A DNA stretch of 64,000 nucleotides. Source: Gaiellaceae bacterium (GTDB taxonomy: Bacteria; Actinomycetota; Thermoleophilia; Gaiellales; Gaiellaceae). The notes below the pieces were generated by a model. It saw only the letters and a list, made by a program, of their open reading frames with translations. It had not been told where the DNA came from and did no database searches. The stretch lies in assembly GCA_026002995.1 (NCBI GenBank), contig BPGK01000001.1, positions 1,550,001 through 1,614,000 on the forward strand, given 5' to 3'. Position numbers and translations under genes: made by a program. Shown here piece by piece: positions 1 to 64,000 of the stretch (position 1 is its first letter; each line of letters opens with the position of its first letter).

Positions 1-1131
1 CGGGTGCAGGAGCTGATCGAGCTGACCGGGGTCGATCCGCGCGACCGCCTCCTCACGCGAGATGAGCTCCTCCTCGACCATCTCCACGGCGATGCGGAGC
101 GCCGCGGTCGCGGTGCGCTTCCCGGTACGAGTCTGGAGGAGGTAGAGCTTTCCCTCCTCCACCGTGAACTCGATGTCCTGCATGTCCCGGTAGTGGGCCT
201 CGAGCCGATCGAGCGTCTCGACGAGCTCCTCGTAGGCCTCCGGGAGGAGCTCGCGCATGCGCGAGATCGGCTCCGGCGTCCGGATCCCCGCGACGACGTC
301 CTCGCCCTGGGCGTTGAGCAGGAACTCCCCGAACAGGGCCTTCTCTCCGGTAGCCGGGTTCCGCGTGAAGCAGACGCCCGTGCCCGAGCGCTCGCCGCGG
401 TTCCCGAAGACCATCTGCACGACGTTCACGGCCGTCCCCAGATCGTCCGGGATCTCGTACGTCCGCCGGTACACCTGCGCCCGCGGCGCGTCCCAGGAGT
501 CGAACACCGCCCGGTAGGCCCGGCGCAGCTGCTCGCGCGGATCCTGGGGGAACCCCGTCCCCGTCGCCTCCTCGTAGATCGTCTCGAAGGACGCGACGAG
601 CTCGCGCAGGTCGTGGGCGGTTAAGTCGACGTCCTGGGAGACTCCGCGCGCGGCCTTCAGATCGCTGAGCGCCTGCTCGAAGCGGTGCCCGTCGACGCCG
701 TCCACGACCTCGCCGTACATCTGGATCAGACGTCGGTAGGAGTCGTAGGCGAAGCGCGGGTTGCGGGTCGACGCCGCGAGCCCCTCGACCGCGACGTCGT
801 TGAGCCCGAGGTTGAGGATCGTGTCCATCATCCCGGGCATCGAGATCGCCGCGCCGGAGCGCACCGAGACGAGGAGTGGGTTCTCCGGATCCCCGAAGCG
901 CTTGCCCGTGCGCTCCTCGAGCCGGGCGATGTGCTCGTCGACCTCCGCGTCGAGCCCCTCCGGCACCCGATGTCCCGCCGCCATGTACGCGCGACAGGCA
1001 TCGGTCGTGATCGTGAACCCGGCCGGCACCGGAAGACCGAGCTGCGTCATCTCGGCGAGGCCGATCCCCTTGCCGCCGAGGAGCTCTCTCCCGCCGGGCG
1101 CCTGCTCGTCGAAGTCGTAGACGTAGCGCAT
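1..1131 (-). CDS. ppdK: pyruvate, phosphate dikinase, N-terminal part (cut by window edge)
   Basis: Interconverts pyruvate + ATP + phosphate and PEP + AMP + PPi, a cytosolic gluconeogenic/anaplerotic enzyme. The visible 377 residues begin MRYVYDFDEQAPGG and contain LLGGKGIGLAEM, VPAGFTITTDACRAY, VSVRSGAAISMPGMMDTILNL and SGTGVCFTRNPATGEK, all typical of the PPDK nucleotide-binding half. The C-terminal part, with the phospho-His swivelling domain and the PEP-binding barrel, lies outside the window. The ATG at 1131 is preceded by a TAGATT box (1142-1147) and no Shine-Dalgarno site, so the mRNA is probably leaderless. Its likely regulator PpsR is on the same strand about 1.3 kb upstream. Confidence 0.95.
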   Translation of the reverse strand, partial: MRYVYDFDEQAPGGRELLGGKGIGLAEMTQLGLPVPAGFTITTDACRAYMAAGHRVPEGLDAEVDEHIARLEERTGKRFGDPENPLLVSVRSGAAISMPGMMDTILNLGLNDVAVEGLAASTRNPRFAYDSYRRLIQMYGEVVDGVDGHRFEQALSDLKAARGVSQDVDLTAHDLRELVASFETIYEEATGTGFPQDPREQLRRAYRAVFDSWDAPRAQVYRRTYEIPDDLGTAVNVVQMVFGNRGERSGTGVCFTRNPATGEKALFGEFLLNAQGEDVVAGIRTPEPISRMRELLPEAYEELVETLDRLEAHYRDMQDIEFTVEEGKLYLLQTRTGKRTATAALRIAVEMVEEELISREEAVARIDPGQLDQLLHP

Positions 1132-1217
1132 CAGCGAGAGGAATCTACACACGCCTCGGTCTAAGGGTTCTGGAAGGGTTCCACCGCCCCACCGCAGCCG
1201 GATCGTACTCTGGCGCC

Positions 1218-2153
1218 GTGCGCGTCGCGCTCGCGCACCTCACGCTCGTCGCCCTCGTTGCCGCGGTGACCTTCGCCCTCGGCGCGGGAGCCGTCCGCGC
1301 TCGACCCGAAGCGACCATCACCGTGCGCATCGAGGCGCGCGAGTTCTCGTTCGCTCGCTCGCGCGAGACGGTCCCGGCGGGAACCAGCGTCCGCTTCGTC
1401 GTGCGAAACACCGGCGCCTCCTGCACCGCCGGAGCCGCCTCCTCCCGTCACCGGCTCCCTGGTCGCGACCGTCGTCGCGACCGTCGTCGGGACGTTCGAG
1501 CGTCCGGTGCTCGTGACGGCTCTTCCCGGCGAGAGCAGCGACGTGTTCGTCGTCGAGCAGCGCAGGACGATTCGCATCGTTCGCAACGGAGCCACGCTCC
1601 GGGAGCCGTTCCTCGACATTCGCGACCGCGCGTACGAGTCGAGCGAGTCCGGGCTCCTCTCGCTCGCGTTCTCGCCCGACTACGCCGTGACCGGTCTCTT
1701 CTACGTCTTCTACAACCGCAACGCTGGAAATGGCGACATCACGATCTCGGAGTGGAGACCACACCCCATCGACACGGATCGCGCCGATCCGTTCTCCGAG
1801 CGGGTTCTCCTGACGATCGAGAAGCCGTGGGAGAACCACAACGGCGGGATGCTCCAGTTCGGACCCGACGGTCTGCTCTATGCCTCGGCCGGCGATGGAG
1901 ACAGCGGCGTCTACAACAACCCGGCGCCTTCGTGCGCGACAAGCGTCTGCGCGCGCTCCAGGGAAGGTACCTCTACGGCGACTTCTGTCTGGGCGGAGTC
2001 ACGGCCCTCGCGATCGACGGCGGCGAGATCCGGGCGACGGACGATCTCGGAGTCGACGTCCCCAGGCTCTCGTCGTTCGGCGTCGACGGGCTCGGCCGCG
2101 TCTACCTGACCTCGGTCGAGGGAGAGGTCTGGCGCCTCGACCCCGTGTCCTGA
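1218..2153 (+). pseudogene. decayed secreted cupredoxin / PQQ-type sugar dehydrogenase gene
   Basis: Three pieces of one protein lie in alternating frames. Frame A (GTG 1218 to about 1410) encodes a signal peptide and the first strands of a cupredoxin-like domain (TVPAGTSVRFVVRNT). Frame B (about 1408-1925) encodes a proline-rich linker and the first blades of a glucose/sorbosone dehydrogenase propeller (DVFVVEQRRTIRIVRNG, FLDIRDR, NHNGGMLQFGPDGLLYASAGDGD). Frame A returns at about 1930 with the last blade (RLRALQGRYLYGDFCLGG, GRVYLTSVEGEVWRL). Two frame-shifting deletions explain this: one removed the rest of the cupredoxin barrel, the other the middle of the propeller. A TACTCT box (1206-1211) 6 nt before the GTG survives. 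Family assignment is firm; the inactive status follows from the frame breaks. Confidence 0.85.
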
Positions 2154-2158
2154 GCCGC

Positions 2159-2404
2159 TCACGCGCGCCGAGCGCGTGCTCGGAGCTCCGCCGCCCACGC
2201 CGCCGCCCGCAGCCCGAGCCAGACGGGGGTCAGGAGGACGTAGAAGACGAGGTCTCCGAGGAGGAGGAGGAACCACCAGAGGAGGAATCGCCCGGGCGGC
2301 GCCCACCCCTTCTCGCGCAGGTCGCCACGACCCCCGGGAGGAGGTCGGAACGGGTGTCGGAGAGGCGGCTCGCCCGGCGCGCCGTACGGCCGGTGCTCGC
2401 TCAC
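2159..2404 (-). CDS. small single-pass membrane protein, unknown
   Basis: 81 residues starting at a GTG that overlaps the ppsR stop (GTGA), so it is probably translationally coupled to ppsR. The N-terminal half is Pro/Gly/Arg-rich and soluble. Residues about 40-65 (FLLWWFLLLLGDLVFYVLL) form one hydrophobic segment, followed by an Arg-rich tail (RARARRA), suggesting a cytosolic basic C-terminus. I recognise no family. Confidence 0.6.
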   Translation of the reverse strand: MSEHRPYGAPGEPPLRHPFRPPPGGRGDLREKGWAPPGRFLLWWFLLLLGDLVFYVLLTPVWLGLRAAAWAAELRARARRA

Positions 2405-3237
2405 GTCTTCGCGCCGCGCCGTCGGCGCTCCACGAGCCTGATGATCCGCATCGCGGTCTCCTCGACCGAGAGATCGGAGACGTCGATGACCGGGCAGCCC
2501 AGCTTGCGGTGCAGCTCGCGCGCCTGCGCGAGCTCGTCGTAGATCGAGTCGAGCTCCGCGTAGCGACGACGGGGAGCCCCCATGCTGCGGACGCGCACCG
2601 TGCGGATCTCGAGGAGACGCTCGGGGTCGATCGTGAGCCCGACGATCTTGGCGGGATCGATCTCGAAGAGCTCCTTCGGAGGCTCGATGCCCGCGACGAC
2701 GGGCACGTTGGCCGCTTTGTGGCCCAAGTACCCGAGGTAGATCGAGAGCGGGGTCTTCGAGGTACGCGAAACGCCGACGAGCACGATGTCGGCCTCGTCG
2801 AGCGCCTTGCCGGCTCCGTCGTCGTAGCGCACCGCGAACTCGATCGCCTCGATCCGCTTGAAGTACGACGAGTCGAGCGGCGCCCGGACACCGGGCTTCA
2901 TCTTCGCGGCGACGCCTGCGACGCGCGAGATCGAGTCGATCGGGTGACCGAGCAGGTCGCAGTAGTGGACGCGCGCCCGGCGACAGAGCTGGCGCATCGC
3001 CTCCCGCAGCTCGGGCTCGACGAGCGTGTACACCATCACCGCGGGCCGTCCCCGAGCCTGCTGGACGGCGAGGTGGAGGTCCTCGACGTCCTCGACGCGC
3101 GGGTGGCGGATCTCGACGAACTCCTGGTCCGGGAACTGCGCCTCGAGCGCGAGCACGAGGCGTGCGGCCGTCTCCCCCGTCGCATCCGAGACGATGTGCA
3201 GCTCGACGGCCCCGTGGTCGGAGTCGGTCGCCTTCAT
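2401..3237 (-). CDS. ppsR: pyruvate, phosphate dikinase regulatory protein (DUF299 / PSRP)
   Basis: Bifunctional ADP-dependent kinase / phosphate-dependent pyrophosphorylase of the PPDK/PEP synthase regulator family. It inactivates the dikinase by phosphorylating a Thr next to the catalytic His and reverses this with phosphate. Seen: VELHIVSDATGETAARLV at the N-terminus, the P-loop-like GVSRTSKTPLSIYLGYLG and KAANVPVV. At 278 aa it is the usual length. An in-frame upstream ATG exists (3309), but ATG 3237 is preferred because it begins just before the conserved IVSDATGET and lies 7 nt after a TAGCCT box (3245-3250). The dikinase is on the same strand downstream, which supports the pairing. Confidence 0.93.
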   Translation of the reverse strand: MKATDSDHGAVELHIVSDATGETAARLVLALEAQFPDQEFVEIRHPRVEDVEDLHLAVQQARGRPAVMVYTLVEPELREAMRQLCRRARVHYCDLLGHPIDSISRVAGVAAKMKPGVRAPLDSSYFKRIEAIEFAVRYDDGAGKALDEADIVLVGVSRTSKTPLSIYLGYLGHKAANVPVVAGIEPPKELFEIDPAKIVGLTIDPERLLEIRTVRVRSMGAPRRRYAELDSIYDELAQARELHRKLGCPVIDVSDLSVEETAMRIIRLVERRRRGAKT

Positions 3238-3283
3238 CGGCGGCAGGCTAGCGAGGCGTCCACGGTCGGTAGGGTCTGCCCCG

Positions 3284-4636
3284 ATGGCCGACGTCGTGAC
3301 CATGGACAAGATCGTGTCGCTCTCGCGGCGGCGCGGCTTCGTCTTCCCGTCCTCCGAGATCTACGGCGGCCTCGCCTCCGCCTACGACTACGGCCACTAC
3401 GGCGTCCTCCTGAAGGAGAACGTCAAGGCGCGCTGGTTCGAGGCCATGGTGCGCGAGCGCGACGACATCGTCGCGCTCGACTCGTCGATCATCCTCCACC
3501 CCAAGGTGTGGGAGGCGTCCGGGCACGTCGAGGGCTTCCACGACCCCTTGGTCGACTGCCGCACCTGCAAGCTCCGCTTCCGCGCCGACCAGCTCGAGCA
3601 CTCCCGGTGCGGACGCAAGCCGAGCAAGCACCCGGGCGAGACGGATGAGTGCGACCTCACCGAGCCGCGGCACTTCAACCTCATGTTCAAGACGCGGATC
3701 GGCCCGGTCGAGGAGACCGGTATGGACGCCTACCTGCGTCCCGAGACCGCGCAGGGCATCTTCATCAACTTCAAGAACGTCGCCCAGATCGCCCGGCGCA
3801 AGCCGCCCTTCGGCATCGCGCAGATCGGGAAGGCGTTCCGCAACGAGGTCACGACCGGGCACTTCATCTTCCGCACGCTCGAGTTCGAGCAGATGGAGAT
3901 GGAGTACTTCGTGCCGCCGGCGGAGGCCGAGGAGTGGTTCCGCTACTGGGTCGAGGAGCGCTTCCGCTGGTACGTGCGCCTCGGCCTGCGCGAGAGCCAC
4001 CTGCGCGTGCGGCCGCACGGCCCGGACGAGCTCTCCCACTACTCTCGCCAGACGAGCGACATCGAGTACCTGTACCCCATCGGCTGGTCCGAGCTCGAGG
4101 GGATCGCGCACCGCGGCGACTACGATCTCACCGCGCACTCACGGACGTCGGGGACGAAGCTCGAGTGGGTCGACGGCGAGGAGCGCTATACGCCGCACGT
4201 CGTCGAGCCGGCGGCTGGCGTGAACCGCTCCATGCTCGCGTTCATGGTCGACGCCTACGACGAGGAGGAGGTCGCCGGCCGGCTGCGTGTCGTTCTCCGC
4301 CTCCACCCCGCGCTCGCTCCGGTGAAGGTCGCGGTGCTCCCCCTGATCCCGCGCAACGCCGAGATCGCGACGAAAGCGCGAGCGCTCTACGAGGAGCTCC
4401 GTCGGAGCGTCGTCGCCGAGTACGACGACTCCGGCCAGATCGGCCGCCGCTACCGCCGCCAGGACGAGATCGGCACTCCCTGGGCGCTCACGATCGACGA
4501 GCAGACGCTCGTCGACGACACGGTGACGATCCGCGACCGCGACTCGCTCGCGCAAGAGCGGATCCCGATCTCGGCCGCCCGGGCCGTGGTCGAGGACCGG
4601 CTCGCGGCGGACTGGACGAGCCCGAAGGCCGACTGA
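3284..4636 (+). CDS. glyS: glycyl-tRNA synthetase, single-chain (alpha2) type
   Basis: Attaches glycine to tRNA-Gly. 450 aa, class II. Seen: the N-terminal GFVFPSSEIYGGLASAYDYGHYG, a zinc-ribbon-like stretch with DCRTCKLRFRADQLEHSRCGR, motif 2 (FIFRTLEFEQMEMEYF), and the motif 3 region (RSMLAFMVDAY) followed by an anticodon-binding domain (LAPVKVAVLPLIPRN). This is the homodimeric type found in actinobacteria and eukaryotes rather than the alpha2beta2 GlyQS. The ATG follows a TAGGGT box (3270-3275) by 8 nt with no Shine-Dalgarno site. It is divergent from ppsR. Confidence 0.96.
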   Translation: MADVVTMDKIVSLSRRRGFVFPSSEIYGGLASAYDYGHYGVLLKENVKARWFEAMVRERDDIVALDSSIILHPKVWEASGHVEGFHDPLVDCRTCKLRFRADQLEHSRCGRKPSKHPGETDECDLTEPRHFNLMFKTRIGPVEETGMDAYLRPETAQGIFINFKNVAQIARRKPPFGIAQIGKAFRNEVTTGHFIFRTLEFEQMEMEYFVPPAEAEEWFRYWVEERFRWYVRLGLRESHLRVRPHGPDELSHYSRQTSDIEYLYPIGWSELEGIAHRGDYDLTAHSRTSGTKLEWVDGEERYTPHVVEPAAGVNRSMLAFMVDAYDEEEVAGRLRVVLRLHPALAPVKVAVLPLIPRNAEIATKARALYEELRRSVVAEYDDSGQIGRRYRRQDEIGTPWALTIDEQTLVDDTVTIRDRDSLAQERIPISAARAVVEDRLAADWTSPKAD

Positions 4637-4674
4637 GAGACGTGCGCCCCGGATCACCGGTGTCTGCGCCGTGC

Positions 4675-4950
4675 TCAGAGACGTCCGTGCCGCTCGAGCT
4701 CGGATGCGGCCCAGACTCCGGCCGCGACTCCGAGCCACCCCACGCCGGCCGCGACCGCTCCGGCGCGCACGACCTGCCCGGCGAAGGGCGCGTCTTCGCC
4801 GACCGCGAGCACGGAGAGCAGATACGCGGACGCGACCCCTAGCGAACCTCCGGCGAGGGCGACCCGCGGCCGTCGCACGAGCAGAGCGCCGACGAAGCCG
4901 AGTCCGAACCCAAGCGAGCCGAGCCGGACGAGTACGACGAGGAGGTTCAC
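4675..4950 (-). CDS. small hydrophobic membrane protein, unknown
   Basis: 91 residues from GTG 4950, with about three hydrophobic segments (NLLVVLVRLGSLGFGLGFV, VALAGGSLGVASAYLLSVL, VVRAGAVAAGVGWLGVAAGV). It lies 19 nt downstream of recO on the same strand and is convergent with glyS. An ATG overlapping the recO stop (4973) reads only eight residues before a stop, so GTG 4950 is the better start. I recognise no family. Confidence 0.55.
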   Translation of the reverse strand: MNLLVVLVRLGSLGFGLGFVGALLVRRPRVALAGGSLGVASAYLLSVLAVGEDAPFAGQVVRAGAVAAGVGWLGVAAGVWAASELERHGRL

Positions 4951-4969
4951 GCGGGCGCGCGGATGCCTC

Positions 4970-5713
4970 TCATGCCGAGAGCGTCCGCAGGCGGAAGCCG
5001 CCGTGGGCTTCGTACGCGGCGACCACGACGGCGAGCGCGTCGCGCACAGCGCGCTCTCCCAGGCCGAGCCCGCGGGCGTCCGCGAGCGGGCTCCGGAGGA
5101 GCGCGTGGATGCCGCGAAGACCCTCGGGCGAGAGCGACACCGTCTCCGGCGGCGAGCACGCCGCGCACACGGCACCGCCGGCGCGCGGAAGGTAGCCCAC
5201 GAGCCCCGTCACCTCCCCGCACTCGACGCAGGCCTCGAGGTGCGGGTCGTACCCGGAGAGCCAGAGCAGCTTGAGCTGGAAGCCGAGCGCGAGGGGGTCG
5301 AGAGCGGCGCGCCCTCGCGCACCGGGCTCGATCGCGTCCACCGCGGAGAGGAAGCGCGTGATCGCCTCGAACGCGCGCTCGTTCCGCTCCTCCTCGACGA
5401 AGAGCCGGAGCATGGCCTCCGCCCCGACGAGCGCCACGGAGAGACGGTAGGGATCCTCACGGGCCGGTCGGTGCGCGTCGACGAGCGAGGCGCCGGTGAC
5501 CGTGGAGAGCTCTCCGGAGCCCTGGTGGAGGAGGAGCTCGACGTGCGAGAGCGGCTCGAGCCGAGCGCCGAACCGGGACGTCGTCTTCCGCACGCCCTTC
5601 GCGAGCGCGCCGATGCGTCCGCGGTCGCGCGTGTACACGTGCAGGACACGGTCAGCCTCGCCGAACCGGAACGAGCGCAGCACCACCCCCTCTGTCTTCA
5701 CCGTCCGCCCCAC
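4970..5713 (-). CDS. recO: DNA repair protein RecO
   Basis: Recombination mediator that anneals SSB-coated single strands and loads RecA with RecR (RecFOR pathway). 247 aa. Seen: N-terminal OB fold (TEGVVLRSFRFGEADRVLHV, GRIGALAKGVRK), central helical domain, and a zinc-finger pair (CVECG ... CAACS). GTG 5713 follows a TAGACT box (5721-5726) by 7 nt, arguing for leaderless expression separate from mutM upstream. Confidence 0.95.
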   Translation of the reverse strand: MGRTVKTEGVVLRSFRFGEADRVLHVYTRDRGRIGALAKGVRKTTSRFGARLEPLSHVELLLHQGSGELSTVTGASLVDAHRPAREDPYRLSVALVGAEAMLRLFVEEERNERAFEAITRFLSAVDAIEPGARGRAALDPLALGFQLKLLWLSGYDPHLEACVECGEVTGLVGYLPRAGGAVCAACSPPETVSLSPEGLRGIHALLRSPLADARGLGLGERAVRDALAVVVAAYEAHGGFRLRTLSA

Positions 5714-5797
5714 GGGGACAAGTCTAGGAGGGACGGGTGTCGGCCGACTCGCTCGAGCTCGTGGCTCTGAGCCACGAGCTTCCGGGGGCCGGCTCGC

Positions 5798-6604
5798 TCA
5801 GCGCTGGCAGCGAGGGCAGTACCACGTGCCGCGACCGCCGACACGCGTCTTTGCGATGGACACCCCGCAGCGGTCGCACGGCTCGTCCTCGCGGCCGTAG
5901 GCGCGGAACTCCCGCTGCATCGCGCCCGAGGTGCCGTCCGGGGCCGCGTAATCGCGGAGCGTCGAGCCCTGTCGAGCGATCCCGGTGCGAAGCGCCGTGC
6001 GGATCGCACGATGGAGGCGCCCGACCTCGTCCGCGGCGAGCTCGCTCGCTGGACGCACCGGGCCGATGCGCGCCCGCCAGAGCGCCTCGTCGGCATAGAT
6101 GTTCCCCAGACCGGCGACCACCCTCTGGTCGAGGACGACCGCCTTGATCGGCGCTCGTCGCCGGGCGAGCTGCGCGGCGAGCCAGGCGGAGGTGAAGCGC
6201 GGGCCGAGCGGCTCCGGCCCGTTCTTCGCCGCCAGGTATCCCTCGAGCTCGTCCTCGTCGAGCAGGAGCCAGGTGCCGAATCGCCGCACGTCGCGATAGA
6301 CGAGGCGCGACCCGTCGTCGAGCTCGAGCACGGCGCGCTCGTGTGTCGTCTCGGAGAAGCCGAAGCTCCCGGTCATGCGCAAGTGCACGAGGAGGGCGAG
6401 CCCACCCGAGAGGAGGAAGACGAGGTACTTCCCGCGCCGCTCGACTGCGACGATGCGCGCGCCTCGAAGCTGCGCCGCGACGACGAGGCGATCGTGGGGG
6501 CGCGTGAGGCGTGGATCGAGGATGTCGACGCGCCGCACGGTCGCCCCCTCGAGGCGCGGCGCGAGCTGCGCCCTGATCGTCTCGACCTCCGGGAGCTCCG
6601 GCAT
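5798..6604 (-). CDS. mutM: formamidopyrimidine-DNA glycosylase (Fpg/MutM)
   Basis: Removes oxidised purines such as 8-oxoG and nicks the abasic site. 268 aa starting MPELPEVETI, where the proline after Met is the catalytic nucleophile. Seen: the helix-two-turn-helix signature LDQRVVAGLGNIYADEALW, and a C-terminal zinc finger with CDRCG and CPRCQR. It starts 8 nt after the deoA stop, so it is probably cotranscribed with deoA. Confidence 0.97.
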   Translation of the reverse strand: MPELPEVETIRAQLAPRLEGATVRRVDILDPRLTRPHDRLVVAAQLRGARIVAVERRGKYLVFLLSGGLALLVHLRMTGSFGFSETTHERAVLELDDGSRLVYRDVRRFGTWLLLDEDELEGYLAAKNGPEPLGPRFTSAWLAAQLARRRAPIKAVVLDQRVVAGLGNIYADEALWRARIGPVRPASELAADEVGRLHRAIRTALRTGIARQGSTLRDYAAPDGTSGAMQREFRAYGREDEPCDRCGVSIAKTRVGGRGTWYCPRCQR

Positions 6605-6612
6605 CGCCCGGG

Positions 6613-7911
6613 CTACTCGATGACGTCGAGCAGGATCCCGTGCCCGCGAGGCGCCTCGTCGCCGAGCACGTACGCGCTCCGCACCGTCTCGGCGGCGCGG
6701 GCAGCGCTCTCGTCGTCACGGGCGTGGACCTCGGCGAGGACGTCTCCCGCCGCGACCGCCGAGCCGCGCTTCGCGTGGCAGACGACGCCGACGGCGTGGT
6801 CGATGGCATCGTCCTTCGTTCTCCTGCCGCCGCCGAGCCCAAGCGTCGCGATGCCGATCGGGAGCGCGTGGAGGCGAGCGACGATCCCCTCCCGCTCGGC
6901 CACGACCGGGCGGACGACCGGGGCGGTCGGGAGCACGTCGGGATCGGGGTCGCCGCCCTGCGCGCGGATCCAGCGCTCGTAGGCGGCGGTCGCAGCTCCT
7001 TCGGCGATCGCGGCCTCCGCTCGCCGACGGCCCTCCTCGACGTCGACCCCCAGGTCCGAGAGCGCGAGGAGGCGCGCCGACGCGTGCAGGACGAGCTCGG
7101 TGAAGTCCGTCGGGCCCCGGCCGGCGAGCGTCTCGAGCGCCTCGCGCACCTCGAGCGCGTGGCCGACGGCGTGGCCGAGCGGCTGATCCATGTCCGAGAG
7201 GAGACAGACGACGTCCCGGCCAGCGCGCCGCCCGAGGTCGACCATCTGCTCGGCGAGGATCCGTGCGTCCTCGAGCGTCTTCATGAAGGCGCCGTCGCCG
7301 ACCTTCACGTCGAGCACGATCGCGTCGGCTCCCGCGGCGAGCTTCTTCGACATGATCGACGAGGCGATGAGCGGCACGATGTCCACCGTCGCGGTGACGT
7401 CCCGCAGCGCGTACAGCTTCTTGTCGGCGGGGACGAGGTCGCCCGTCTGGCCGACGATCGCGAGGCCGACCTCGCGCACCTGCTCGACGAGCTCGTCGAG
7501 CGTGAGCTCGACTCGGTAGCCGGGGATCGACTCGAGCTTGTCGAGCGTGCCTCCGGTATGACCCAGGCCGCGCCCGGACATCTTCGCGAGCGGCACGCCG
7601 CAGGCGGCGACGATCGGGCCGACCGCGAGCGACGTCTTGTCGCCGACGCCACCCGTCGAGTGCTTGTCCACGACCCGGCGCCCGAGGGCGGATCCGAGAG
7701 CGAGCGTCTCTCCGGAGCGGATCATCGCGTCGGTCAGCGCATGCGTCTCGCGACCGTTGAGCCCCCGGAAGTAGACGGCCATGCACCAGGCGGCGAGCTG
7801 GTAGTCGGGGATCTCGCCGCGCGTGAAGCCGAGGATGAGCTCGGAGATCTCCTCGTCGGAGAGCTCGCCGCCGTTGCGCTTGCGCTCGATCAGCTCGGGA
7901 ACGCGAATCAC
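6613..7911 (-). CDS. deoA: pyrimidine-nucleoside (thymidine) phosphorylase
   Basis: Phosphorolysis of thymidine/deoxyuridine (and possibly uridine) to base and (deoxy)ribose-1-phosphate. 432 aa, with N-terminal helical lobe (IERKRNGGELSDEEI), the family signature KMSGRGLGHTGGTLDKLES, the phosphate-binding KHSTGGVGDKTSL, and the C-terminal barrel (GIVARLHALPIGIATLGLGGGR). GTG 7911 follows TAGCCT (7919-7924) by 7 nt. With deoB nearby it forms a deoxynucleoside salvage route that feeds deoxyribose-5-phosphate. TP versus PyNP specificity cannot be settled by eye. Confidence 0.93.
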   Translation of the reverse strand: MIRVPELIERKRNGGELSDEEISELILGFTRGEIPDYQLAAWCMAVYFRGLNGRETHALTDAMIRSGETLALGSALGRRVVDKHSTGGVGDKTSLAVGPIVAACGVPLAKMSGRGLGHTGGTLDKLESIPGYRVELTLDELVEQVREVGLAIVGQTGDLVPADKKLYALRDVTATVDIVPLIASSIMSKKLAAGADAIVLDVKVGDGAFMKTLEDARILAEQMVDLGRRAGRDVVCLLSDMDQPLGHAVGHALEVREALETLAGRGPTDFTELVLHASARLLALSDLGVDVEEGRRRAEAAIAEGAATAAYERWIRAQGGDPDPDVLPTAPVVRPVVAEREGIVARLHALPIGIATLGLGGGRRTKDDAIDHAVGVVCHAKRGSAVAAGDVLAEVHARDDESAARAAETVRSAYVLGDEAPRGHGILLDVIE

Positions 7912-7956
7912 GTGTCTCAGGCTACTCGCCGCCGAGCAGCCGCCCCGGGCGAGCCG

Positions 7957-8205
7957 TCAGCCGAGGGGGCTCGCGACGATCGCCGCGATCACGCCGACGA
8001 GGCCGACGATGACCCCGCCGCCGACTCGGAGGAGCGTCGACCGGAGCCCGCCGATCTCGGAGCGGAGCTCACCTCTCAGGCCGCCGATCTCGGAGCGGAG
8101 CTCGGAGCCGAGCTCGCGGAGGTCGGCATCGATCCGCGCGAACCCCGCATCCATCCGATTCGCGAGGTCGTCGAGCCGCTCGTCCGTCCAGGCGACGCGA
8201 TCCAC
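7957..8205 (-). CDS. small coiled-coil protein with C-terminal membrane anchor
   Basis: 82 residues. Residues about 8-55 are an amphipathic coiled coil (LDDLANRMDAGFARIDADL) with a tandem 11-residue repeat (ELRSEIGGLRG / ELRSEIGGLRS). Residues about 60-80 (GGGVIVGLVGVIAAIVASPL) form one transmembrane helix. The GTG start follows TACGCT (8212-8217) by 6 nt. The layout resembles small membrane-anchored coiled-coil proteins, but I assign no function. Confidence 0.65.
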   Translation of the reverse strand: MDRVAWTDERLDDLANRMDAGFARIDADLRELGSELRSEIGGLRGELRSEIGGLRSTLLRVGGGVIVGLVGVIAAIVASPLG

Positions 8206-8292
8206 GGCCGCAGCGTACCGCGCAGCGCACGGAACGAGCGTCGCGGGACTGCGTCCAAACGATGCCGAAGCGCCACGGAGGGCGCTGCCTGC

Positions 8293-9459
8293 TCAGAGCT
8301 CGATCGTGCGACCCGGGAGCTTGCGCCCGGGAACCTTGCCGCCGAGCCACGCGCTCGCCGTCGCCCCGACGTCCGAGAACTCACCGTCCTCGTGGATCCG
8401 GCCAGAGGCATTGCGACCGGCGGCGTACGCGAGCAGCAGCGCGTGCTCGCGCGAGTGGTCGGTCGAGGGCGTCGTCGGGTCGCAGCCGTGGTCGGAGGTG
8501 AGGATGAGGAGGTCCCCCTCCCGCAGCGCCTCGAGGATGTCCGGCAGCCGGCGATCGAAGTCCTGGAGGCAGCGGTGGAAGTTGACCGGGTCGTTGCGGT
8601 GCCCCCAGAGCATGTCCGTCTCGACGAGGTTGACGAAGACGAGCCCCTCCTCGAGCTCCCGGAGCAGCTCGATCGTCGCCTGGATGCCCTCGACGTTCGA
8701 CTTCGTGGGCCGCGACTCGTCGACATCCTGCCCGGCGAAGATGTCCCAGATCTTCCCCACCCCGACGACCGTCCCGCCCGCGGCGCGGATCGCGCTCAGG
8801 TAGTTGGGCTGTGGCGGCGACAGCGAGAAGTCGCGTCGGTTCGGCGTCCGCTCGTAGTGGCCGGGCTCGCCCGTGAACGGGCGAGCGATCACGCGTCCGA
8901 CCGCGTGCCGCCCGGTCAGGATCTCGCGCGCGATGCGACACGCCTCGTACAGCTCCTCGAGCGGAACCGTCTCCTCGTGGGCGGCGAGCTGGAAGACGGA
9001 GTCCGCCGAGGTGTAGACGATCCACTTCCCCGTGCGCTGGTGCTCCTCGCCGAGCTCCTGGATGATCTCCGTCCCCGAAGCCGGCTTGTTGCCGAGCACG
9101 CCGCGTCCGGTGCGATTCATGAACGGATCGATCACCTCGTCGGGGAACCCGTGCGGGTACGTGGGAAAGGCCGTCGGCGTGACGATCCCCATCAGCTCCC
9201 AGTGCCCGGTCGTCGTGTCCTTGCCCTTCGAGCGCTCGACGAGACGGCCCGCGACAGCCGGCGCCCCGGGCTGCGGAGGAGCGCCTTCGAGCGGCATGAC
9301 GTTGCCGAGGCCGAGCGCCTCGAGGTTCGGCAGGTCGAGGCCGCCGACGGCGCGGGCCACGTTCCCGAGCGTGTTGGAGCCTTCGTCCCCGTACTCCGCG
9401 GCGTCCGGCAACGCACCTGCGCCGACGGCGTCGAGCACGATCACGCACGCCCGCGGCAC
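8293..9459 (-). CDS. deoB: phosphopentomutase
   Basis: Interconverts (deoxy)ribose-1-phosphate and (deoxy)ribose-5-phosphate. 388 aa of the alkaline-phosphatase superfamily. Seen: the metal site ACVIVLDAVGAGALPDA, the phospho-Thr region KGKDTTTGHWELMG, and the C-terminal metal ligands (FVNLVETDMLWGHRNDP, LILTSDHGCDPTT, REHALLLAY). It converts the product of the neighbouring deoA. GTG 9459 lies 6 nt after a TACAAT box that overlaps the divergent promoter of the 9480 gene. Confidence 0.96.
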   Translation of the reverse strand: MPRACVIVLDAVGAGALPDAAEYGDEGSNTLGNVARAVGGLDLPNLEALGLGNVMPLEGAPPQPGAPAVAGRLVERSKGKDTTTGHWELMGIVTPTAFPTYPHGFPDEVIDPFMNRTGRGVLGNKPASGTEIIQELGEEHQRTGKWIVYTSADSVFQLAAHEETVPLEELYEACRIAREILTGRHAVGRVIARPFTGEPGHYERTPNRRDFSLSPPQPNYLSAIRAAGGTVVGVGKIWDIFAGQDVDESRPTKSNVEGIQATIELLRELEEGLVFVNLVETDMLWGHRNDPVNFHRCLQDFDRRLPDILEALREGDLLILTSDHGCDPTTPSTDHSREHALLLAYAAGRNASGRIHEDGEFSDVGATASAWLGGKVPGRKLPGRTIEL

Positions 9460-9464
9460 GGGGG

Positions 9465-9471
9465 TATTGTA
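9465..9471. promoter_or_regulatory. overlapping divergent -10 boxes, deoB / 9480 gene
   Basis: Minus strand TACAAT (9466-9471) lies 6 nt from deoB GTG 9459. Plus strand TATTGT (9465-9470) lies 9 nt from GTG 9480. The two hexamers occupy almost the same seven bases, so RNA polymerase could initiate either way but not both at once. No Shine-Dalgarno sequence precedes either start. Read from sequence; start sites are not measured. Confidence 0.6.
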
Positions 9472-9479
9472 CGACGGCT

Positions 9480-9704
9480 GTGGACCGCGCCCTCGGCCTC
9501 CTCCTGCTCGCCGTGTACATCGTCGCGATCGTCGGGCTCGCCGCGCTCGTCACCTTCGTCGTGATCAAGCTCTTCCCCACCGAGCGCACGCCCCGGAAGC
9601 CTCGCGAGCCCGAGGCGAGCGAACGGCCGTCGTCGGGCGGCGCCGACCGCGGCGCGACAGGAGGCGGGCGGCTCTACCGCCGGGCCAAGCGCGGCGCCGC
9701 CTGA
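9480..9704 (+). CDS. small single-pass membrane protein, unknown
   Basis: 74 residues from GTG. Residues about 4-30 (ALGLLLLAVYIVAIVGLAAL and following) are one long transmembrane helix. The rest is a basic, Pro/Gly/Ser-rich cytosolic tail (KPREPEAS, GGRLYRRAKRGAA). It is divergent from deoB and convergent with ald. I recognise no family, but the helix-plus-tail design and its own -10 box support a real gene. Confidence 0.55.
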   Translation: MDRALGLLLLAVYIVAIVGLAALVTFVVIKLFPTERTPRKPREPEASERPSSGGADRGATGGGRLYRRAKRGAA

Positions 9705-9727
9705 CCCGAGCCAGCGCCGAGTGCCGC

Positions 9728-10852
9728 TCAGCCGACGCGCGCGGCGAGGGCTTGCTCGAGCGGCGTGTACTCGAGCCCGTGCGCGTCGGCGACCGCCTCG
9801 TACGTGATCTTCCCGTCGATGACGTTCACTCCGAGCGAGAGCTCCGGGCTCTCCGTCACCGCCCGGATGACGCCTCGGTCCGCGAGCTGCTCCACGTAGG
9901 GCAACGTGACGTTCGTGAGCGCCCGCGTCGAGGTGATGGGGACGGCGCCCGGCATGTTCGCCACGCAGTAGTGGATGACGTCCTCGACGACGTAGACCGG
10001 ATCGTCGTGGGTCGTGGGACGCGACGTCTCGGCACAACCGCCCTGGTCGATCGCCACGTCCACGAGGACGCTCCCGGGCTTCATGCCCGCAAGCATCTCG
10101 CGCGTGACGAGCTTGGGCGCGAGCGCGCCGGGGATGAGGACGGCGCCGATCACGAGGTCGGCCTCCTTCAGCGACTCCTCGATCTGGAGACTCGAGGACA
10201 TGAGCAGCGTCACCCGCCCGCTCAGGATCTCCTCCAGGTGGCGCATCCGGTCGGCGGAGCGCTCGAGGATGGTCACCTGCGCCCCCATGCCGATGGCGAT
10301 GACGGCGGCATTGTAGCCGACCATCCCCCCGCCGATGATCAGCACGCGGGCGGGCGCGACCCCGGCGACGCCGCCCAGCAGGATGCCCCGGCCGCCCTTC
10401 GGCTTCTCGAGGTAGTGGGCGCCTGCCTGCGGCGCGAGCCGACCCGCGATCTCGCTCATCGGCGCGAGCAGCGGCAGCGCTCCCGACGCCGTCTCCACGG
10501 TCTCGTACGCGATCGCGGTGACTCCCGACTCGACGAGCGCGCGCGTGAGGGGCTCGTCGGCGGCGATGTGCAGGTACGTGAAGAGGGTGAGGCCCTCACG
10601 TAGGCGCGGGTACTCGGGCGCGATCGGCTCCTTGACCTTGAGCAGGAGCTCGGCGGACGCCCAGACCTCGTCCACCGACACGATGCGGGCCCCCGCGCGC
10701 TCGTACGCCTCGTCGGGGAAGGCGCTGCCGACACCGGCCCCCGTCTCGACGAGCACTTCGTGGCCACGCTGCACGAGCTCGCGCGCCCCCGCCGGAGTCA
10801 GGGCGACGCGGTACTCCTGCGGCTTGGTCTCCTTCGCGACCCCGACGCGCAT
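9728..10852 (-). CDS. ald: alanine dehydrogenase
   Basis: NAD-dependent oxidative deamination of L-alanine to pyruvate and ammonia. 374 aa. Seen: the N-terminal signature MRVGVAKETKPQEYRVALTP, the substrate-binding stretch LFTYLHIAADEPLTRALV, the Rossmann motif VLIIGGGMVGYNAA, and DVAIDQGGCAETSRPTTHDDP. ATG 10852 lies 9 nt after TAGATT (10862-10867). Because it yields pyruvate, it complements the PPDK at the window start. Confidence 0.96.
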   Translation of the reverse strand: MRVGVAKETKPQEYRVALTPAGARELVQRGHEVLVETGAGVGSAFPDEAYERAGARIVSVDEVWASAELLLKVKEPIAPEYPRLREGLTLFTYLHIAADEPLTRALVESGVTAIAYETVETASGALPLLAPMSEIAGRLAPQAGAHYLEKPKGGRGILLGGVAGVAPARVLIIGGGMVGYNAAVIAIGMGAQVTILERSADRMRHLEEILSGRVTLLMSSSLQIEESLKEADLVIGAVLIPGALAPKLVTREMLAGMKPGSVLVDVAIDQGGCAETSRPTTHDDPVYVVEDVIHYCVANMPGAVPITSTRALTNVTLPYVEQLADRGVIRAVTESPELSLGVNVIDGKITYEAVADAHGLEYTPLEQALAARVG

Positions 10853-10861
10853 GGCGGCGAG

Positions 10862-10871
10862 AATCTACCCT
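10862..10871. promoter_or_regulatory. symmetric bidirectional -10 element (ald / ABM gene)
   Basis: The plus strand reads AATCTACCCT. Its left six bases are the complement of TAGATT, the -10 of ald. Its right six bases, TACCCT, are a -10 for the gene starting at 10911. Both hexamers share the central TA. The plus-strand transcript would have a leader of about 30 nt with a Shine-Dalgarno site, whereas ald would be leaderless. Confidence 0.55.
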
Positions 10872-10910
10872 CTCGAGGCGCAATCGTGCGTTCACCGGAA
10901 GGAGGAAGCC

Positions 10911-11204
10911 GTGTACGCCTCAGGAGTCTGGGTTGTGAGAGAAGGACACGAGCAGGAGTTCGCCCGTTCCTGGCAGGCGGCCGCCGACGAGGCCGCGCTG
11001 CGCTTCCCGGGCGTGACGTTCCGGCTCCTCCGGGACATCGCGAGCCCCACGCGCTTCGTCGCCTTCAGCGGACCGTGGCGGAGCGCCGAGCAGATCGCGG
11101 CGGCCCGGGAGCTGCCGGCGTTCCAGGCGCTCGCCGAGGCGAGCGACGGTGTCGTCGAGAGCGCGGAGCTCTCGGTGTTCGAGCTGGCGGCCGAGATCAG
11201 CTGA
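10911..11204 (+). CDS. ABM-fold (antibiotic biosynthesis monooxygenase-like) protein
   Basis: 97 residues from GTG 10911, chosen because a strong Shine-Dalgarno site (GGAAGGAGG, about 10897-10905) sits just upstream and the protein then starts at the first beta strand. The pattern YASGVWVVREGHEQEFARSW ... FRLLRDIASPTRFVAFSGPW ... AFQALAEA fits the dimeric ferredoxin-like ABM/DUF family. The substrate is unknown; members include heme-degrading and quinone-forming monooxygenases. It is followed after 1 nt by a cupin gene, so the two form an operon. Confidence 0.7.
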   Translation: MYASGVWVVREGHEQEFARSWQAAADEAALRFPGVTFRLLRDIASPTRFVAFSGPWRSAEQIAAARELPAFQALAEASDGVVESAELSVFELAAEIS

Positions 11205-11205
11205 C

Positions 11206-11598
11206 GTGGCCGCGTACACGCTCGTCAACCTCGAGGAGGTCGACGACTCCGCCCGCGCGTACGGCTTGTCGCCACAGCTCGAGGCGCGCTTCGCGCGCGA
11301 GCCGCTCGGCCTCGAGCAGGCGGGCGTGAGCCTGCAGCGGCTCGCCCCGGGCTACCGCATACCCTTCGGCCACCGGCACCGCACGCAGGAGGAGCTGTAC
11401 GTGATCCTCGCAGGCGGCGGCCGGATCAAGCTCGACGACGAGGTCGTGGAGCTCCGGCGCTGGGACGCGGTGCGGATCCCGCCCCAGACGATGCGCTGTA
11501 TCGAGGCCGGGCCGGAGGGGCTCGAGCTCCTCGCCTTCGGCACGCCCTCCACGGGCCCCGGCGATGCCGAGATCGTCCAGGGCTGGTGGGCCGAGTAG
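11206..11598 (+). CDS. cupin-domain protein
   Basis: 130 residues from GTG 11206, 1 nt after the preceding stop. It shows the two cupin motifs: GYRIPFGHRHRTQEELYVIL (metal-binding His-x-His...Glu) and DAVRIPPQTMRCIEAG. A metal-binding small barrel is therefore likely. The reaction is unknown. Its operon partner is an ABM-fold protein, and small oxygenase/isomerase pairs of this kind occur in catabolic and quinone pathways, but nothing here fixes the substrate. Confidence 0.75.
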   Translation: MAAYTLVNLEEVDDSARAYGLSPQLEARFAREPLGLEQAGVSLQRLAPGYRIPFGHRHRTQEELYVILAGGGRIKLDDEVVELRRWDAVRIPPQTMRCIEAGPEGLELLAFGTPSTGPGDAEIVQGWWAE

Positions 11599-11671
11599 AT
11601 GGAGCAGCGCCTCGGCGTGGTCGCGCTCGGCGACGGCGAGCTCGCCCCCCACGCACGCAGGGCCGACGCCG

Positions 11672-12307
11672 CTACCTGCGCCGCACGACGGTGACGCCGT
11701 CGCGCACGGTGAGGAGGACGCACGCGACGCGCGGGTCGTCCCGGAGCTTGCGGTTGAGGGCGACGATGGCGCGCGTGCCCTCGCCCTCCTCGGGGGCGTC
11801 GACGACGCGGCCGCTTTGGAGCGTGTTGTCGAAGACGATCAGGCCCCTCGGAGCGAGCTTGGGCAAGACGGCTTCGTAGTAGGCGTCGTAGCCCGTCTTG
11901 TCCGCGTCGATGAAGACGAAGTCGAATGGGCCCTCCAGGCGGGCGAGCGTCTCCTGCGCCGGGCCGACGTGCACCCTGATCCGATCGCGGTAGGGGCTGC
12001 GCGCGATGTAGCGGCGCGCGACCTCGGCGCGTCGCTCCTCGAGCTCGCACGTGTCGATGCGGCCGTCCGGAGGCAGCCCGCGCGCCATCGAGAGCGCGGA
12101 GTAGCCGCTGTAGGTGCCGATCTCGAGCACGCGGCGGGCGCCGCTCGCGAAGACGAGCAGCTCGAGGAGGCGGCCGAGCACCGGCCCGGAGAGCATCTCC
12201 GGGTCGGGAAGGGTCGCTCGGGTCTCGGCCGCGAGCTCCTCGAGCAGCGGCTCGTGCGGCGTCGTGTGCGCCTCCGCGTACTGCTCGATCTCGGGCCGGA
12301 CGATCAT
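11672..12307 (-). CDS. SAM-dependent O-methyltransferase (class I, CCoAOMT-like)
   Basis: 211 aa from ATG 12307. The start was chosen over an in-frame ATG at 12364 because conservation begins at IVRPEIEQYAEAHTTPHEPLL. Seen: the SAM-binding motif I VLEIGTYSGYSALSMARGLP, the acidic DTCELEE, the metal/SAM stretch FDFVFIDADKTGYDAYYEAVLP, and VFDNTLQSGRV. These match the cation-dependent catechol/caffeoyl-CoA O-methyltransferase family (YrrM-like). In bacteria the substrate is usually unknown or a tRNA hydroxyuridine. It is convergent with the cupin gene. Confidence 0.85.
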   Translation of the reverse strand: MIVRPEIEQYAEAHTTPHEPLLEELAAETRATLPDPEMLSGPVLGRLLELLVFASGARRVLEIGTYSGYSALSMARGLPPDGRIDTCELEERRAEVARRYIARSPYRDRIRVHVGPAQETLARLEGPFDFVFIDADKTGYDAYYEAVLPKLAPRGLIVFDNTLQSGRVVDAPEEGEGTRAIVALNRKLRDDPRVACVLLTVRDGVTVVRRR

Positions 12308-12439
12308 CGCCGTAGGGGCGGAGCCTAGCGCGCACTCGACTCGGGCCTCCCCGAGCGCGAGCATGCGGTGCTCGCTCGCCCGCTCTCCTGGAAGGGCCTC
12401 GGCAAGCGCACGGATCCTCGCTCCCGGCCGGAGCCGAGC

Positions 12440-13570
12440 CTAGAGCGCGCGCTCGCGGGCGCAGTCGACGAGCGCGAGCGTGACCTCGACCATCGCCTCC
12501 AGGTCGGCGACGGCGATGCGCTCGTCGGGCGTGTGGATGTCCAGCATCCCGTTCGCGAGGTTGACGCAGGCGAGGCCGCGCGCGTTGAAGACGTTCGCGT
12601 CGGCGCCGCCGCCCGAGAGGACGTAGCTCGGCTCGAAGCCTGCGCGCCGCAGGGCCTCGGCGGCGAGCTGCACCGGCGGGTCGCTCTCCCGGAAGCGGTA
12701 GCCCGGGAAGCTCGAGCGCACCTCCGTCTCGAGCTCGCATTCGCCGAGCGTCGCCGCGAAGGCCGCGGTCTCGAGCATCTCCCGGACGAGCTCGATCGCC
12801 TTGCGCTCGTCGTGCGAGCGCACCTCCGCGCTGAAGGAGCACCGCTCCGGGACGACGTTCCGCGCGGTGCCCCCCTCGATCCGGCCGACGTTCGCGCTCG
12901 TCTCCTCGTCGATTCGGCCGAGGCGGAAGTCCGCGATCGCGCGCGCGGCGGCGGCGATGGCCGAGCGGCCGTCCTCCGGGTACATGCCCGCGTGCGCCGC
13001 CTCGCCGTGGAAGCGGAAGTCGAGCAGCCGCCCGTGTGGCGAGCCGAGCACGATCTCGCCGATCGGCCCGCCCTGGTCGTACACGAAGCCGGTTCGCGCG
13101 TGGAGCCGGGTGTGGTCGAAGGCCTCCGCCCCGCGCAGCGAGACCTCCTCCTGTGCGGTGAAGACGAGCTCGATCCCGGCGTGCGGCCTACCCTCCTCGA
13201 GCACGCGCCGGACGGCGTCGAGCATGACGGCGAGCGCGGCTTTGTTGTCCGAGCCGAGGATCGTGCCGGCGGCGTTGCGCACGATCCCGTCCTCGCCGAC
13301 CACCGGCTCGATCGGCCCCTCGGGGGGCACCGTGTCCGTGTGCGCGCAGAGGAAGAGCGGCGTGCCGCCTCCGCCGTTCGTGGCGGGGAGGCGGCAGTAG
13401 AGGTTGCCGGCGTCGCCCCCGAGGCGCGTAGCGGCATCGTCCTCGGCCCACGCGAGCCCCAGACCAGTGAGGTAGGCGCCCACGCGGTCCGCCACCGCCC
13501 GCTCGCGGCCGGAGGGACTCGGCAGCGCGCAGAGCTCGACGAAGAGGTCGAGGAGCGGTGGAACGGACAC
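12440..13570 (-). CDS. M20 family metallopeptidase (tripeptidase T-like)
   Basis: 376 aa from GTG 13570; a TAGGAT box (13581-13586) ends 10 nt before it. Seen: zinc ligands in LFLCAHTDTVPPEG, GSDNKAALAVML (bridging Asp), the catalytic AQEEVSLRGA, FVYDQGGPIGE and the terminal DIHTPDE. The dimerisation lid is present (HAGMYPEDGRSAIAAAARA). It likely hydrolyses short peptides or acyl-amino acids in the cytosol. It resembles PepT most, but a specific substrate is not proven. Confidence 0.85.
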   Translation of the reverse strand: MSVPPLLDLFVELCALPSPSGRERAVADRVGAYLTGLGLAWAEDDAATRLGGDAGNLYCRLPATNGGGGTPLFLCAHTDTVPPEGPIEPVVGEDGIVRNAAGTILGSDNKAALAVMLDAVRRVLEEGRPHAGIELVFTAQEEVSLRGAEAFDHTRLHARTGFVYDQGGPIGEIVLGSPHGRLLDFRFHGEAAHAGMYPEDGRSAIAAAARAIADFRLGRIDEETSANVGRIEGGTARNVVPERCSFSAEVRSHDERKAIELVREMLETAAFAATLGECELETEVRSSFPGYRFRESDPPVQLAAEALRRAGFEPSYVLSGGGADANVFNARGLACVNLANGMLDIHTPDERIAVADLEAMVEVTLALVDCARERAL

Positions 13571-13651
13571 GGCGGGAGCGATCCTACGCGGCGGGAGCCG
13601 TGCAGACCGAGCCTGGGCAGCTCCGGATGATGCGGAGTATGATGATCGCTG

Positions 13652-13888
13652 ATGCGAACGACGCTGAACCTCGACGACGACGTCGCTCGTGCGCTCGCCG
13701 AGCGGGCCCGCAAGGAGGCACGGTCGCTCTCTCGCGTCGCCAACGACGCCATCCGCGCTGGGCTCCGCGCCGAGCGGGAGCCGCGGAGGCAGCGTCGGTA
13801 CGAGCCCCGCGTCTTCGACAGCGGCGAGGCTCTGATCGACGTGCGCGACGTCGCGGCGGCACTCGACCTGCTCGACCGTGAGAACTGA
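13652..13888 (+). CDS. VapB-type antitoxin
   Basis: 78 residues. The N-terminus MRTTLNLDDDVARALAERAR is a ribbon-helix-helix DNA-binding domain, and the acidic C-terminal tail (ALIDVRDVAAALDLLDREN) would wrap the toxin. ATG 13652 follows TATGAT (13638-13643) by 8 nt. It overlaps the downstream toxin by 11 nt, the normal antitoxin-first layout. Such complexes usually bind and repress their own promoter. Confidence 0.85.
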   Translation: MRTTLNLDDDVARALAERARKEARSLSRVANDAIRAGLRAEREPRRQRRYEPRVFDSGEALIDVRDVAAALDLLDREN

Positions 13889-14330
13889 GTCTCCGGCGAT
13901 CCTCGTCGACGCGAATCTCATCCTCTGGGCGCACCACCGGCCCTTCCCCGAGCACGAGGCGGCGCGTACGTGGTGGGCTGCAACTCTCTCCGACACGCCC
14001 TTCGTAGGGATTGCGTGGCCCACGATCCTCGCGTTCCTTCGCCTCAGCACCCATCCCCGCGTGCTTCGCAAGCCCGTCGGCATACGCGATGCCTGGCACG
14101 AGGTCACGAGGTGGCTCGATCTCGACAACGTCCACCTGTCGGTCCCAGGTGAGCGGCATGCGGCGATTCTCGGAAGCCTTCTCGTCGAGACGCACGCTGC
14201 CGGAAACCACACGAACGACGCCCACCTCGCGGCGCTCGCGATCGAGTGGGGTCTCGAGCTCGTCTCGGCCGATCGGGACTTCGCCCGCTACCCCGGCCTG
14301 CGCTGGCGCGACCCACTCGCCGGCGGGTAG
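13878..14330 (+). CDS. VapC-type PIN-domain toxin ribonuclease
   Basis: 150 residues from GTG. It carries the PIN acidic residues: ILVDANLILWAHH (first Asp), the central Glu in FPEHEAARTWW, and the C-terminal pair NHTNDAHLAALAIEWGLELV and SADRDFARYPGL. VapC enzymes cleave specific tRNAs or rRNA when released from VapB. All catalytic acids appear present, so the toxin is probably functional. Its target is unknown. It ends 8 nt before the convergent pyrG. Confidence 0.88.
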   Translation: MRTESPAILVDANLILWAHHRPFPEHEAARTWWAATLSDTPFVGIAWPTILAFLRLSTHPRVLRKPVGIRDAWHEVTRWLDLDNVHLSVPGERHAAILGSLLVETHAAGNHTNDAHLAALAIEWGLELVSADRDFARYPGLRWRDPLAGG

Positions 14331-14338
14331 CGCGGACC

Positions 14339-15976
<1,638 letters not shown>

Positions 15977-15991
15977 TCACCGTAGCAGCAG

Positions 15992-16015
15992 GCGAGGTCG
16001 GACGGCCGTCCTCGC
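15992..16015. terminator. hairpin between the recN/SRPBCC operon and pyrG
   Basis: A GCGAGG / CCTCGC stem encloses an inner CGG-acgg-CCG stem. It lies just downstream of the SRPBCC stop and upstream of the pyrG -10 box. There is no T-run, as is common in GC-rich actinobacteria. Confidence 0.45.
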
Positions 16016-16021
16016 AGCCGG

Positions 16022-16441
16022 TCAGGAAGCGGCGGTTTGGACGAGGTCGTAGAGGCGCGCGAGCGCATCGTGCGCGAGCCGGCCACGGGTGAACGAGAGA
16101 CGGAACGGCTCGCTGACGGTCAGCGTCGCCCGCGTCCGCTCGTCACCCACGGCTGCGAGTGAGAGGTCCGCGCGCACCCTCGCGCGCACGATCTCGAAGC
16201 GGAGGCGATGCGGGGGCTCGACCTCATGCACGACGAGCACGTCCTCCGCCTCCGGCCCCCGGAAGAGGCTCGCCTCGCGCGAGCGCACCGTCCAGCGCGC
16301 GCCGGCCGCCAGGCCGCGCCGATCGGGCCGTACCGTCGCAACAGGCGGCCACCAGTCCGGGAAGTGGTAGGGCTCGGAGACGTATCGCCACGCGTCGTCG
16401 AGCGTCGCGAGCAGCTCGACCGAGGCCCTCCGCGTCGCCAC
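16022..16441 (-). CDS. SRPBCC (polyketide cyclase/START-like) family protein
   Basis: 139 residues from GTG 16441, directly after the recN stop (no gap). The helix-grip fold pattern is visible: SVELLATLDDAWRYVSEPYHFPDWWPPV, then a strand with VHEVEPPHRLRFEI, then a long C-terminal helix (HDALARLYDLVQ). Members bind hydrophobic ligands in a central cavity. The ligand here is unknown. Confidence 0.7.
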   Translation of the reverse strand: MATRRASVELLATLDDAWRYVSEPYHFPDWWPPVATVRPDRRGLAAGARWTVRSREASLFRGPEAEDVLVVHEVEPPHRLRFEIVRARVRADLSLAAVGDERTRATLTVSEPFRLSFTRGRLAHDALARLYDLVQTAAS

Positions 16442-18070
16442 TCAGCGCTCGCTGAGCGAGGACAGGAACTCAGCGCCGCCGAGCATCCGCTCGAGCTCCT
16501 CGCGGCGCAGGAGCTCGTCGAGCTCCTCGATCCTCGTGTGCGTCGGATCGCCCGGGATCTTCTCGACCCGGAAGTGGCGGTCGGCGACGCTCGCGATCTG
16601 CGGCAGGTGCGTGATCGTCAGCACCTGCGCGCGCTCCGCGAGCCGCTTGAGCGTGGCCGCGACCGCGTGTGCGGTCACGCCGCCGACGCCCGCGTCGATC
16701 TCGTCGAAGACGAGCGTCTCCCCGCCCGCGACCGCAGCCAGGGCGAGGGCGACCCTCGAGAGCTCGCCTCCGGAGGCCGTCTCCGCGACGGGCGCGAAGG
16801 GAAGGCCCGGGTTCGCTCGCAGGAGGAAGACGGCGCGGTCGGCGCCCGTCGGGCCCGGCTCCGCCTCCTCGAGCTCGCACAGGAACTCGCCGTCGCCCAG
16901 GCCGAGCCCTGCGAGCTCCGCCGCCACCGCCTCGGCGAAGGGCCGCGCGTGCGCCCGGCGCACGGTGCGGAGCTCCTCGGCCAGTGCGCCGACGCGCTCC
17001 TCGGCGCGCGCCACAGCCCGGGCCGCGGCCTCGACCGGGTCGTGGCCGGCCGCCGCCTCGGCGAGCTCGCGGCGAGCCTCCTCGGCGCGCTCGAGCAGCT
17101 CTTCGTACGAGCCGCCGAAGCGGCGACGGAGGTCGGCGATCCGGGCGAGTCGCCCCTCGACCTCCTCGAGCTCGTCCGGATCGGCCTCGAGCGAGGCGAG
17201 GAACCGATGCAGGTCTCCCCCGACCTCCCGCAGGCGGATGGCGACGTCGCGCAGCTCCTGCGCCGCGGCCGCGAGCTCGGGCGCGAGGCGCTCGAGGGGA
17301 GCGAGCGCCCGCTCGGCGCGGCCTGCGAGCTCGGCCGCCCCTTCCCCGTCGTCGGGCGCGACGGCGGCGATCGCGGCGGCGGCCGCGGCGCCGAGCTCCA
17401 CCACGTGCAGGAGTCGCTCGCGACGGGCGCGCAGCTCGTCTTCCTCTCCGGGCGCGAGGCCCTCCACCCCCTCGACGAGCGCCTCGAGCTCGGCCAGCCG
17501 AGCCGCGACCGCCCCCGCGTCGCGCGTCAGCTCGTCGTAGGAGCGCCGAGCCGCTCGCAGCTCGCGCCAGGCGGCGGCGGCTTCCCGACGTCGCTCGAGC
17601 TGTTCCTCGCCGCAGAACGCGTCGAGCAGGTCGAGCTGGTAGGAGGGACGCGCGAGCCGTCGCTGCTCGAACTGGCCGGACATCGCGATCAGGCGCTCGA
17701 CGGCGGCTGCGACGTCCTCGCGAGCGACTGCCCGCCCCCAGGCGTAGGAGCGCGTCCTCCCGTCGCGGAAGACACGGCGCGCGACGACGAGATCCCTCTC
17801 ACCCTCGGGGCGGAGCTCCGCGAGCGGGCCCGCGCTCTCGTCCTCGAAGAACTCCTCCGGGACATCGAGCTCGGCTTCGACGTACGCCTCGTCGCCCGCC
17901 GACCCGACCGCCGACGCGTCGGCCCTCGCGCCGAGGAGGAGCCCGATCGCCTGCGCGAAGATCGTCTTGCCGGCGCCGGTCTCCCCGGTGACCGCGTTCA
18001 GGCCGGGCGCGAAGACGAGCTCCGCCTCGCGGATCAGCACGAGGTTCTCGATGCGGAGCCTACGAAGCAA
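16442..18070 (-). CDS. recN: DNA repair protein RecN
   Basis: SMC-like ATPase acting in double-strand break repair. 542 aa. N-terminal Walker A (NAVTGETGAGKTIFAQAIGLL), a long Ala/Glu/Arg-rich antiparallel coiled coil (about residues 150-340), and a C-terminal signature and Walker B (ASGGELSRVALALAA, LVFDEIDAGVGG), ending with the helicase-like H-loop ITHLPQIAS. The start is a rare TTG at 18070 that overlaps the nadK end by 11 nt; it gives the conserved LRRLRIENLVLI opening. The tlyA-nadK-recN order is common in bacteria. Confidence 0.95.
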   Translation of the reverse strand: MLRRLRIENLVLIREAELVFAPGLNAVTGETGAGKTIFAQAIGLLLGARADASAVGSAGDEAYVEAELDVPEEFFEDESAGPLAELRPEGERDLVVARRVFRDGRTRSYAWGRAVAREDVAAAVERLIAMSGQFEQRRLARPSYQLDLLDAFCGEEQLERRREAAAAWRELRAARRSYDELTRDAGAVAARLAELEALVEGVEGLAPGEEDELRARRERLLHVVELGAAAAAAIAAVAPDDGEGAAELAGRAERALAPLERLAPELAAAAQELRDVAIRLREVGGDLHRFLASLEADPDELEEVEGRLARIADLRRRFGGSYEELLERAEEARRELAEAAAGHDPVEAAARAVARAEERVGALAEELRTVRRAHARPFAEAVAAELAGLGLGDGEFLCELEEAEPGPTGADRAVFLLRANPGLPFAPVAETASGGELSRVALALAAVAGGETLVFDEIDAGVGGVTAHAVAATLKRLAERAQVLTITHLPQIASVADRHFRVEKIPGDPTHTRIEELDELLRREELERMLGGAEFLSSLSER

Positions 18071-18926
18071 AGCTCTGGCGGTAGCGACGGACGAAGGTCG
18101 CCTCGGGAAGCGTCGCGAGGAGCGACCGCTCGGCGCCGATGCGAACCACCGCGCGCTCGGCCTTTCCGAGCGTCGACACCCGATGCCCGTCCACGAGGAC
18201 GCCGGCCTCGACCCCCACTGTCCGGTTCCAGACGATGACGTCGGCGCCGGGAGGGAGGACGAGCGGTCGGGCGCGCAGGGAGTGCGCGGCGACGTACGTG
18301 AGCGCCATCGCCTCGAGCCCCCAGAAGAGCACCGGGCCGCCGTTCGAGAGGTTGTACGCCGTCGACCCCGAGGGAGTCGAGCAGATGATCCCGTCGCAGG
18401 GCTGGCGCCCGAGCTCCTCCCCGCCGACGACGAGCTCGAGCTCGATCATGCGGCCGAGCTCGGCGCTCGCGACGACGACGTCGTTGACGGCGCGGCTCCC
18501 GCCATCCGGGTGCTCGAGCTCGAGCGTCGGCAACGCGACGACGTCGTACTCGCCCGCGAACACGCGCCCCATCCCTTCCTCCAGCTCGCGCCGGCCCATC
18601 GAGCTGAGGAAGCCGACCCGTCCGAAGTTCACCCCGATCACGGGAACGCCCGTCCCGAGGAAGCGCGCGAGCGCCCGCAGCACGGTCCCGTCGCCTCCGA
18701 GCACGACGGCGATGTCGGCGCGGGTCGGATCGGCCGCCGGCTCGACGCCGTGCTTCTCGGCCTCGTCCGCTGGGAAGAGGAGCTTGACGCCGTGCTCCTG
18801 CGCCACCGCCTGTAGCCGTGCCAGCCCGGCGCCGATGCGCCCGGGTTGCCCGTGCGTGAGGACTGCTGCGCGGCGAACGCGCTCAGGCGCCGCCGACGGC
18901 GTCGCGGATCCAGCGGTCGATGTCAT
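18060..18926 (-). CDS. nadK: NAD kinase
   Basis: ATP- or polyphosphate-dependent phosphorylation of NAD to NADP. 288 aa. Seen: the GGDGT motif (IAVVLGGDGTVLRALARFLG), VNFGRVGFL, the NAD-binding NDVVVAS, and DGIICSTPSGSTAYNLSNGG. The start at ATG 18926 lies inside the 3' end of tlyA (44-nt overlap). The first roughly 16 residues are a Ser/Ala-rich extension before RRAAVLTHG. Confidence 0.96.
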   Translation of the reverse strand: MTSTAGSATPSAAPERVRRAAVLTHGQPGRIGAGLARLQAVAQEHGVKLLFPADEAEKHGVEPAADPTRADIAVVLGGDGTVLRALARFLGTGVPVIGVNFGRVGFLSSMGRRELEEGMGRVFAGEYDVVALPTLELEHPDGGSRAVNDVVVASAELGRMIELELVVGGEELGRQPCDGIICSTPSGSTAYNLSNGGPVLFWGLEAMALTYVAAHSLRARPLVLPPGADVIVWNRTVGVEAGVLVDGHRVSTLGKAERAVVRIGAERSLLATLPEATFVRRYRQSFAS

Positions 18927-19650
18927 CGGGGACGGTCGCGTCGCGGTCGTGGACGAGGTGGACGAAGAACTCCCGGTTGCCCTTCAGTCCGGGCAGCCCG
19001 GAGTCTACGACCCCGGCCGTCCTCCCCTCCCAGGCGAGCGCGGCGTCGACGACGCTCTCGATCGCCTTTCGTTGCACTTCCGGGTCACGGACGACGCCCT
19101 TGCGGACGTCCGCGGGCCCAGCCTCGAACTGCGGCTTCACGAGGACGAGCGCCTCCCAACCCGGCTTCGCGAGAGCGAGCACCGCAGGGAGCGCCTTCCG
19201 CACCGAGATGAAGGAGACGTCGCAGACGACGAGGTCGGGGGCAAACGGGAGCGCGCGGAGGTCGCGGACGTTCGTCCGCTCGAGCACCGTCACGCGCGGG
19301 TCGGCACGGAGCCGGGGGTGGAGCTGCCCGTAGCCGACGTCGATCGCGACGACGCGCGCCGCGCCCGCCTGGAGCAGGCAGTCGGTGAACCCCCCGGTCG
19401 CTGCGCCGACGTCGACGCAGTCGCGTCCGGCGACGTCGACGGCGAAGGCGTCGAGGGCGTTCCGGAGCTTCACGCCCCCGCGCGAGACGTACGGAGGCGG
19501 GCTTGCGACCTCGAGCTCCGCGTCCTCGGGAACCTGCTCGCCGGGCTTCGTGTGGCCGGGAACGAGCCCGGCCAGGACGAGCGCCTGCGCCTGCGAACGG
19601 GACTCCGCCAGACCCCGCTCCACGAGCAGCGTGTCGAGTCGCTTCTTCAC
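18883..19650 (-). CDS. tlyA: TlyA-family 2'-O-methyltransferase (16S/23S rRNA)
   Basis: 255 aa with an N-terminal S4 RNA-binding domain (KKRLDTLLVERGLAESRSQAQALVLAG) and a FtsJ/RrmJ-like methyltransferase domain (YVSRGGVKLRNAL, DVGAATGGFTDCLLQAGA, DLVVCDVSFISVRKALP, LVKPQFEAG). In mycobacteria TlyA 2'-O-methylates C1409 of 16S and C1920 of 23S rRNA, and its loss gives capreomycin resistance. GTG 19650 lies 9 nt after TAGCCT (19660-19665). Confidence 0.92.
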   Translation of the reverse strand: MKKRLDTLLVERGLAESRSQAQALVLAGLVPGHTKPGEQVPEDAELEVASPPPYVSRGGVKLRNALDAFAVDVAGRDCVDVGAATGGFTDCLLQAGAARVVAIDVGYGQLHPRLRADPRVTVLERTNVRDLRALPFAPDLVVCDVSFISVRKALPAVLALAKPGWEALVLVKPQFEAGPADVRKGVVRDPEVQRKAIESVVDAALAWEGRTAGVVDSGLPGLKGNREFFVHLVHDRDATVPDDIDRWIRDAVGGA

Positions 19651-19692
19651 CGCGAAACGAGGCTAGACGATCGCCGTCTCCGGCTCGGGCGC

Positions 19693-20463
19693 TCAGGAGG
19701 CGCGCACGGCGAGGTCGTCCACGAGCGCCTCCAGCACCGAGGTGTCCGCCGGCACCTCGGCGAGGCGCTCCCGCGCCCGCTCGGCCGCCTCGTCGGCGAG
19801 GCGACGCGCGCCGTCGGCGCCGAGTCGCTCGGCGAGACCGTCGCCGTCCAGGAGGTCGTCGACTGCTTGGAAGAGGAGGCCGAGCTCTTCCGCAAACGCC
19901 CGCCAGGGCGCCTGCGCATCCTCGGGCACCGCCGCCGCGCGGAGCCCGAGCCCGACTGCAGCCGCGAAGAGACGGCCCGTCTTCAGGCGGTCGAGCTCGA
20001 CGAGGTCGTCGTCGGCGCCGGTGATGTCGAGGTACTGGCCGCCGATCATCCCGAGCGTCGCTTCCGCGAGCTCGCGAGCGATGCCGACGTCGTCGTAGGA
20101 GAGCGCGAGTCGAAAGGCTTCGACCAGGAGCGCGTCCCCGGCGAGCAGCGCGACACCTTCGCCGAAGGCGACGTGCGCACTCGGCCGTCCACGGCGCTCG
20201 GCATCGTCGTCCAGGGAGGGGAGGTCGTCGTGGACGAGCGAGAAGGTGTGCACGAGCTCGACCGCGGCCGCGGCCGGCAGGGCGTCCTCGACCGTCCCGC
20301 CGGCGGCCTCGGCGACGGCCAGGCAGAGCACGGGCCGGATCCGCTTCCCGCCCGGCTCGAGCGCGTAGCGCACGGCGGCCTCGAGACGGCCGAGGTCGGT
20401 CGCGAGGCGCAGGTCGGCGAGGTAGGCCTCGACGAGGCGTCGCAGCTCGTCAGCCGGACGCAT
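19693..20463 (-). CDS. ispA: trans-prenyl diphosphate synthase (FPP/GGPP-type)
   Basis: Condenses isopentenyl diphosphate with allylic diphosphates to make C15-C20 precursors of quinones and membrane lipids. 256 aa, a little shorter than the usual 290-300. Seen: GGKRIRPVLCLAVAEA, first Asp-rich motif HDDLPSLDDD, GDALLVEAF, GGQYLDI, KTGRLFAAAVGLG, and second motif FQAVDDLLDGDG. Product length cannot be read with certainty. It overlaps the preceding small gene by 14 nt. Confidence 0.9.
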   Translation of the reverse strand: MRPADELRRLVEAYLADLRLATDLGRLEAAVRYALEPGGKRIRPVLCLAVAEAAGGTVEDALPAAAAVELVHTFSLVHDDLPSLDDDAERRGRPSAHVAFGEGVALLAGDALLVEAFRLALSYDDVGIARELAEATLGMIGGQYLDITGADDDLVELDRLKTGRLFAAAVGLGLRAAAVPEDAQAPWRAFAEELGLLFQAVDDLLDGDGLAERLGADGARRLADEAAERARERLAEVPADTSVLEALVDDLAVRAS

Positions 20464-20656
20464 CCGCGATCGCGCGGGCGCGCGTCAGCTCGGCCTCGAT
20501 CTCCTTCGCGAGCTCGGCGAGCTCGCCGACGAGCTCGACCGCGGCCTCCCCGTCGAGCTCCTCGGCAGAGGCGACGCGTTCGAGCTCCGCGCGGCGCTCG
20601 TTCAGGCGCTCGAGGAGCTCCGTGGCCCGCGCCAGCTCCTGCTCGACGTCGCTCAT
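20450..20656 (-). CDS. short coiled-coil protein, possibly exonuclease VII small subunit-like
   Basis: 68 residues, almost entirely Glu/Ala/Leu/Arg helical coil (LARATELLERLNERRAELER, EAAVELVGELAELAKEIEAE). It has ATGA overlap with nusB and overlaps ispA, so it is clearly inside the operon. XseB commonly sits between nusB and ispA-type genes and has the same size and helical hairpin style. The XseB sequence signature is weak here and no xseA is in the window, so the assignment is tentative. Confidence 0.5.
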   Translation of the reverse strand: MSDVEQELARATELLERLNERRAELERVASAEELDGEAAVELVGELAELAKEIEAELTRARAIADASG

Positions 20657-21048
20657 GCTCCACCTCGGGCGAGCGCGAGCTCGCGCGCGACGGTGCCGAG
20701 GATGCCGTTCACGAGCCGCGCGGCGTCCTCGGACGCGTACCGCTTCGCGAGCACGACCGCCTCGTTGATCGCCACCTCCGTGGGAACCGTCTCCTCCTCG
20801 AGCTCGTAGATCCCGATCCGCAGGACGTTCCGCTCGAGCGTACCCAGACGATCGGCGGGCCACTCCGGCGAGGCCGCGCTGATGCGCGCGTCGAGCGCCT
20901 CGGCGCGCGCGGCCACCGCCTCCGCGAGCGACCGCGCGAAGCCGTCGGGCTCCTCCCCGAAGAGCGACGCGAGGGGCTGCCCGGTGAGATCCCACTGGTA
21001 GAGGAGGAAGAGCGCCTGCCGGCGCCCGGCGCGACGGCTCGTCGTCAT
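20653..21048 (-). CDS. nusB: transcription antitermination factor NusB
   Basis: 131 aa all-helical RNA-binding protein that, with NusE/S10, binds boxA and supports rRNA antitermination. Seen: SRRAGRRQALFLLYQWDLTGQP at the N-terminus, NVLRIGIYELEEETVPTEVAINEAVVLAKRYASEDAARLVNGILG at the C-terminus (continuous family signature). The start at ATG 21048 overlaps the accC stop (ATGA). A longer reading upstream is only the shadow of accC. Confidence 0.95.
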   Translation of the reverse strand: MTTSRRAGRRQALFLLYQWDLTGQPLASLFGEEPDGFARSLAEAVAARAEALDARISAASPEWPADRLGTLERNVLRIGIYELEEETVPTEVAINEAVVLAKRYASEDAARLVNGILGTVARELALARGGA

Positions 21049-22403
21049 GCCGAAGCGAGCGACGGGACGCGCCCCTCGAGCGCGGCGAGCGTCGACGTCG
21101 AGTACTCGCCGGAGGCGAACTCGGGCGCCGCGAGGACGTCGAGCAGGACCTCCCGCGTCGTCGGGATACCGACCACCTCGAGCTCCCCGAGCGCACGACG
21201 CATCCTGGCGATCGCCGCGGGCCGCTCGTCGTCCCAAACGATGACCTTCGCGACCAGCGAGTCGTAGAAGGGCGGGACCGCGAGCCCCTCCACGAGCCCG
21301 GTGTCCACGCGCACGCCCGGCCCGAGCGGCGGTCGGAAGCGCGTGACCGTCCCCGGCGCGGGAGCGAAGTCGCGCAGAGGGTCCTCGGCGTTGATCCGCA
21401 CCTCGATCGCGTGACCTCGGCGCGGCGCGCGACCCGTGCGCTCAAGCGGCTCGCCGGCCGCCACCCGCACCTGCTCGCGGACGATGTCGATCCCGGAGAC
21501 GAGCTCCGTCACCGGGTGCTCGACCTGGAGCCGGCAGTTGACCTCGATGAAGTGGAACGAGCCGTCCGGCCCGAGGAGGAACTCGAAGGTGCCTGCGTTG
21601 CGGTAGCCGATGACGCGGCACGCCCGCTCGACCGCGCTCTCCATCTCCTCCCGGAGCGCGTCGTCGAGCGCCGGTGAGGGCGACTCCTCGACGAGCTTCT
21701 GGTGGCGACGCTGGATCGAGCACTCGCGCTCGCCCATCGTGAGCACCCCGCCATGCTGGTCGCAGAGCACCTGGATCTCGACGTGGCGCGCCGGCGAAAG
21801 CGCCTTCTCCAGGTACAGCGAGGGGTCGCCGAACGCCGACTCCGCCTCGGCGCGCGCTGCCCCGTACGCGCTCTCGAGCTCGTCCTCGGAGGAGACGAGG
21901 CGCATCCCCTTGCCCCCACCCCCGGCCGAGGCCTTGAGCAGCACGGGGTAGCCGGCCTCGCGCGCGACGCGCCGGAGCTCGTCGAGGGAGCCGGCCCCGT
22001 CGCTCCCGGGGACGAGCGGGACACCGGCTTCCCGCATCGCCTCCTTCGCTCGCACCTTGTCGCCCATGCGCTCCATCACGTCCGCCGTCGGGCCGATGAA
22101 CACGAGGTCGTTCTCCTCGCAGGCCCGCACGAGGGCCGGGTTCTCGGCGAGGAATCCGTAGCCGGGATGTACCGCCTCGCAGCCGGTGGTCTCCGCGGCG
22201 GCGACGACGGCGGGAATCGAGAGGTAGCTCTCGGAGGCGGGGGGTGGGCCGATGCACACCGCCCGGTCGGCGAGCGCGACGTGGAGGGCGTCGCGATCGG
22301 CCGTCGAGTAGACCGCGACCGCTTCCACGCCGAGCTCGTGCAGGGCGCGGATCACCCGCACGGCGATCTCGCCTCGGTTCGCGACGAGGACGCGCGAGAA
22401 CAC
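21045..22403 (-). CDS. accC: acetyl-CoA carboxylase biotin carboxylase subunit
   Basis: ATP- and bicarbonate-dependent carboxylation of biotin on BCCP. 452 aa. Seen: the N-terminal LVANRGEIAVRVIRA, HPGYGFLAENPALVRACE, the ATP-grasp glycine loop KASAGGGGKGMR, EKALSPARHVEIQVL, ERECSIQRRHQKLVEESPSP, FIEVNCRLQVEHPVTELVSGID and the C-terminal barrel. It lies 4 nt downstream of the fused BCCP gene, giving an accB-accC pair. The carboxyltransferase subunits accA and accD are not in the window. Confidence 0.96.
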   Translation of the reverse strand: MFSRVLVANRGEIAVRVIRALHELGVEAVAVYSTADRDALHVALADRAVCIGPPPASESYLSIPAVVAAAETTGCEAVHPGYGFLAENPALVRACEENDLVFIGPTADVMERMGDKVRAKEAMREAGVPLVPGSDGAGSLDELRRVAREAGYPVLLKASAGGGGKGMRLVSSEDELESAYGAARAEAESAFGDPSLYLEKALSPARHVEIQVLCDQHGGVLTMGERECSIQRRHQKLVEESPSPALDDALREEMESAVERACRVIGYRNAGTFEFLLGPDGSFHFIEVNCRLQVEHPVTELVSGIDIVREQVRVAAGEPLERTGRAPRRGHAIEVRINAEDPLRDFAPAPGTVTRFRPPLGPGVRVDTGLVEGLAVPPFYDSLVAKVIVWDDERPAAIARMRRALGELEVVGIPTTREVLLDVLAAPEFASGEYSTSTLAALEGRVPSLASA

Positions 22404-22407
22404 CGCT

Positions 22408-24204
22408 CTAGAGCGCCGGCGGGGCGAGCACGGGCTCGATCTCGAACAGGAGCTGCCCGTACTCGACCGGCTCGCCGTTCTCGACGTGGATCGCGCGCAC
22501 GACGCCCTCGACCTCGGCCTTGAGCTCGTTGAAGAGCTTCATCGCCTCGAGCAGGCAGAGCGTCTGCCCGACCGTGACGGTGTCGCCGACGTCGACGAAG
22601 GCCGGCGCGCCGGGTCCGGGAGCACGGTAGAAGACACCGACCATCGGGGACTCGACGCGGATCACGTCCGCGAGCGCCGGCTCGCCATCCGGAGCGCTCT
22701 CGGAGACCGCAGTCGCGGCGGCGACCGGCTGGAGCACCGGCTCGTCCGCGCGGCGCACGGAGACGCGCATGCCGCCGTCCTCGATCTCGATCTCGCCGAC
22801 GCCGCTCTCCTGGACGATCTTCACGAGCTCGCGGATCCGCTCGCCCCGCTCGGCCTCGGCGTCCTCGGCGATGAGCGCCCGGTCGCGGGAGTGGCGCGCG
22901 CGCACCGTGCGCAGGAGCTCCTCGGCGTCGGCTCCGAACATCGCGATCAGCACGAGCTCCTCCTCGCTCGCGGCGAGGCCCTCGGCTCGCTCGCGGACGT
23001 CGTCGGCGGTGGGCGGGTCGTCGACGAGCGCCGCCCGCGGCGCGAGCAGCTCGACCGCCCGCGCGACGACCGGATCGATCGGCTCCGGCGTCGAGCCGTA
23101 CCCGCCCTGCACGAGGGTCCGGAACTCGTCGACCACCGTCCCGTAGCGGCGCGCCTCGAGGACGTGCAGGAGCGCCTGCGAGGCGAGGATCTGGCCGATC
23201 GGCGCCGCGAGGGGCGGCCAGCCCGCCTCTGCACGGACGCGCCCCACCTCTTCCAGGACCTCGAGCAGGCGGTCGGAAGCGGCGTGCGCACGCAGGTGGA
23301 CGTCGAGCGCCGCCACGAGACCGGCGGGCAGGTCGTACTCGGCTGCCCGCACCGCGATCCGCGGGACGACCGGAGCCACGGGCTCGTCGCCGATGTGCTC
23401 GTCGATCGCGTCGGCGGCCTCCCACAGCTTCGAGACGTCGACGCCCGTCGGCGCGCCCAGCCCCGCGAGCGACTCCGCGAGCGACTCGCCCGAGACCCGG
23501 TGGAGCGTGAGCGCGAGCGGGTAGACGGTCGTCGCAACGAGGTCCGCCCCCGCCTCCACGGCCGCGAGCGCCGCCGCGAGCCCCACGCCTGCCGCGCCCT
23601 GGACGTAGAAGCCGACGGGGAGCCCGCTCGCCTCCGCGATCCGGGCGACGAGCTCATGGGCGCGGTGCGGGACGAGCGCGCCGGTCGGGTCGTTGACGAT
23701 GACGCGGGTCGCCCCGAGCTCGGGGAGCTTGCGCGCTTGCTCGACGAGGGTGTCGGTCTCGCCCGTGCGGCCCGGGCTGTACACGAGGCCGGCGTGGAAG
23801 GCCCCGCCTGCGCTCGTGATCGCGAGCCCCGCCTCGCGGAGGTTGGAGACGTCGTTCAGCGGATCGTGCAAGCGGAAGACCTCGATCCCGTTCTCCGCGG
23901 CGCAGGCGACGAAGCGGGTCACGATGTCCCCGGAGACCGGACGCGAGCCGACGAGGAAGCGGCCACGGAGCGCGATCCCGAGCGGCGTCTCGACGCGGGA
24001 GTCGATCGCTCGAATCCGCTCCCAGGGGGTCTCCACGCCGCGCCGCACGGCGGCGTCGAACACCCCGCCGCCGGAGACCTCGAGGCAGGCGAAGCCGGCC
24101 CGGTCGAGGATCTCGGCGATGCGGAGCACCTCGGCGGTCGGCAGCTTGCCGGCGAGCGGCTCCTGGGAGAGCAGGCGGATCGTCGTGTCGACGAGCTTCG
24201 GCAC
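22408..24204 (-). CDS. accB: BCCP fused to a degenerate carboxyltransferase (5S/OadA-like) domain
   Basis: 598 aa. Residues about 1-440 align with the HMGL-like barrel and following domain of oxaloacetate decarboxylase alpha / transcarboxylase 5S / pyruvate carboxylase (FDAAVRRGVETPWERIRA, NGIEVFRLHDPLNDVSNLR, VRAEAGWPPLAAPIGQILASQ, GGYGSTPEPIDP). Residues about 455-490 (GERIRELVKIVQESGVGEIE) and the end are a normal AccB biotinyl domain with EAMKL (biotin Lys556). The barrel has lost its metal centre: the carbamylated Lys is Asn171 and the HxH pair is Tyr200/Gln202; only Asp6 remains. So the barrel is probably non-catalytic while BCCP works with the adjacent accC. GTG 24204 lies 6 nt after TAAGGT (24211-24216). 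Confidence 0.88.
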   Translation of the reverse strand: MPKLVDTTIRLLSQEPLAGKLPTAEVLRIAEILDRAGFACLEVSGGGVFDAAVRRGVETPWERIRAIDSRVETPLGIALRGRFLVGSRPVSGDIVTRFVACAAENGIEVFRLHDPLNDVSNLREAGLAITSAGGAFHAGLVYSPGRTGETDTLVEQARKLPELGATRVIVNDPTGALVPHRAHELVARIAEASGLPVGFYVQGAAGVGLAAALAAVEAGADLVATTVYPLALTLHRVSGESLAESLAGLGAPTGVDVSKLWEAADAIDEHIGDEPVAPVVPRIAVRAAEYDLPAGLVAALDVHLRAHAASDRLLEVLEEVGRVRAEAGWPPLAAPIGQILASQALLHVLEARRYGTVVDEFRTLVQGGYGSTPEPIDPVVARAVELLAPRAALVDDPPTADDVRERAEGLAASEEELVLIAMFGADAEELLRTVRARHSRDRALIAEDAEAERGERIRELVKIVQESGVGEIEIEDGGMRVSVRRADEPVLQPVAAATAVSESAPDGEPALADVIRVESPMVGVFYRAPGPGAPAFVDVGDTVTVGQTLCLLEAMKLFNELKAEVEGVVRAIHVENGEPVEYGQLLFEIEPVLAPPAL

Positions 24205-24227
24205 GGCAGCACCTTAGCGACCCTCCC

Positions 24228-24252
24228 CCGGTCCGGCGCGATTGCCGGCCGG
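24228..24252. terminator. GC-rich hairpin downstream of efp
   Basis: A CCGG(T)CCGGC / GCCGGCCGG stem of nine pairs with one bulged T and a six-base loop. It lies within 10 nt after the efp stop and upstream of the accB-fusion -10 box. There is no T-run. Confidence 0.45.
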
Positions 24253-24257
24253 TCGGG

Positions 24258-24824
24258 TCAGGCGCGGGAGATGTAGCGCCCCTCGCGCGGGTCGACCTTG
24301 ATCCGGTCGCCCGTGTCGACGAACAGGGGAACCGTCACCACGGCGCCCGTCTCGAGCGTCGCCGGCTTCGTGACGTTCGTGACCGTGTCTCCCCGCACCG
24401 CGGGCTCCGTCGCCGTGACCGTCAGCTCGACCGAGGCGGGAAGCTGCAACCCGGCCGGCCTGCCGTCGACCGTGAGCATCTGCACCGAGCTCGAGGGCGC
24501 GAGGTAGGCGAGCTCGGCCGCGACCTCGGAGCGCGGGAGCCCGAACTGCTCGAACGTCTCCTCGTCCATGAAGTGCGCCTCGTTGCCGTCGTCGTACAGG
24601 AACTGGACGTTCTTCACCTCGGTGTGGACGCGGGGGAACTTCTCGCCGGCCCGGAACGTGCGGTCGACCACGGCGCCGGACTCGAGCGCCTTCAGCTTCG
24701 TGCGGACGAACGCGCCACCCTTGCCGGGCTTCACGTGCTGGAACTCGACGATCCGCCACACGGATCCGTCGACCTCGATGTGCATCCCGTTGCGGAACTG
24801 GTTGGTGGAGACGGTCTCGGCCAT
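24258..24824 (-). CDS. efp: elongation factor P
   Basis: Rescues ribosomes stalled at polyproline stretches. 188 aa, three beta-barrel domains. Seen: NQFRNGMHIEVDGSVWRIVEFQHVKPGKGGAFVRTKLKALESG with Lys at the loop tip, and the C-terminal VPLFVDTGDRIKVDPREGRYISRA. The lysine could be modified or unmodified; no EpmA/YmfI-type modifier is in the window. ATG 24824 lies 10 nt after TAGACT (24835-24840). Confidence 0.97.
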   Translation of the reverse strand: MAETVSTNQFRNGMHIEVDGSVWRIVEFQHVKPGKGGAFVRTKLKALESGAVVDRTFRAGEKFPRVHTEVKNVQFLYDDGNEAHFMDEETFEQFGLPRSEVAAELAYLAPSSSVQMLTVDGRPAGLQLPASVELTVTATEPAVRGDTVTNVTKPATLETGAVVTVPLFVDTGDRIKVDPREGRYISRA

Positions 24825-24837
24825 CGCGGGCGTCAGT

Positions 24838-25317
24838 CTAGATCGTGACCACCCGCAGCCTGCCCGTCGAGACGTCGTAGACGTAACCCGACGCCCCGAA
24901 GGCGTCGGGCAGGAGCGGGGACTCGCGGATGCGGCGCACGCCCTCGCGCACGCTCTCGTCGAGATCGGCGAAGGGGAGGAAGTCGACGGCGCTGACGCCG
25001 ACGGCGGCGCAGAGCTCCTCGTTCGAGGCGCCGTGCAGACCGCAGCCCGTATGTCCGACGACGAGCGCTTCGCGGGTGCCGAGCACCGCGTGGGAGAGCG
25101 CGAGCGAGCGGAGGACGTCGTCCGTGACGATCGCGCCCGCGTTCCGCAGGACGTGCGCGTCGCCGAGCTCGAGCCCGAGGGCGGCAAGCGGGTCGATCCT
25201 CGCGTCCATGCACGTCACGACGGCGAGCCGGCGCCGCGGCTCTCGCGGAAGCTCGGGGTGCGCGAACGTCGCCGCATAGCGCGCGTTCGCTTCCAGGATG
25301 TCGTCGCGTGCGCTCAC
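24838..25317 (-). CDS. beta-class carbonic anhydrase
   Basis: 159 aa from GTG 25317, which overlaps the preceding stop (GTGA). Zinc ligands and active-site dyad are visible: Cys36 and Asp38/Arg40 in VVTCMDARIDP, then His89 and Cys92 in VVGHTGCGL. The spacing and LGDAHVLRNAGAIVTDDVLRSLA match the small Rv1284-like beta carbonic anhydrases of actinobacteria. It may supply bicarbonate to the biotin carboxylase encoded just downstream (accC); that link is inference from position. Confidence 0.88.
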   Translation of the reverse strand: MSARDDILEANARYAATFAHPELPREPRRRLAVVTCMDARIDPLAALGLELGDAHVLRNAGAIVTDDVLRSLALSHAVLGTREALVVGHTGCGLHGASNEELCAAVGVSAVDFLPFADLDESVREGVRRIRESPLLPDAFGASGYVYDVSTGRLRVVTI

Positions 25318-26375
25318 GCGACCGTGAGGAGCTCCTTCGGGAACCGCGTCAGGCGCTCGCAGCCGTCCTCGGTGACGAGGACGAGGTCTTCGATGCGGAG
25401 GCCGATGCCTTCCTCCGGAAGGTAGAGCCCCGGCTCGACGGTGACGACGTTCCCGGGCTCGAGGACGTCGCTGGACTCGGGTCTCAGCACGGGCGCCTCG
25501 TGCACCTGGAGGCCGACGCCGTGGCCGAGCCCGTGCCCGTAGGCGGAGCCGAGACCCACGACCTCGATCGGCGCCCGCGAGGCGGCATCGACGTCTCGGC
25601 CGTGGGCGCCCGGCGCGACGGCGGCGAGCCCGGCGAGCTGCGCATCGAGGCAGAGGGCGTACAGCTCGCGCAAGCGCTCGGAGACCTCTCCGACGGCGAA
25701 CGTCCGCGTGCAATCCGAGCAGTAGCCGTCGACGACGCAGCCGGCATCTACGGTGACGAGGACGCCGGGCTCGATCGTCCGCTCGCCGGGCTCGGCGTGC
25801 GGCGAGGCGCCCGTCGGGCCCGCTGCGACGATCGTCCCGAAGGCGATCCCCGCGCCCGCCTCGCGGAAGCTCCGCTCGACCCACCAGACGAGCTCGAGCT
25901 CGCTGCGGCCGCTGAATCGCTCCCGCGAGAGCGCGGCGAAGACCTCGTCCGAGAGCGCCGCCGCACGCCGGATGGCCGCGAGCTCGTCCTCGTCCTTGAC
26001 GGCGCGAAGCGACTCGACGAGTCCGGTACGGGGGACGACGTCGACGCCGGCCTCCTCGAGGGTGCGAACCGCTGCGTACGGAACGTGCTCGGCCTCGACT
26101 CCGATCCGTCGACCGCGCAGGATCTCTCCGAGCGCCCCGACGAGCCCACGCGGCGTCTCGACGACGTCGGCGACGCCGAGCGCGCGTGCCCGGTGCAGAT
26201 ATCGGAAGTCCGTGTACAGCGTCGCCTGGCCGTCGGGCTCGACGAGAACGGCACTGTTCGAGCTCGCGAGGCCGGTGAGGTAGCGCACGCCGGCCTGCCC
26301 TGCCTCGATCCCGGGCAGCCCGATCACGAGGAGCGGCTCCTCGAGGAGCGCTGCGAGGCGCGCGACTCTGCTCAC
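25314..26375 (-). CDS. M24 family aminopeptidase (Xaa-Pro aminopeptidase-like)
   Basis: 353 aa. An N-terminal creatinase-like domain (VRYLTGLASSNSAVLVEPDG) precedes the pita-bread catalytic domain with metal ligands in VTVDAGCVVDGYCSDCTRTF (two Asp), YGHGLGHGVGLQVHEAP (His) and VVTVEPGLYLPEEGIGLRIEDLVLV (two Glu). It removes N-terminal residues before proline from cytosolic peptides. The position directly upstream of efp is conserved in many Gram-positive genomes. GTG 26375 overlaps the aroQ stop. Confidence 0.9.
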   Translation of the reverse strand: MSRVARLAALLEEPLLVIGLPGIEAGQAGVRYLTGLASSNSAVLVEPDGQATLYTDFRYLHRARALGVADVVETPRGLVGALGEILRGRRIGVEAEHVPYAAVRTLEEAGVDVVPRTGLVESLRAVKDEDELAAIRRAAALSDEVFAALSRERFSGRSELELVWWVERSFREAGAGIAFGTIVAAGPTGASPHAEPGERTIEPGVLVTVDAGCVVDGYCSDCTRTFAVGEVSERLRELYALCLDAQLAGLAAVAPGAHGRDVDAASRAPIEVVGLGSAYGHGLGHGVGLQVHEAPVLRPESSDVLEPGNVVTVEPGLYLPEEGIGLRIEDLVLVTEDGCERLTRFPKELLTVA

Positions 26376-26803
26376 GGCCTCCCCTGGACGAGGAGCTCGA
26401 GGGCCTCGCGGTAGCCCTCGGGACCCTTGCCGACGATGCGGCCCGCGACGAGCCCCTCGAGGACGGAGCGCCTGCGCCACTCCTCCCGCTCGTCGACGTT
26501 CGAGAGGTGCACCTCGATCACGGGAACGCTGAGGAGCTCGACCGCATCCCGAATCGCCCACGAGTAGTGCGTCCAGGCGCCCGGGTTGACGATCACCCCG
26601 TCGGCCCAGTCGAGCGCGTCGTGGCACCACTCCACGAACTCGCCCTCGTGGTTCGTCTGCCGGCAGCGCACGGTGCACTCGAGCCGTGCCGCCCACTCGT
26701 AGATCCGCGTCTCGAGCTCGGACAGCGTGATCCCGCCGTAGAGCGTCGGATCGCGACGTCCGAGCACGTTCAAGTTGACGCCGTTGAGGACGACGATGCG
26801 CAC
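26372..26803 (-). CDS. aroQ: type II 3-dehydroquinate dehydratase
   Basis: Third step of the shikimate pathway. 143 aa. Seen: VLNGVNLNVLGRRDPTLYGG (catalytic Tyr and flexible lid), RQTNHEGEFVEW, VNPGAWTHYSWAIRDA and EVHLSNVDEREEWRRRSV. GTG 26803 lies 6 nt after a TAGGGT box formed partly from the aroKB stop codon. Confidence 0.96.
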   Translation of the reverse strand: MRIVVLNGVNLNVLGRRDPTLYGGITLSELETRIYEWAARLECTVRCRQTNHEGEFVEWCHDALDWADGVIVNPGAWTHYSWAIRDAVELLSVPVIEVHLSNVDEREEWRRRSVLEGLVAGRIVGKGPEGYREALELLVQGRP

Positions 26804-26809
26804 GCCGCG

Positions 26810-26815
26810 ACCCTA
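26810..26815 (-). promoter_or_regulatory. -10 box for aroQ made from the aroKB stop codon
   Basis: Minus strand TAGGGT, whose TAG (26813-26815) is the stop of the upstream aroKB gene. A 6-nt gap leads to GTG 26803. A leaderless aroQ transcript could therefore start inside the operon. The call rests on sequence pattern only. Confidence 0.5.
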
Positions 26816-28240
26816 GTCGATGAGCGCGTCGAGAGCCGCGCGGACCTCCGCCGGCGGCAGCGGCACGCCGATCCGCGGCTCGCCGGGCCGTGCGAGCAGT
26901 ACGAGACGCACCTCGCCGCCGACCGCCTTCTTGTCGCGCTGCAGCGCCTCCCAGGCCGCCTCGCGATCGACGCGCACGGGCCTGACGTCGAGCAGGCGCG
27001 CTGTCTCCTCGGCGAGCTCGCCGAGCCCGGAGAGGCGCAGGGCGGCGACGAGGCCGAGCGCGACGGCACGACCGTGCGCGAGCTCGTAGCCGGACGCCGC
27101 CTCGAGCGCGTGCGCGAAGGTGTGTCCGAGGTTGAGCTGCGCCCGCTCGCCGCGGTCGTGGGGGTCACGGAGGCAGATCGCAGCCTTAAAGGCGGCGCAC
27201 CGGCGCACCTGCTCGACCGGGTCGAGCTCCCAGAGCGGGGCGTCCGCGAGCAGGCCGGTCTTGACGACCTCCGCGAGGCCGTTCGCGCGCTCCGCCTCGG
27301 ACAGAGTCGCGAGCAGGCCGGGGTCGATGACGGCGCGCGCGGGCCAGTGGAACGCCCCCACGAGGTTCTTGCCGCGCTCGAGGTCGATCCCGACCTTGCC
27401 GCCGATGCCGGCGTCCACCTGCCCGACGAGAGTCGACGGCACGGGCACCCAGGCGATGCCCCGGAGGTAGGTGGCGGCAACGAACCCGGCCACGTCGGTC
27501 GTCGCGCCGCCGCCGAGCGCGACGAGCGTTCCACCGCGATCGACCCGGAGGCTCGACCAGAGCCGCTCCACCACCGCCGCGGTCTTCGCGCGCTCGCCGG
27601 CGGGGACGACGTGCCGCCCGCGAAGCCGCTCCCCGAGCGCGGTGCTCGCGCGCGCACCGTGGAGCCGATCGACCGTCTCGTCGACGACGAGCTCGACCGG
27701 CCCGTCGCCGGGGACGCAGGCGGCGAGCCGCTCGAGCGATCCCTCCTCGACGTGCGCCCCCGCGGCCGCGAGCACGACGCCGTCGGCGTCTTGCGCCCGT
27801 GCATCCGCGACCTCCTCGTAGACGTTCACGCGGCGCGCATGGAGCTCGACGAACGCCTCACGCTCCCGGGCGAGAGGGCGGTTCGAGCCGGCCACCCGCT
27901 TCCACGACTCGGCGACCGGAACGTCGAGGAAGACGGTGAACGCGCTCTCCGCGAGCGCGGCGCGCGTCCGCGCGGACAGCACGGCTCCCCCGCCGAGGTC
28001 GAGCACCGAGAGACGACCGCGCGCGAGCGCCTCGAGCGCGTGCGACTCCTCGAGAGCGCGGAACGCCTCCTCGCCGCGCTCGGCGAAGAGGCGCTCGATG
28101 CTCGTGCCGGCGGCCTCCTCCACGAGAGCGTCGGTGGAGACGAGCGGGCGTCCGAGGCGGCGCGCGACCTCCGCGCCGATTGTCGACTTCCCTGCCCCCA
28201 TGAACCCGACGAGGGCGAGGTGCCGCTGGAGGGCGTTCAG
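26813..28240 (-). CDS. aroKB: shikimate kinase - 3-dehydroquinate synthase fusion
   Basis: One chain with two pathway enzymes. The AroK domain (about residues 1-180) has the P-loop [29 protein letters not shown] and [14 protein letters not shown]. The AroB domain (about 190-475) has [52 protein letters not shown], and the zinc ligands [12 protein letters not shown] and [10 protein letters not shown]. The first ATG (28201) would delete the first beta strand LALVGF. The CTG at 28240 overlaps the aroC stop (CTGA) and restores it, so I place the start there. No ATG, GTG or TTG lies between. Confidence 0.88.
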
Positions 28241-29331
28241 CGCGCGGGGGGCCAGCCGATCCGCTCCCTGTACGCACGGTAGGCGGCGACGAGATCCACG
28301 AGCGCGTCCCCGCCGAACTTCTCGCGCACGGCGCGCGCGAGCTCCCAGGCGACCGCGGCCTCGGCGACGACGGCGAGCGCCTCCACCGCCTGGACGTCGC
28401 TCCGCTCGACGAGCGCCGTCGCCGGCTCGCCGCTCGCCAGGTCGACCGAGCGCAGTGGGCGCATAAGGGTCGGTAGCGGCTTCATCGCCGCGCGCACGAC
28501 GAGCGGTTCGCCGTTCGTCACCCCGGCTTCGAGGCCCCCGGCCCGGTTCGTGGCGCGGCGGCCGTCGGGCTCGATCTCGTCGTGCGCCTCGGAACCACGG
28601 CGGCGCGCGAGCGCGAACCCGTCCCCGATCTCGACGCCCTTCACCGCCTGGACGCCCATGAGCGCGGCCGCGAGCCGCGCATCGAGGCGATCCGGCTTGT
28701 CCGCGTACGATCCGAGCCCCGGAGGGACGCCCTCGGCGACGACCTCGACGACCCCTCCGAGCGTGTCGCGCGCCTTGCGCGCGGCGTCGGTCGCCCGTCG
28801 CCAGCCCTCCTCGTCTCGCTCACCACCGATCTCGAGCACGCGGCCGGTCACGATCACTCCGATCTCCGCGAGGAGCGCCTTCGCAACCGCGCCCGCGGCG
28901 ACGTGCACGGCGGTCTGGCGCGCGCTCGCGCGCTCGAGCGCGTTGCGGACGTCGTCGTGGCCGTACTTGAGCGTTCCGGCGAGGTCCGCGTGTCCCGGGC
29001 GCGGCAACGTCACGGGCGACGTCCCTTTGCCGACGGGCTCGCCCTCCGGCGGCCACGGGCTCATCCCCCAGCTCCAACTCTGGTGATCCCGGTTGCGGAC
29101 GAGGAGCGCGAGCGGCGTGCCGAGCGTCACGCCGTGACGGAGACCGGCGAGGACCTCCACCTCGTCGCGCTCGATCCGCTGGCGCGGGCTGCGGCCGTAG
29201 CCCTGCCGCCGCCGACGGAGGTCGTCGTCGATCGCGGCGCGGTCGAGGCGGAGGCCGGCGGGCAGGCCGCTGAGGACGGCGACGAGAGCCGGGCCGTGCG
29301 ACTCGCCGGCGGTGACGAGCGAGAGCGTCAT
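28237..29331 (-). CDS. aroC: chorismate synthase
   Basis: Converts EPSP to chorismate using reduced FMN. 364 aa. Seen: the N-terminal [70 protein letters not shown] (His and Arg of the FMN/EPSP site) and [24 protein letters not shown] 29331 lies 7 nt after TACGCT (29339-29344). It is followed by aroKB and aroQ. Confidence 0.97.
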
Positions 29332-29365
29332 AGCGCGAAGCGTAGATGTCGTCGCCGTTGCGCTC

Positions 29366-30052
29366 TCAGGGGAGCCCGACGGCGCGGCGCATGACGTCGA
29401 TCGGCGCCGGCACCCCTGTCCAGAGCTCGAACGCAGCCGCACCCTGCGCGACGAGGGCCTCGAGGCCGGAGACGACGCGGGCGCCCGCCGCCCGAGCCGC
29501 CCGAGCGGTCGCCGTCTCCGGGTAGGGAAGGTCGACGAGCACCTGCCAAGACGCGAGCTCGACGAGGACGTCGTCGCGCTCGGAGGTGGCATTCACGACG
29601 AGGTCGGCGTCCGCCACGTCCGGGGGCCAAGCCGTCCGCCGAGAGAAGACCCGCGCGTGGGGCAGGGCCTCCCGGAATGCCGCGGCCACGCCTCCGTCGC
29701 CGAGGACGACCGGGCGCTCCGCGGGCAGGCCGGCGAGGATGGCGGCGTCCGTGCTCCGCCCTTCGATGCGCCCGTCGCGCACGATGAGCGTGTTGACCGA
29801 GGAGAGCTCCGTCTCGACGAGCATCGCCGCGGCGAGCTTGTGCGGGGCGGTGACGTTCGCGCCGACGAAGCCGAGCGCCCCCAGCCCCGCGATCGCCTCG
29901 CGGAGGCGCTCGGGCGGGGTCGGGAGCGGAACGTACGCCCACTCGAGGCCGAGCGCGGCGAACGCCGCGTTGTGCATCCGCGGCGAGAGCGAGTGCTCAA
30001 CGGGCCAGCCGAGGATCCCGACGAGGCGCGTGCTGCCCGAGATCTCGATCAC
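29366..30052 (-). CDS. aroE: shikimate dehydrogenase, short form
   Basis: NADPH-dependent reduction of 3-dehydroshikimate. 228 aa from GTG 30052, about 40-50 residues below the usual length. Seen: [37 protein letters not shown] (catalytic Lys), SSVNTLI, the nucleotide loop [12 protein letters not shown], and [18 protein letters not shown]. The helix between PHK and VNT is shortened, and the usual NTDGxG is STDAAI. A GATACT-like box ends 6 nt before the GTG. It is probably active, as the other pathway genes are adjacent and no second copy is seen, but the substrate site differs from consensus. Confidence 0.85.
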
Positions 30053-30261
30053 GCGGGGAGTATCGCGGGTGACTCTCGACCGCTGCGCCCGCGTCGTTGC
30101 CGGTGCTCCTGCACGCGCTCGGCGCACTTGTCCCCCACGCGCCCCCAGGGGAACTCCCGTTCCCTGCGGTCAGCGTAGCGACCATCCTGCGACGGATGGG
30201 TCACGGCTCCGTGTCGAGTCGTCGCCGAAGACGACGCCCGAGGAGCTCCGCCGGTCCCTCT

Positions 30262-30310
30262 GGCGAGCCCGGCCCGAGCAAGATCGTCGCTCGGGGCCGC
30301 CGGGCTCGCC
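30262..30310. terminator. long inverted repeat downstream of mltG
   Basis: A GGCGAGCCCGGC arm pairs with GCCGGGCTCGCC, and inside it CCGAGC pairs with GCTCGG around a nine-base loop. It starts about 20 nt after the mltG stop and ends the alaS-ruvX-mltG unit. No T-run. The remaining 210 bp to aroE hold nothing I recognise. Confidence 0.6.
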
Positions 30311-30330
30311 CTGTCGAGGGTCGGCGCGCC

Positions 30331-31221
30331 TCAGCAGCCGAACCCGTACTCGCACTTCTTGCGGAAGAACTCGGCCTCGCTCGCGGTGAAGAAGTGCCGG
30401 ACGCTGTTCGGCTTGCGGACGAAGTAGAGGTAGTCGACCCGGGCGGGGTTCGCCGCAGCGCGCAGCGACGCGAGCCCCGGATTCGCGATCGGGGTCGGCG
30501 GCAGCCCGAGGCGGTTGCGCGTGTTGTACGGGTCGTCGCTCTCGAGGTCGGAGCGCTTCAGCGACTCGGTTCCGGGGACGTTCCGCCCGTACCGGATGGT
30601 CGCGTCGATCCCGAGCGGCATCCCGGCGCGGAGGCGGTTGTAGATGACCGCGCTCACGAGACGCCGCTCCTCGGCGACCGCGGCCTCCTTCTCGATCATC
30701 GAGGCGATGATCAGGACGTCGTACGGCGTCAGGTTCTTCGAGCGCGCGTAGCGGAGGTCGAGGGTCGCCCAGACACGCCGGAACGCGCGCAACTGGTCGG
30801 CGACGAGCTCTCGCGAGGAGGTGTGCCGGTTGAACTCGTACGTCGCCGGGAAGAGGAAGCCCTCGATCGAGCGTCCCGCCCAGTCGCGCCGGAACTGCTG
30901 TGGCGGGACGGCGACGGCGCTCGCGCGCAGGTACCCGCTCTTCGTCAGCCGCGGGGTCACGCCGCGGCGCTCGATCGCGATCTCCCGGACCGCCTCCACG
31001 CGGTCGGCCATCTCCCGCCGCGTGAAGCCCTCGGGGAAGATGATGCGCAGCCGCTCGAGCGGCTGCGACCGGGTCTCGGCGGGCGGGGGCGCCGGGTCGT
31101 CTCGCCCGAGGAGCGCCGCGCTGGCGAAGCCGACGAGCCCGAGCGCGACGAGCCCGAGCGCGAGCGCGCCGAGACGGCGCGCACGGGCGCGGCCGCCTGC
31201 GCTCGTCCGCCCCCCGCTCAT
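30331..31221 (-). CDS. mltG: endolytic murein transglycosylase MltG
   Basis: Cleaves nascent peptidoglycan strands at the membrane. 296 aa with a short cytosolic Arg-rich start, one transmembrane helix (about residues 17-38, ALALGLVALGLVGFASAALL), then the YceG-like domain: SIEGFLFPATYEF, DVLIIASMIEKEAAVAEERRLVSAVIYNRL, MPLGIDATIRYG, YNTRNRLGLPPTPIANPGLASLRAAANP and YFVRKP. Glu in ASMIEKEA is the catalytic residue. ATG 31221 overlaps the ruvX stop. Unusually the protein ends in Cys (EYGFGC). Confidence 0.94.
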   Translation of the reverse strand: MSGGRTSAGGRARARRLGALALGLVALGLVGFASAALLGRDDPAPPPAETRSQPLERLRIIFPEGFTRREMADRVEAVREIAIERRGVTPRLTKSGYLRASAVAVPPQQFRRDWAGRSIEGFLFPATYEFNRHTSSRELVADQLRAFRRVWATLDLRYARSKNLTPYDVLIIASMIEKEAAVAEERRLVSAVIYNRLRAGMPLGIDATIRYGRNVPGTESLKRSDLESDDPYNTRNRLGLPPTPIANPGLASLRAAANPARVDYLYFVRKPNSVRHFFTASEAEFFRKKCEYGFGC

Positions 31222-31613
31222 CGGGCGCGATCCAGCCTGCGCAGGTAGCCCTCGAGGAGGTGAGCTGCGGCCCGCGCGTCCTCCGGTGCCGACGTCGAGA
31301 CGTCGGCGCCGGCGAGCGCGGTGGTGAACCGCTCGTCGTAGGTCTCGACCGGCACGTCGACGCTCGCACGGAGCGCCCGGACGAACTCCTCTGTCGCGCG
31401 CGCCTGCGCTCCGCGCTCCCCGCGAAGCGTGAGCGGAAGTCCGACGACGACGCGCTCGACCCCCTCCTCGTGGACGAGCTCGGCGATCCGCGCGAGCCCG
31501 GGCGGCGACGCGGCCCGCTCGACCACGCCGAGCGGGCGCGCGATCGTGCCGGTAGCGTCGCTCACCGCGACGCCCGTCCGCGCGGCGCCGTAGTCGAGCG
31601 CGAGCACCTTCAC
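31218..31613 (-). CDS. ruvX: YqgF/RuvX RNase H-like nuclease
   Basis: 131 aa of the YqgF family, implicated in pre-16S rRNA processing and proposed as a Holliday-junction resolvase. Seen: LALDYGAARTGVAVSD (first Asp), VVVGLPLTLRGERGAQA, VETYDERFTTALA and DARAAAHLLEGYL (last Asp). The GTG start overlaps the alaS stop (GTGA). The alaS-ruvX-mltG order is typical. Confidence 0.94.
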   Translation of the reverse strand: MKVLALDYGAARTGVAVSDATGTIARPLGVVERAASPPGLARIAELVHEEGVERVVVGLPLTLRGERGAQARATEEFVRALRASVDVPVETYDERFTTALAGADVSTSAPEDARAAAHLLEGYLRRLDRAR

Positions 31614-34153
31614 AGGGCCGCGACGATGAGGCGCTCGGCCTCCGCGAGCGCGTCGTCGAGCTTCTCGGGATCGCGCCCGCCTGCGCGCGCCATCGTCGGC
31701 CGCCCTCCCCCACCGCCGCCGACGATCGCGGCGATCCGCTTCACGACCTCCGAGGCGCTGACCTTCTCGGCGACCGCCGGATCGAAGTTCGCGACGAGGT
31801 GCACGGTGCCGTTCTCCCGCGAGCCGAGCACGACCGCCGCCGGGGCATGGCGCTGCTTGAAGCGGTCGGAGAGCGAGAGGAGCTCGTCGGAGTCGAGGCC
31901 GTCGACCGACTGCACGATCACGTTGACGTCCCCTGCGACGCGGATCTCGGGAACCGCCTCGACCTCGGCCGCGCGCGCCTTCGCCTTCGGCGCCCGCTTC
32001 GCCTCGCGCCGGGCCGCTTCGAGCTCGGCGCGGAGCTCGTCGAGCTCGCGCGAGCGGGCCTCGAGGTACGCCCAGGCGTCCCCAGAGGTGAGCGCCTCGA
32101 TCCGGCGCACCCCCGCCCCGACCGACGCCTCGGAGAGGACGACGAACGCCCCGACCTCCGCCGTCGTGCGCACGTGGGTCCCGCCGCAGAGCTCGAGCGA
32201 GAACCCGGGAACCTCGACCACCCGCACGACGTCTCCGTACTTCTCGCCGAAGAGCATCATCGCGCCGAGCCGGCGCGCCTCGTCGATCGGGGTCTCGAAC
32301 ACGTGCACGGGGAGCGCCTCGAAGATCACCTCGTTCACGCGCCGCTCGATCGCGTCTCGCTCCTCCGCCGTGAGCGCGCTCGGGTGCGTGAAGTCGAACC
32401 GGAGCTTGTCGGGACGCACGGACGAGCCCGCCTGCCGCACGTGCTCGCCGAGCGTCTCGCGCAGAGCCGCGTGCAGGAGGTGGGTCGCGGTGTGGTTCGC
32501 CATCGTCGGGAACCGCACGTTCCAGGGGACGGTCGCGCGCACGCGCTCGCCCTCCTCGAACGCGGCGCCGCGGAAGAGGAGCACCTGGTCCTGGTCGAGG
32601 CGGTACGCGTCGACGAGCTCGGCGCGCCGCCCGGAGCCGTCGTCCGCCTCGATCACCCCCTGATCCGTGACCTGGCCGCCGCCTGCAGGGTAGAACGGCG
32701 ACTCCCGGAGCTTCACGAGGAAGAGGTCGTCCTCGAGCCGCTCGAGAGCGCCGATCTGCGTCAGCACCTCGGTCTTCCGGTCGCCGACGAACTCGGTCAC
32801 GAACCCGGCTCGGCGGGCGAGCTCGACGGCGCGTTGGAGCTCGCTGCCACCCGGCGCGCGGGAGATCTCGCGGTGGCGCTCCATGGCGGCGGCGTAGCCG
32901 TCCACGTCGACGGCCTGACCACGCTCCTCGGCGAGCTCGACGGTGAGCTCGAGCGGGAACCCATACGTCGCCGCGAGCGTGAACGCCTGCTCGCCCGAGA
33001 TCGTCTCCTCGCCGGCGAGCTCCTCGAACAGGCGCATGCCGCGCTCGAGCGTCTCCTGGAAGCGCTCCTCCTCCTGACGGATCACGCGCTCGATCTCGGA
33101 CGCGCGCTCGCCGAGCTCCGGGTAGGCGTCAGCCATCTGCTCGACCACGACGGCCGGTAGTCGGTAGACCTCGCCGAGCCCGATGCGACGGGCCTGCTGG
33201 ACGGCGCGCCGAATGATCCGCCGCAGCACGTACCCGCGTCCCTCGTTCGACGGCACGACGCCGTCGCCGACGAGGAACGTCATGCCGCGGCCGTGGTCGG
33301 CGAGGACGCGGTGGGCCTTCGTCGCCTGCGGAGAGTCGCCGTAGGCGACCCCCGACTCGGCGGCGATCCACTCCATGATCTGGCGGTAGCCGTCAGTCTC
33401 GTAGACCGACCGGACGCCCTGGAGGATGGCAGCGCCCCGCTCGAGCCCGAGCCCGGTGTCGATGTTCTGCTTCGGGAGCGGCGTGAGCGTCCCGTCCGCG
33501 TGCAGCTCGTACTCCATGAAGACGAGGTTCCAGAACTCGAGGAACCGCTCGCAGCGCGTGCAGGCCGGCGCGCAGTCCGGCGCGCCGCAGCCGTACTCCG
33601 GCCCCCAGTCGTAGTAGAGCTCCGAGTCCGGCCCGCACGGCCCGGGGCCGCCCACTGACCAGAAGTTCTCCGAGGTCGGCAGCGGCACGATCCGCGCCGC
33701 CGGCAGGCCGATCTCCTCCCAGAGATCGATCGCGACCTGGTCCGGGCCGAGGCCGAGCTGGGGGTCGCCGGCGTGGACGCTGACCCAGATCCGATCCCAG
33801 TCGAGCTTCATGCGCTCGCGCACGAACTCGGTCGCGTACGCGATGGCGCCCTCCTTGAAGTACTGGCCGAACGAGAAGTTCCCGAGCATCTCGAAGAACG
33901 TCAGGTGGTGCCCGTCGAGGCCGACCTCGTCGATGTCCGGTGTGCGGAAGCACTTCTGGACTGTCGTCGTCATCGGCGCCGGCGGCTCCTCCCGGCCGAG
34001 GAAGTACGGCATCTGCGGCTGCATCCCCGCCGTCGTGAGGAGCGTCGAGTGGTCGTCCGCACGCGGGACGAGCGACGCCGACGGCACGCGCAGGTGCCCC
34101 TTCTCCTCGAAGAACGCGAGGAATCCCTCGCGCAGCTCGGCGGTCGTCCGCAT
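31610..34153 (-). CDS. alaS: alanyl-tRNA synthetase
   Basis: 847 aa. The class II catalytic core shows FLAFFEEKGHLRVPSASLVP, TTAGMQPQMPYFLG and VQKCFRTPDIDEVG. The editing domain has the zinc ligands HTATHLLHAAL and CGGTHVRTTAEVG. The C-terminal C-Ala domain has GGGGGGRPTMARAGG. ATG 34153 lies 6 nt after TAGAAT (34160-34165), the closest to consensus -10 in the window, with no Shine-Dalgarno site. Confidence 0.97.
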   Translation of the reverse strand: MRTTAELREGFLAFFEEKGHLRVPSASLVPRADDHSTLLTTAGMQPQMPYFLGREEPPAPMTTTVQKCFRTPDIDEVGLDGHHLTFFEMLGNFSFGQYFKEGAIAYATEFVRERMKLDWDRIWVSVHAGDPQLGLGPDQVAIDLWEEIGLPAARIVPLPTSENFWSVGGPGPCGPDSELYYDWGPEYGCGAPDCAPACTRCERFLEFWNLVFMEYELHADGTLTPLPKQNIDTGLGLERGAAILQGVRSVYETDGYRQIMEWIAAESGVAYGDSPQATKAHRVLADHGRGMTFLVGDGVVPSNEGRGYVLRRIIRRAVQQARRIGLGEVYRLPAVVVEQMADAYPELGERASEIERVIRQEEERFQETLERGMRLFEELAGEETISGEQAFTLAATYGFPLELTVELAEERGQAVDVDGYAAAMERHREISRAPGGSELQRAVELARRAGFVTEFVGDRKTEVLTQIGALERLEDDLFLVKLRESPFYPAGGGQVTDQGVIEADDGSGRRAELVDAYRLDQDQVLLFRGAAFEEGERVRATVPWNVRFPTMANHTATHLLHAALRETLGEHVRQAGSSVRPDKLRFDFTHPSALTAEERDAIERRVNEVIFEALPVHVFETPIDEARRLGAMMLFGEKYGDVVRVVEVPGFSLELCGGTHVRTTAEVGAFVVLSEASVGAGVRRIEALTSGDAWAYLEARSRELDELRAELEAARREAKRAPKAKARAAEVEAVPEIRVAGDVNVIVQSVDGLDSDELLSLSDRFKQRHAPAAVVLGSRENGTVHLVANFDPAVAEKVSASEVVKRIAAIVGGGGGGRPTMARAGGRDPEKLDDALAEAERLIVAAL

Positions 34154-34184
34154 GCCTGGATTCTACGAACGGACGGCGGCGGCT

Positions 34185-34670
34185 CTACGCGCCCGCGACG
34201 GGCTCGTCCGTCGCTCGGTGGCCGGTGGCGCGCAGCTCCTCCTCGAGCTCCGCCTCGCGCCTCGCAGCCGCCTCGCGAGCCACTCTCGCAGCCTCTCGGA
34301 CATCGCGGCGGGCGCGGAGGGCGGCGAGCCCGTGCGAGACGGCGGCCGAGAGGCCGGTCACCTTCTTCACCGGAGTGGTGACCGCGGTCGAGACGGCGCG
34401 CACGGCCGTGTCGGCGCTCTCGGCCATCGCCACCGCGCTGTCCGTCACGACGTCGAGCTTGTCGAGCTGGTCGTTCACGCGATCGACCGTCCCCCCAGCC
34501 TTGACGAGCACGGGGAGGAAGTCGCGCTCGGTGCCCGCGATCAGCGAGGTGAGGCGTCTGAACGTCCCGCCCATGCGGACGAGCATGTACGCGAGGCCGG
34601 CCCCGCACGCGAGGAAGAAGACCGCGAGCGCGTAGTTCAGGACGTCGCCCGAGCTGAGTGCGAGAGGCAT
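34185..34670 (-). CDS. membrane-anchored protein, DUF948-like
   Basis: 161 residues from ATG 34670. One N-terminal transmembrane helix (LNYALAVFFLACGAGLAYML), then an amphipathic region (TERDFLPVLVKAGGTVDRVN, QLDKLDVVTDSAVAMAESAD) and an Arg/Glu/Ala-rich helical tail. This matches the DUF948 style of small membrane-anchored proteins often found beside alaS in actinobacteria. Function unknown. Confidence 0.7.
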   Translation of the reverse strand: MPLALSSGDVLNYALAVFFLACGAGLAYMLVRMGGTFRRLTSLIAGTERDFLPVLVKAGGTVDRVNDQLDKLDVVTDSAVAMAESADTAVRAVSTAVTTPVKKVTGLSAAVSHGLAALRARRDVREAARVAREAAARREAELEEELRATGHRATDEPVAGA

Positions 34671-34677
34671 GGCCGGG

Positions 34678-34683
34678 ATCCTA
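34678..34683 (-). promoter_or_regulatory. -10 box for the DUF948-like gene made from the mnmA stop codon
   Basis: Minus strand TAGGAT. TAG (34681-34683) is the mnmA stop. A 7-nt gap leads to ATG 34670. Same arrangement as at aroKB/aroQ and ftcD/hutH. Confidence 0.5.
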
Positions 34684-35949
34684 GTCGGGGCGAGAGGCGC
34701 TCGTGATGACGGCGGCCCCGACGACCGCGTCGTCGTCGTAGAGCACGGCGACCTGGCCCGGGGCGACCGCCTCGGCCGGGCGCTCGAGGTCGAGGACGAT
34801 CCTCCCACCCGCCTCGAGGACGCGGGCCGGCACGGGCTCCGACCGGTAGCGCAGCTTCGCCTCGACCCGCTCGACAGGGACGTACAGGCGCCCTTCCCCC
34901 TCGACGCGCGTCGCGGCGAGCGCCTCGCGCGGCGCGACGACGACGGTGTTCGAGGCAGGCTCCGTTCGCAGCACATAGAGCGGCCGCGCGGTCGCGAGAC
35001 CGAGCCCCCGGCGCTGCCCCGGGGTGAAGCGCCAGTACCCGTCGTGGTCTCCGAGGACCCGGCCCTCGAGATCGACGACGTGCCCTCGCCGCGGCGCCAA
35101 GCCCTCGCGCGCGAGGAACGCCCGGTAGTCGTCTCCCGCGAGGAAGCAGGCCTCCTGGCTCTCGGGCCGCCCGGCGGCCGCGAGGCCCGCGCGCGCGGCC
35201 TCCGCGCGCGTCTCGGTCTTCGTCTGCTCGCCGAGGGGGAACCGGATGCGAGCGAGCGCCCGCGGGTCGACCGTGGCGAGCATGTACGACTGATCCTTCC
35301 GGCGATCCGCCGCCCGGGCCACGAGGAGCCGGCCGTCCCGCTCGACGATCCTCGCGTAGTGGCCCGTCCACACCTGCGAGGCGCCGGCGCGCTCGGCGAA
35401 GGCGAGGAGGGCGTCGAAGCGGAAGGCCCCGTTGCAGCGCACGCACGGGTTCGGGGTCGTCCCGTCCTCGTAGGCCCGCCGGAACGGCTCGACCACGGCC
35501 GCGCGAAAGGCGTCACGGAGGTCGAGCGTCACGTGTGGCAGGCCCAGGCGATGGCAGGTCGCCCGGGCCTGCGCGACCGAGCGTGGCGAGCAGCAGACGC
35601 GCTCGGCCGCGCGCCCGCGCGGGTCCTGCCAGAGGCGCAAGGTGACCCCGAGCGCATGCGGGCCGGCCCGGAGGAGCGCGACCGCGCTGTCGACGCCTCC
35701 GCTCATCGCGACGACGACCCGTCGCGGGTCGGGGGCGGCGACGAAGACCTGACTGAGCGCCGCCGCGAGCGCCTCCACCGCGAGCGGCTCGCCCCCGACG
35801 GCGGCCGCCTCGAGCAGGGTCAGCCCCGCAAGGGGGCGCTCGACACCGGGCGCGTCCGCGGCGACGATGCGCTCGCCGTCGACGGCGAGACGCACGAGCG
35901 CCCACGCGCCGTCGCGCGTCGCATCGCCGACGACTTCCTGAACCGGCAC
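34681..35949 (-). CDS. mnmA: tRNA 2-thiouridylase MnmA with N-terminal NifU-like extension
   Basis: Thiolates U34 of tRNA-Lys/Glu/Gln. About 422 aa. Residues about 75-420 are MnmA: PP-loop VVVAMSGGVDSAVALL, NPCVRCNGAFRFDALL (first catalytic Cys), GHYARIV, KDQSYMLATVD, RPESQEACFLAG (second Cys), GYWRFTPGQRRGLGL. Residues 1-70 (VGDATRDGAWALVRLAVDGE, AGLTLLEAAAVGGEPLAVEA) resemble a NifU/IscU-type fold but contain no Cys. Start GTG 35949 is preferred because TAGCGT (35957-35962) lies 7 nt before it; a GTG at 36012 is also in frame. Confidence 0.9.
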   Translation of the reverse strand: MPVQEVVGDATRDGAWALVRLAVDGERIVAADAPGVERPLAGLTLLEAAAVGGEPLAVEALAAALSQVFVAAPDPRRVVVAMSGGVDSAVALLRAGPHALGVTLRLWQDPRGRAAERVCCSPRSVAQARATCHRLGLPHVTLDLRDAFRAAVVEPFRRAYEDGTTPNPCVRCNGAFRFDALLAFAERAGASQVWTGHYARIVERDGRLLVARAADRRKDQSYMLATVDPRALARIRFPLGEQTKTETRAEAARAGLAAAGRPESQEACFLAGDDYRAFLAREGLAPRRGHVVDLEGRVLGDHDGYWRFTPGQRRGLGLATARPLYVLRTEPASNTVVVAPREALAATRVEGEGRLYVPVERVEAKLRYRSEPVPARVLEAGGRIVLDLERPAEAVAPGQVAVLYDDDAVVGAAVITSASRPD

Positions 35950-36152
35950 AGCTCCCACGCTACCCGCGTCGCGCGGTCGCGTCGGAGAGACGCTCGACCC
36001 CACTGCCGACACTCCGGCCGGTGCGAACCTGGACGTGCCAGGTGGGTGCCGTGCGGGACGCGACCGTGGCCGGGCCCCGACGCCGACTCCCTTCGCGTGT
36101 GTGTTGGTTCACGTATGGGCCGAAGCCGCGAGCGGGGTCGAGCACCTCCACT

Positions 36153-36578
36153 CTAGCCGCTCTCCTCCGTCGCGAAGCGCCACTCGAGCTCAACGGTGCC
36201 CTCGATCCCGAGCAGCTCGGCGAGCGCCTCGGTCACCTCGAGCTGCCGCCCCGGCTCGACGAGCGCGTTGTCGATCACTTCGGTCAGCACCTGCTTCCCC
36301 CGGTACCGGAGCACGAGCTTCGCGCCGCAGGGAAGCACCGCGTGGGAGACGCCGAGCGACTCCGGGCCGAGCACCTGGCCGCACGTCGTCCGCAGCGCGT
36401 CGCCGGCCGGCCCGCGCGAGCCGGCGAAGGCGGTCGTCCACGCCACCGGCGCCCGGAGACCCGCGAGGATCTCGGACGTTGACGGCTCGGACCGTCGCTC
36501 GACGACGGCGAGCGCCGCGGTCGCGGCGACGAGCGCGGCGGCGGCGAGCAGGAGGAGACGCTGCGCGAGGAGCTCCAT
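36153..36578 (-). CDS. membrane-anchored double-psi beta-barrel (RlpA-like) protein
   Basis: 141 residues. An N-terminal hydrophobic helix (LLAQRLLLLAAAALVAATAA) is either a signal or an anchor. The rest (TTCGQVLGPESLGVSHAVLP, CGAKLVLRYRGKQVLTEVID, RQLEVTEALAELLGI) follows the RlpA/expansin-like double-psi barrel pattern, with two Cys that could pair outside the cell. It is 6 nt after the aspS stop, so probably cotranscribed. Peptidoglycan binding is inference from the fold. The 200 bp upstream of mnmA, at 35950-36152, hold no gene I recognise. Confidence 0.6.
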   Translation of the reverse strand: MELLAQRLLLLAAAALVAATAALAVVERRSEPSTSEILAGLRAPVAWTTAFAGSRGPAGDALRTTCGQVLGPESLGVSHAVLPCGAKLVLRYRGKQVLTEVIDNALVEPGRQLEVTEALAELLGIEGTVELEWRFATEESG

Positions 36579-36584
36579 CGTCTC

Positions 36585-38324
36585 TCACGACTCCTCGACG
36601 AGCCGGAGCCCGAGCTCGTCGAGCTGCTCCCGCGAGATCGGAGACGGGGCCCCGCTCATCGGGTCGACCCCGGCCTGGTTCTTCGGGAAGGCGATCACGT
36701 CGCGCAGGTTCGGCTCCCCCGCGAGCACCATGGTCATCCGGTCGATCCCGAGCGCGATGCCGCCGTGGGGAGGCGCGCCCATCGCGAGCGCGTCGAGCAG
36801 GAAGCCGAACTTCGCGCGCTGCTCCTCGGGCGAGAGCGCGAGCAGGTCGAAGACCCGAGCCTGGAGCTCCGGCTCATGGATCCGGAACGAGCCGCCGCCG
36901 AGCTCGTGGCCGTTCACGACCAGGTCGTAGGCGTACGCGAGCGCGTGCTCGGGATCCTCGTGGAAGCGATCGCGCCACTCGTCGGTAGGGCGCGTGAACG
37001 GGTGGTGTACCGCCGTCCAGCGCTGCTCCTCCTCGTCCCACTCGAAGAGCGGGAAGTCCGTCACCCAGAGAAACGTGAAGGCGTCGTCGTCGATGAGCCC
37101 GAGCTCGCGCCCGAGGTGCGAGCGCAGCGGCCCGAGCACGCGCGAGGTCTCTCCCCAGCGACCGGCCGCGAAGAGGAGCGTCTCGCCCGGCGCGGGCGCG
37201 AGGCCGGCGAGCTCCGCCTCCGACAGGAACTTCGCGATCGGCGAGCGAATCTCTCCGCTGCCGGCGTCGCGCGCGAGGTAGGCGAGCCCCTTCGCCCCGT
37301 ACACCTTCGCGAGCTCCTCGAGCTCGGCGAGCTCCCCGCGCGAGAACGTCCGCGGCACGCGCAGGAAGCGCACGACCTCCGCATCCGCGAACACGCCGAA
37401 GCGCGAGCCGCGAGTCAACGCCGTCGCGTCCTCGAGCTCGAGGCCGAACCGCGTGTCGGGCTTGTCGGTCCCGAACCGCCGGTCCGCCTCGGCGAACGTC
37501 ATCCGCGGCCATGGCGTGGGGATCTCGATCCCGAGGCACTCGCGCCAGATTGCCGCGAACGTCCTCTCGATCAGGGCGAACAGCTCGTCGCGATCGGGGA
37601 AGGAGAGCTCGACGTCGAGCTGCGTGATCTCCTGGACGCGATCGGCGCGCAGGTCTTCGTCCCGGAAGCAGATCGCGATCTGGTAGTAGCGATCGAAGCC
37701 CGCGACCATCGTCAGCTGCTTCAGGAGCTGGGGGCTCTGCGGAAGCGCGAAGAACTTGCCCCGGTGCAGGCGGCTCGGCACGACGAAGTCGCGCGCGCCC
37801 TCCGGCGTCGGCTTGAAGAGGATCGGCGTCTGGATGTCGAGGAACCCGGCCGCCTCCATCTCGCGCCGGATCACCCCCACCATCTGCGCGCGCAGGCGCA
37901 GGTTGCGCTGGAGCTTCTCCCGTCGCAGGTCGAGCCAGCGGTAGCGCAGACGCAGGGTCTCGTCGACGCCCTCCTCGTCGAGCTGGAAGGGGAGCGGCGT
38001 CGAGCGAGAGACGATCTCGAGCTCGTCGACCGCGAGCTCGACCTCGCCCGTCGCCAGCTTCGGGTTCACCGTCTCCGGAGACCGCGCGACGACCTCGCCC
38101 CGAGCCCGCAGGACGAACTCGTTCCGCACCTCCTTCGCCACCTCGGCCGCCGCGGGCGAGCGCTCCGGGTTGATGACGAGCTGCATGAGCCCTGTGCGGT
38201 CGCGCAAGTCGACGAAGACGAGCCCGCCGTGGTCGCGGCGCCGCGCGGCCCAGCCGGCGAGCGTGAGCGTGCGCCCGACGTCGCCCGGCCGCGGGTCGCC
38301 GCACATGGCGTCGCGCCACGTCAC
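36585..38324 (-). CDS. aspS: aspartyl-tRNA synthetase
   Basis: 579 aa bacterial-type class II enzyme. N-terminal OB anticodon-binding domain (LTLAGWAARRRDHGGLVFVDLRDRTG), motif 1 (RYRWLDLRREKLQRNLRLR), motif 2 (YYQIAICFRDEDLRADRVQE, FTQLDVELSF-like), the bacterial GAD insertion (about residues 285-410) and motif 3 (GGIALGIDRMTMVLAGEPNLRDVIAFPK). GTG 38324 overlaps the hisS stop. Confidence 0.97.
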   Translation of the reverse strand: MTWRDAMCGDPRPGDVGRTLTLAGWAARRRDHGGLVFVDLRDRTGLMQLVINPERSPAAAEVAKEVRNEFVLRARGEVVARSPETVNPKLATGEVELAVDELEIVSRSTPLPFQLDEEGVDETLRLRYRWLDLRREKLQRNLRLRAQMVGVIRREMEAAGFLDIQTPILFKPTPEGARDFVVPSRLHRGKFFALPQSPQLLKQLTMVAGFDRYYQIAICFRDEDLRADRVQEITQLDVELSFPDRDELFALIERTFAAIWRECLGIEIPTPWPRMTFAEADRRFGTDKPDTRFGLELEDATALTRGSRFGVFADAEVVRFLRVPRTFSRGELAELEELAKVYGAKGLAYLARDAGSGEIRSPIAKFLSEAELAGLAPAPGETLLFAAGRWGETSRVLGPLRSHLGRELGLIDDDAFTFLWVTDFPLFEWDEEEQRWTAVHHPFTRPTDEWRDRFHEDPEHALAYAYDLVVNGHELGGGSFRIHEPELQARVFDLLALSPEEQRAKFGFLLDALAMGAPPHGGIALGIDRMTMVLAGEPNLRDVIAFPKNQAGVDPMSGAPSPISREQLDELGLRLVEES

Positions 38325-39574
38325 GGCGCGAGCCTCCCGAGCACCGCGTCGAGCACGACGTCCTCGTCGGGCGAGCCGGCCCGGCGGATCGAGGCACCGT
38401 CGGCGCGGACGACGACGACGACCGACGCGCCGAGTCGCCGCGCCTGCGTGAGCTGCCCCTTGAGCGAGCGACCCGCGTAGTCCGTGTCGCAGGAGACGCC
38501 GCGCGCGCGGAGCGCGGCGAGCCACCCCGGGAGCCGGTCGCGAGCTGCGCCCTCGTCGAGCGCGAAGAAGACGTCGAGCGGAGCCTCGCGCTCCTCGACT
38601 CCCGCTTGCTCGAGCGCGAGGAGCAGGCGCTCGATCCCGGCGCCGAACCCGACCCCGGGAACGGGCGGCCCGCCGATCTCCTCGATCAGGCCGTCGTAGC
38701 GCCCGCCGCCGGAGAGCGTGCTCTGCGCGCCCTCGTCGGGGCCGACGAACTCCCACGTCGTGCGCGTGTAGTAGTCGAGGCCGCGGACGAGGGTCGGAAC
38801 GAGCACGTAGGGCACACCGTACGCGTCGAGGTCGCGACGAACCGCCTCGAAGTGCTCGCGGCAGGCGGCGCAGAGCGACTCCCCGATCACCGGCGCCTCG
38901 CGGAGGGCCTCCTGCGTCTCCGTGGGCTTCGCGGCGAGGTTGTCGAAGACGCGCAGCGGGCTCGTCGCCGCCTTCTCGCAAGTCGCCTGGTCGAGCCGCC
39001 CGATGTTCTCGTCGAGCCAGCGGCGCAGCCGCTCGAGGTACGCGGGCCGACACTCGCGGCAGCCGATCGAGTTGAGCTCGAGCCGGAACTCGTCGACGCC
39101 GAGCCGGTCGAGGAGAGCGCGGTAGAGGTGGATGACCTCGGCGTCGAGCGACGGGTGCCCCGAGCCGAGCGCCTCGACGGAGAGCTGCCAGTGCTCGCGG
39201 TAGCGCCCGCGCTGCGGCGCCGAGTAGCGGTACATGGGGCCGACCGTGTACACCTTGACGGGCTGGGCCAGACGGTGCAGGCCGTGCTCGACGTACGCGC
39301 GGCAGATCGGCGCCGTCGCCTCCGGGCGGAGCGTGAGCGATCGGCCCGCTCGGTCGACGAACGTGTACATCTCCTTCTGCACGACGTCGGACCCGGCACC
39401 CGAGGTGCGCTCGAAGAGGGCGGTGTCCTCGAACGCGGGGGTCGTGATCGGCCGGTAGCCGTAGAGCGCGCAGAGGCGCTCCGCCTCCTCGACCACCCGC
39501 CGCCAGGCCGGCTGCTCGGAGGGAAGGACGTCGTGGGTGCCGCGCGGGCGCTCGATCCGCCGAGCGCGGCTCAC
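38321..39574 (-). CDS. hisS: histidyl-tRNA synthetase
   Basis: 417 aa class II enzyme. Seen: RPRGTHDVLPSEQPAWRRV, motif 2 region SLTLRPEATAPICRAYVEH and YRYSAPQRGRYREHWQLSVE, the His-specific GLDYYTRTTWEFVG and GGGRYDGLI, motif 3 GVGFGAGIERLLLALE, and a C-terminal anticodon domain. GTG 39574 overlaps the upstream MBL-fold gene's stop (GTGA), and hisS-aspS adjacency is widespread. Here the unit lies downstream of histidine degradation genes. Confidence 0.97.
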   Translation of the reverse strand: MSRARRIERPRGTHDVLPSEQPAWRRVVEEAERLCALYGYRPITTPAFEDTALFERTSGAGSDVVQKEMYTFVDRAGRSLTLRPEATAPICRAYVEHGLHRLAQPVKVYTVGPMYRYSAPQRGRYREHWQLSVEALGSGHPSLDAEVIHLYRALLDRLGVDEFRLELNSIGCRECRPAYLERLRRWLDENIGRLDQATCEKAATSPLRVFDNLAAKPTETQEALREAPVIGESLCAACREHFEAVRRDLDAYGVPYVLVPTLVRGLDYYTRTTWEFVGPDEGAQSTLSGGGRYDGLIEEIGGPPVPGVGFGAGIERLLLALEQAGVEEREAPLDVFFALDEGAARDRLPGWLAALRARGVSCDTDYAGRSLKGQLTQARRLGASVVVVVRADGASIRRAGSPDEDVVLDAVLGRLAP

Positions 39575-40221
39575 GGAGCGCGCTCCGCGCGCAGCTCGGC
39601 GAGGAACGGGTTGCGCTCGAGCTCGGCGCCGAGGGTCGTAGCGGGCCCGTGCCCCGGGTACACGACCGTCTCGGGCGGGAGCCGGTCGACGAGCGTGCGA
39701 ATGGAGCCGAGGAGCGTCTCCCAGTCGCCGCCCGGGAGGTCGACGCGTCCCACCGAGCCGGCGAAGAGCACGTCTCCGGAGAAGAGGCACCCGTCCGCGA
39801 GGTACGCGAGGTGCGCGGGCGAGTGCCCCGGCACGGACAGGACCTCGAACGAGACGCCTCCGACCTCGAGCGTCTCCCCGCCCCGGAGGAGCACGTCGGG
39901 CGTGTAGGCGCGCACCTCGTGCCCCGGCGGCGTGAACGCCCCGACCGGGCTCTCGAGGAGGACGCGCTCGCCCTCCGGCATGTACACGGGCGCACCCGTT
40001 CCCTCGGCGAGGTCGGCGACGCCGAGGAGGTGGTCGTAGTGCCCGTGGGTGACGAGGATCCCGACACAGCGCGCCCCGAGGCGTGCGAGCGTGAGCCGCA
40101 GCTCCGTCGCAGCGCCGCTCGGGTCGATCACGACCGCCTCGTCCGCGGCGAGATCGCGTCGGACGATGTAGCAGTTCGTCCCGATCGGACCGAGCGAGAG
40201 CTGTTCGACGCGCGGCGACAT
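39571..40221 (-). CDS. metallo-beta-lactamase-fold hydrolase (glyoxalase II-like)
   Basis: 216 aa. Zinc-binding motif THGHYDHLLGV (HxHxDH), further ligands in SVPGHSPAHLAYL (His), LFSGDVLFAGSVGRVDLPGG (Asp) and VYPGHGPATT (His). These fit the YcbL-like type II glyoxalases that hydrolyse lactoyl-thiol conjugates. Actinobacteria often use mycothiol instead of glutathione. The position directly upstream of hisS is a common context for this family. Confidence 0.85.
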   Translation of the reverse strand: MSPRVEQLSLGPIGTNCYIVRRDLAADEAVVIDPSGAATELRLTLARLGARCVGILVTHGHYDHLLGVADLAEGTGAPVYMPEGERVLLESPVGAFTPPGHEVRAYTPDVLLRGGETLEVGGVSFEVLSVPGHSPAHLAYLADGCLFSGDVLFAGSVGRVDLPGGDWETLLGSIRTLVDRLPPETVVYPGHGPATTLGAELERNPFLAELRAERAP

Positions 40222-40232
40222 CCTGCCGGCCG

Positions 40233-40628
40233 TCAGCTCCCGCGGTCGCCCGCTGCCCGCTCGGCCCTCGCCAGACGGCGCTGGTAGCTCCGCCAGAAGA
40301 ACTTGTCGAGCACGTAGCTGAAGGGGATGAAGACGGCGACGATGAGGGCCGTCTGCGCGACCTGCTGCGCGAGCGTGAGCTCGCTCGACAGGAGCATGAC
40401 GGTCACGAACATGATCGGCGCGAAGATCGCGCCCCGCTTGAGCGTGCGCCGCCACGAGGGCGCGAGCGGCTCGCGCCCGCGGCGCGTGCCGGCGTCTCCG
40501 CGGCGCTTGGCGCGAGCGGACTCGCCCCGCACCTCCTCGGGCGAGAGCTCGTTGCCCTCCTCGTCCTGCCACACGTACTCGTGCCGCTGCTCTTTCGCGC
40601 GGCGGCGGCGCTGCTTGCGGGTCGCCAT
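40233..40628 (-). CDS. two-helix membrane protein, unknown
   Basis: 131 residues. The N-terminal 60 are highly charged (RKQRRRRAKEQRHEYVWQDE), followed by two transmembrane helices (about residues 68-85, IFAPIMFVTVMLLSS; and 92-110, TALIVAVFIPFSYVLDKF) and a basic tail. A CATAAT box (40635-40640) overlaps the hutI stop and lies 6 nt from the ATG. No function assigned. Confidence 0.65.
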   Translation of the reverse strand: MATRKQRRRRAKEQRHEYVWQDEEGNELSPEEVRGESARAKRRGDAGTRRGREPLAPSWRRTLKRGAIFAPIMFVTVMLLSSELTLAQQVAQTALIVAVFIPFSYVLDKFFWRSYQRRLARAERAAGDRGS

Positions 40629-40635
40629 GCGGCGA

Positions 40636-41868
40636 TTATGCCGAGCGGCTCCACGCGACCTCGCCACCTCGGATCACGGTCTCGACCACGGGGCCGGCGA
40701 GGTGGTAGGCGACGTGCCGCCAGTCTTCGGCGGCGAGCAGGACGAGGTCGGCGTCGTACCCGCGCGCGATCCGCCCCTTGCGGTCCGCGCGCCCGAGGAC
40801 GTGCGCCGCGTTCACGGTGCACGCCGCAAGCGCCTCCTCGGGGGTGAGCCGAAGCTGCGTGCACGCGAGCGACATGACGAGCGGCAGGCTCTCGCAGAAG
40901 GCGCTGCCGGGGTTGAAGTCGGTCGCGAGGGCGACCGCCGCGCCGGCGTCGACGAGCGCACGGGCCGGCGGCATCGGCCGACCCAGGAAGAGCGCACTCG
41001 CGGGCAGCAGCACGGCCGTCACGTCGCTCGCCGCGAGGAGCGCGACGCCGCTCGCGCCCGTCACCTCGAGGTGGTCGACCGAGCGCGCGCCGAGCTCGAC
41101 CGCGAGTGGGACCGCTCCGGCCTCGGTGAACTGGTCGCCGTGGAGGCGCAGCGCGAGCCCGGCCTCGCGGCAGGCCTCGAGGTAGCGGCGCGCCTGCGCG
41201 ACGTCGAACGCCCCTCGCTCGAGGAAGACGTCCGCGGCCTCCGCAAGCGAGGCCGCCTCGGGGAGCACCTCGGCGAGCAGGAAGTCGAGGTACGCGTCCG
41301 CGTCGGCGTGCTCGGGCGGGACGGCGTGCGCGCCGAGCCAGGTCGGGACTCCCCCCGCGCGGGCCACGGCGCGGAGCTGCGCGAGCTCCGTGTCGCGGTC
41401 GAGGCCGTAGCCCGACTTCGCCTCGAACGTCGTCGTCCCCGCCTGGAGCATCCACCTCCGGTGGCGCTCGAGGGCGGCCGCGAGCCCCTCCTCGCCCGCG
41501 GCGCGGGTCGCCCGCACGGTCGCGAGGATCCCTCCACCGGCCGCGTGCAGCTCCTCGTAGCTCGCCCCTGCCGCCCGGAGCGCGAACTCGTGGACGCGGT
41601 CGCCCGCGAAGCACGCGTGCGTGTGGCAGTCGACGAGCCCCGGGATGGCGCTGAGACCACGTCCGTCGACCTCCTCGACCTCGCCCGCAATCGCCCCGAG
41701 CGCGTCCATCGGCCCGAGCGCCGCGATCCGTCCCTCCTCGCAGAGGACGAACGCGCGCTCGATGACCTCTGCCTCCCGGAGCGCCACCCCGCGCAGCGGC
41801 GCGCGCGTCCGGGCCGGGCTCACGACCGACGCGAGATCCCGGACGAGGAGCCGCCGCACGGGGCTCAC
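40636..41868 (-). CDS. hutI: imidazolonepropionase
   Basis: Third step of histidine degradation, hydrolysing 4-imidazolone-5-propionate to N-formimidoyl-glutamate. 410 aa amidohydrolase. Metal ligands in [23 protein letters not shown] and SVDHLEVT, and the substrate/metal Asp in [20 protein letters not shown] is a family signature. GTG 41868 overlaps the hutU stop. Confidence 0.96.
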
Positions 41869-43562
41869 GCGGACGGGAGATCGAGCCCGGTCGCGCGGGC
41901 GAGCTCGAGCGCGTCCTCGTACCCCGCGTCGGCGTGCCGCATCACCCCGGTGCCAGGGTCGGTCGTGAGCACGCGCTCGAGCCGCTCCGCGGCTGCGTCC
42001 GTCCCGTCCGCGACGACGACCATGCCCGCGTGGAGCGAGTTTCCGATCCCGACCCCGCCGCCGTGGTGCACGCTCACCCACGTCGCCCCGGCGGCGACGT
42101 TGACGAGGGCGTTGAGGATCGGCCAGTCCGCGATCGCGTCCGAGCCGTCCCGCATCGCCTCGGTCTCCCGGAAGGGCGAGGCGACCGACCCGGAGTCGAG
42201 GTGGTCGCGGCCGATCACGACGGGAGCCGCGACGCGCCCGCTCCGCACGAGGTCGTTGATCGCGAGCCCGGCACGGGCTCGGTCGCCGTAGCCGAGCCAG
42301 CAGATCCGAGCCGGGAGGCCCTGAAACGCGACCCGCGCCGGCGCGAGCTCGAGCCAGCGCTGGAGGAGCGCATCGTCCGGGAAGAGGCGCCGAAGCTCGA
42401 GGTCGATCGCAGCGATGTCCTCCGGGTCCCCCGACAGCGCCGCCCAACGGAACGGCCCGATCCCGCGACAGAAGAGCGGCCGGATGTAGGCGGGGACGAA
42501 GCCCGGGTAGGCGAACGCGTCCGCGACCCCGGCCTCGAACGCCTCTCCGCGCAGGTTGTTCCCGTAGTCGAAGACGTGGCAGCCCGCCCGGGCGAGCTCG
42601 AGCAGACCCTGAACGTGGGCGACGATGGAGGCGCGCGCCCGGCGCAGGTACTCGTCCGGATCGCGCGCCCGCAGGGCCGCGGCCTCCACGACGTCGAGCC
42701 CCTGCGGGACGTAGCCGTTCAACGGGTCGTGCGCCGCCGTCTGGTCGGTGACGAGGTCGAAGCGCTCGCCGCGGGCGGCGAGCTCGGGCACGACGTCCGC
42801 CGCGTTCGCGAGCAGGCCGACCGAGAGCGCCCTCCTCTCCGCGGCCGCCGCCCGCACGCGGGCGAGCGCGTCCTCGAGCGAGTCGGTCGCCTCGTCGAGG
42901 TAGCGCATCTCGAGCCGACGCTCGATCCGGGAGGGGTCGACCTCGACGCAGAGGATCGCGGCGCCCGCCATCGTCGCCGCGAGCGGCTGCGCGCCCCCCA
43001 TCCCTCCGAGACCGGCGGTGAGAATCGTACGGCCCGTGAGGTCGGGCGAGGAGAAGTGCGTCTCGCCCGCGGCGGCGAAGGTCTGGTACGTGCCCTGGAG
43101 GATCCCCTGCGTGCCGATGTAGATCCAGCTCCCGGCGGTCATCTGGCCGTACATCGTCAAGCCGGCCGCCTCGAGGCGGCGGAACTCGTCCCACGTCGCC
43201 CAGCGCGGGACGAGGAGCGCGTTCGCGATGAGCACGCGCGGCGCCTGCTCGGTCGTACGGAAGACGCCGACCGCCTTTCCCGACTGCACGAGCAGGGTCT
43301 CGTCGTCTCGGAGCCGCAGGAGGGTGGCGACGATCGTCTTGAGCGCCTCGTGACTCCGTGCGGCGCGACCGGTGCCCCCGTAGACGACGAGGCGTTCGGG
43401 GTGCTCGGCCACCTCCGGGTCGAGGTTGTTGAGGAGCATGCGGAGGGGCGCCTCGGTCTGCCACGAGCGAGCGCTGAGCGTCGTGCCCCGCGGCGCGCGG
43501 ATCCGGGTCAGGTCGCCGCAGAGCGCCTCGACGAGCGCCTCGTCCGCACGCACCGCGGTCAT
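41865..43562 (-). CDS. hutU: urocanate hydratase
   Basis: Second step of histidine degradation; converts urocanate to imidazolone propionate using tightly bound NAD as electrophile. 565 aa. Seen: [40 protein letters not shown], the NAD loop [37 protein letters not shown], and the C-terminal [23 protein letters not shown] 43562 overlaps the hutH stop. Confidence 0.97.
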
Positions 43563-45088
43563 GCCAGCGCTCCCACCTCGCGCTCGGCCGCAGCGAGGAT
43601 CTCCCCGGAGCGGATCGCGGCCGCGACGCGGGCGATGTCGGCGGCGAGCGAGCGATCCTCCTCGAGTCGAGGCGAGAGCTCGCGCACCGCGTCGTGGACC
43701 GCGCGCACCCCTTCGCCCGGCTCGAGCGGCGCGAGGAACTCGATCGCCTGGGCCCCGGCGAGGAGCTCGATCGCGAGCGCGTGCTCGGCGTTCTCGAGCA
43801 CGCGGAGCGCTTTCAGGCCCGCTGCGTTGCCCATCGACACGTGGTCTTCCTGCCCCGCGCTCGTCGGGATCGAGTCCACGCTCGCGGGGTGTGCGAGCAC
43901 CTTGTTCTCGGAGACGAGCGCGGCGGCGACGTACTGGGGGATCATGAAGCCGGAGTTGAGCCCTCCCTCCTCGACGAGGAACGGGGGCAGTCCCTCGGAC
44001 AGGCTCGGGTTGACGAGCCGCTCGACCCGCCGCTCCGAGATGCTCGCGAGCTCGGCGACGGCCATCGCGAGCGCGTCGAGGGCGAAGGCGAGCGGCTGAC
44101 CGTGGAAGTTGCCGGCAGAGACGATCGCGCGCTCCTCGAGCAGGACGAGCGGGTTGTCGGTCGCGGCGTTCAGCTCGACCGCGACCGTGGCCGCGACGTA
44201 GTCGAGCAGGTCGCGACAGGCGCCGTGCACCTGCGGCGCGCAGCGGAGCGCGTACGCGTCCTGCACCTTGTCGCACCAGCGGTGCGACTCGATGATCGCC
44301 GACCCCTCGAGCAGCCGCCAGACGTTCGCAGCCGCGTCCTGCTGGCCCTTCAGCGGCCGGGCGCGGTGGACGGCCGGCGTGAAGCTCGTCCGCGAGCCCT
44401 GGAGCGCCTCGAGCGAGAGCGCGCACGCGAGGTCGGCGGTCGCGGCGAGACGGCGGGCGCGGACGACGCCGAGCGCGGCCATCGCCAGCATGAACTGCGT
44501 CCCGTTCACGAGCGAGAGGCCTTCCTTGCTCGCGAGCCGGATCGGCTCCAGCCCGACGCGCCGCAGCGCCTCGGCGCCGGGGAGGCGCTCCCCGTCCACG
44601 ACTGCCTCTCCTTCTCCGACGAGCGGGAGCGCGAGGTGCGCGAGCGGCGCGAGGTCTCCGCTCGCCCCCACCGAGCCCTGCGAGGGCACGACGGGGAGCA
44701 CCCCGCGGTTCACGCACTCGACGAGGAGCCGGACGGTCTCCACGCGCGCGCCCGAGTAGCCCTTCGCGAGCGCGTTCGCGCGCAGGAGCATGGCCGCCCG
44801 GACGACCTCGTCCGGGTAGGGCGCGCCGACGCCGCAGGCGTGACTGCGGAGCAGGCGGAGCTGGAGTTCCTCGGAGAGCTCGTCGGGGACGTGCTCGGAG
44901 ACGAAGCGTCCGAAGCCCGTGTTGACCCCGTAGGTGTGCTCGCCGTGCATCGACTCGAGGAGCGCGCGCGACGCGCGCATGCGCTCGAGCGCCTCCGGAG
45001 CGAGCTCGACCGGCGCGCCGTGCACGGAGACCTCCCAGACCTCGGAGATCGTCAGGGCCTCGCCCGAGAGCACGACCGTGTCCGGCAC
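43559..45088 (-). CDS. hutH: histidine ammonia-lyase
   Basis: First step of histidine degradation, releasing ammonia to give urocanate. About 509 aa. The MIO-forming Ala-Ser-Gly lies in [18 protein letters not shown]. Other family signatures are [42 protein letters not shown] and [13 protein letters not shown]. Two GTG codons are 6 nt apart (45094, 45088). I chose 45088 because the TAGACT box is then 7 nt away, matching the other genes. Confidence 0.96.
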
Positions 45089-45095
45089 GGACACG

Positions 45096-45101
45096 AGTCT
45101 A
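45096..45101 (-). promoter_or_regulatory. -10 box for hutH made from the ftcD stop codon
   Basis: Minus strand TAGACT. TAG (45099-45101) is the ftcD stop. The 7-nt gap to GTG 45088 fits a leaderless hutH-hutU-hutI transcript initiated independently of ftcD. Confidence 0.5.
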
Positions 45102-45965
45102 GAGCCGCCGCTCGAGCACGCGGGTCTCGTCGACGCCGGGGATCGTGACCCCGGCCTCACGGGCGGCGAGGAGAACGGCTTCGGGAACGAGGCCGACGAG
45201 CTCGTAGCCGCCGATCCGCGCCCCGCGTTGCGCCGCCTCCTCCTCGACCCGGCGTACCACCTCGTGCAGGGGGGCGCGATCGAGGTCGACGATGTTCATG
45301 CTCACCTGGACGCGGCGGGAGCGCGGGAGGACGAGGCCGATGGCCTGAACGCCGGGCATGCCCCCGCTCGACTCCCGCACGGCCGCAGCGATCTCGCGCG
45401 CGATCGCCACGTCCGCCTCCGCCAGCTCGACGTTGTAGGCGACGAGGGGCTTTCGCGCTCCCACGAGCACCGCGCCGGAGCGAGCGGAGACGCGAGACGG
45501 GCCCGCGAAGGGGGTCAGCTCGCCCGCCTCGACCCGGCGGGCGAGCTCCTCGAGCCCGCCACGCCGAAAGAAGGCCGGCCGGCGACCCTCTCCCACCTCC
45601 CCGTACAGGAGCACCGGCACGTCGAGCTCGCGGCCGATCCGCTCGGCGACTGCGAGCGCGAGCTCGCAGGCGAGCGTCATCGGCGCTCCGAGGATCGGCA
45701 CGACGGGCACGACGTCGATGGCGCCGACCCGCGGGTGCACGCCGTCGTGGCGACGGAGGTCGATCGCCTCGAGCGCGGCGGCCGCACCCGCGACGAGCGA
45801 GTCGGCGAGCTCCTCGGGCTCTCCGGCGAGCGTGAGCACGGAGCGGTGGTGGTCGGCGTCCACGTGGACGTCGAGCAGGCGGGCGGCACGCGAGAAGGCC
45901 TCGGCGATCCGGTCGATCGCCGCCCGATCCCGTCCTTCGGAGACGTTCGGCACCGCCTCGAGCAC
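45099..45965 (-). CDS. ftcD: glutamate formimidoyltransferase
   Basis: Transfers the formimino group of N-formimidoyl-glutamate to tetrahydrofolate, the last step of this histidine route. 288 aa, transferase domain only; the cyclodeaminase half found in the eukaryotic FTCD protein is absent. Seen: VPNVSEGRDRAAIDRI, LLDVHVDADHHRSVLTLAG, HDGVHPRVGAIDVVP and VQVSMNIVDLDRAPLHEV. GTG 45965 lies 7 nt after TAGGGT (45973-45978). Confidence 0.94.
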   Translation of the reverse strand: MLEAVPNVSEGRDRAAIDRIAEAFSRAARLLDVHVDADHHRSVLTLAGEPEELADSLVAGAAAALEAIDLRRHDGVHPRVGAIDVVPVVPILGAPMTLACELALAVAERIGRELDVPVLLYGEVGEGRRPAFFRRGGLEELARRVEAGELTPFAGPSRVSARSGAVLVGARKPLVAYNVELAEADVAIAREIAAAVRESSGGMPGVQAIGLVLPRSRRVQVSMNIVDLDRAPLHEVVRRVEEEAAQRGARIGGYELVGLVPEAVLLAAREAGVTIPGVDETRVLERRL

Positions 45966-45971
45966 GATCCG

Positions 45972-45978
45972 TACCCTA
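45972..45978. promoter_or_regulatory. overlapping divergent -10 boxes, ftcD / ABC exporter
   Basis: Plus strand TACCCT (45972-45977) is 8 nt from GTG 45986. Minus strand TAGGGT (45973-45978) is 7 nt from ftcD GTG 45965. The two start codons are only 20 bp apart, so the whole divergent promoter region is in or next to the coding sequences. Confidence 0.55.
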
Positions 45979-45985
45979 CGTTCGC

Positions 45986-47767
45986 GTGGCGGGCGACGAC
46001 GCGGTGAGGGATCTCGAGGCGAGCCGGGGACGGACGTTCATCCGCCTGCTTGGCTTCCTCGCGCCCTACCGCACCTCGCTCCTCGTCTCGAGCGTCCTCG
46101 CGATCGCTGCCCAGCTCGCGGGCATCCTCGTCCCGGTCGCCTCGGGGCGGATCATCGACGAGCTCTCGAGCGCCGAGCCCGAGACGGGGGCGATCGCCAT
46201 CGGCGTGGCCGCGATCGTCCTCCTCGGGGTCGTGCGCGCGCTGCTCATGTTCGGCCGCCGGCTCATCTCGGGCAGGCAGGCCCTCGGGGTCGAGTACGAC
46301 CTCCGCGACGCCCTCTACTCGCACTTCCTCCGGCTCTCTTTCCGCTTCTACGACCGGAGCCAGACGGGCCAACTCATGTCGCGAGCGACGATCGACCTCC
46401 AGGCGGTGCGCTTCTTCCTCGGCTACGGGCTCGTCTTCTTCGCGCAACACGTCGTGACCGTCGTCGTCGTCGCCGTCGTCCTCGTCGTCTACTCGTGGCA
46501 GCTCGCGCTCGTGGCGCTCGCGATCACCCCCGCGATCGTGGCGACGGCGTACCGCTATAGCCGGGTCTCCCACCCGGTGCTGCGCGAGGTGCAGCAGAAG
46601 CTCGCGGACGTCGCGACCGCCGCCGAGGAGTCGATCTCGGGCGTCCACGTCGTCAAGGCCTTCTCTCAGGAGGAGCGGACGAGCGCGCGGTTCCGGCGAG
46701 CCGCGGACGCGGTCTTCGAGCGGACGCTCGCCGCCAACCGGCAGCGCGCGCTGTACGTCCCGCTGCTCGGGTTCCTGCCGCTCGTCGCGCAGGCGCTCGT
46801 CCTGCTCGCCGCCGGCTGGATGGTGGTGGAGGGGACGATCACGCTAGGGACGTTCTTCGCCTTCAACCTCCTGCTCGCCATGCTCGTCCTGCCGCTGCGG
46901 ATGCTCGGGATGTGGATCGGGCAGGCCCAGCGGGCGACCGCGGCCGGGGAGCGGATCTTCGAGATCCTCGACGAGCCTGAGGAGATCGCCGACCGTCCCG
47001 GCTCCGTCCGCCTCCCCGACGGGCCGGGCGAGGTGCGCTTCGAGGGCGTCTGGTTCGCGTACGAGCCGGGGCGGCCCGTGCTCCGGGACGTGAGCCTGAC
47101 CGTTCCGGCGGGACGAACCGTGGCGCTGATCGGCAGGACGGGGTCGGGGAAGACGACGCTGGCCGCTCTCGTGCCGCGCTTCTACGACGTGACGGCGGGA
47201 CGGGTGCTCGTCGACGGCGTCGATGTCCGGAACGTCGAACGCAGGTCCCTGCGGAGCGCCATCGGCGTCATCTCCCAGGATCCGTTCCTCTTCTCGGCCT
47301 CGATCCGGGACAACATCGCCTTCGGCCTGCCGGATGCGCCGCAGGAGGCGGTAGAGGCGGCGGCGCGCGCGGCCCAGGCGCACGACTTCATCCTCGAGCT
47401 CGCGCAGGGGTACGACACCGTGGTCGGCGAGCGCGGGATCACGCTCTCGGGAGGCCAGCGGCAGCGGATCGCGATCGCGCGGGCGCTCCTCATCGATCCG
47501 CGGGTGCTCATCCTCGACGACGCGACGGCCTCTGTGGACGCGACGACCGAGGCGCGCATCCGCTCCGCGCTGCGCGAGGTCATGCGCGGCCGGACGACGA
47601 TCATCATCGCCCATCGCCTCTCGACGATCGCACTCGCCGACGAGATCGTCGTCCTCGACGAGGGACGCATCACCGCCCGCGGCACGCAGGCGGAGCTGCT
47701 CGAGGAGAGCCCGCTCTTCCGGGAGATCCACGAGCACGGACTCCTCCAGCAGGTGGTCGCGGGATGA
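45986..47767 (+). CDS. ABC exporter half-transporter, degenerate-site subunit
   Basis: 593 aa, six transmembrane helices (residues about 25-320) fused to an ATPase domain. Walker A LIGRTGSGKTTLAAL, Q-loop VISQDPFLFSASIRDNIAFG, canonical signature TLSGGQRQRIAIARAL, but Walker B VLILDDATASVD with Asp in place of the catalytic Glu, then the H-loop IIIAHRLSTI. The partner gene at 47871 carries the reverse combination. Together they look like a heterodimeric drug or lipid exporter of the TM287/288 or BmrCD type. Substrate unknown. Confidence 0.93.
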   Translation: MAGDDAVRDLEASRGRTFIRLLGFLAPYRTSLLVSSVLAIAAQLAGILVPVASGRIIDELSSAEPETGAIAIGVAAIVLLGVVRALLMFGRRLISGRQALGVEYDLRDALYSHFLRLSFRFYDRSQTGQLMSRATIDLQAVRFFLGYGLVFFAQHVVTVVVVAVVLVVYSWQLALVALAITPAIVATAYRYSRVSHPVLREVQQKLADVATAAEESISGVHVVKAFSQEERTSARFRRAADAVFERTLAANRQRALYVPLLGFLPLVAQALVLLAAGWMVVEGTITLGTFFAFNLLLAMLVLPLRMLGMWIGQAQRATAAGERIFEILDEPEEIADRPGSVRLPDGPGEVRFEGVWFAYEPGRPVLRDVSLTVPAGRTVALIGRTGSGKTTLAALVPRFYDVTAGRVLVDGVDVRNVERRSLRSAIGVISQDPFLFSASIRDNIAFGLPDAPQEAVEAAARAAQAHDFILELAQGYDTVVGERGITLSGGQRQRIAIARALLIDPRVLILDDATASVDATTEARIRSALREVMRGRTTIIIAHRLSTIALADEIVVLDEGRITARGTQAELLEESPLFREIHEHGLLQQVVAG

Positions 47768-47870
47768 GGGCGCCGCGGCGGCAGGCGCTCGAGAGGCGCT
47801 CCTCCTCGTCACACATTCGGCGCACTCCCGCCTCCCACCCGTACGGGGTTCGGCGATACGCTGGAAGCGG

Positions 47871-49715
47871 GTGGTGGGATGGGGTGCCCCACAGGGAGGG
47901 CGCTCGCTCGTGAAGATCTGGCAGGCGGGTACCCACCTCAGCGAGCAGCGCGGAGCGAGGGTCGACGACTGGTCGTGGCGCGCGACGCGCCGCCGCCTCG
48001 GCGTGCTCGTCCGCCTGGCCGCACCCTACCGTGGGCGCGCCGCGCTCGCGATCGTCACCCTCGTCGCGTTCACGGCCGTCGCCCTGCTCCCGCCGTACCT
48101 CGCCAAGCTCGCGGTCGACGACGGGATCGCGAAGGGTGAGCTCGCCACTCTCGGCGCGATCGTCGCCGCCTTTCTCGCGGCCGGAGTCGCGACGTTCGCG
48201 CTCTCCGCGGCGCAGACGTACTACACGGGCTGGGTCGGGGAGCGCGCGCTCGCGGATCTCCGGAGCGAGCTCTTCGAGCACCTCCAGCGACTGTCGCTCG
48301 GGTACTACGAGCGGAACCGCCGCGGCGCGATCATCAGCCGCATCACGAACGACGTCGAGGCGCTCGACCAGCTCGTCACGGACGGTCTCTCGAGCCTCGT
48401 GCAGAACGGCCTCCTGCTCGCCGGCACGACGGTCGTCCTCTTCGCCCTCGACTGGAGGCTCGCCCTCGCGACGTTCGTCGTGCTCCCGCTCATGGCCGCC
48501 GCGACCGCGTGGTTCCGGCGGCGCTCCAACCGCGCCTACCGGCGCGTGCGCGAGCGGCTCGGGCTCGTGACAGCCAGCCTGGCCGAGGATCTCTCAGGCA
48601 TGCGGGTCGTCCAGTCGTTCACCCGCGAGCCGACGAGCCACGCGGCCTTCCGTGGCGTGAACGAGCGCTACCGGAGCGCGAACTACGAGACGGTCGTCCT
48701 GAACGGGCTCTATTTCCCGGCCGTCGACGTCCTCTCCGCGACGGCGACGGCCATCGTGCTCGGCTTCGGCGGCGCGCTCGTCGTAGACGGGAGTCTGACC
48801 GTGGGCACGCTGCTCGCGTTCTCGCTCTACCTCGCGAACTTCTTCGACCCCGTGCAGCAGCTCTCCCAGCTCTACAACACCTTCCTGTCCGCGACCGCGG
48901 CGCTCGACCGCATCACTGCCGTCCTCGACGAGGAGCCCGAGGTGCGCGACGCTCCCGACGCGGTCGAGCTCGGTCGCACGCGGGGCGACGTGCGCTTCGA
49001 GCGCGTGCGCTTCGGGTACGGCGACCACCCCGACGTCCTCCACGACCTCGACCTCGAGGTGCCGCACGGCACCACCGTCGCGCTCGTCGGCCACACGGGC
49101 GCCGGGAAGTCGACGATCGCCAAGCTGCTCGCGCGCTTCTACGACCCGCGCGCGGGGCGGATCCTCCTCGACGGGCACGACCTGCGCCACGTGACGCAGA
49201 CATCGCTCCGGCGCCAGCTCGGGATCGTCCCGCAGGAGGGATTCCTCTTCGCGGGGACGGTCGCCGAGAACATCGCCTTCGGCCGGCCGGAGGCGACGCG
49301 CGCCGAGATCGAGCGGGCGGCCGAGCTCGTCGGCGCGGCCGCGTTCATCCGCGAGCTCCCGTACGGCTTCGACACCGAGCTCGGCGAGCGCGGCTTCCGC
49401 CTCTCGCTCGGGCAGCGCCAGCTCGTCGCCTTCGCGCGCGCCCTCCTCGCAGACCCACGCATCCTCATCCTCGACGAGGCGACCTCGTCCGTCGACATCG
49501 GGACGGAGCGCGCGATCGAGCTCGGGCTCCGGACGCTCCTCGCGGGCCGCACCGCCTTCGTCATCGCCCACCGGCTGTCGACGATCCGCGGCGCGGACCT
49601 GATCGTCGTCCTCGACCACGGGCGCGTCGTCGAGCAGGGCACCCACGAGGAGCTCCTCGCCGCTCGCGGGACGTACATGCGCCTGTACGGCGACTGGGCG
49701 GCGGACGCCGCGTAG
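47871..49715 (+). CDS. ABC exporter half-transporter, consensus Walker B subunit
   Basis: 614 aa from GTG 47871, 8 nt after TACGCT (47857-47862). Six transmembrane helices and an ATPase domain: Walker A LVGHTGAGKSTIAKL, Q-loop IVPQEGFLFAGTVAENIAFG, signature degenerated to LSLGQRQLVAFARALL, normal Walker B ILILDEATSSVD, H-loop VIAHRLSTI. The degenerate signature would face the Asp Walker B of the first subunit, leaving one functional ATP site. The 103-bp gap to the first gene holds only its promoter. Confidence 0.93.
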   Translation: MVGWGAPQGGRSLVKIWQAGTHLSEQRGARVDDWSWRATRRRLGVLVRLAAPYRGRAALAIVTLVAFTAVALLPPYLAKLAVDDGIAKGELATLGAIVAAFLAAGVATFALSAAQTYYTGWVGERALADLRSELFEHLQRLSLGYYERNRRGAIISRITNDVEALDQLVTDGLSSLVQNGLLLAGTTVVLFALDWRLALATFVVLPLMAAATAWFRRRSNRAYRRVRERLGLVTASLAEDLSGMRVVQSFTREPTSHAAFRGVNERYRSANYETVVLNGLYFPAVDVLSATATAIVLGFGGALVVDGSLTVGTLLAFSLYLANFFDPVQQLSQLYNTFLSATAALDRITAVLDEEPEVRDAPDAVELGRTRGDVRFERVRFGYGDHPDVLHDLDLEVPHGTTVALVGHTGAGKSTIAKLLARFYDPRAGRILLDGHDLRHVTQTSLRRQLGIVPQEGFLFAGTVAENIAFGRPEATRAEIERAAELVGAAAFIRELPYGFDTELGERGFRLSLGQRQLVAFARALLADPRILILDEATSSVDIGTERAIELGLRTLLAGRTAFVIAHRLSTIRGADLIVVLDHGRVVEQGTHEELLAARGTYMRLYGDWAADAA

Positions 49716-49792
49716 CGCTCTCCGGTCGCGCGCTGGACACGTTCTCGCGGCCCGAGTAGCGTTCGGCGCGAACCGCGATCAGGAGGACAACC

Positions 49793-50548
49793 ATGAGCGA
49801 TCCGCACGCACCGAGTCAGCCCGGAACGCCCGCGACCGAACCCGCGTCACCCAGCCTCTCGGTCGGGGGAGTGCTGAGCGAGGCCTTCTCGCTCTACACC
49901 CGCTTCTTCACGCGCTTCTTCGTGCTGGCGCTCGTCGTGTTCCTCGTCCTCAACCTCGTGACGGCGCTCGCTGCGGTCGGCCTCCAAGACGGCGGCGGAG
50001 GAGGGTTCTTCGTCAGCGTCGTCTCGCTGGCGATCGCGGTCATCGGCACGTACTGGCTGCAGGGTGCGCTCGTCTTCGCGGTGCAGGACGTCCGCGACGG
50101 ACAGGTCGACTCCTCGATCTCGGAGCTGCTTCGGAAGGTCACCCCGTTCCTCGGCACGCTCGTCGTCGCCGGGCTCCTCGCCGGCATCGGCATCGGCGTC
50201 GGCCTCGTGCTCCTCATCGTCCCGGGCGTCTACCTGCTCACGATCTGGGCGCTGATCGTCCCGGCGATCGTGCTCGAGCGAGCGGGAGTGACGGAGGCCT
50301 TCGGACGCTCGCGCGCCCTCGTCAGCGGCCGCTTCTGGCCCGTCCTCGGGATCGTCGTCGTCGCGGCCGTCGTCTCCGCAGTCGCGCAGGGCATCGTCTC
50401 CGCGGTCCTCGCCTTCCTCCCGCTCTTCCTCCAGTACTGGATCGGCGCGGCCGTGGCCGGCGCGGTCGCGGTGCCCTTCATGGCGCTCGCGATCACGCTC
50501 ACCTACTTCGCGCTCCGCGCGGAGAAGGACGGCGCGGCATCCGCCTGA
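49793..50548 (+). CDS. polytopic membrane protein (GPDPase membrane-domain/YciC-like)
   Basis: 251 aa. A Pro/Ser/Thr-rich cytosolic start (residues 1-25) precedes about six transmembrane helices, rich in Val/Ala/Gly (FFVLALVVFLVLNLVTALAA, IGIGVGLVLLIVPGVYLLTI). The segment GVLSEAFSLYTRFFTRFFVL and the LERAGVTEAFGRSRALVSGRF repeat-like motif are typical of the DUF7544/GPDPase-membrane family. This is one of few genes here with a Shine-Dalgarno site (AGGAGG, 49781-49786) and a short leader after TAGCGT (49757-49762). Confidence 0.7.
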   Translation: MSDPHAPSQPGTPATEPASPSLSVGGVLSEAFSLYTRFFTRFFVLALVVFLVLNLVTALAAVGLQDGGGGGFFVSVVSLAIAVIGTYWLQGALVFAVQDVRDGQVDSSISELLRKVTPFLGTLVVAGLLAGIGIGVGLVLLIVPGVYLLTIWALIVPAIVLERAGVTEAFGRSRALVSGRFWPVLGIVVVAAVVSAVAQGIVSAVLAFLPLFLQYWIGAAVAGAVAVPFMALAITLTYFALRAEKDGAASA

Positions 50549-50582
50549 CGGCTCGAGCGAGCGGGCCCGTATGCTCACGGGC

Positions 50583-51482
50583 ATGGAGCCCGACTCCGAC
50601 GAGATCGCCGCTCCCGAGCCCATTCCGGCAACCGCCGCCGAGCCGACGCGCCTGACGCCGAGCGAGGCGGTCGCGACCATGCGACTGCGCGTGCCCGCCC
50701 GAGGGAATCGCACGCTGCGGCGCCTCCTCGACGCCGTCGACGCCGACCTCGAGGTGAAGGCGTGGTGGCACGTCGCGAACGTCAACGCCGTGACGCGGCT
50801 GCAGATCAACGATCACTCGTGGGTGCACGTCCAGATCGTCACGAACATCGCGCTCAAGCTGCTGCGGCAACTCGTCCGCCACGGCGTCGAGCCCTCGATC
50901 GTCGCGGACTACGGCCTCCGGCGCGACGACGCGGAGGTCGTCGTCGTGCTCGCCGCGCTGCTCCACGACGCGGGCATGTCCGTGCATCGGCGAAGCCACG
51001 AGGACTGGAGCCTCTTCCTCGCCGAGCCGAAGGCGCGGGAGCTGCTCACGCCGCTCTACGAGGAGCCCGACCGAACCGTGCTCGTCTCCGAGGTGCTCCA
51101 AGCGATCACGAGCCACCGCGCGGACGGCGAGCCGCTGTCGCTCGAGGCCGGCGTCCTCCGCGTCGCCGATGCGCTCGACATGGCGAAGGGGCGCTCGCGG
51201 ATCCCCTTCGAGCGAGGGTCGGTCTCGATCCACTCGCTCTCGGCCGCGGCGATCGACGAGGTACGGATCGGCGACGGCGACGAAAGGCCGGTGCGAGTCG
51301 AGATCGTCATGAACAACTCCTCGGGCATCTACCAGGTCGACGGCCTCTTGAAGGCGAAGCTGCGCGGATCGGGCCTCGAGCCGTACGTCGAGGTGGTGGC
51401 ACGCATCGACACCGAGGCCGAGAAGCGGCTCGTCCCCGTCTACCGACTCGACCTCGGCGAGGCGCGAAGCTCGCGGGGCTGA
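50583..51482 (+). CDS. HD-domain metal-dependent phosphohydrolase
   Basis: 299 aa from ATG 50583. An ATG four codons earlier is inside the TATGCT box (50570-50575), which lies 7 nt before 50583, so the later one is preferred. The HD pattern is: DHSWVHVQIVTNIALKL (first His), VVVLAALLHDAGMSVHRR (HD), and RVADALDMAKGRS (last Asp). An acidic low-complexity start and a C-terminal beta domain (VRVEIVMNNSSGIYQVDGLL) complete it. The substrate, a nucleotide or cyclic dinucleotide, is unknown. Confidence 0.8.
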   Translation: MEPDSDEIAAPEPIPATAAEPTRLTPSEAVATMRLRVPARGNRTLRRLLDAVDADLEVKAWWHVANVNAVTRLQINDHSWVHVQIVTNIALKLLRQLVRHGVEPSIVADYGLRRDDAEVVVVLAALLHDAGMSVHRRSHEDWSLFLAEPKARELLTPLYEEPDRTVLVSEVLQAITSHRADGEPLSLEAGVLRVADALDMAKGRSRIPFERGSVSIHSLSAAAIDEVRIGDGDERPVRVEIVMNNSSGIYQVDGLLKAKLRGSGLEPYVEVVARIDTEAEKRLVPVYRLDLGEARSSRG

Positions 51483-51507
51483 TTCGTCTACACTCCTCTG
51501 CGCCTGT

Positions 51508-51578
51508 TGCGGGGTCGTCTAACGGTAGGACGCCTGGCTCTGGACCAGGAAGTTGGGGTTCGAATCCCTGCCCCGCAG
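51508..51578 (+). tRNA. tRNA-Gln (CTG)
   Basis: Acceptor stem TGCGGGG / CCCCGCA, D arm with TCTAACGGTAGGAC, anticodon stem CCTGG / CCAGG with loop CTCTGGA (anticodon CTG), T loop TTCGAAT, discriminator G. The CCA end is not encoded. A TACACT box (51489-51494) lies 13 nt upstream. Confidence 0.95.
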
Positions 51579-51620
51579 CCTCGCGACCACCTCGCTCCGG
51601 AGTCCACGCGCGACCGGTAG

Positions 51621-51628
51621 CCGTTGTC
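51621..51628. repeat. left target-site duplication of the IS256-family element
   Basis: CCGTTGTC, identical to 52732-52739 on the other side of the element. Bases beyond it do not match, so the duplication is exactly 8 bp. Confidence 0.8.
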
Positions 51629-52731
51629 AGTCAAGTCCCAGGACGTGGTGTAACTCGCCGGCATCGTCGGCTGCTCAGGCCGCGGTGAGCGCCAGCACCT
51701 CCTCCGGGTCTTCTTGCTCTTTCTCTCTGTCCAGGACGGTCTCCAGGGAGTGAGCGCTGAGATAGCGTCGCCCGACCAGCCATTCGTCGTTCTGCTCGAT
51801 GACGACGCTCACGGCCAGGCGGATCAGTGCCTTGTCCTTCGGGAAGATGCCAACGACGTCGGTGCGGCGCCCCATCTCGCGGTTGACCCGCTCGAGCGGG
51901 TTGGTGGAGCGCAGCTTCGCCCAGTGGTCGGCCGGGAAGGGCATAGAAGGCAAGCAGGTCCTCCTCGGCCTCTTCGAGCATGGCAGCCACCTTGGGCAGC
52001 GGCTTTGCGAGCCACTCGAGAGCCTCGCTCAGGAGCGCTCGTGCGTGGGCGCCGTCTTCGGCATCGAACAGTGGACGCAGGAGCGCCGCGAGCATCGGCT
52101 GCTGCTCGCGGCGGGCGTAGCCGAGCGCCTCGCGCAGGACGTGCACCGAGCAGCGCCGCCAGGGACAGCCGAGCACCTGCGCGATCGCCTTCTTCAGCCC
52201 CGCGTGCGCGTCGGACACGACCAGCTCGACGCCCTGAAGGCCGCTCTCGACGAGCGAGCGCAGGAAGCTCCGCCGGAAGGCCTCGGCCTCGCACTCGCCC
52301 ACATCCAGACCGATCACCTCCCGGTAGCCCGACTCGTGCACTGCGTAGGCGAGCACGAGGCACTTGCGGACGACCCGGAATCTGAAGCTTGAGCTCCCCG
52401 GCCCACGTCTGCCAGGGACGCAGCCAGTGGCCGTTTCGGTGCGTGAGCCGCTCGTCGGGTGCACGCTCGCCGCGGCTGGCGCCGACGAGCTCCGACACCT
52501 CCGCCTCCATCAGCTGCTGGCAGACCCAGAGCAGGCTCTCGCGTAGGACGTCGACGCCTTCCCCCTCGAGGAAGTAGCTGACGACCTCGTCGGCCGTCAT
52601 CCTTGTCACCTCGGCCATCGTGGTGCTCCTTTCGTCGATCCGTGGTAGGAACCGACGAGTCTGAGCGCCACGCTGGCCGGACTCACCCAGCTCCGTCCGG
52701 TGCGCTCCTAACCACGCTACGGGACGTGACC
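51629..52731. mobile_element. IS256-family insertion sequence, internally deleted
   Basis: 1103-bp element. Imperfect terminal inverted repeats at 51630-51649 and 52711-52730 match at 15 of 20 positions (cores GTCA-GTCCC and CGTGGT). It is flanked by identical 8-bp direct repeats CCGTTGTC at 51621-51628 and 52732-52739, the size this family makes on insertion. It contains one broken transposase gene on the minus strand and no passenger. Full-length relatives are about 1.3-1.4 kb, so about 0.25-0.3 kb is missing. It sits 50 bp past tRNA-Gln. Confidence 0.85.
51675..52618 (-). pseudogene. IS256-family transposase, deleted and frameshifted
   Basis: Starts at ATG 52618 with MAEVTRMTADEVVSYFLEGE and EAEVSELVGASRGERAPDER. 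At about 52380 the frame changes and about 90 residues are missing, including the first catalytic Asp (usual WLDATY region). The middle frame carries RVVRKCLVLAYAVHESGYRE, VVSDAHAGLKKAIAQVLG (second Asp) and the Cys/His-rich WRRCSVHVLREALGYA. At about 51945 a one-base shift leads to DHWAKLRSTNPLERVNREMG (catalytic Glu) and the end RTDVVGIFPKDKALIRLA. Not functional; could at most be moved by a transposase from elsewhere. Confidence 0.9.
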
Positions 52732-52739
52732 CCGTTGTC
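52732..52739. repeat. right target-site duplication of the IS256-family element
   Basis: CCGTTGTC, the direct repeat of 51621-51628. Confidence 0.8.
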
Positions 52740-52877
52740 CGATGAGCGGACGCTCGTAGCGACGTTCTTGATGATTTTCTAACGATTTGCAGCACAGTTC
52801 GTGCTGCGTCGTGTACTCTCCCGCGATCGAGCGACACGAGCGGCGCCCGTGCGTGCGCCGCGCCCCTGTCCCCGACC

Positions 52878-52893
52878 AGGAGGTACCACGCTG
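52878..52893 (+). promoter_or_regulatory. Shine-Dalgarno site in front of a CTG start
   Basis: AGGAGG at 52878-52883, seven bases, then CTG at 52891-52893. This is the only codon in the right frame at proper distance, and a signal peptide begins exactly there. It decides the start of the lysozyme-like gene. Confidence 0.6.
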
Positions 52894-53496
52894 AGAGCCT
52901 TCCTCGTCTCCCTGTGCGCGATCGCCGTTCTCACCTCAGCGGGAGCGGCGTCCGCGCAACCGCGCGAGCACACGAAGCCCGCGCGCCCCGAAGCCGGAAC
53001 GACCCGGCCCTCCGCCACCGTCGAGGCCCGGCTCGCCGCTCACCTCGACGCGATCCGCCGCTACCGCGGGACGATTCGCTTCTTCGAGCGGCGCCCGGGG
53101 CTCCTTCGCTCAGTGCGCCATCGCGCGAGCGCACGCGCTGCGCTTCGCCGAGCGCAGCGGGGGCTCGCGCTGGCGGAGCGCAGAGTGGCCCGCTTACGAG
53201 CAGCCATCGCCGCTCGCGCGGCGAAGCGGCTCGCGACGCTGCCGCCGAGGAAGGCGATCTGCGTCGTCTTCGGCCGCTACTGCGCCCAGGCTCTCGAGGT
53301 CGCGTGGTGCGAGTCGCGCTTCCAGACGACCGCACGGAACGGGCAGTACCTCGGCCTCTTCCAGATGGGGTCGTCCGAGCGGCGCCTGTTCGGCCACGGG
53401 CCGAGCGCGTACGAGCAGTCGCGAGCCGCGCACCGCTACTTCGTCCGCTCCGGACGAGACTGGAGCCCGTGGGGCTGTCGCTGGGCAGCCCTCTGA
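52891..53496 (+). CDS. secreted lysozyme-like (transglycosylase-like) protein
   Basis: 201 aa from CTG 52891. Signal peptide RAFLVSLCAIAVLTSAGAASA (split as LRAFLVSLCAIAVL and TSAGAASA, cleavage near AQP). The middle (residues about 40-115) is an Arg/Ala-rich helical coiled coil. The end is a lysozyme-like fold: CAQALEVAWCESRFQTTARN, GQYLGLFQMGSSERRLFG and WSPWGCRWAAL, with the Glu in CESRF as candidate catalytic residue. It probably cleaves peptidoglycan outside the membrane. The IS element lies directly upstream. A GTG at 52801 is also in frame but has no signal behind it. Confidence 0.8.
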   Translation: MRAFLVSLCAIAVLTSAGAASAQPREHTKPARPEAGTTRPSATVEARLAAHLDAIRRYRGTIRFFERRPGLLRSVRHRASARAALRRAQRGLALAERRVARLRAAIAARAAKRLATLPPRKAICVVFGRYCAQALEVAWCESRFQTTARNGQYLGLFQMGSSERRLFGHGPSAYEQSRAAHRYFVRSGRDWSPWGCRWAAL

Positions 53497-53502
53497 AGAG
53501 AT

Positions 53503-53525
53503 CGCACTTTTCGTCGCAAAGTGCG
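53503..53525 (+). terminator. hairpin after the lysozyme-like gene
   Basis: Perfect eight-base stem CGCACTTT / AAAGTGCG around loop TCGTCGC, 6 nt after the stop codon. No T-run follows. Confidence 0.55.
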
Positions 53526-53584
53526 GCCCGAACCCTCGCGCGGGGGTTCCCCTCGCGCGTCGCTTCTGCTACCTGTGAGCGAGC

Positions 53585-53794
53585 ATGTGGAGGCAGCGCA
53601 AGCGCGAGCGCCTGCGGCCGCTCGACGAGGCGGCGGCGTACGCGCGCTGTCACGGGGAGCGCGACGACAACGTCCGACTCGTGAAGCTCCCGCCCCGACG
53701 CGCCCGCTACGAGTCGGTGCTCCGGAGCGGCGAGACGATCCGCCTCGACTTCGAGCAGCGTCTCGAGACGCGAGACCCCGAGCCCAGCACCTAA
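53585..53794 (+). CDS. small basic protein, unknown
   Basis: 69 residues, 19 of them Arg or Lys: MWRQRKRERLRPLDEAAAYA, RLVKLPPRRARYESVL, FEQRLETRDPEPST. No signal peptide, Cys motif or known family recognised. A weak TACCTG box lies 9 nt before the ATG. The alternating charge and the defined N-terminus suggest a real gene, but evidence is thin. Confidence 0.4.
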   Translation: MWRQRKRERLRPLDEAAAYARCHGERDDNVRLVKLPPRRARYESVLRSGETIRLDFEQRLETRDPEPST

Positions 53795-53857
53795 CGGCCG
53801 CAGGCCCTGCACGTAGAGGCCGAAGCGCTCGTCCGCTTTCGCTACCCTGTGGGCCTC

Positions 53858-53930
53858 GGCCCATTCGTCTAGCGGCCTAGGACACCGCCCTCTCACGGCG
53901 GCGGCACGGGTTCGAATCCCGTATGGGCCT
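53858..53930 (+). tRNA. tRNA-Glu (CTC)
   Basis: Acceptor stem GGCCCAT / ATGGGCC, D arm TCTAGCGGCCTAGGA, anticodon stem and loop CCGCC-CTCTCAC-GGCGG (anticodon CTC), T arm ACGGGTTCGAATCCCGT, no encoded CCA. A TACCCT box (53843-53848) lies 9 nt upstream. Confidence 0.96.
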
Positions 53931-53961
53931 TCGCCTCCAGCTCGAGAGACCCACGCTCGTC

Positions 53962-53988
53962 GACGGGCGCCCTACCGCGGCGCCCGTC
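53962..53988. terminator. bidirectional hairpin between tRNA-Glu and the Ig-like gene
   Basis: Perfect ten-base stem GACGGGCGCC / GGCGCCCGTC around a seven-base loop. Convergent position between the tRNA and the minus-strand gene ending at 54006. Confidence 0.65.
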
Positions 53989-54005
53989 CGCTCTGTGGAC
54001 GCGAC

Positions 54006-55253
54006 CTAACGGTTCGCCGATCGCTTGGGCGCGACGACGAGCCGGTACGACCGCTTCGCGACGACCCCGAGCTCATCCGTGACCCCGACGACGACCCGAA
54101 AACGACCCGGCTGACGAGGGACGCCCGAGAGCGTCGCGGTCTGGGTGTCGAAGCGAACACCTCGGGGAAGCCTGCCCACAACGACCCACGACGTCGGCGC
54201 GACGCCTCCGGTCGTCACGATTCGGACTCGATACAAGCGGCCGACCCTCGCGGGCCGAAGCGCCAAGGGGCGTGCGATGGTGAGCCGTGGAGCGACACGG
54301 AGCACGCCTGAGTACGTCGCGACCTGGCCGCCCGCGTCTGCCACCGAGACGGAGAAGCGGAAGATCCCCGATGTCGAGGGGCGTCCCGTGATCAGCCCGC
54401 TTGCAGTCAAGGCAACGCCATCCGGCAGAGCGCCCGAGGCGAGCGACCACGTGTACCCCGGCATCCCGCCGGTCGCGGCGAGCTGAACGCGCAGCAGCAC
54501 ACCGACCTCCGCTGCTGGAGTCACCTCGGGTGGGACGAGCACGAGAGGCGTCTTGACCTCGATCGACAGCGCCTTCGTCGCGGATCGGCCGTCGACGAGC
54601 CTCGCGCGGACGACGAAGGAAAACGTCCCGTCCGCGGTCGGCGTTCCCGCGATCACGCCAGTTGCCGGATCGAGCGTCAGCCCCGGGGGCAGTTGTCCTT
54701 CGTCGATCCCCCACGATGGCTCACTCGGGAGCGGTCCCGTCGAGTCGGGGCCGGCCTTCGTCGCGGCAGTGAGGGTCAGGGTGTAGGGAGCACCCGTCGT
54801 CGCCCCCGGTGCGCTCTGCGTCGTGATCACGAGCCCCGCGAGGATCGCGATGCGGAACTCCCGCTCGCTCTTCTTGACGACCGTGCACCACTCGGGGCCT
54901 CCATCCTCGGGACCTATGTCCGAGACCTCCAGGTAGAACGCGTACTCCCCGGCTGTCGTCGGCGTGCCACTGATGAGCCCGTTCGAGCTGATGCTCAGGC
55001 CGGGCGGCATGCTCCCGCTCAGGAGCCGGAACGAGTGGAACGGTTCGCATCCCGCGCGCGCGGTGATCTGCAACGTGTAGGGGGTATCGACGGCGCCCGG
55101 CGGGCAGATTCGAGGTCCGCTCGGACCGGACTCGATGCACGGAGTGTCGTTGAATGCGAGCGACGCGGCGCCCGGGACGACGGCGAGGGCTGCTCCCACC
55201 GCCACGGCGAGAACGACGAGGAGACGCAGCGGGGACAGAGGGCGGCGCGTCAC
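54006..55253 (-). CDS. secreted protein with tandem Ig-like (He_PIG) domains
   Basis: 415 aa from GTG 55253, 9 nt after TACCGT (55263-55268). Signal peptide SPLRLLVVLAVAVGAALAVV. Four repeats of about 80-95 residues follow, each with the pattern PYTLTLTA...PPGLTLDPATGVIAGTPT...GTFSFVV: SMPPGLSISSNGLISGTPTT, QLPPGLTLDPATGVIAGTPT, ALPDGVALTASGLITGRPST, RLPRGVRFDTQTATLSGVPR. The last repeat is more divergent and basic (KRSYRLVVAPKRSANR). Four Cys in the first repeat could form disulfides. Role unknown; such domains occur in surface and adhesive proteins. No sortase signal or C-terminal anchor. Confidence 0.8.
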   Translation of the reverse strand: MTRRPLSPLRLLVVLAVAVGAALAVVPGAASLAFNDTPCIESGPSGPRICPPGAVDTPYTLQITARAGCEPFHSFRLLSGSMPPGLSISSNGLISGTPTTAGEYAFYLEVSDIGPEDGGPEWCTVVKKSEREFRIAILAGLVITTQSAPGATTGAPYTLTLTAATKAGPDSTGPLPSEPSWGIDEGQLPPGLTLDPATGVIAGTPTADGTFSFVVRARLVDGRSATKALSIEVKTPLVLVPPEVTPAAEVGVLLRVQLAATGGMPGYTWSLASGALPDGVALTASGLITGRPSTSGIFRFSVSVADAGGQVATYSGVLRVAPRLTIARPLALRPARVGRLYRVRIVTTGGVAPTSWVVVGRLPRGVRFDTQTATLSGVPRQPGRFRVVVGVTDELGVVAKRSYRLVVAPKRSANR

Positions 55254-55312
55254 GGGCTTGGCACGGTAGCAGAGCGATCCGCGGGATCCTTTGAGGGATC
55301 CGTAAGGATCGC

Positions 55313-55744
55313 TTAGGGCACGCGCAGGACGACGAGCTCGGCGACGCAGACAGGCTTTTCGAAGCCCTCCCGCTCGACCGTCGCCTCGATCGTCGCCCGC
55401 TCCCCGAGAGGGATCTCCTCCACTGAGAGCACGCGGAACCGTCCGCGAATCCGACTGCCGGACGGCACGGGCGCAGGGAAGCGCACACGGTTCGTGCCGT
55501 AGTTCACAGCCATCGCAGCCTCGCCAGGGAGCACCTCGTAGAGCATCGGCACGCAGAGGGAGAGCGTCAGGAACCCGTGCGCGATCGTCGTCCCGAAGGG
55601 GCCCTCGGCGGCACGCGCCGGGTCGGTGTGGATCCACTGCGGGTCGTCGGTGGCGGCGGCGAAGGCGTCGATCCGCTCTTGGGTGACCTCGAGCCACGAA
55701 GTCGGCCCGAGCTCGCACCCGACGAGGTCTGCAAACGACCTCAC
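55313..55744 (-). CDS. MaoC-like (R)-specific enoyl-CoA hydratase
   Basis: 143 aa hot-dog fold protein. Hydratase motif with catalytic Asp and His: AAATDDPQWIHTDPARAAEG, then FGTTIAHGFLTLSLCVPMLY, and NRVRFPAPVPSGSRIRGRFR. It probably hydrates or dehydrates an acyl-CoA. GTG 55744 overlaps the gltX stop (GTGA), so it is coupled to gltX though the functions seem unrelated. Confidence 0.88.
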   Translation of the reverse strand: MRSFADLVGCELGPTSWLEVTQERIDAFAAATDDPQWIHTDPARAAEGPFGTTIAHGFLTLSLCVPMLYEVLPGEAAMAVNYGTNRVRFPAPVPSGSRIRGRFRVLSVEEIPLGERATIEATVEREGFEKPVCVAELVVLRVP

Positions 55745-57000
55745 GCTGCCACGCTCGCGGCGGCGCGGATGCGCGAGAGGGCGGTCTCGCGGCCGAGGAG
55801 CTCGAGCGACTCGTACAGCCCCGGCGAGACGCGCGAGCCGGTCACCGCGACCCGGATCGAGGGGTAGACGGAGCGCGGCTTCTCGCCGAGCTCGTCGCAG
55901 AGCGCCTTCAGAGCCTGCTCAATCGCGTCGGCACGCCAGGGCTCGACCCGCTCGAGCGCTCGCTCGGCCTCGCGCAGGATGCGAGAGTCGAGCAGGCTCG
56001 GGTCCGGCTCCACGTCGCCGAACAGGAACCCGGCGAAGGCCGGGAACTCGCCGAGACGCGTGATCTTCTCCTGGACGAGCGGAGCGGCCGCTCGGATCCG
56101 CTCCTCGGGCCAGTCGTAGCCCTGCTCGCGCAGGTACGCGACGAGCCGGTCCGCGTACTCCTCGGGCGGGAAGGAGCGCAGGTAGACGCCGTTCATCCAG
56201 TCGAGCTTCGCGTAGTCGAACGTCGCCGGGCTCGAGCCGACGCGCTCGAGCGAGAAGCGCTCGATCAGCTCCTCGCGGGACATGATCGTCGTCTCCCCGT
56301 CCGGCGCCCAGCCGAGGAGCGCGAGGAAGTTCATGAGCGCCTCGGGGACGTAGCCTGCGGCGCGGAACTCGTCGACGGAGACCGCGCCGTGGCGCTTGGA
56401 CAGCTTTTTGCCGTCCCCCCCGAAGACGTTCGGCACGTGCGCATAGACCGGGGGCTCGGCGCCGAGCGCGCGCAGGACGACGAGCTGCTTCGGCGTGTTC
56501 GAGACGTGGTCGTCGCCCCGGATCACGTGCGTGATGCCGTCGAGCCAGTCCTCGAGCGGCGAGGCGAAGTTGTACGTCGGCCGGCCATCGGAGCGGACGA
56601 GCACGAGGTCCTCGAGCTCGGCGGCGGGGAACTCGATCCGACCCTTGATCGCGTCCTCCCAGCCGACGACGCCCTCGTCGGGCATGCGGATCCGGATCGC
56701 CCCCTCGTCTTCGTAGGCCTTGCCCTCGGCCACGAGCCGTCGCGCCTCCTCCTGCGCCCGCCCCATACGGTCGAGCTGGAACGTCGTCTCGCCGTCCCAG
56801 TCGATCCCGAGCCAGCGCAGCGAACGCTCGATCTGCGCCACCGACTCGGCAACCTCGCGGCTCGTGTCGGTGTTCTCGATCCGCAGGAGGCACTCGCCGC
56901 CACGCCCGCGGGCGAAGAGCCAGTTGAAGAGGAACGTGCGAACGCCGCCGATGTGGAGGAAGCCGGTGGGCGAGGGCGCCATGCGGACGCGGACGGACAC
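55741..57000 (-). CDS. gltX: glutamyl-tRNA synthetase
   Basis: 419 aa class I enzyme, a little below the usual 460-490. Seen: HIGH region MAPSPTGFLHIGGVRTFLFNW, IENTDTSREV, RGDDHVSNTPKQLVVLRALG, and the KMSKS equivalent KLSKRHG. The C-terminal anticodon-binding helical domain is somewhat short. GTG 57000 lies 6 nt after TACACT (57007-57012). Whether it discriminates Gln from Glu tRNAs cannot be read by eye. Confidence 0.95.
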   Translation of the reverse strand: MSVRVRMAPSPTGFLHIGGVRTFLFNWLFARGRGGECLLRIENTDTSREVAESVAQIERSLRWLGIDWDGETTFQLDRMGRAQEEARRLVAEGKAYEDEGAIRIRMPDEGVVGWEDAIKGRIEFPAAELEDLVLVRSDGRPTYNFASPLEDWLDGITHVIRGDDHVSNTPKQLVVLRALGAEPPVYAHVPNVFGGDGKKLSKRHGAVSVDEFRAAGYVPEALMNFLALLGWAPDGETTIMSREELIERFSLERVGSSPATFDYAKLDWMNGVYLRSFPPEEYADRLVAYLREQGYDWPEERIRAAAPLVQEKITRLGEFPAFAGFLFGDVEPDPSLLDSRILREAERALERVEPWRADAIEQALKALCDELGEKPRSVYPSIRVAVTGSRVSPGLYESLELLGRETALSRIRAAASVAA

Positions 57001-57118
57001 GACGGGAGTGTAGGGGCGCGGGTGCCTCGCCCCCTCGTCGTTCCTCCACGCGGGCGGCTCGAGGGTCGCCCCGACGGCCTCGCCCCCAACCGCTTGCTCC
57101 GCCCCTACGATCCCACCC

Positions 57119-57982
57119 GTGCTCTTCGGCGCCCACGTGTCCGCCGCGGGCGGGATCTCGAACGCGATCGACCGGATCGCGGAGGTCGGCGGCGACGCCG
57201 TCCAGGTCTTCACCCAGAGCCCGCGCATGTGGAAGCCAACCACGTACTCGGTAGAGGAGCTCGCGCGCTTCCGCGAGCGCCGCGAGGCGGCCGGCGTGGG
57301 CCACGTCTCATGCCACGCGCTCTACCTCGTGAACCTCGCGAGCCGCGACCCCGAGATCCGCGAGAAGTCCGTCGTCGCCTTGCGGGCAACCTTGGAGACC
57401 GCCCGGGCGATCGAGGCGGACGCCGTCGTCTTCCACGTCGGCTCCCACCTCGGGTACGGCTTCGAGGAGGCCGTCGCGGTCGTCGCGGGCGCGCTCCGCG
57501 ACCTGCTCGAGCTGACGAGCGAGCGCCTCTGGCTCTGCGTGGAGAACACCGCCGGTGCGGGTGGGACGATCGGGCGCTCCCTCGACGAGCTGGCGGCGCT
57601 CTGCGATGCGGTCGATCGTCATCCCCGCCTCGGGCTCTGCCTCGACTCGTGCCACCTGTGGGCGTCGGGAGTCGACGTCTCCGACGCCGCGGCGCTCGAG
57701 GCCACGCTCGGCGAGCTCGATACTCGGATCGGGCTCGACCGAGTGCGCGCGCTCCACGTCAACGACTCGCAGACTCCGCTCGGCTCGAACCGCGACCGCC
57801 ACGATCGCGTCGGCCACGGCCTCCTCGGAGACGGGCTCGCGACCTTCCTCGGCCACCCGGCGTTCGCCGACCTGCCAGCGATTACGGAGACGTGGGAGGA
57901 CGCGACCGACCTCGCGCGCATGCGCGACCTCCACCGTCGCGGGAGGCGGCGCTGGGCGCGCCGCCTGCGCCTCAGTCGCTGA
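57119..57982 (+). CDS. nfo: endonuclease IV (AP endonuclease)
   Basis: Cuts abasic sites, a zinc enzyme. 287 aa. Seen: LFGAHVSAAGGISNAIDRIA, FTQSPRMWK, VFHVGSHLGYGFEEA (His), CVENTAGAGGTIGRSLDEL (Glu), LCLDSCHLWASGVDV (Asp, His), HVNDSQTPLGSNRDRHDRVG and AITETWED. GTG 57119 lies 7 nt after TACGAT (57106-57111). Its 3' end overlaps a convergent Cys-rich gene by 11 bp. Confidence 0.95.
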   Translation: MLFGAHVSAAGGISNAIDRIAEVGGDAVQVFTQSPRMWKPTTYSVEELARFRERREAAGVGHVSCHALYLVNLASRDPEIREKSVVALRATLETARAIEADAVVFHVGSHLGYGFEEAVAVVAGALRDLLELTSERLWLCVENTAGAGGTIGRSLDELAALCDAVDRHPRLGLCLDSCHLWASGVDVSDAAALEATLGELDTRIGLDRVRALHVNDSQTPLGSNRDRHDRVGHGLLGDGLATFLGHPAFADLPAITETWEDATDLARMRDLHRRGRRRWARRLRLSR

Positions 57983-58376
57983 GCGTCGCGAACACGCGGA
58001 ACGTCGCGCGCTCGGCGGGGAGCTCGTGGAACTCCGGATTCCGGCAGCCGAGCTCGTCCGCGCGCTGGGGGTACGTCTCGAGCACCTCGGTCTCGCACAT
58101 CGGGAGCGGCGCCCGCCGCGCCCGAACGGCGCCGAACCCTGTGCGGCTGCGCTCGGCGCGCTGGAGGAGCTCGAGGTCGATCTCGACGTCGAAGACCTTC
58201 TGCAGGCACCCCATGTACGTATGCCCCCAGGCCTCGTACGAGTAGACGAACGGGCACCCCGTCCGCAGGCACGCGCCCGGGTGGACCACCTTCTCGCAGT
58301 GCACGTCGCAGTGACGGCACTCGACCTCGTCCTGGACGCGGAGGGGGATCGACGTCTCGACTGTCGCGTTGTCCAC
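57972..58376 (-). CDS. Cys/His-rich probable zinc-binding protein, unknown
   Basis: 134 aa from GTG 58376, 6 nt after CACAAT (58383-58388). Eight Cys (20, 23, 27, 36, 41, 57, 94, 111) and several His. The first five form CxxCxxxC ... CxxxxC inside ECRHCDVHCEKVVHPGACLR and TGCPFVYSYEAWGHTYMGCL. A C-terminal part (about 85-125) is PLPMCETEVLETYPQRADEL. This suggests a structural or catalytic zinc or iron-sulfur site. I recognise no named family. Confidence 0.65.
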   Translation of the reverse strand: MDNATVETSIPLRVQDEVECRHCDVHCEKVVHPGACLRTGCPFVYSYEAWGHTYMGCLQKVFDVEIDLELLQRAERSRTGFGAVRARRAPLPMCETEVLETYPQRADELGCRNPEFHELPAERATFRVFATLSD

Positions 58377-58485
58377 GAGCCGATTGTGTGCGCCGCGGGC
58401 AAGCGTGCGCAAGACTTGACAAACCGCGTGTTTTCAGGCAGTGGCGGCGAGGGCGTGTCCGCGGCGCCCGCGTCGGACGGTGTGA

Positions 58486-59517
58486 TCAGGCAAGAAGCGT
58501 CTCCCCGATCAGACGCGAGGCGTCCGCGATGTCGGCGTCGCTCACCTGGAGGTGCGTCACGGCACGGATCACGGTCGGGTGGATCGTCGCCGAGAGACCG
58601 ACCCCCGCCTCCCGGAGCCGCGCGAGCGCCTCGTCCCTCCCCAGCCCGAGCGGGGCAAGGTCGATCTGGACGAAGTTCGTCTCCACACGCTCGAGGTCGA
58701 TCGGCACGCCCGCGGCGTGGAGTGCCTCCGCTAGCCGCCGCGCTCTCACGTGGTCGTCGGCGAGCCGCCCGACGTGGTGGTCGAGCGCGTACAGGCCCCC
58801 GGCCGCGACGATGCCCGCCTGACGCATGGCGCCGCCGAAGAGGTGCTTCTCGCGCCAGGCTCGCCCCAGGAGCTCCTCCGAGCCCGCGAGCAGCGCGCCG
58901 AGCGGGCAGCCGAGGCCCTTGGAGAGGCAGAGCGTCACCGTGTCGAAGCGGGAGGCGATACGTGCGGGCTCGACCCCCTGCGCCGTCGCCGCGTTCAGCA
59001 GGCGCGCCCCGTCGAGGTGGAGCGCGAGCCCGAGCTCGCGGGCGGCCTCGACGACCGCGTCGAGCTCGTCGAGCGGCCACACCCGTCCGCCCGCGTTGTT
59101 GTGCGTGTCCTCGAGCGAGAGCACAGTCGCGCGCTGGTCGGCCGCCTTCGTGCTCGGCGCCGCAGCCGCCCGCACCTGCTCCGCGCGCAGCCGGCCCCCC
59201 TCGCCGGGCAGCCCCCGCGTGAGGAGCCCGGCGTGGGCCGCGACGCCGCCGTACTCGTAGACGAGAACGTGCGACGTCTCCTCGGCGAGCAGCACGTCGC
59301 CGGGCCGGCCGTGGAGCTTGAGGGCGATCTGGTTCGCCATCGTCGCCGTGGGCAGGAAGAGGGCTGCCTCGTGGCCGAGGAGCGCGGCGACACGGTCCTG
59401 TAAGGCGGTCACCGTCGGGTCCTCGCGCTTCTGCTCGTCGCCGACCGCCGCGGCCGCGATCGCCGCGCGCATCCCCTCCGTCGGGGTCGTGACGGTGTCC
59501 GAGCGGAGGTCGATCAC
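58486..59517 (-). CDS. ltaE: low-specificity L-threonine aldolase
   Basis: PLP enzyme that splits L-threonine/allo-threonine to glycine and acetaldehyde. 343 aa. Seen: [48 protein letters not shown], the PLP Asp in [13 protein letters not shown] and the Lys in [17 protein letters not shown]. Its product glycine is the substrate of the glycine cleavage genes nearby. GTG 59517 lies 7 nt after TAGCGT. Confidence 0.95.
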
Positions 59518-59524
59518 GGTCCCG

Positions 59525-59534
59525 ACGCTACCGT
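59525..59534. promoter_or_regulatory. symmetric bidirectional -10 element (ltaE / rlmN)
   Basis: The plus strand reads ACGCTACCGT. On the minus strand TAGCGT ends 7 nt before ltaE GTG 59517. On the plus strand TACCGT ends 6 nt before rlmN GTG 59541. Both share the central TA, and the two starts are only 23 bp apart. Confidence 0.6.
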
Positions 59535-59540
59535 GCGGAC

Positions 59541-60572
59541 GTGGATCTCGCGCTCTTGGAACGGACGCTCGCCGAGCGCGGCGAGCCCGCCTATCGCGCC
59601 CGTCAGGTGTGGGAGTGGACCTCGCGCGGAGCCGCCTCCTACGGGGAGATGACGACGCTCCCGCAGAGGCTCCGTCGATCCCTCGAGGAGGAGGTGCCGT
59701 TCTCGACGCTCGAGGTCGTCGCCGAGCGCGTCTCGCGCGACGGCACCGTGAAGACGCTCTTCCGCACGCACGACGGCCACCCCGTCGAGGCCGTGCTGAT
59801 GCGTTACCGAGACGGGCGCCGCTCGCTCTGCCTCTCCTCGCAGTCGGGCTGCCCGCTCACCTGCACGTTCTGTGCCACCGGGCGGATGCGCTTCGGGCGC
59901 AACCTCACGGCCTCCGAGATCCTCGACCAGGCGCTCCACTTCCGCCGCCGCGAGCCCGTGAGCCACGCCGTCTACATGGGGATGGGCGAGCCGTTCCTGA
60001 ACGTCGAGAACGTGCTCGCTTCGGCCCATCGCCTGCCCGACCTCGGGATCACGCACCGGCGGACGACGATCTCCACCGTCGGCTGGCTGCCCGGGCTGCG
60101 ACGGTTCGTGGACGAGGTCGCGCACCCGATCCGCCTCGCCCTCTCGCTCCACGCGGCAGACCCGGCGAAGCGCTCGGAGCTCATGCCGGTGAACGACCGC
60201 TACCCGCTCGCCGACGTGCTCGCAGAATGCCGCCGCTACGTCGCGCTCCGCCGGAGGAAGGTCTTCGTGGAGGTCGTGATGCTCGCCGGCGTGAACGACT
60301 CCGAGGAGGACGCGCGCGCCCTCGCCGCGCTCCTGGACGGCCGCTCGTTCAAGGTCAACCTCATCCCCTACAACCCGACCGGACGCTACGAGGGCTCCTC
60401 GCGCGATGCGATCGAGCGCTTCAAGCGCGTCCTCGAGCGCGCGCGCATTCCGGCGACGGTGCGGCTCACCCGCGGCCGCGACATCGAGGCCGCCTGCGGC
60501 CAGCTCGCGGTCACGGTGCGAGGGCGTCAGCTCCGCGCGGCCCGCTCCACCGCGGGCTCCTCGAACGCGTAG
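59541..60572 (+). CDS. rlmN: 23S rRNA (adenine2503-C2)-methyltransferase RlmN
   Basis: Radical SAM enzyme modifying A2503 of 23S rRNA (and A37 of some tRNAs). 343 aa. The iron-sulfur cluster ligands are Cys104, Cys108 and Cys111 ([13 protein letters not shown]). Also [65 protein letters not shown] and the C-terminal catalytic Cys in EAACGQLAV. Its 3' end overlaps gcvPB by 46 bp. Confidence 0.96.
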
Positions 60573-62026
60573 CGCAGGATCGGCTCCTTCGCCGCCCGCA
60601 CCTCGTCCAGGCGCCGGACCGGGCGGCCGTGCGGCGCCTCGTGCAGCACCTCCGGCGACTCGGCCGCCTCGCGGGCGATCGCACGCATCGCTTCGACGAA
60701 CCCGTCCAGCCGCTCCTTCGGCTCCGTCTCGGTCGGCTCGATCATGAGCGCCTCGGGGACGACGAGCGGGAAGTAGATCGTCGGCGGATGGATCCCGTAG
60801 TCCATGAGCCGCTTCGCGACGTCGAGCGCGGTGACGCCGTGGTCGCGCTTCAGCCCCCGCGCGGAGAGGACGAACTCGTGCATGCAGTGGCGGTCGTAGG
60901 GGAGCTCGTAGACGTCGCGCAGACGCGCGAGCAGGTAGTTCGCGTTCAGCACCGCGACCTCCGACATCTCCCGCAGGGCAGGCCCGTACGCCCGGATGAA
61001 GGCGTACGCGCGCACGAAGACGCCGAAGGGCCCCGCGAACCCGCGTACGCGCCCGATCGACTTCGGCGCCTCGTGGTCGAGCCGGTAGCGGTCGCCGTCG
61101 CGGACGACTCTCGGCACGGGCAGGTACGGCTCGATCGTGTCGCGCACTGCGACCGGCCCGGCTCCCGGCCCGCCCCCGCCGTGCGGCTGCGAGAACGTCT
61201 TGTGGAGGTTGTAGTGGACGATGTCGAAGCCCATGTCGCCGGGCCGGGAGATGCCGACGACGGCGTTCAGGTTCGCCCCGTCGTAGTAGAGGAGCGCGCC
61301 CGCGTCGTGGAAGATCTCCGCGACCTCTTCGATCCCCTCGTCGAAGAGGCCGAGCGTCGAGGGGTTCGTGAGCATGAGCCCGGCGGTGCGCTCGTTCACG
61401 AGCCGGCGGAGATCGTCGAGGTCGAGGTTCCCGCGCGCGTCCGTCGCGACCTTCTGGAGCTTGTAGCCCGACATCGTCACGCTGGCGGGGTTCGTGCCGT
61501 GCGCCGTGTCGGCGGTGATGATCGTGTCGCGGCTCTCCCCCTCTCCCCGGTCGGCGAAGTACGCGCGCATGAGCATGAGGCCCGTGAGCTCCCCCTGCGA
61601 GCCGGCTGCCGGTTGCAGCGTCACGGCCGGCAGGCCGGCGATCTCGGCGAGCATCTCCTGGAGGCGCCACATGAGCTCGAGCGCGCCCTGAGCACCGTCG
61701 TCCTCCTGGTGGGGGTGCAGGTCGCGGAAGCCAGGGAGCGCGGCGAGCCGCTCGTGGACGCGGGGGTTGTGCTTCATCGTGCAGGAGCCGAGCGGGTAGA
61801 AGCCAGTATCGACGCCGAAGGTGCGGTCGGCGAGCGCCGTGAAGTGGCGGACGAGCTCGGGCTCGGCGAGCTCCGGCAGCCGCGGCGGCCGCGCCCGGCG
61901 CAGGCTCTCGGGGATCTCCGGAACGGGCAGGTCCGTCCGGGGCGGTCGTCCGGCACGGCGCCCGGGCTGCGACCGCTCGAAGAGGAGCGGAACGTCTTGC
62001 CACGCGCGTCCCGGCTCGGTGGTCAC
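60527..62026 (-). CDS. gcvPB: glycine dehydrogenase (decarboxylating) subunit 2
   Basis: PLP-containing half of the split P-protein. 499 aa. Seen: FYPLGSCTMKHNPRVHE, QPAAGSQGELTGLMLMRAYF, AHGTNPASVTMSGYKLQKV, YYDGANLNAVVGISRPGDMG and the PLP Lys in VHYNLHKTFSQPHGGGGPGA. GTG 62026 overlaps the gcvPA stop (GTGA). Another GTG at 62032 would add two residues. Confidence 0.95.
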   Translation of the reverse strand: MTTEPGRAWQDVPLLFERSQPGRRAGRPPRTDLPVPEIPESLRRARPPRLPELAEPELVRHFTALADRTFGVDTGFYPLGSCTMKHNPRVHERLAALPGFRDLHPHQEDDGAQGALELMWRLQEMLAEIAGLPAVTLQPAAGSQGELTGLMLMRAYFADRGEGESRDTIITADTAHGTNPASVTMSGYKLQKVATDARGNLDLDDLRRLVNERTAGLMLTNPSTLGLFDEGIEEVAEIFHDAGALLYYDGANLNAVVGISRPGDMGFDIVHYNLHKTFSQPHGGGGPGAGPVAVRDTIEPYLPVPRVVRDGDRYRLDHEAPKSIGRVRGFAGPFGVFVRAYAFIRAYGPALREMSEVAVLNANYLLARLRDVYELPYDRHCMHEFVLSARGLKRDHGVTALDVAKRLMDYGIHPPTIYFPLVVPEALMIEPTETEPKERLDGFVEAMRAIAREAAESPEVLHEAPHGRPVRRLDEVRAAKEPILRYAFEEPAVERAARS

Positions 62027-63354
62027 GCGCACACCTCTTCGAGCACCTCCGCGAGACGGTCGACGTCCTCGCGTGTGCGCTTCTCAGTCAGGGCGACGAG
62101 GAGCACGTCGTCCATCCCCTCGTAGTCGCGCCCGAGGACGTAGCCGGGGTGCACGCCGCGCTCGCGCGCGCGGCGGACGACCTCGCGCGCGGGGATGGGC
62201 GTGCGGAACGCGACCTCCTTGAAGGATGGCGCCTCGAAGGCCGGCTCGAGCGGCAGCCGCTCGCGCGCGTAGGCCGCGAGCGCAAGGCACGTCTCCCCCA
62301 CCTCGCGCAACCCCTGCGGGCCGAGCCAGGAGAGGGTCGCGAGACCGGCGAGCGCGAGGAGCGTCTGGTTCGTCGTCATGTTCGAGGTCGCCTTCTCGCG
62401 CCGGATGTGCTGCTCGCGCGTCTGGAGCGCGAGGACGAACCCGCGCCGACCGTCCACATCGACGGTCTGGCCGACAATCCGCCCCGGCATCCGCCGGAGG
62501 AACTCGTCCCGTGCGGCGAAGAAGCCGTAGTGCGGGCCGCCGTACGACTGCCAGTTCCCGGCCGACTGACCCTCGCCGATCGCAAGCGCGCAGCCGTACG
62601 CGCCGGGGGCTTCGAGCACGCCGAGCGAGAGGAGGTCGATGTGCGCAATCGGGAGTGCGCCCGCCTCCGCCGCGGCCGCCGCCAGCTCGGGCGCCGGCTC
62701 GAGGCAGCCGAGGAAGCTCGGCTGCTGGAAGAGCACCGCCGCAGCGCCGTACGCCGCCGCTCGTACCTCGTCGGGGTCGGTGAGGCCTCCGCGGTGCGGT
62801 ACCTCGACGACCTCGAGGCCGAAGCCGGGCGCGTACGTCTTCACGACCTGGCGCACCTGGGGCGAGAGGGTCTCCGCGAGGACGACCTTCGGCCGGTCGG
62901 GCCGCGCGTGCTTCGCGACGAAGCACGCATCGGCCGCCACCGTGCAGCCGTCGTAGCCGGACGCGTTCGAGACGTCCATCCCGGTCAGCTCGCAGATCAC
63001 CGTCTGGTACTCGAAGATCGCCTGTAGCACGCCCTGGCTCATCTCCGGCTGGTAGGGCGTGTACGCGGTCAGGAACTCCCCGCGGGAGAGGACGACGTCG
63101 ACGACGGCTGGGACGTAGTGATCGTAGATGCCGGCGCCGAGAAAGGAGAGCTCCGCGCCCGTGTGCACGTTCCGGGCGGCGAGCTGCTCGAGGTGTCGCG
63201 CGAGCTCGGCCTCCCCGAGCGCCGGCGGCAGGTCGAGCTCCCGTCCGAGCCGAACACCCGGCGGAACCTGCTCGAAGAGCTCGTCGACGGACGCGACGCC
63301 GATCGCGGCGAGCATCGCTTCGCGGTCGGCGTCGGTGAGCGAGAGGTAGCTCAC
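62023..63354 (-). CDS. gcvPA: glycine dehydrogenase (decarboxylating) subunit 1
   Basis: The non-PLP half of the split P-protein, working with GcvPB on glycine and lipoyl-GcvH. 443 aa. Seen: FLGAGIYDHYVPAVVDVVLS, AYTPYQPEMSQGVLQAIFEY, TGMDVSNASGYDG, VLFQQPSFLGCLEP, YGGPHYGFFAARDEFLRRMP and REKATSNMTTNQTLLALAG. GTG 63354 overlaps the gcvH stop. Confidence 0.95.
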   Translation of the reverse strand: MSYLSLTDADREAMLAAIGVASVDELFEQVPPGVRLGRELDLPPALGEAELARHLEQLAARNVHTGAELSFLGAGIYDHYVPAVVDVVLSRGEFLTAYTPYQPEMSQGVLQAIFEYQTVICELTGMDVSNASGYDGCTVAADACFVAKHARPDRPKVVLAETLSPQVRQVVKTYAPGFGLEVVEVPHRGGLTDPDEVRAAAYGAAAVLFQQPSFLGCLEPAPELAAAAAEAGALPIAHIDLLSLGVLEAPGAYGCALAIGEGQSAGNWQSYGGPHYGFFAARDEFLRRMPGRIVGQTVDVDGRRGFVLALQTREQHIRREKATSNMTTNQTLLALAGLATLSWLGPQGLREVGETCLALAAYARERLPLEPAFEAPSFKEVAFRTPIPAREVVRRARERGVHPGYVLGRDYEGMDDVLLVALTEKRTREDVDRLAEVLEEVCA

Positions 63355-63755
63355 TGCTCCGCGACGAGGGCGCGGTAGGCATCCGCGTCGAGGAGGTCGT
63401 CCGCCTCGTCCGGATCGGAGATGCGGATGCGGATCAGCCACCCCTCGCCGTAGGGGTCGTCGTTGACGATCTCGGGCTCCTCGACCGCCTTCGCGTTCAC
63501 CTCGAGCACCTCGCCCGAGAGCGGCGCGATCACGTCCGAGACCGCCTTCACGGACTCGATCTCGCCGTAGGGAGCGTCCTTGGCGACGGTCGTTCCGACC
63601 TCCGGCGGCTCGTAGTGGACGAGCTCACCGAGGGAGTCCTGGGCGAACCAGGTGATGCCGAGCACGGCTTCGTCGTCCTCGATCCGGGCCCAGTCGTGCT
63701 CGGGGTGGTAGAGGAGGTCGTCGGGGTAGCTCTCGCTCGCTGGCACGTAACTCAC
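63351..63755 (-). CDS. gcvH: glycine cleavage system H protein
   Basis: Lipoylated carrier of the aminomethyl group between P, T and L proteins. 134 aa. Seen: YHPEHDWARIEDDEAVLGIT, GELVHYEPPEVGTTV, the lipoyl Lys in GEIESVKAVSDVIAP, NDDPYGEGWLIRI. GTG 63755 overlaps the gcvT stop. Confidence 0.96.
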   Translation of the reverse strand: MSYVPASESYPDDLLYHPEHDWARIEDDEAVLGITWFAQDSLGELVHYEPPEVGTTVAKDAPYGEIESVKAVSDVIAPLSGEVLEVNAKAVEEPEIVNDDPYGEGWLIRIRISDPDEADDLLDADAYRALVAEQ

Positions 63756-64000
63756 GCTCCCTTCCGGTAGATCGGCTTGGACACGACGCGGGCACGACGT
63801 GGCTTCCCGCGCACGTCGATCACGAGCTCCGCCCCTTCGCGGGCCGAGGCGGCCGGGACGTACCCGAGCCCGATTCCGCGGTCGAGCATCGGGGAGTGCG
63901 TCCCCGAGGTGACCTCCCCGCCTCCGAAGATCGCCATGCCTTTGCGGGGAATCGCCTTCTCTTCCATGACGAAGGGGACGAGCCTCCGCTCGGGCCCGTG
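63752..64000 (-). CDS. gcvT: aminomethyltransferase (T protein), C-terminal end, cut by window edge
   Basis: The last 82 residues of GcvT, the tetrahydrofolate-dependent subunit. Seen: RRLVPFVMEEKAIPRKGMAI, GGGEVTSGTHSPMLDRGIGL and LVIDVRGKPRRARVVSKPIY, the conserved C-terminal barrel. The start lies past base 64000, so any glycine riboswitch upstream cannot be seen. The order T-H-PA-PB is one transcription unit. Confidence 0.93.
   Translation of the reverse strand, partial: HGPERRLVPFVMEEKAIPRKGMAIFGGGEVTSGTHSPMLDRGIGLGYVPAASAREGAELVIDVRGKPRRARVVSKPIYRKGA

What the first reader, a model, noticed from the sequence alone, without database searches (positions are those of the whole stretch)
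34681..35949. MnmA fused to a Cys-free NifU/IscU-like domain
The MnmA core begins at about residue 75. The preceding stretch matches the pattern of Fe-S scaffold proteins (GD...LxLxVDGxRI...LxGxTLxEA...LAxEAL) but has no cysteine, so it cannot hold a cluster. MnmA receives sulfur as persulfide from a cysteine desulfurase through relay proteins, so a scaffold-like domain could be a docking platform for the desulfurase, or a relic of a fused scaffold. Both MnmA cysteines (NPCVRCN and QEACFLAG) are intact.
Basis: partly seen in the sequence, partly recalled or inferred. Interest (0 to 1): 0.5.

Follow-up and report, generated by a model that had tools for sequence, protein, structure and literature searches.

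The report
tRNA enzyme with a worn-down IscU
In this bacterium's family a tRNA-sulfur enzyme carries a shrunken relic of an iron-sulfur scaffold protein that its relatives carry nearly whole; the relic has lost its cluster-binding residues yet is still kept by selection, which gives a natural test of how iron-sulfur parts serve tRNA thiolation.

Summary
In detail: a 422-aa MnmA (34681-35949, minus) has a cysteine-free N-terminal stretch of about 73 residues, and its GTG start is supported by a -10 element 6-7 nt upstream in 21 of 26 family sequences. The stretch is a decayed IscU domain. Pfam cannot see it, but its family profile matches the IscU-like domain fused to MnmA in related families (score 50.9; best of 200 column shuffles 17.8), and one such domain folds as IscU. 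The fusion recurs in other families of the phylum; elsewhere iscU lies separately upstream of mnmA. Of 119 fused domains none keeps both His and the third Cys of the IscU site. In the window's family the second- and third-Cys segments are deleted, yet the rest changes as slowly as the catalytic core. IscS-type desulfurase was not found in 27 of 29 of its genomes, so docking of IscS is unlikely. The MnmA is the CC-CxxC-C type, whose Thermus member holds a [4Fe-4S] cluster (PMC8584467). Most likely the relic is now a cluster-free structural part of MnmA; its exact role is untested.

The parts
34681..35949 (-). mnmA-type gene, 422 aa, with N-terminal IscU remnant
35734..35949 (-). Cys-free remnant of a fused IscU-like domain, residues 1-72
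   Evidence: profile match to fused IscU-like domains; no Pfam hit; purifying selection
35851..35904 (-). residues 16-33 (WALVRLAVDGERIVAADA), aligned to the strand pair of IscU that follows CGD
   Evidence: the model shows two strands here but at low confidence
35740..35826 (-). residues 42-70 (GLTLLEAAAVGGEPLAVEALAAALSQVFV), aligned to the TLLEAA turn and the last long helix of IscU
34705..35721 (-). MnmA core (HUP, PRC-barrel and beta-barrel domains), residues 77-415
35590..35595 (-). Cys119-Cys120, the 'CC' of the C-type MnmA motif
   Evidence: invariant in 22 of 22; CC[SGA] in 153 of 161 cores
35434..35445 (-). Cys169-x-x-Cys172, the CxxC of the C-type motif
   Evidence: invariant in 22 of 22; NPCxxCN in 161 of 161 cores, partly circular because cores were picked with a pattern around this motif
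35146..35148 (-). Cys268, last Cys of the CC-CxxC-C motif
   Evidence: invariant in 22 of 22; [EDQ]SQxxCF in 161 of 161 cores
35957..35962 (-). TAGCGT, likely -10 element of a leaderless mRNA, 7 nt before the GTG
   Evidence: TANNNT ends 6-7 nt before the start in 21 of 26 family sequences

Best explanation
The gene descends from an iscU-mnmA gene fusion in Actinomycetota, which grew out of an iscS-iscU-mnmA gene row (inferred). In the window's family the fused IscU domain has lost its metal site: the first-Cys position is Gly or Asp (once Asn, once Cys) and the segments bearing the second Cys and the His-Cys pair are deleted (shown). A part of about 70 residues remains (by alignment two strands and the closing helix of IscU) under selection as strong as on the catalytic core (shown). 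It most likely works as a cluster-free structural part of MnmA, for instance by packing the closing IscU helix on the HUP domain and so holding the enzyme's fold or its tRNA entrance (inferred). The Fe-S or sulfur for the CC-CxxC-C site must then come from outside, most simply from the SUF system (SufS and SufU are present in the genome; the link is inferred).
For: Profile homology with shuffle control. One representative each of f2, f3, f4, f6, f7, f8, f9 and f11 passes the Pfam NifU_N cut-off, 8 of 8, and one fused domain is IscU by sequence (4eb5_C, E 1.5e-20) and fold (TM 0.77 over the target, rmsd 1.2). In the MnmA-core tree f1 joins f2 and f3 (SH-aLRT 99) and the remnant state needs one change (support 92). 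Pooled pN/pS 0.27 for the remnant against 0.31 for the core in 16 within-genus pairs; mean identity 66% against 68%, linker 48%. No IscS-type desulfurase in 27 of 29 family genomes, but one lies directly upstream of the fused gene in f2 (2 of 2 genomes with MnmA) and f3 (1 of 1). The genome has adjacent SufS and SufU, both over the NCBIfam cut-off.
Against: No structure: the model of the remnant has low confidence (block means 41-66 in residues 1-70), so packing on MnmA is not shown. Against only the three f2/f3 domains the profile match is weaker (probability 73). Selection shows that the part matters, not what it does. The within-genus pairs are not independent and synonymous sites are heavily changed (pS about 0.5). 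Two family genomes and one do have an IscS-type enzyme although their MnmA carries the ordinary remnant.
Confidence: 0.57

Rival explanations
1. The remnant is a docking platform for a cysteine desulfurase (SufS, since IscS is usually absent), bringing sulfur to MnmA without carrying it.
For: The ancestor domain is IscU, a desulfurase partner; the f2 and f3 relatives have a desulfurase gene directly upstream.
Against: The deleted segments include the second-Cys and His-Cys loops. No IscS-type enzyme was found in 27 of 29 family genomes. SufS has its own SufU beside it.
Confidence: 0.2
2. The remnant adds tRNA or anticodon-loop contacts near the MnmA entrance, a new role of the old IscU strands and helix.
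For: Sits in front of the HUP domain; invariant G8-D9 and conserved arginines R12 (20 of 24), R20 (24), R27 (21), R38 (19) and R77 (24); kept by selection. The arginines were noticed on rechecking; the odds were raised from 0.10 for that.
Against: No docking or structure could be done, so it is unknown whether these residues are exposed.
Confidence: 0.13
3. A neutral relic on its way out; the sequence is kept only by shared ancestry.
For: Other lineages show decay of the same domain: f8, f15, part of f6, and 7 of 17 f6 genes have no domain at all.
Against: pN/pS 0.27 pooled, no worse than the core; the length is nearly fixed, with small insertions in L005, L026 and L027 only.
Confidence: 0.07
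4. The N-terminal stretch is unrelated to IscU and the resemblance is chance.
For: No Pfam or NCBIfam hit for residues 1-76 alone; Foldseek with the low-confidence model shows no IscU among the 50 rows listed.
Against: hhalign score 50.9 against at most 17.8 in 200 shuffles; same position and sister families with the longer domain.
Confidence: 0.03

Closest known systems
C-type (CC-CxxC-C) MnmA, Thermus thermophilus MnmA (PMC8584467, PMC11784392, passages read)
   Same: All five motif cysteines present; NCBIfam equivalog NF001138 passed
   Different: Carries an N-terminal IscU-derived domain; of the 80 named loci, only L055-L059 showed the fused domain and L054 the remnant, the other 74 none
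IscU / clostridial NifU scaffold (TIGR03419, PF01592; A. fulgidus IscU 4eb5_C)
   Same: The longer fused domain of relatives has the fold and part of the site
   Different: The window's remnant lacks every site residue and two segments; even the longer fused domains (119 rows, 116 distinct) never keep both His and the third Cys
iscS-iscU-mnmA gene rows of Bacillota and some Actinomycetota
   Same: Same partners in the same order; a separate IscU-like ORF within about 1.6 kb upstream of mnmA in 11 of the 80 named loci
   Different: Separate genes there, one gene here
SufU
   Same: Distant homologue of the fused domain
   Different: Fused domains score better with IscU/NifU than with SufU; the genome's own SufU is a separate gene next to SufS

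Membership tests
MnmA, CC-CxxC-C type | NCBIfam equivalog score over the curated cut-off | tested here: met
   NF001138 339.1 bits against 284
MnmA, CC-CxxC-C type | CC, CxxC and C cysteines | tested here: met
   C119, C120, C169, C172, C268
MnmA, CC-CxxC-C type | binds [4Fe-4S] and is oxygen-sensitive | not testable with these tools
   reported for Thermus MnmA in PMC8584467 (passages read)
IscU/NifU_N scaffold (window's N-domain) | match to PF01592 | tested here: not met
   no hit for residues 1-76 or the whole protein at E <= 10
IscU/NifU_N scaffold (window's N-domain) | site residues Cys-Asp-Cys-His-Cys | tested here: not met
   none kept, two segments deleted
IscU/NifU_N scaffold (window's N-domain) | common descent with IscU-like domains | tested here: met
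   hhalign with shuffle and reversal controls; position and sister families
IscU/NifU_N scaffold (window's N-domain) | IscU fold | tested here: inconclusive
   model confidence 41-66 in residues 1-70
IscU scaffold (longer fused domain of relatives) | complete Cys-Asp-Cys-His-Cys site | tested here: not met
   0 of 119 keep both His and third Cys
IscU scaffold (longer fused domain of relatives) | IscU fold | tested here: met
   one representative only, L059: 4eb5_C TM 0.77 over the target, rmsd 1.2

The most novel reading that the evidence does not exclude
In Actinomycetota IscU was welded to a cluster-type MnmA and changed from a general scaffold into a private partner: every fused copy read here gave up the persulfide-receiving third Cys, the neighbouring His, or both, and 75 of 119 keep just the four ligands (Cys, Asp, Cys, His) with which free ISCU2 binds one iron. 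It then decayed several times, in the window's family down to a cluster-free module that MnmA can no longer do without. The series would be a natural experiment on whether MnmA needs cluster or sulfur delivered in cis.
Probability: 0.35. Interest if true: 0.68.

Novelty: new variant of a known kind. Interest (0 to 1): 0.5.

Why it matters
Whether MnmA uses an Fe-S cluster or a persulfide relay is disputed (PMC11784392, passages read). A scaffold domain fused to the cluster-type MnmA, in versions with three, two, one and no site cysteines among related families, lets the question be tested by comparing natural enzymes and swapping their N-terminal domains. It also shows a scaffold turning, step by step, into a part without its chemistry.

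Tried and rejected
Chance resemblance: rejected by profile comparison with 200 column shuffles and a reversed profile. A start near residue 70: rejected by conservation, stops just upstream in 16 of 26 sequences and the -10 element. Intermediate forms inside the family: L026 and L027 looked intermediate but lie deep within f1 in the tree, so they are not ancestral. A simple rule that the third Cys goes with IscS: f2 and f3 fit, but f22 has a desulfurase-like gene (by motif) directly upstream in 8 of 8 fetched neighbourhoods and yet lost the third Cys, and f4 lost it although 21 of 32 genomes hold an IscS-type gene, so the rule fails. The motif search misses some: it did not report the IscS that one search finds next to the separate iscU in G044. 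Structure of the remnant: the window model is too unsure there, and Foldseek with it listed MnmA and other nucleotide-binding enzymes, no IscU, in the 50 rows shown. Which way f5 went (never fused, or split again) is open: it sits among fused families with weak support (83).

Limits of counts. The 119 fused domains are those scoring 25 bits or more with my profile among 164 rows; three pairs are identical, so 116 are distinct (77 His only, 12 third Cys only, 27 neither). Dropped before that count: 25 f1 rows with a readable N-terminus and L054 (all below 25 bits), one f1 row cut by a contig end, 9 unfused rows (f5, f28, f50, L080), 7 f6 rows without domain, L248 and L259. Two of the 119 are cut at a contig end and lack the first two site positions. 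L026 and L027 were left out of the f1 profile used in hhalign, and L026, L027 and L031 out of the identity figures. The 8 separate IscU were picked by a pattern that demanded the first three site residues, so only His and the third Cys are a fair test. The E <= 1e-45 limit for 'IscS-type' is mine; no genome of the 149 passed the NCBIfam cut-off. Family sizes (such as 29 for f1) were counted by hand. The trees are quick ones with SH-aLRT support only, and the outgroup was not one side of any branch, so the root is unsure. Match lists were capped or partial.

Full report
The object. The minus-strand ORF 34681-36012 encodes MnmA; the likely start is GTG 35949, giving 422 residues. NCBIfam names it MnmA over the cut-off and Pfam finds its three MnmA domains from residue 77 on. 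Residues 1-76 match no Pfam or NCBIfam family and hold no cysteine.

The start. In 16 of 26 sequences of the family an in-frame stop lies 84-91 codons before the SGGVDS motif, just above a start codon at -80 to -82. TANNNT ends 6-7 nt before the chosen start in 21 of 26, the window included; composition shuffles gave 0.44 on average and at most 4. In the window it is TAGCGT, 7 nt before GTG 35949.

Relatives. MnmA was found in 141 of 149 genomes of the class. Group codes f1 (window's family), f2 and f3 (same order) and f4-f11 (same class) are the tool's; no names are given, but named Thermoleophilia and Solirubrobacterales records fall among them in the tree, so the class is taken to be Thermoleophilia and the phylum Actinomycetota. 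In f2, f3, f4, f7-f11 and part of f6 the gene has roughly 120-150 residues in front of MnmA. One representative each of f2, f3, f4, f6, f7, f8, f9 and f11 was scanned and 8 of 8 matched NifU_N (PF01592) over its cut-off, E 1.9e-7 to 1.9e-23; two f1 genes in the same call (L005, L027) did not. L059, which groups with f11 in the tree, was modelled with high confidence: its N-domain is IscU, best match A. fulgidus IscU from the IscS-IscU complex (by sequence E 1.5e-20). For the three fused proteins scanned, the nearest scaffold model in NCBIfam is the clostridial NifU.

The window's stretch is the same domain, worn down. A profile of 24 family N-domains against a profile of 25 fused IscU-like domains scores 50.9 (probability 96, E 4.9e-9); 200 column shuffles reach at most 17.8 and the reversed profile 10.5. 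Against the three f2/f3 domains alone it is weaker (probability 73, score 31.4). The alignment keeps the strand pair after CGD, the turn TLLEAA and the closing helix LAxDALxxAL, and drops the helix that bears the second Cys and the loop that bears His and the third Cys. The first-Cys position is Gly or Asp, once Cys (L021) and once Asn (L054). All 25 f1 genes with a readable N-terminus (window included), L054 and L260 have this form; five of 26 have one cysteine somewhere before the core.

It is not free to drift. Over 16 within-genus pairs of six genera the pooled pN/pS is 0.27 for the remnant and 0.31 for the core; mean identity is 66% and 68%, while the linker between them has 48%.

The wider series. 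Reading of 20 such regions confirmed the fusion in 17 (f22, f54, f72, f15); the three from f28 and f50 have iscU as a separate gene directly upstream. The same separate arrangement is found in f5 of the class, and a separate IscU-like ORF upstream of mnmA in 11 of the 80 named loci, in Bacillota, Desulfuromonadales, WOR-1 and Actinomycetota. So the fusion most likely arose from such a gene row (inference).

The site. Calling the five IscU site residues C1, D, C2, H, C3 (human Cys69, Asp71, Cys95, His137, Cys138; matched by motif), the 8 separate IscU all keep H and C3. Of 119 fused domains 0 keep both: 80 keep H only, 12 C3 only, 27 neither; 75 keep C1, D, C2 and H (116 distinct). The work on human ISCU2 says that free ISCU2 binds iron with C1, D, C2 and H and that C3 receives the persulfide (PMC11021402, passages read). 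So most fused domains keep the iron site of free IscU but cannot take persulfide in that way; f2, f3, f54, f72 and part of f6 keep C3. In f8 only C1 is left (19 of 19); in f15 the site is broken in various ways. On the MnmA-core tree the step between a four-ligand site and a decayed or missing one needs at least 5 changes, and the f1 remnant is one.

Partners. An IscS-type desulfurase (TIGR02006, E <= 1e-45) is found in 2 of 29 f1 genomes, 0 of 9 f7, 1 of 18 f9, 0 of 3 f10, 0 of 2 f11, but 2 of 3 f2, 1 of 1 f3, 21 of 32 f4, 15 of 15 f5, 17 of 18 f6 and 17 of 19 f8. In f2 and f3 it lies directly upstream of the fused gene. In a second sample of 31 f1 genomes, partly the same, one had such a gene, G418, whose MnmA still has the ordinary remnant. 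The window's genome has SufS and SufU side by side, both over the NCBIfam cut-off.

Reading. Fusion, loss of at least one of H and C3, and repeated decay are shown as a pattern; the order is inferred from the tree. That the f1 remnant is a structural part of MnmA is the most likely reading because the site segments and usually IscS are gone while selection stays; docking to SufS and a tRNA contact remain possible, the latter a little more than I first put it because several arginines are conserved. The MnmA itself is the CC-CxxC-C type; the Thermus member holds [4Fe-4S] and is inactive in air (PMC8584467, passages read), while for the E. coli type cluster against persulfide is disputed (PMC11784392, passages read).

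Print. Searches of the held papers for MnmA with NifU and fusion, MnmA with IscU and fused, trmU with NifU and domain, IscU with MnmA, operon and trmU, and MnmA with IscU and lineage names listed no title or abstract start on this fusion; apart from passages of the papers cited, hits were judged by listing only, and searches listed part of what they found (15 of 22, 10 of 171). A paper on Thermoleophilia markers does not name MnmA, TrmU or NifU in its main text (PMC6544083). Subscription papers are not held, so it may be known there or in domain databases.

Noticed in passing
35957-35962 and 26 family sequences: Conserved TAGCCT/TAGCGT-like -10 element 6-7 nt before the mnmA start (21 of 26), as for a leaderless mRNA; in many relatives its TAG is the in-frame stop.
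   Followed up: yes
L202-L205, L207-L209 (f6): 7 of 17 f6 genes read have MnmA without any IscU domain although 6 others of f6 keep three cysteines; the domain was lost or never gained there.
   Followed up: partly
L248 (G209, f22): An in-frame TAA separates the IscU-like part from MnmA in one f22 genome; a split gene or a sequence error.
   Followed up: no
L220-L234, L046, L047, L139, L140 (f8): All 19 f8 fused domains keep only the first Cys, the second turned to Ser or Ala, while 17 of 19 f8 genomes have a high-scoring separate IscU on the same contig as an IscS-type gene, away from mnmA.
   Followed up: partly
L168-L173, L258 (f15): A second decay of the fused IscU domain outside the class, with the site broken in several ways.
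   Followed up: partly
34185-34670 and 36153-36578: Neighbours of mnmA: a protein with a DUF948 match below the cut-off downstream (then alaS) and a 141-aa protein without Pfam match upstream.
   Followed up: partly
PDB 9hln, 9i7r, 9hlv, 9hm3, 9hmj: Solved MnmA structures that match the fused profile best; they may bear on the cluster question and were not examined.
   Followed up: no
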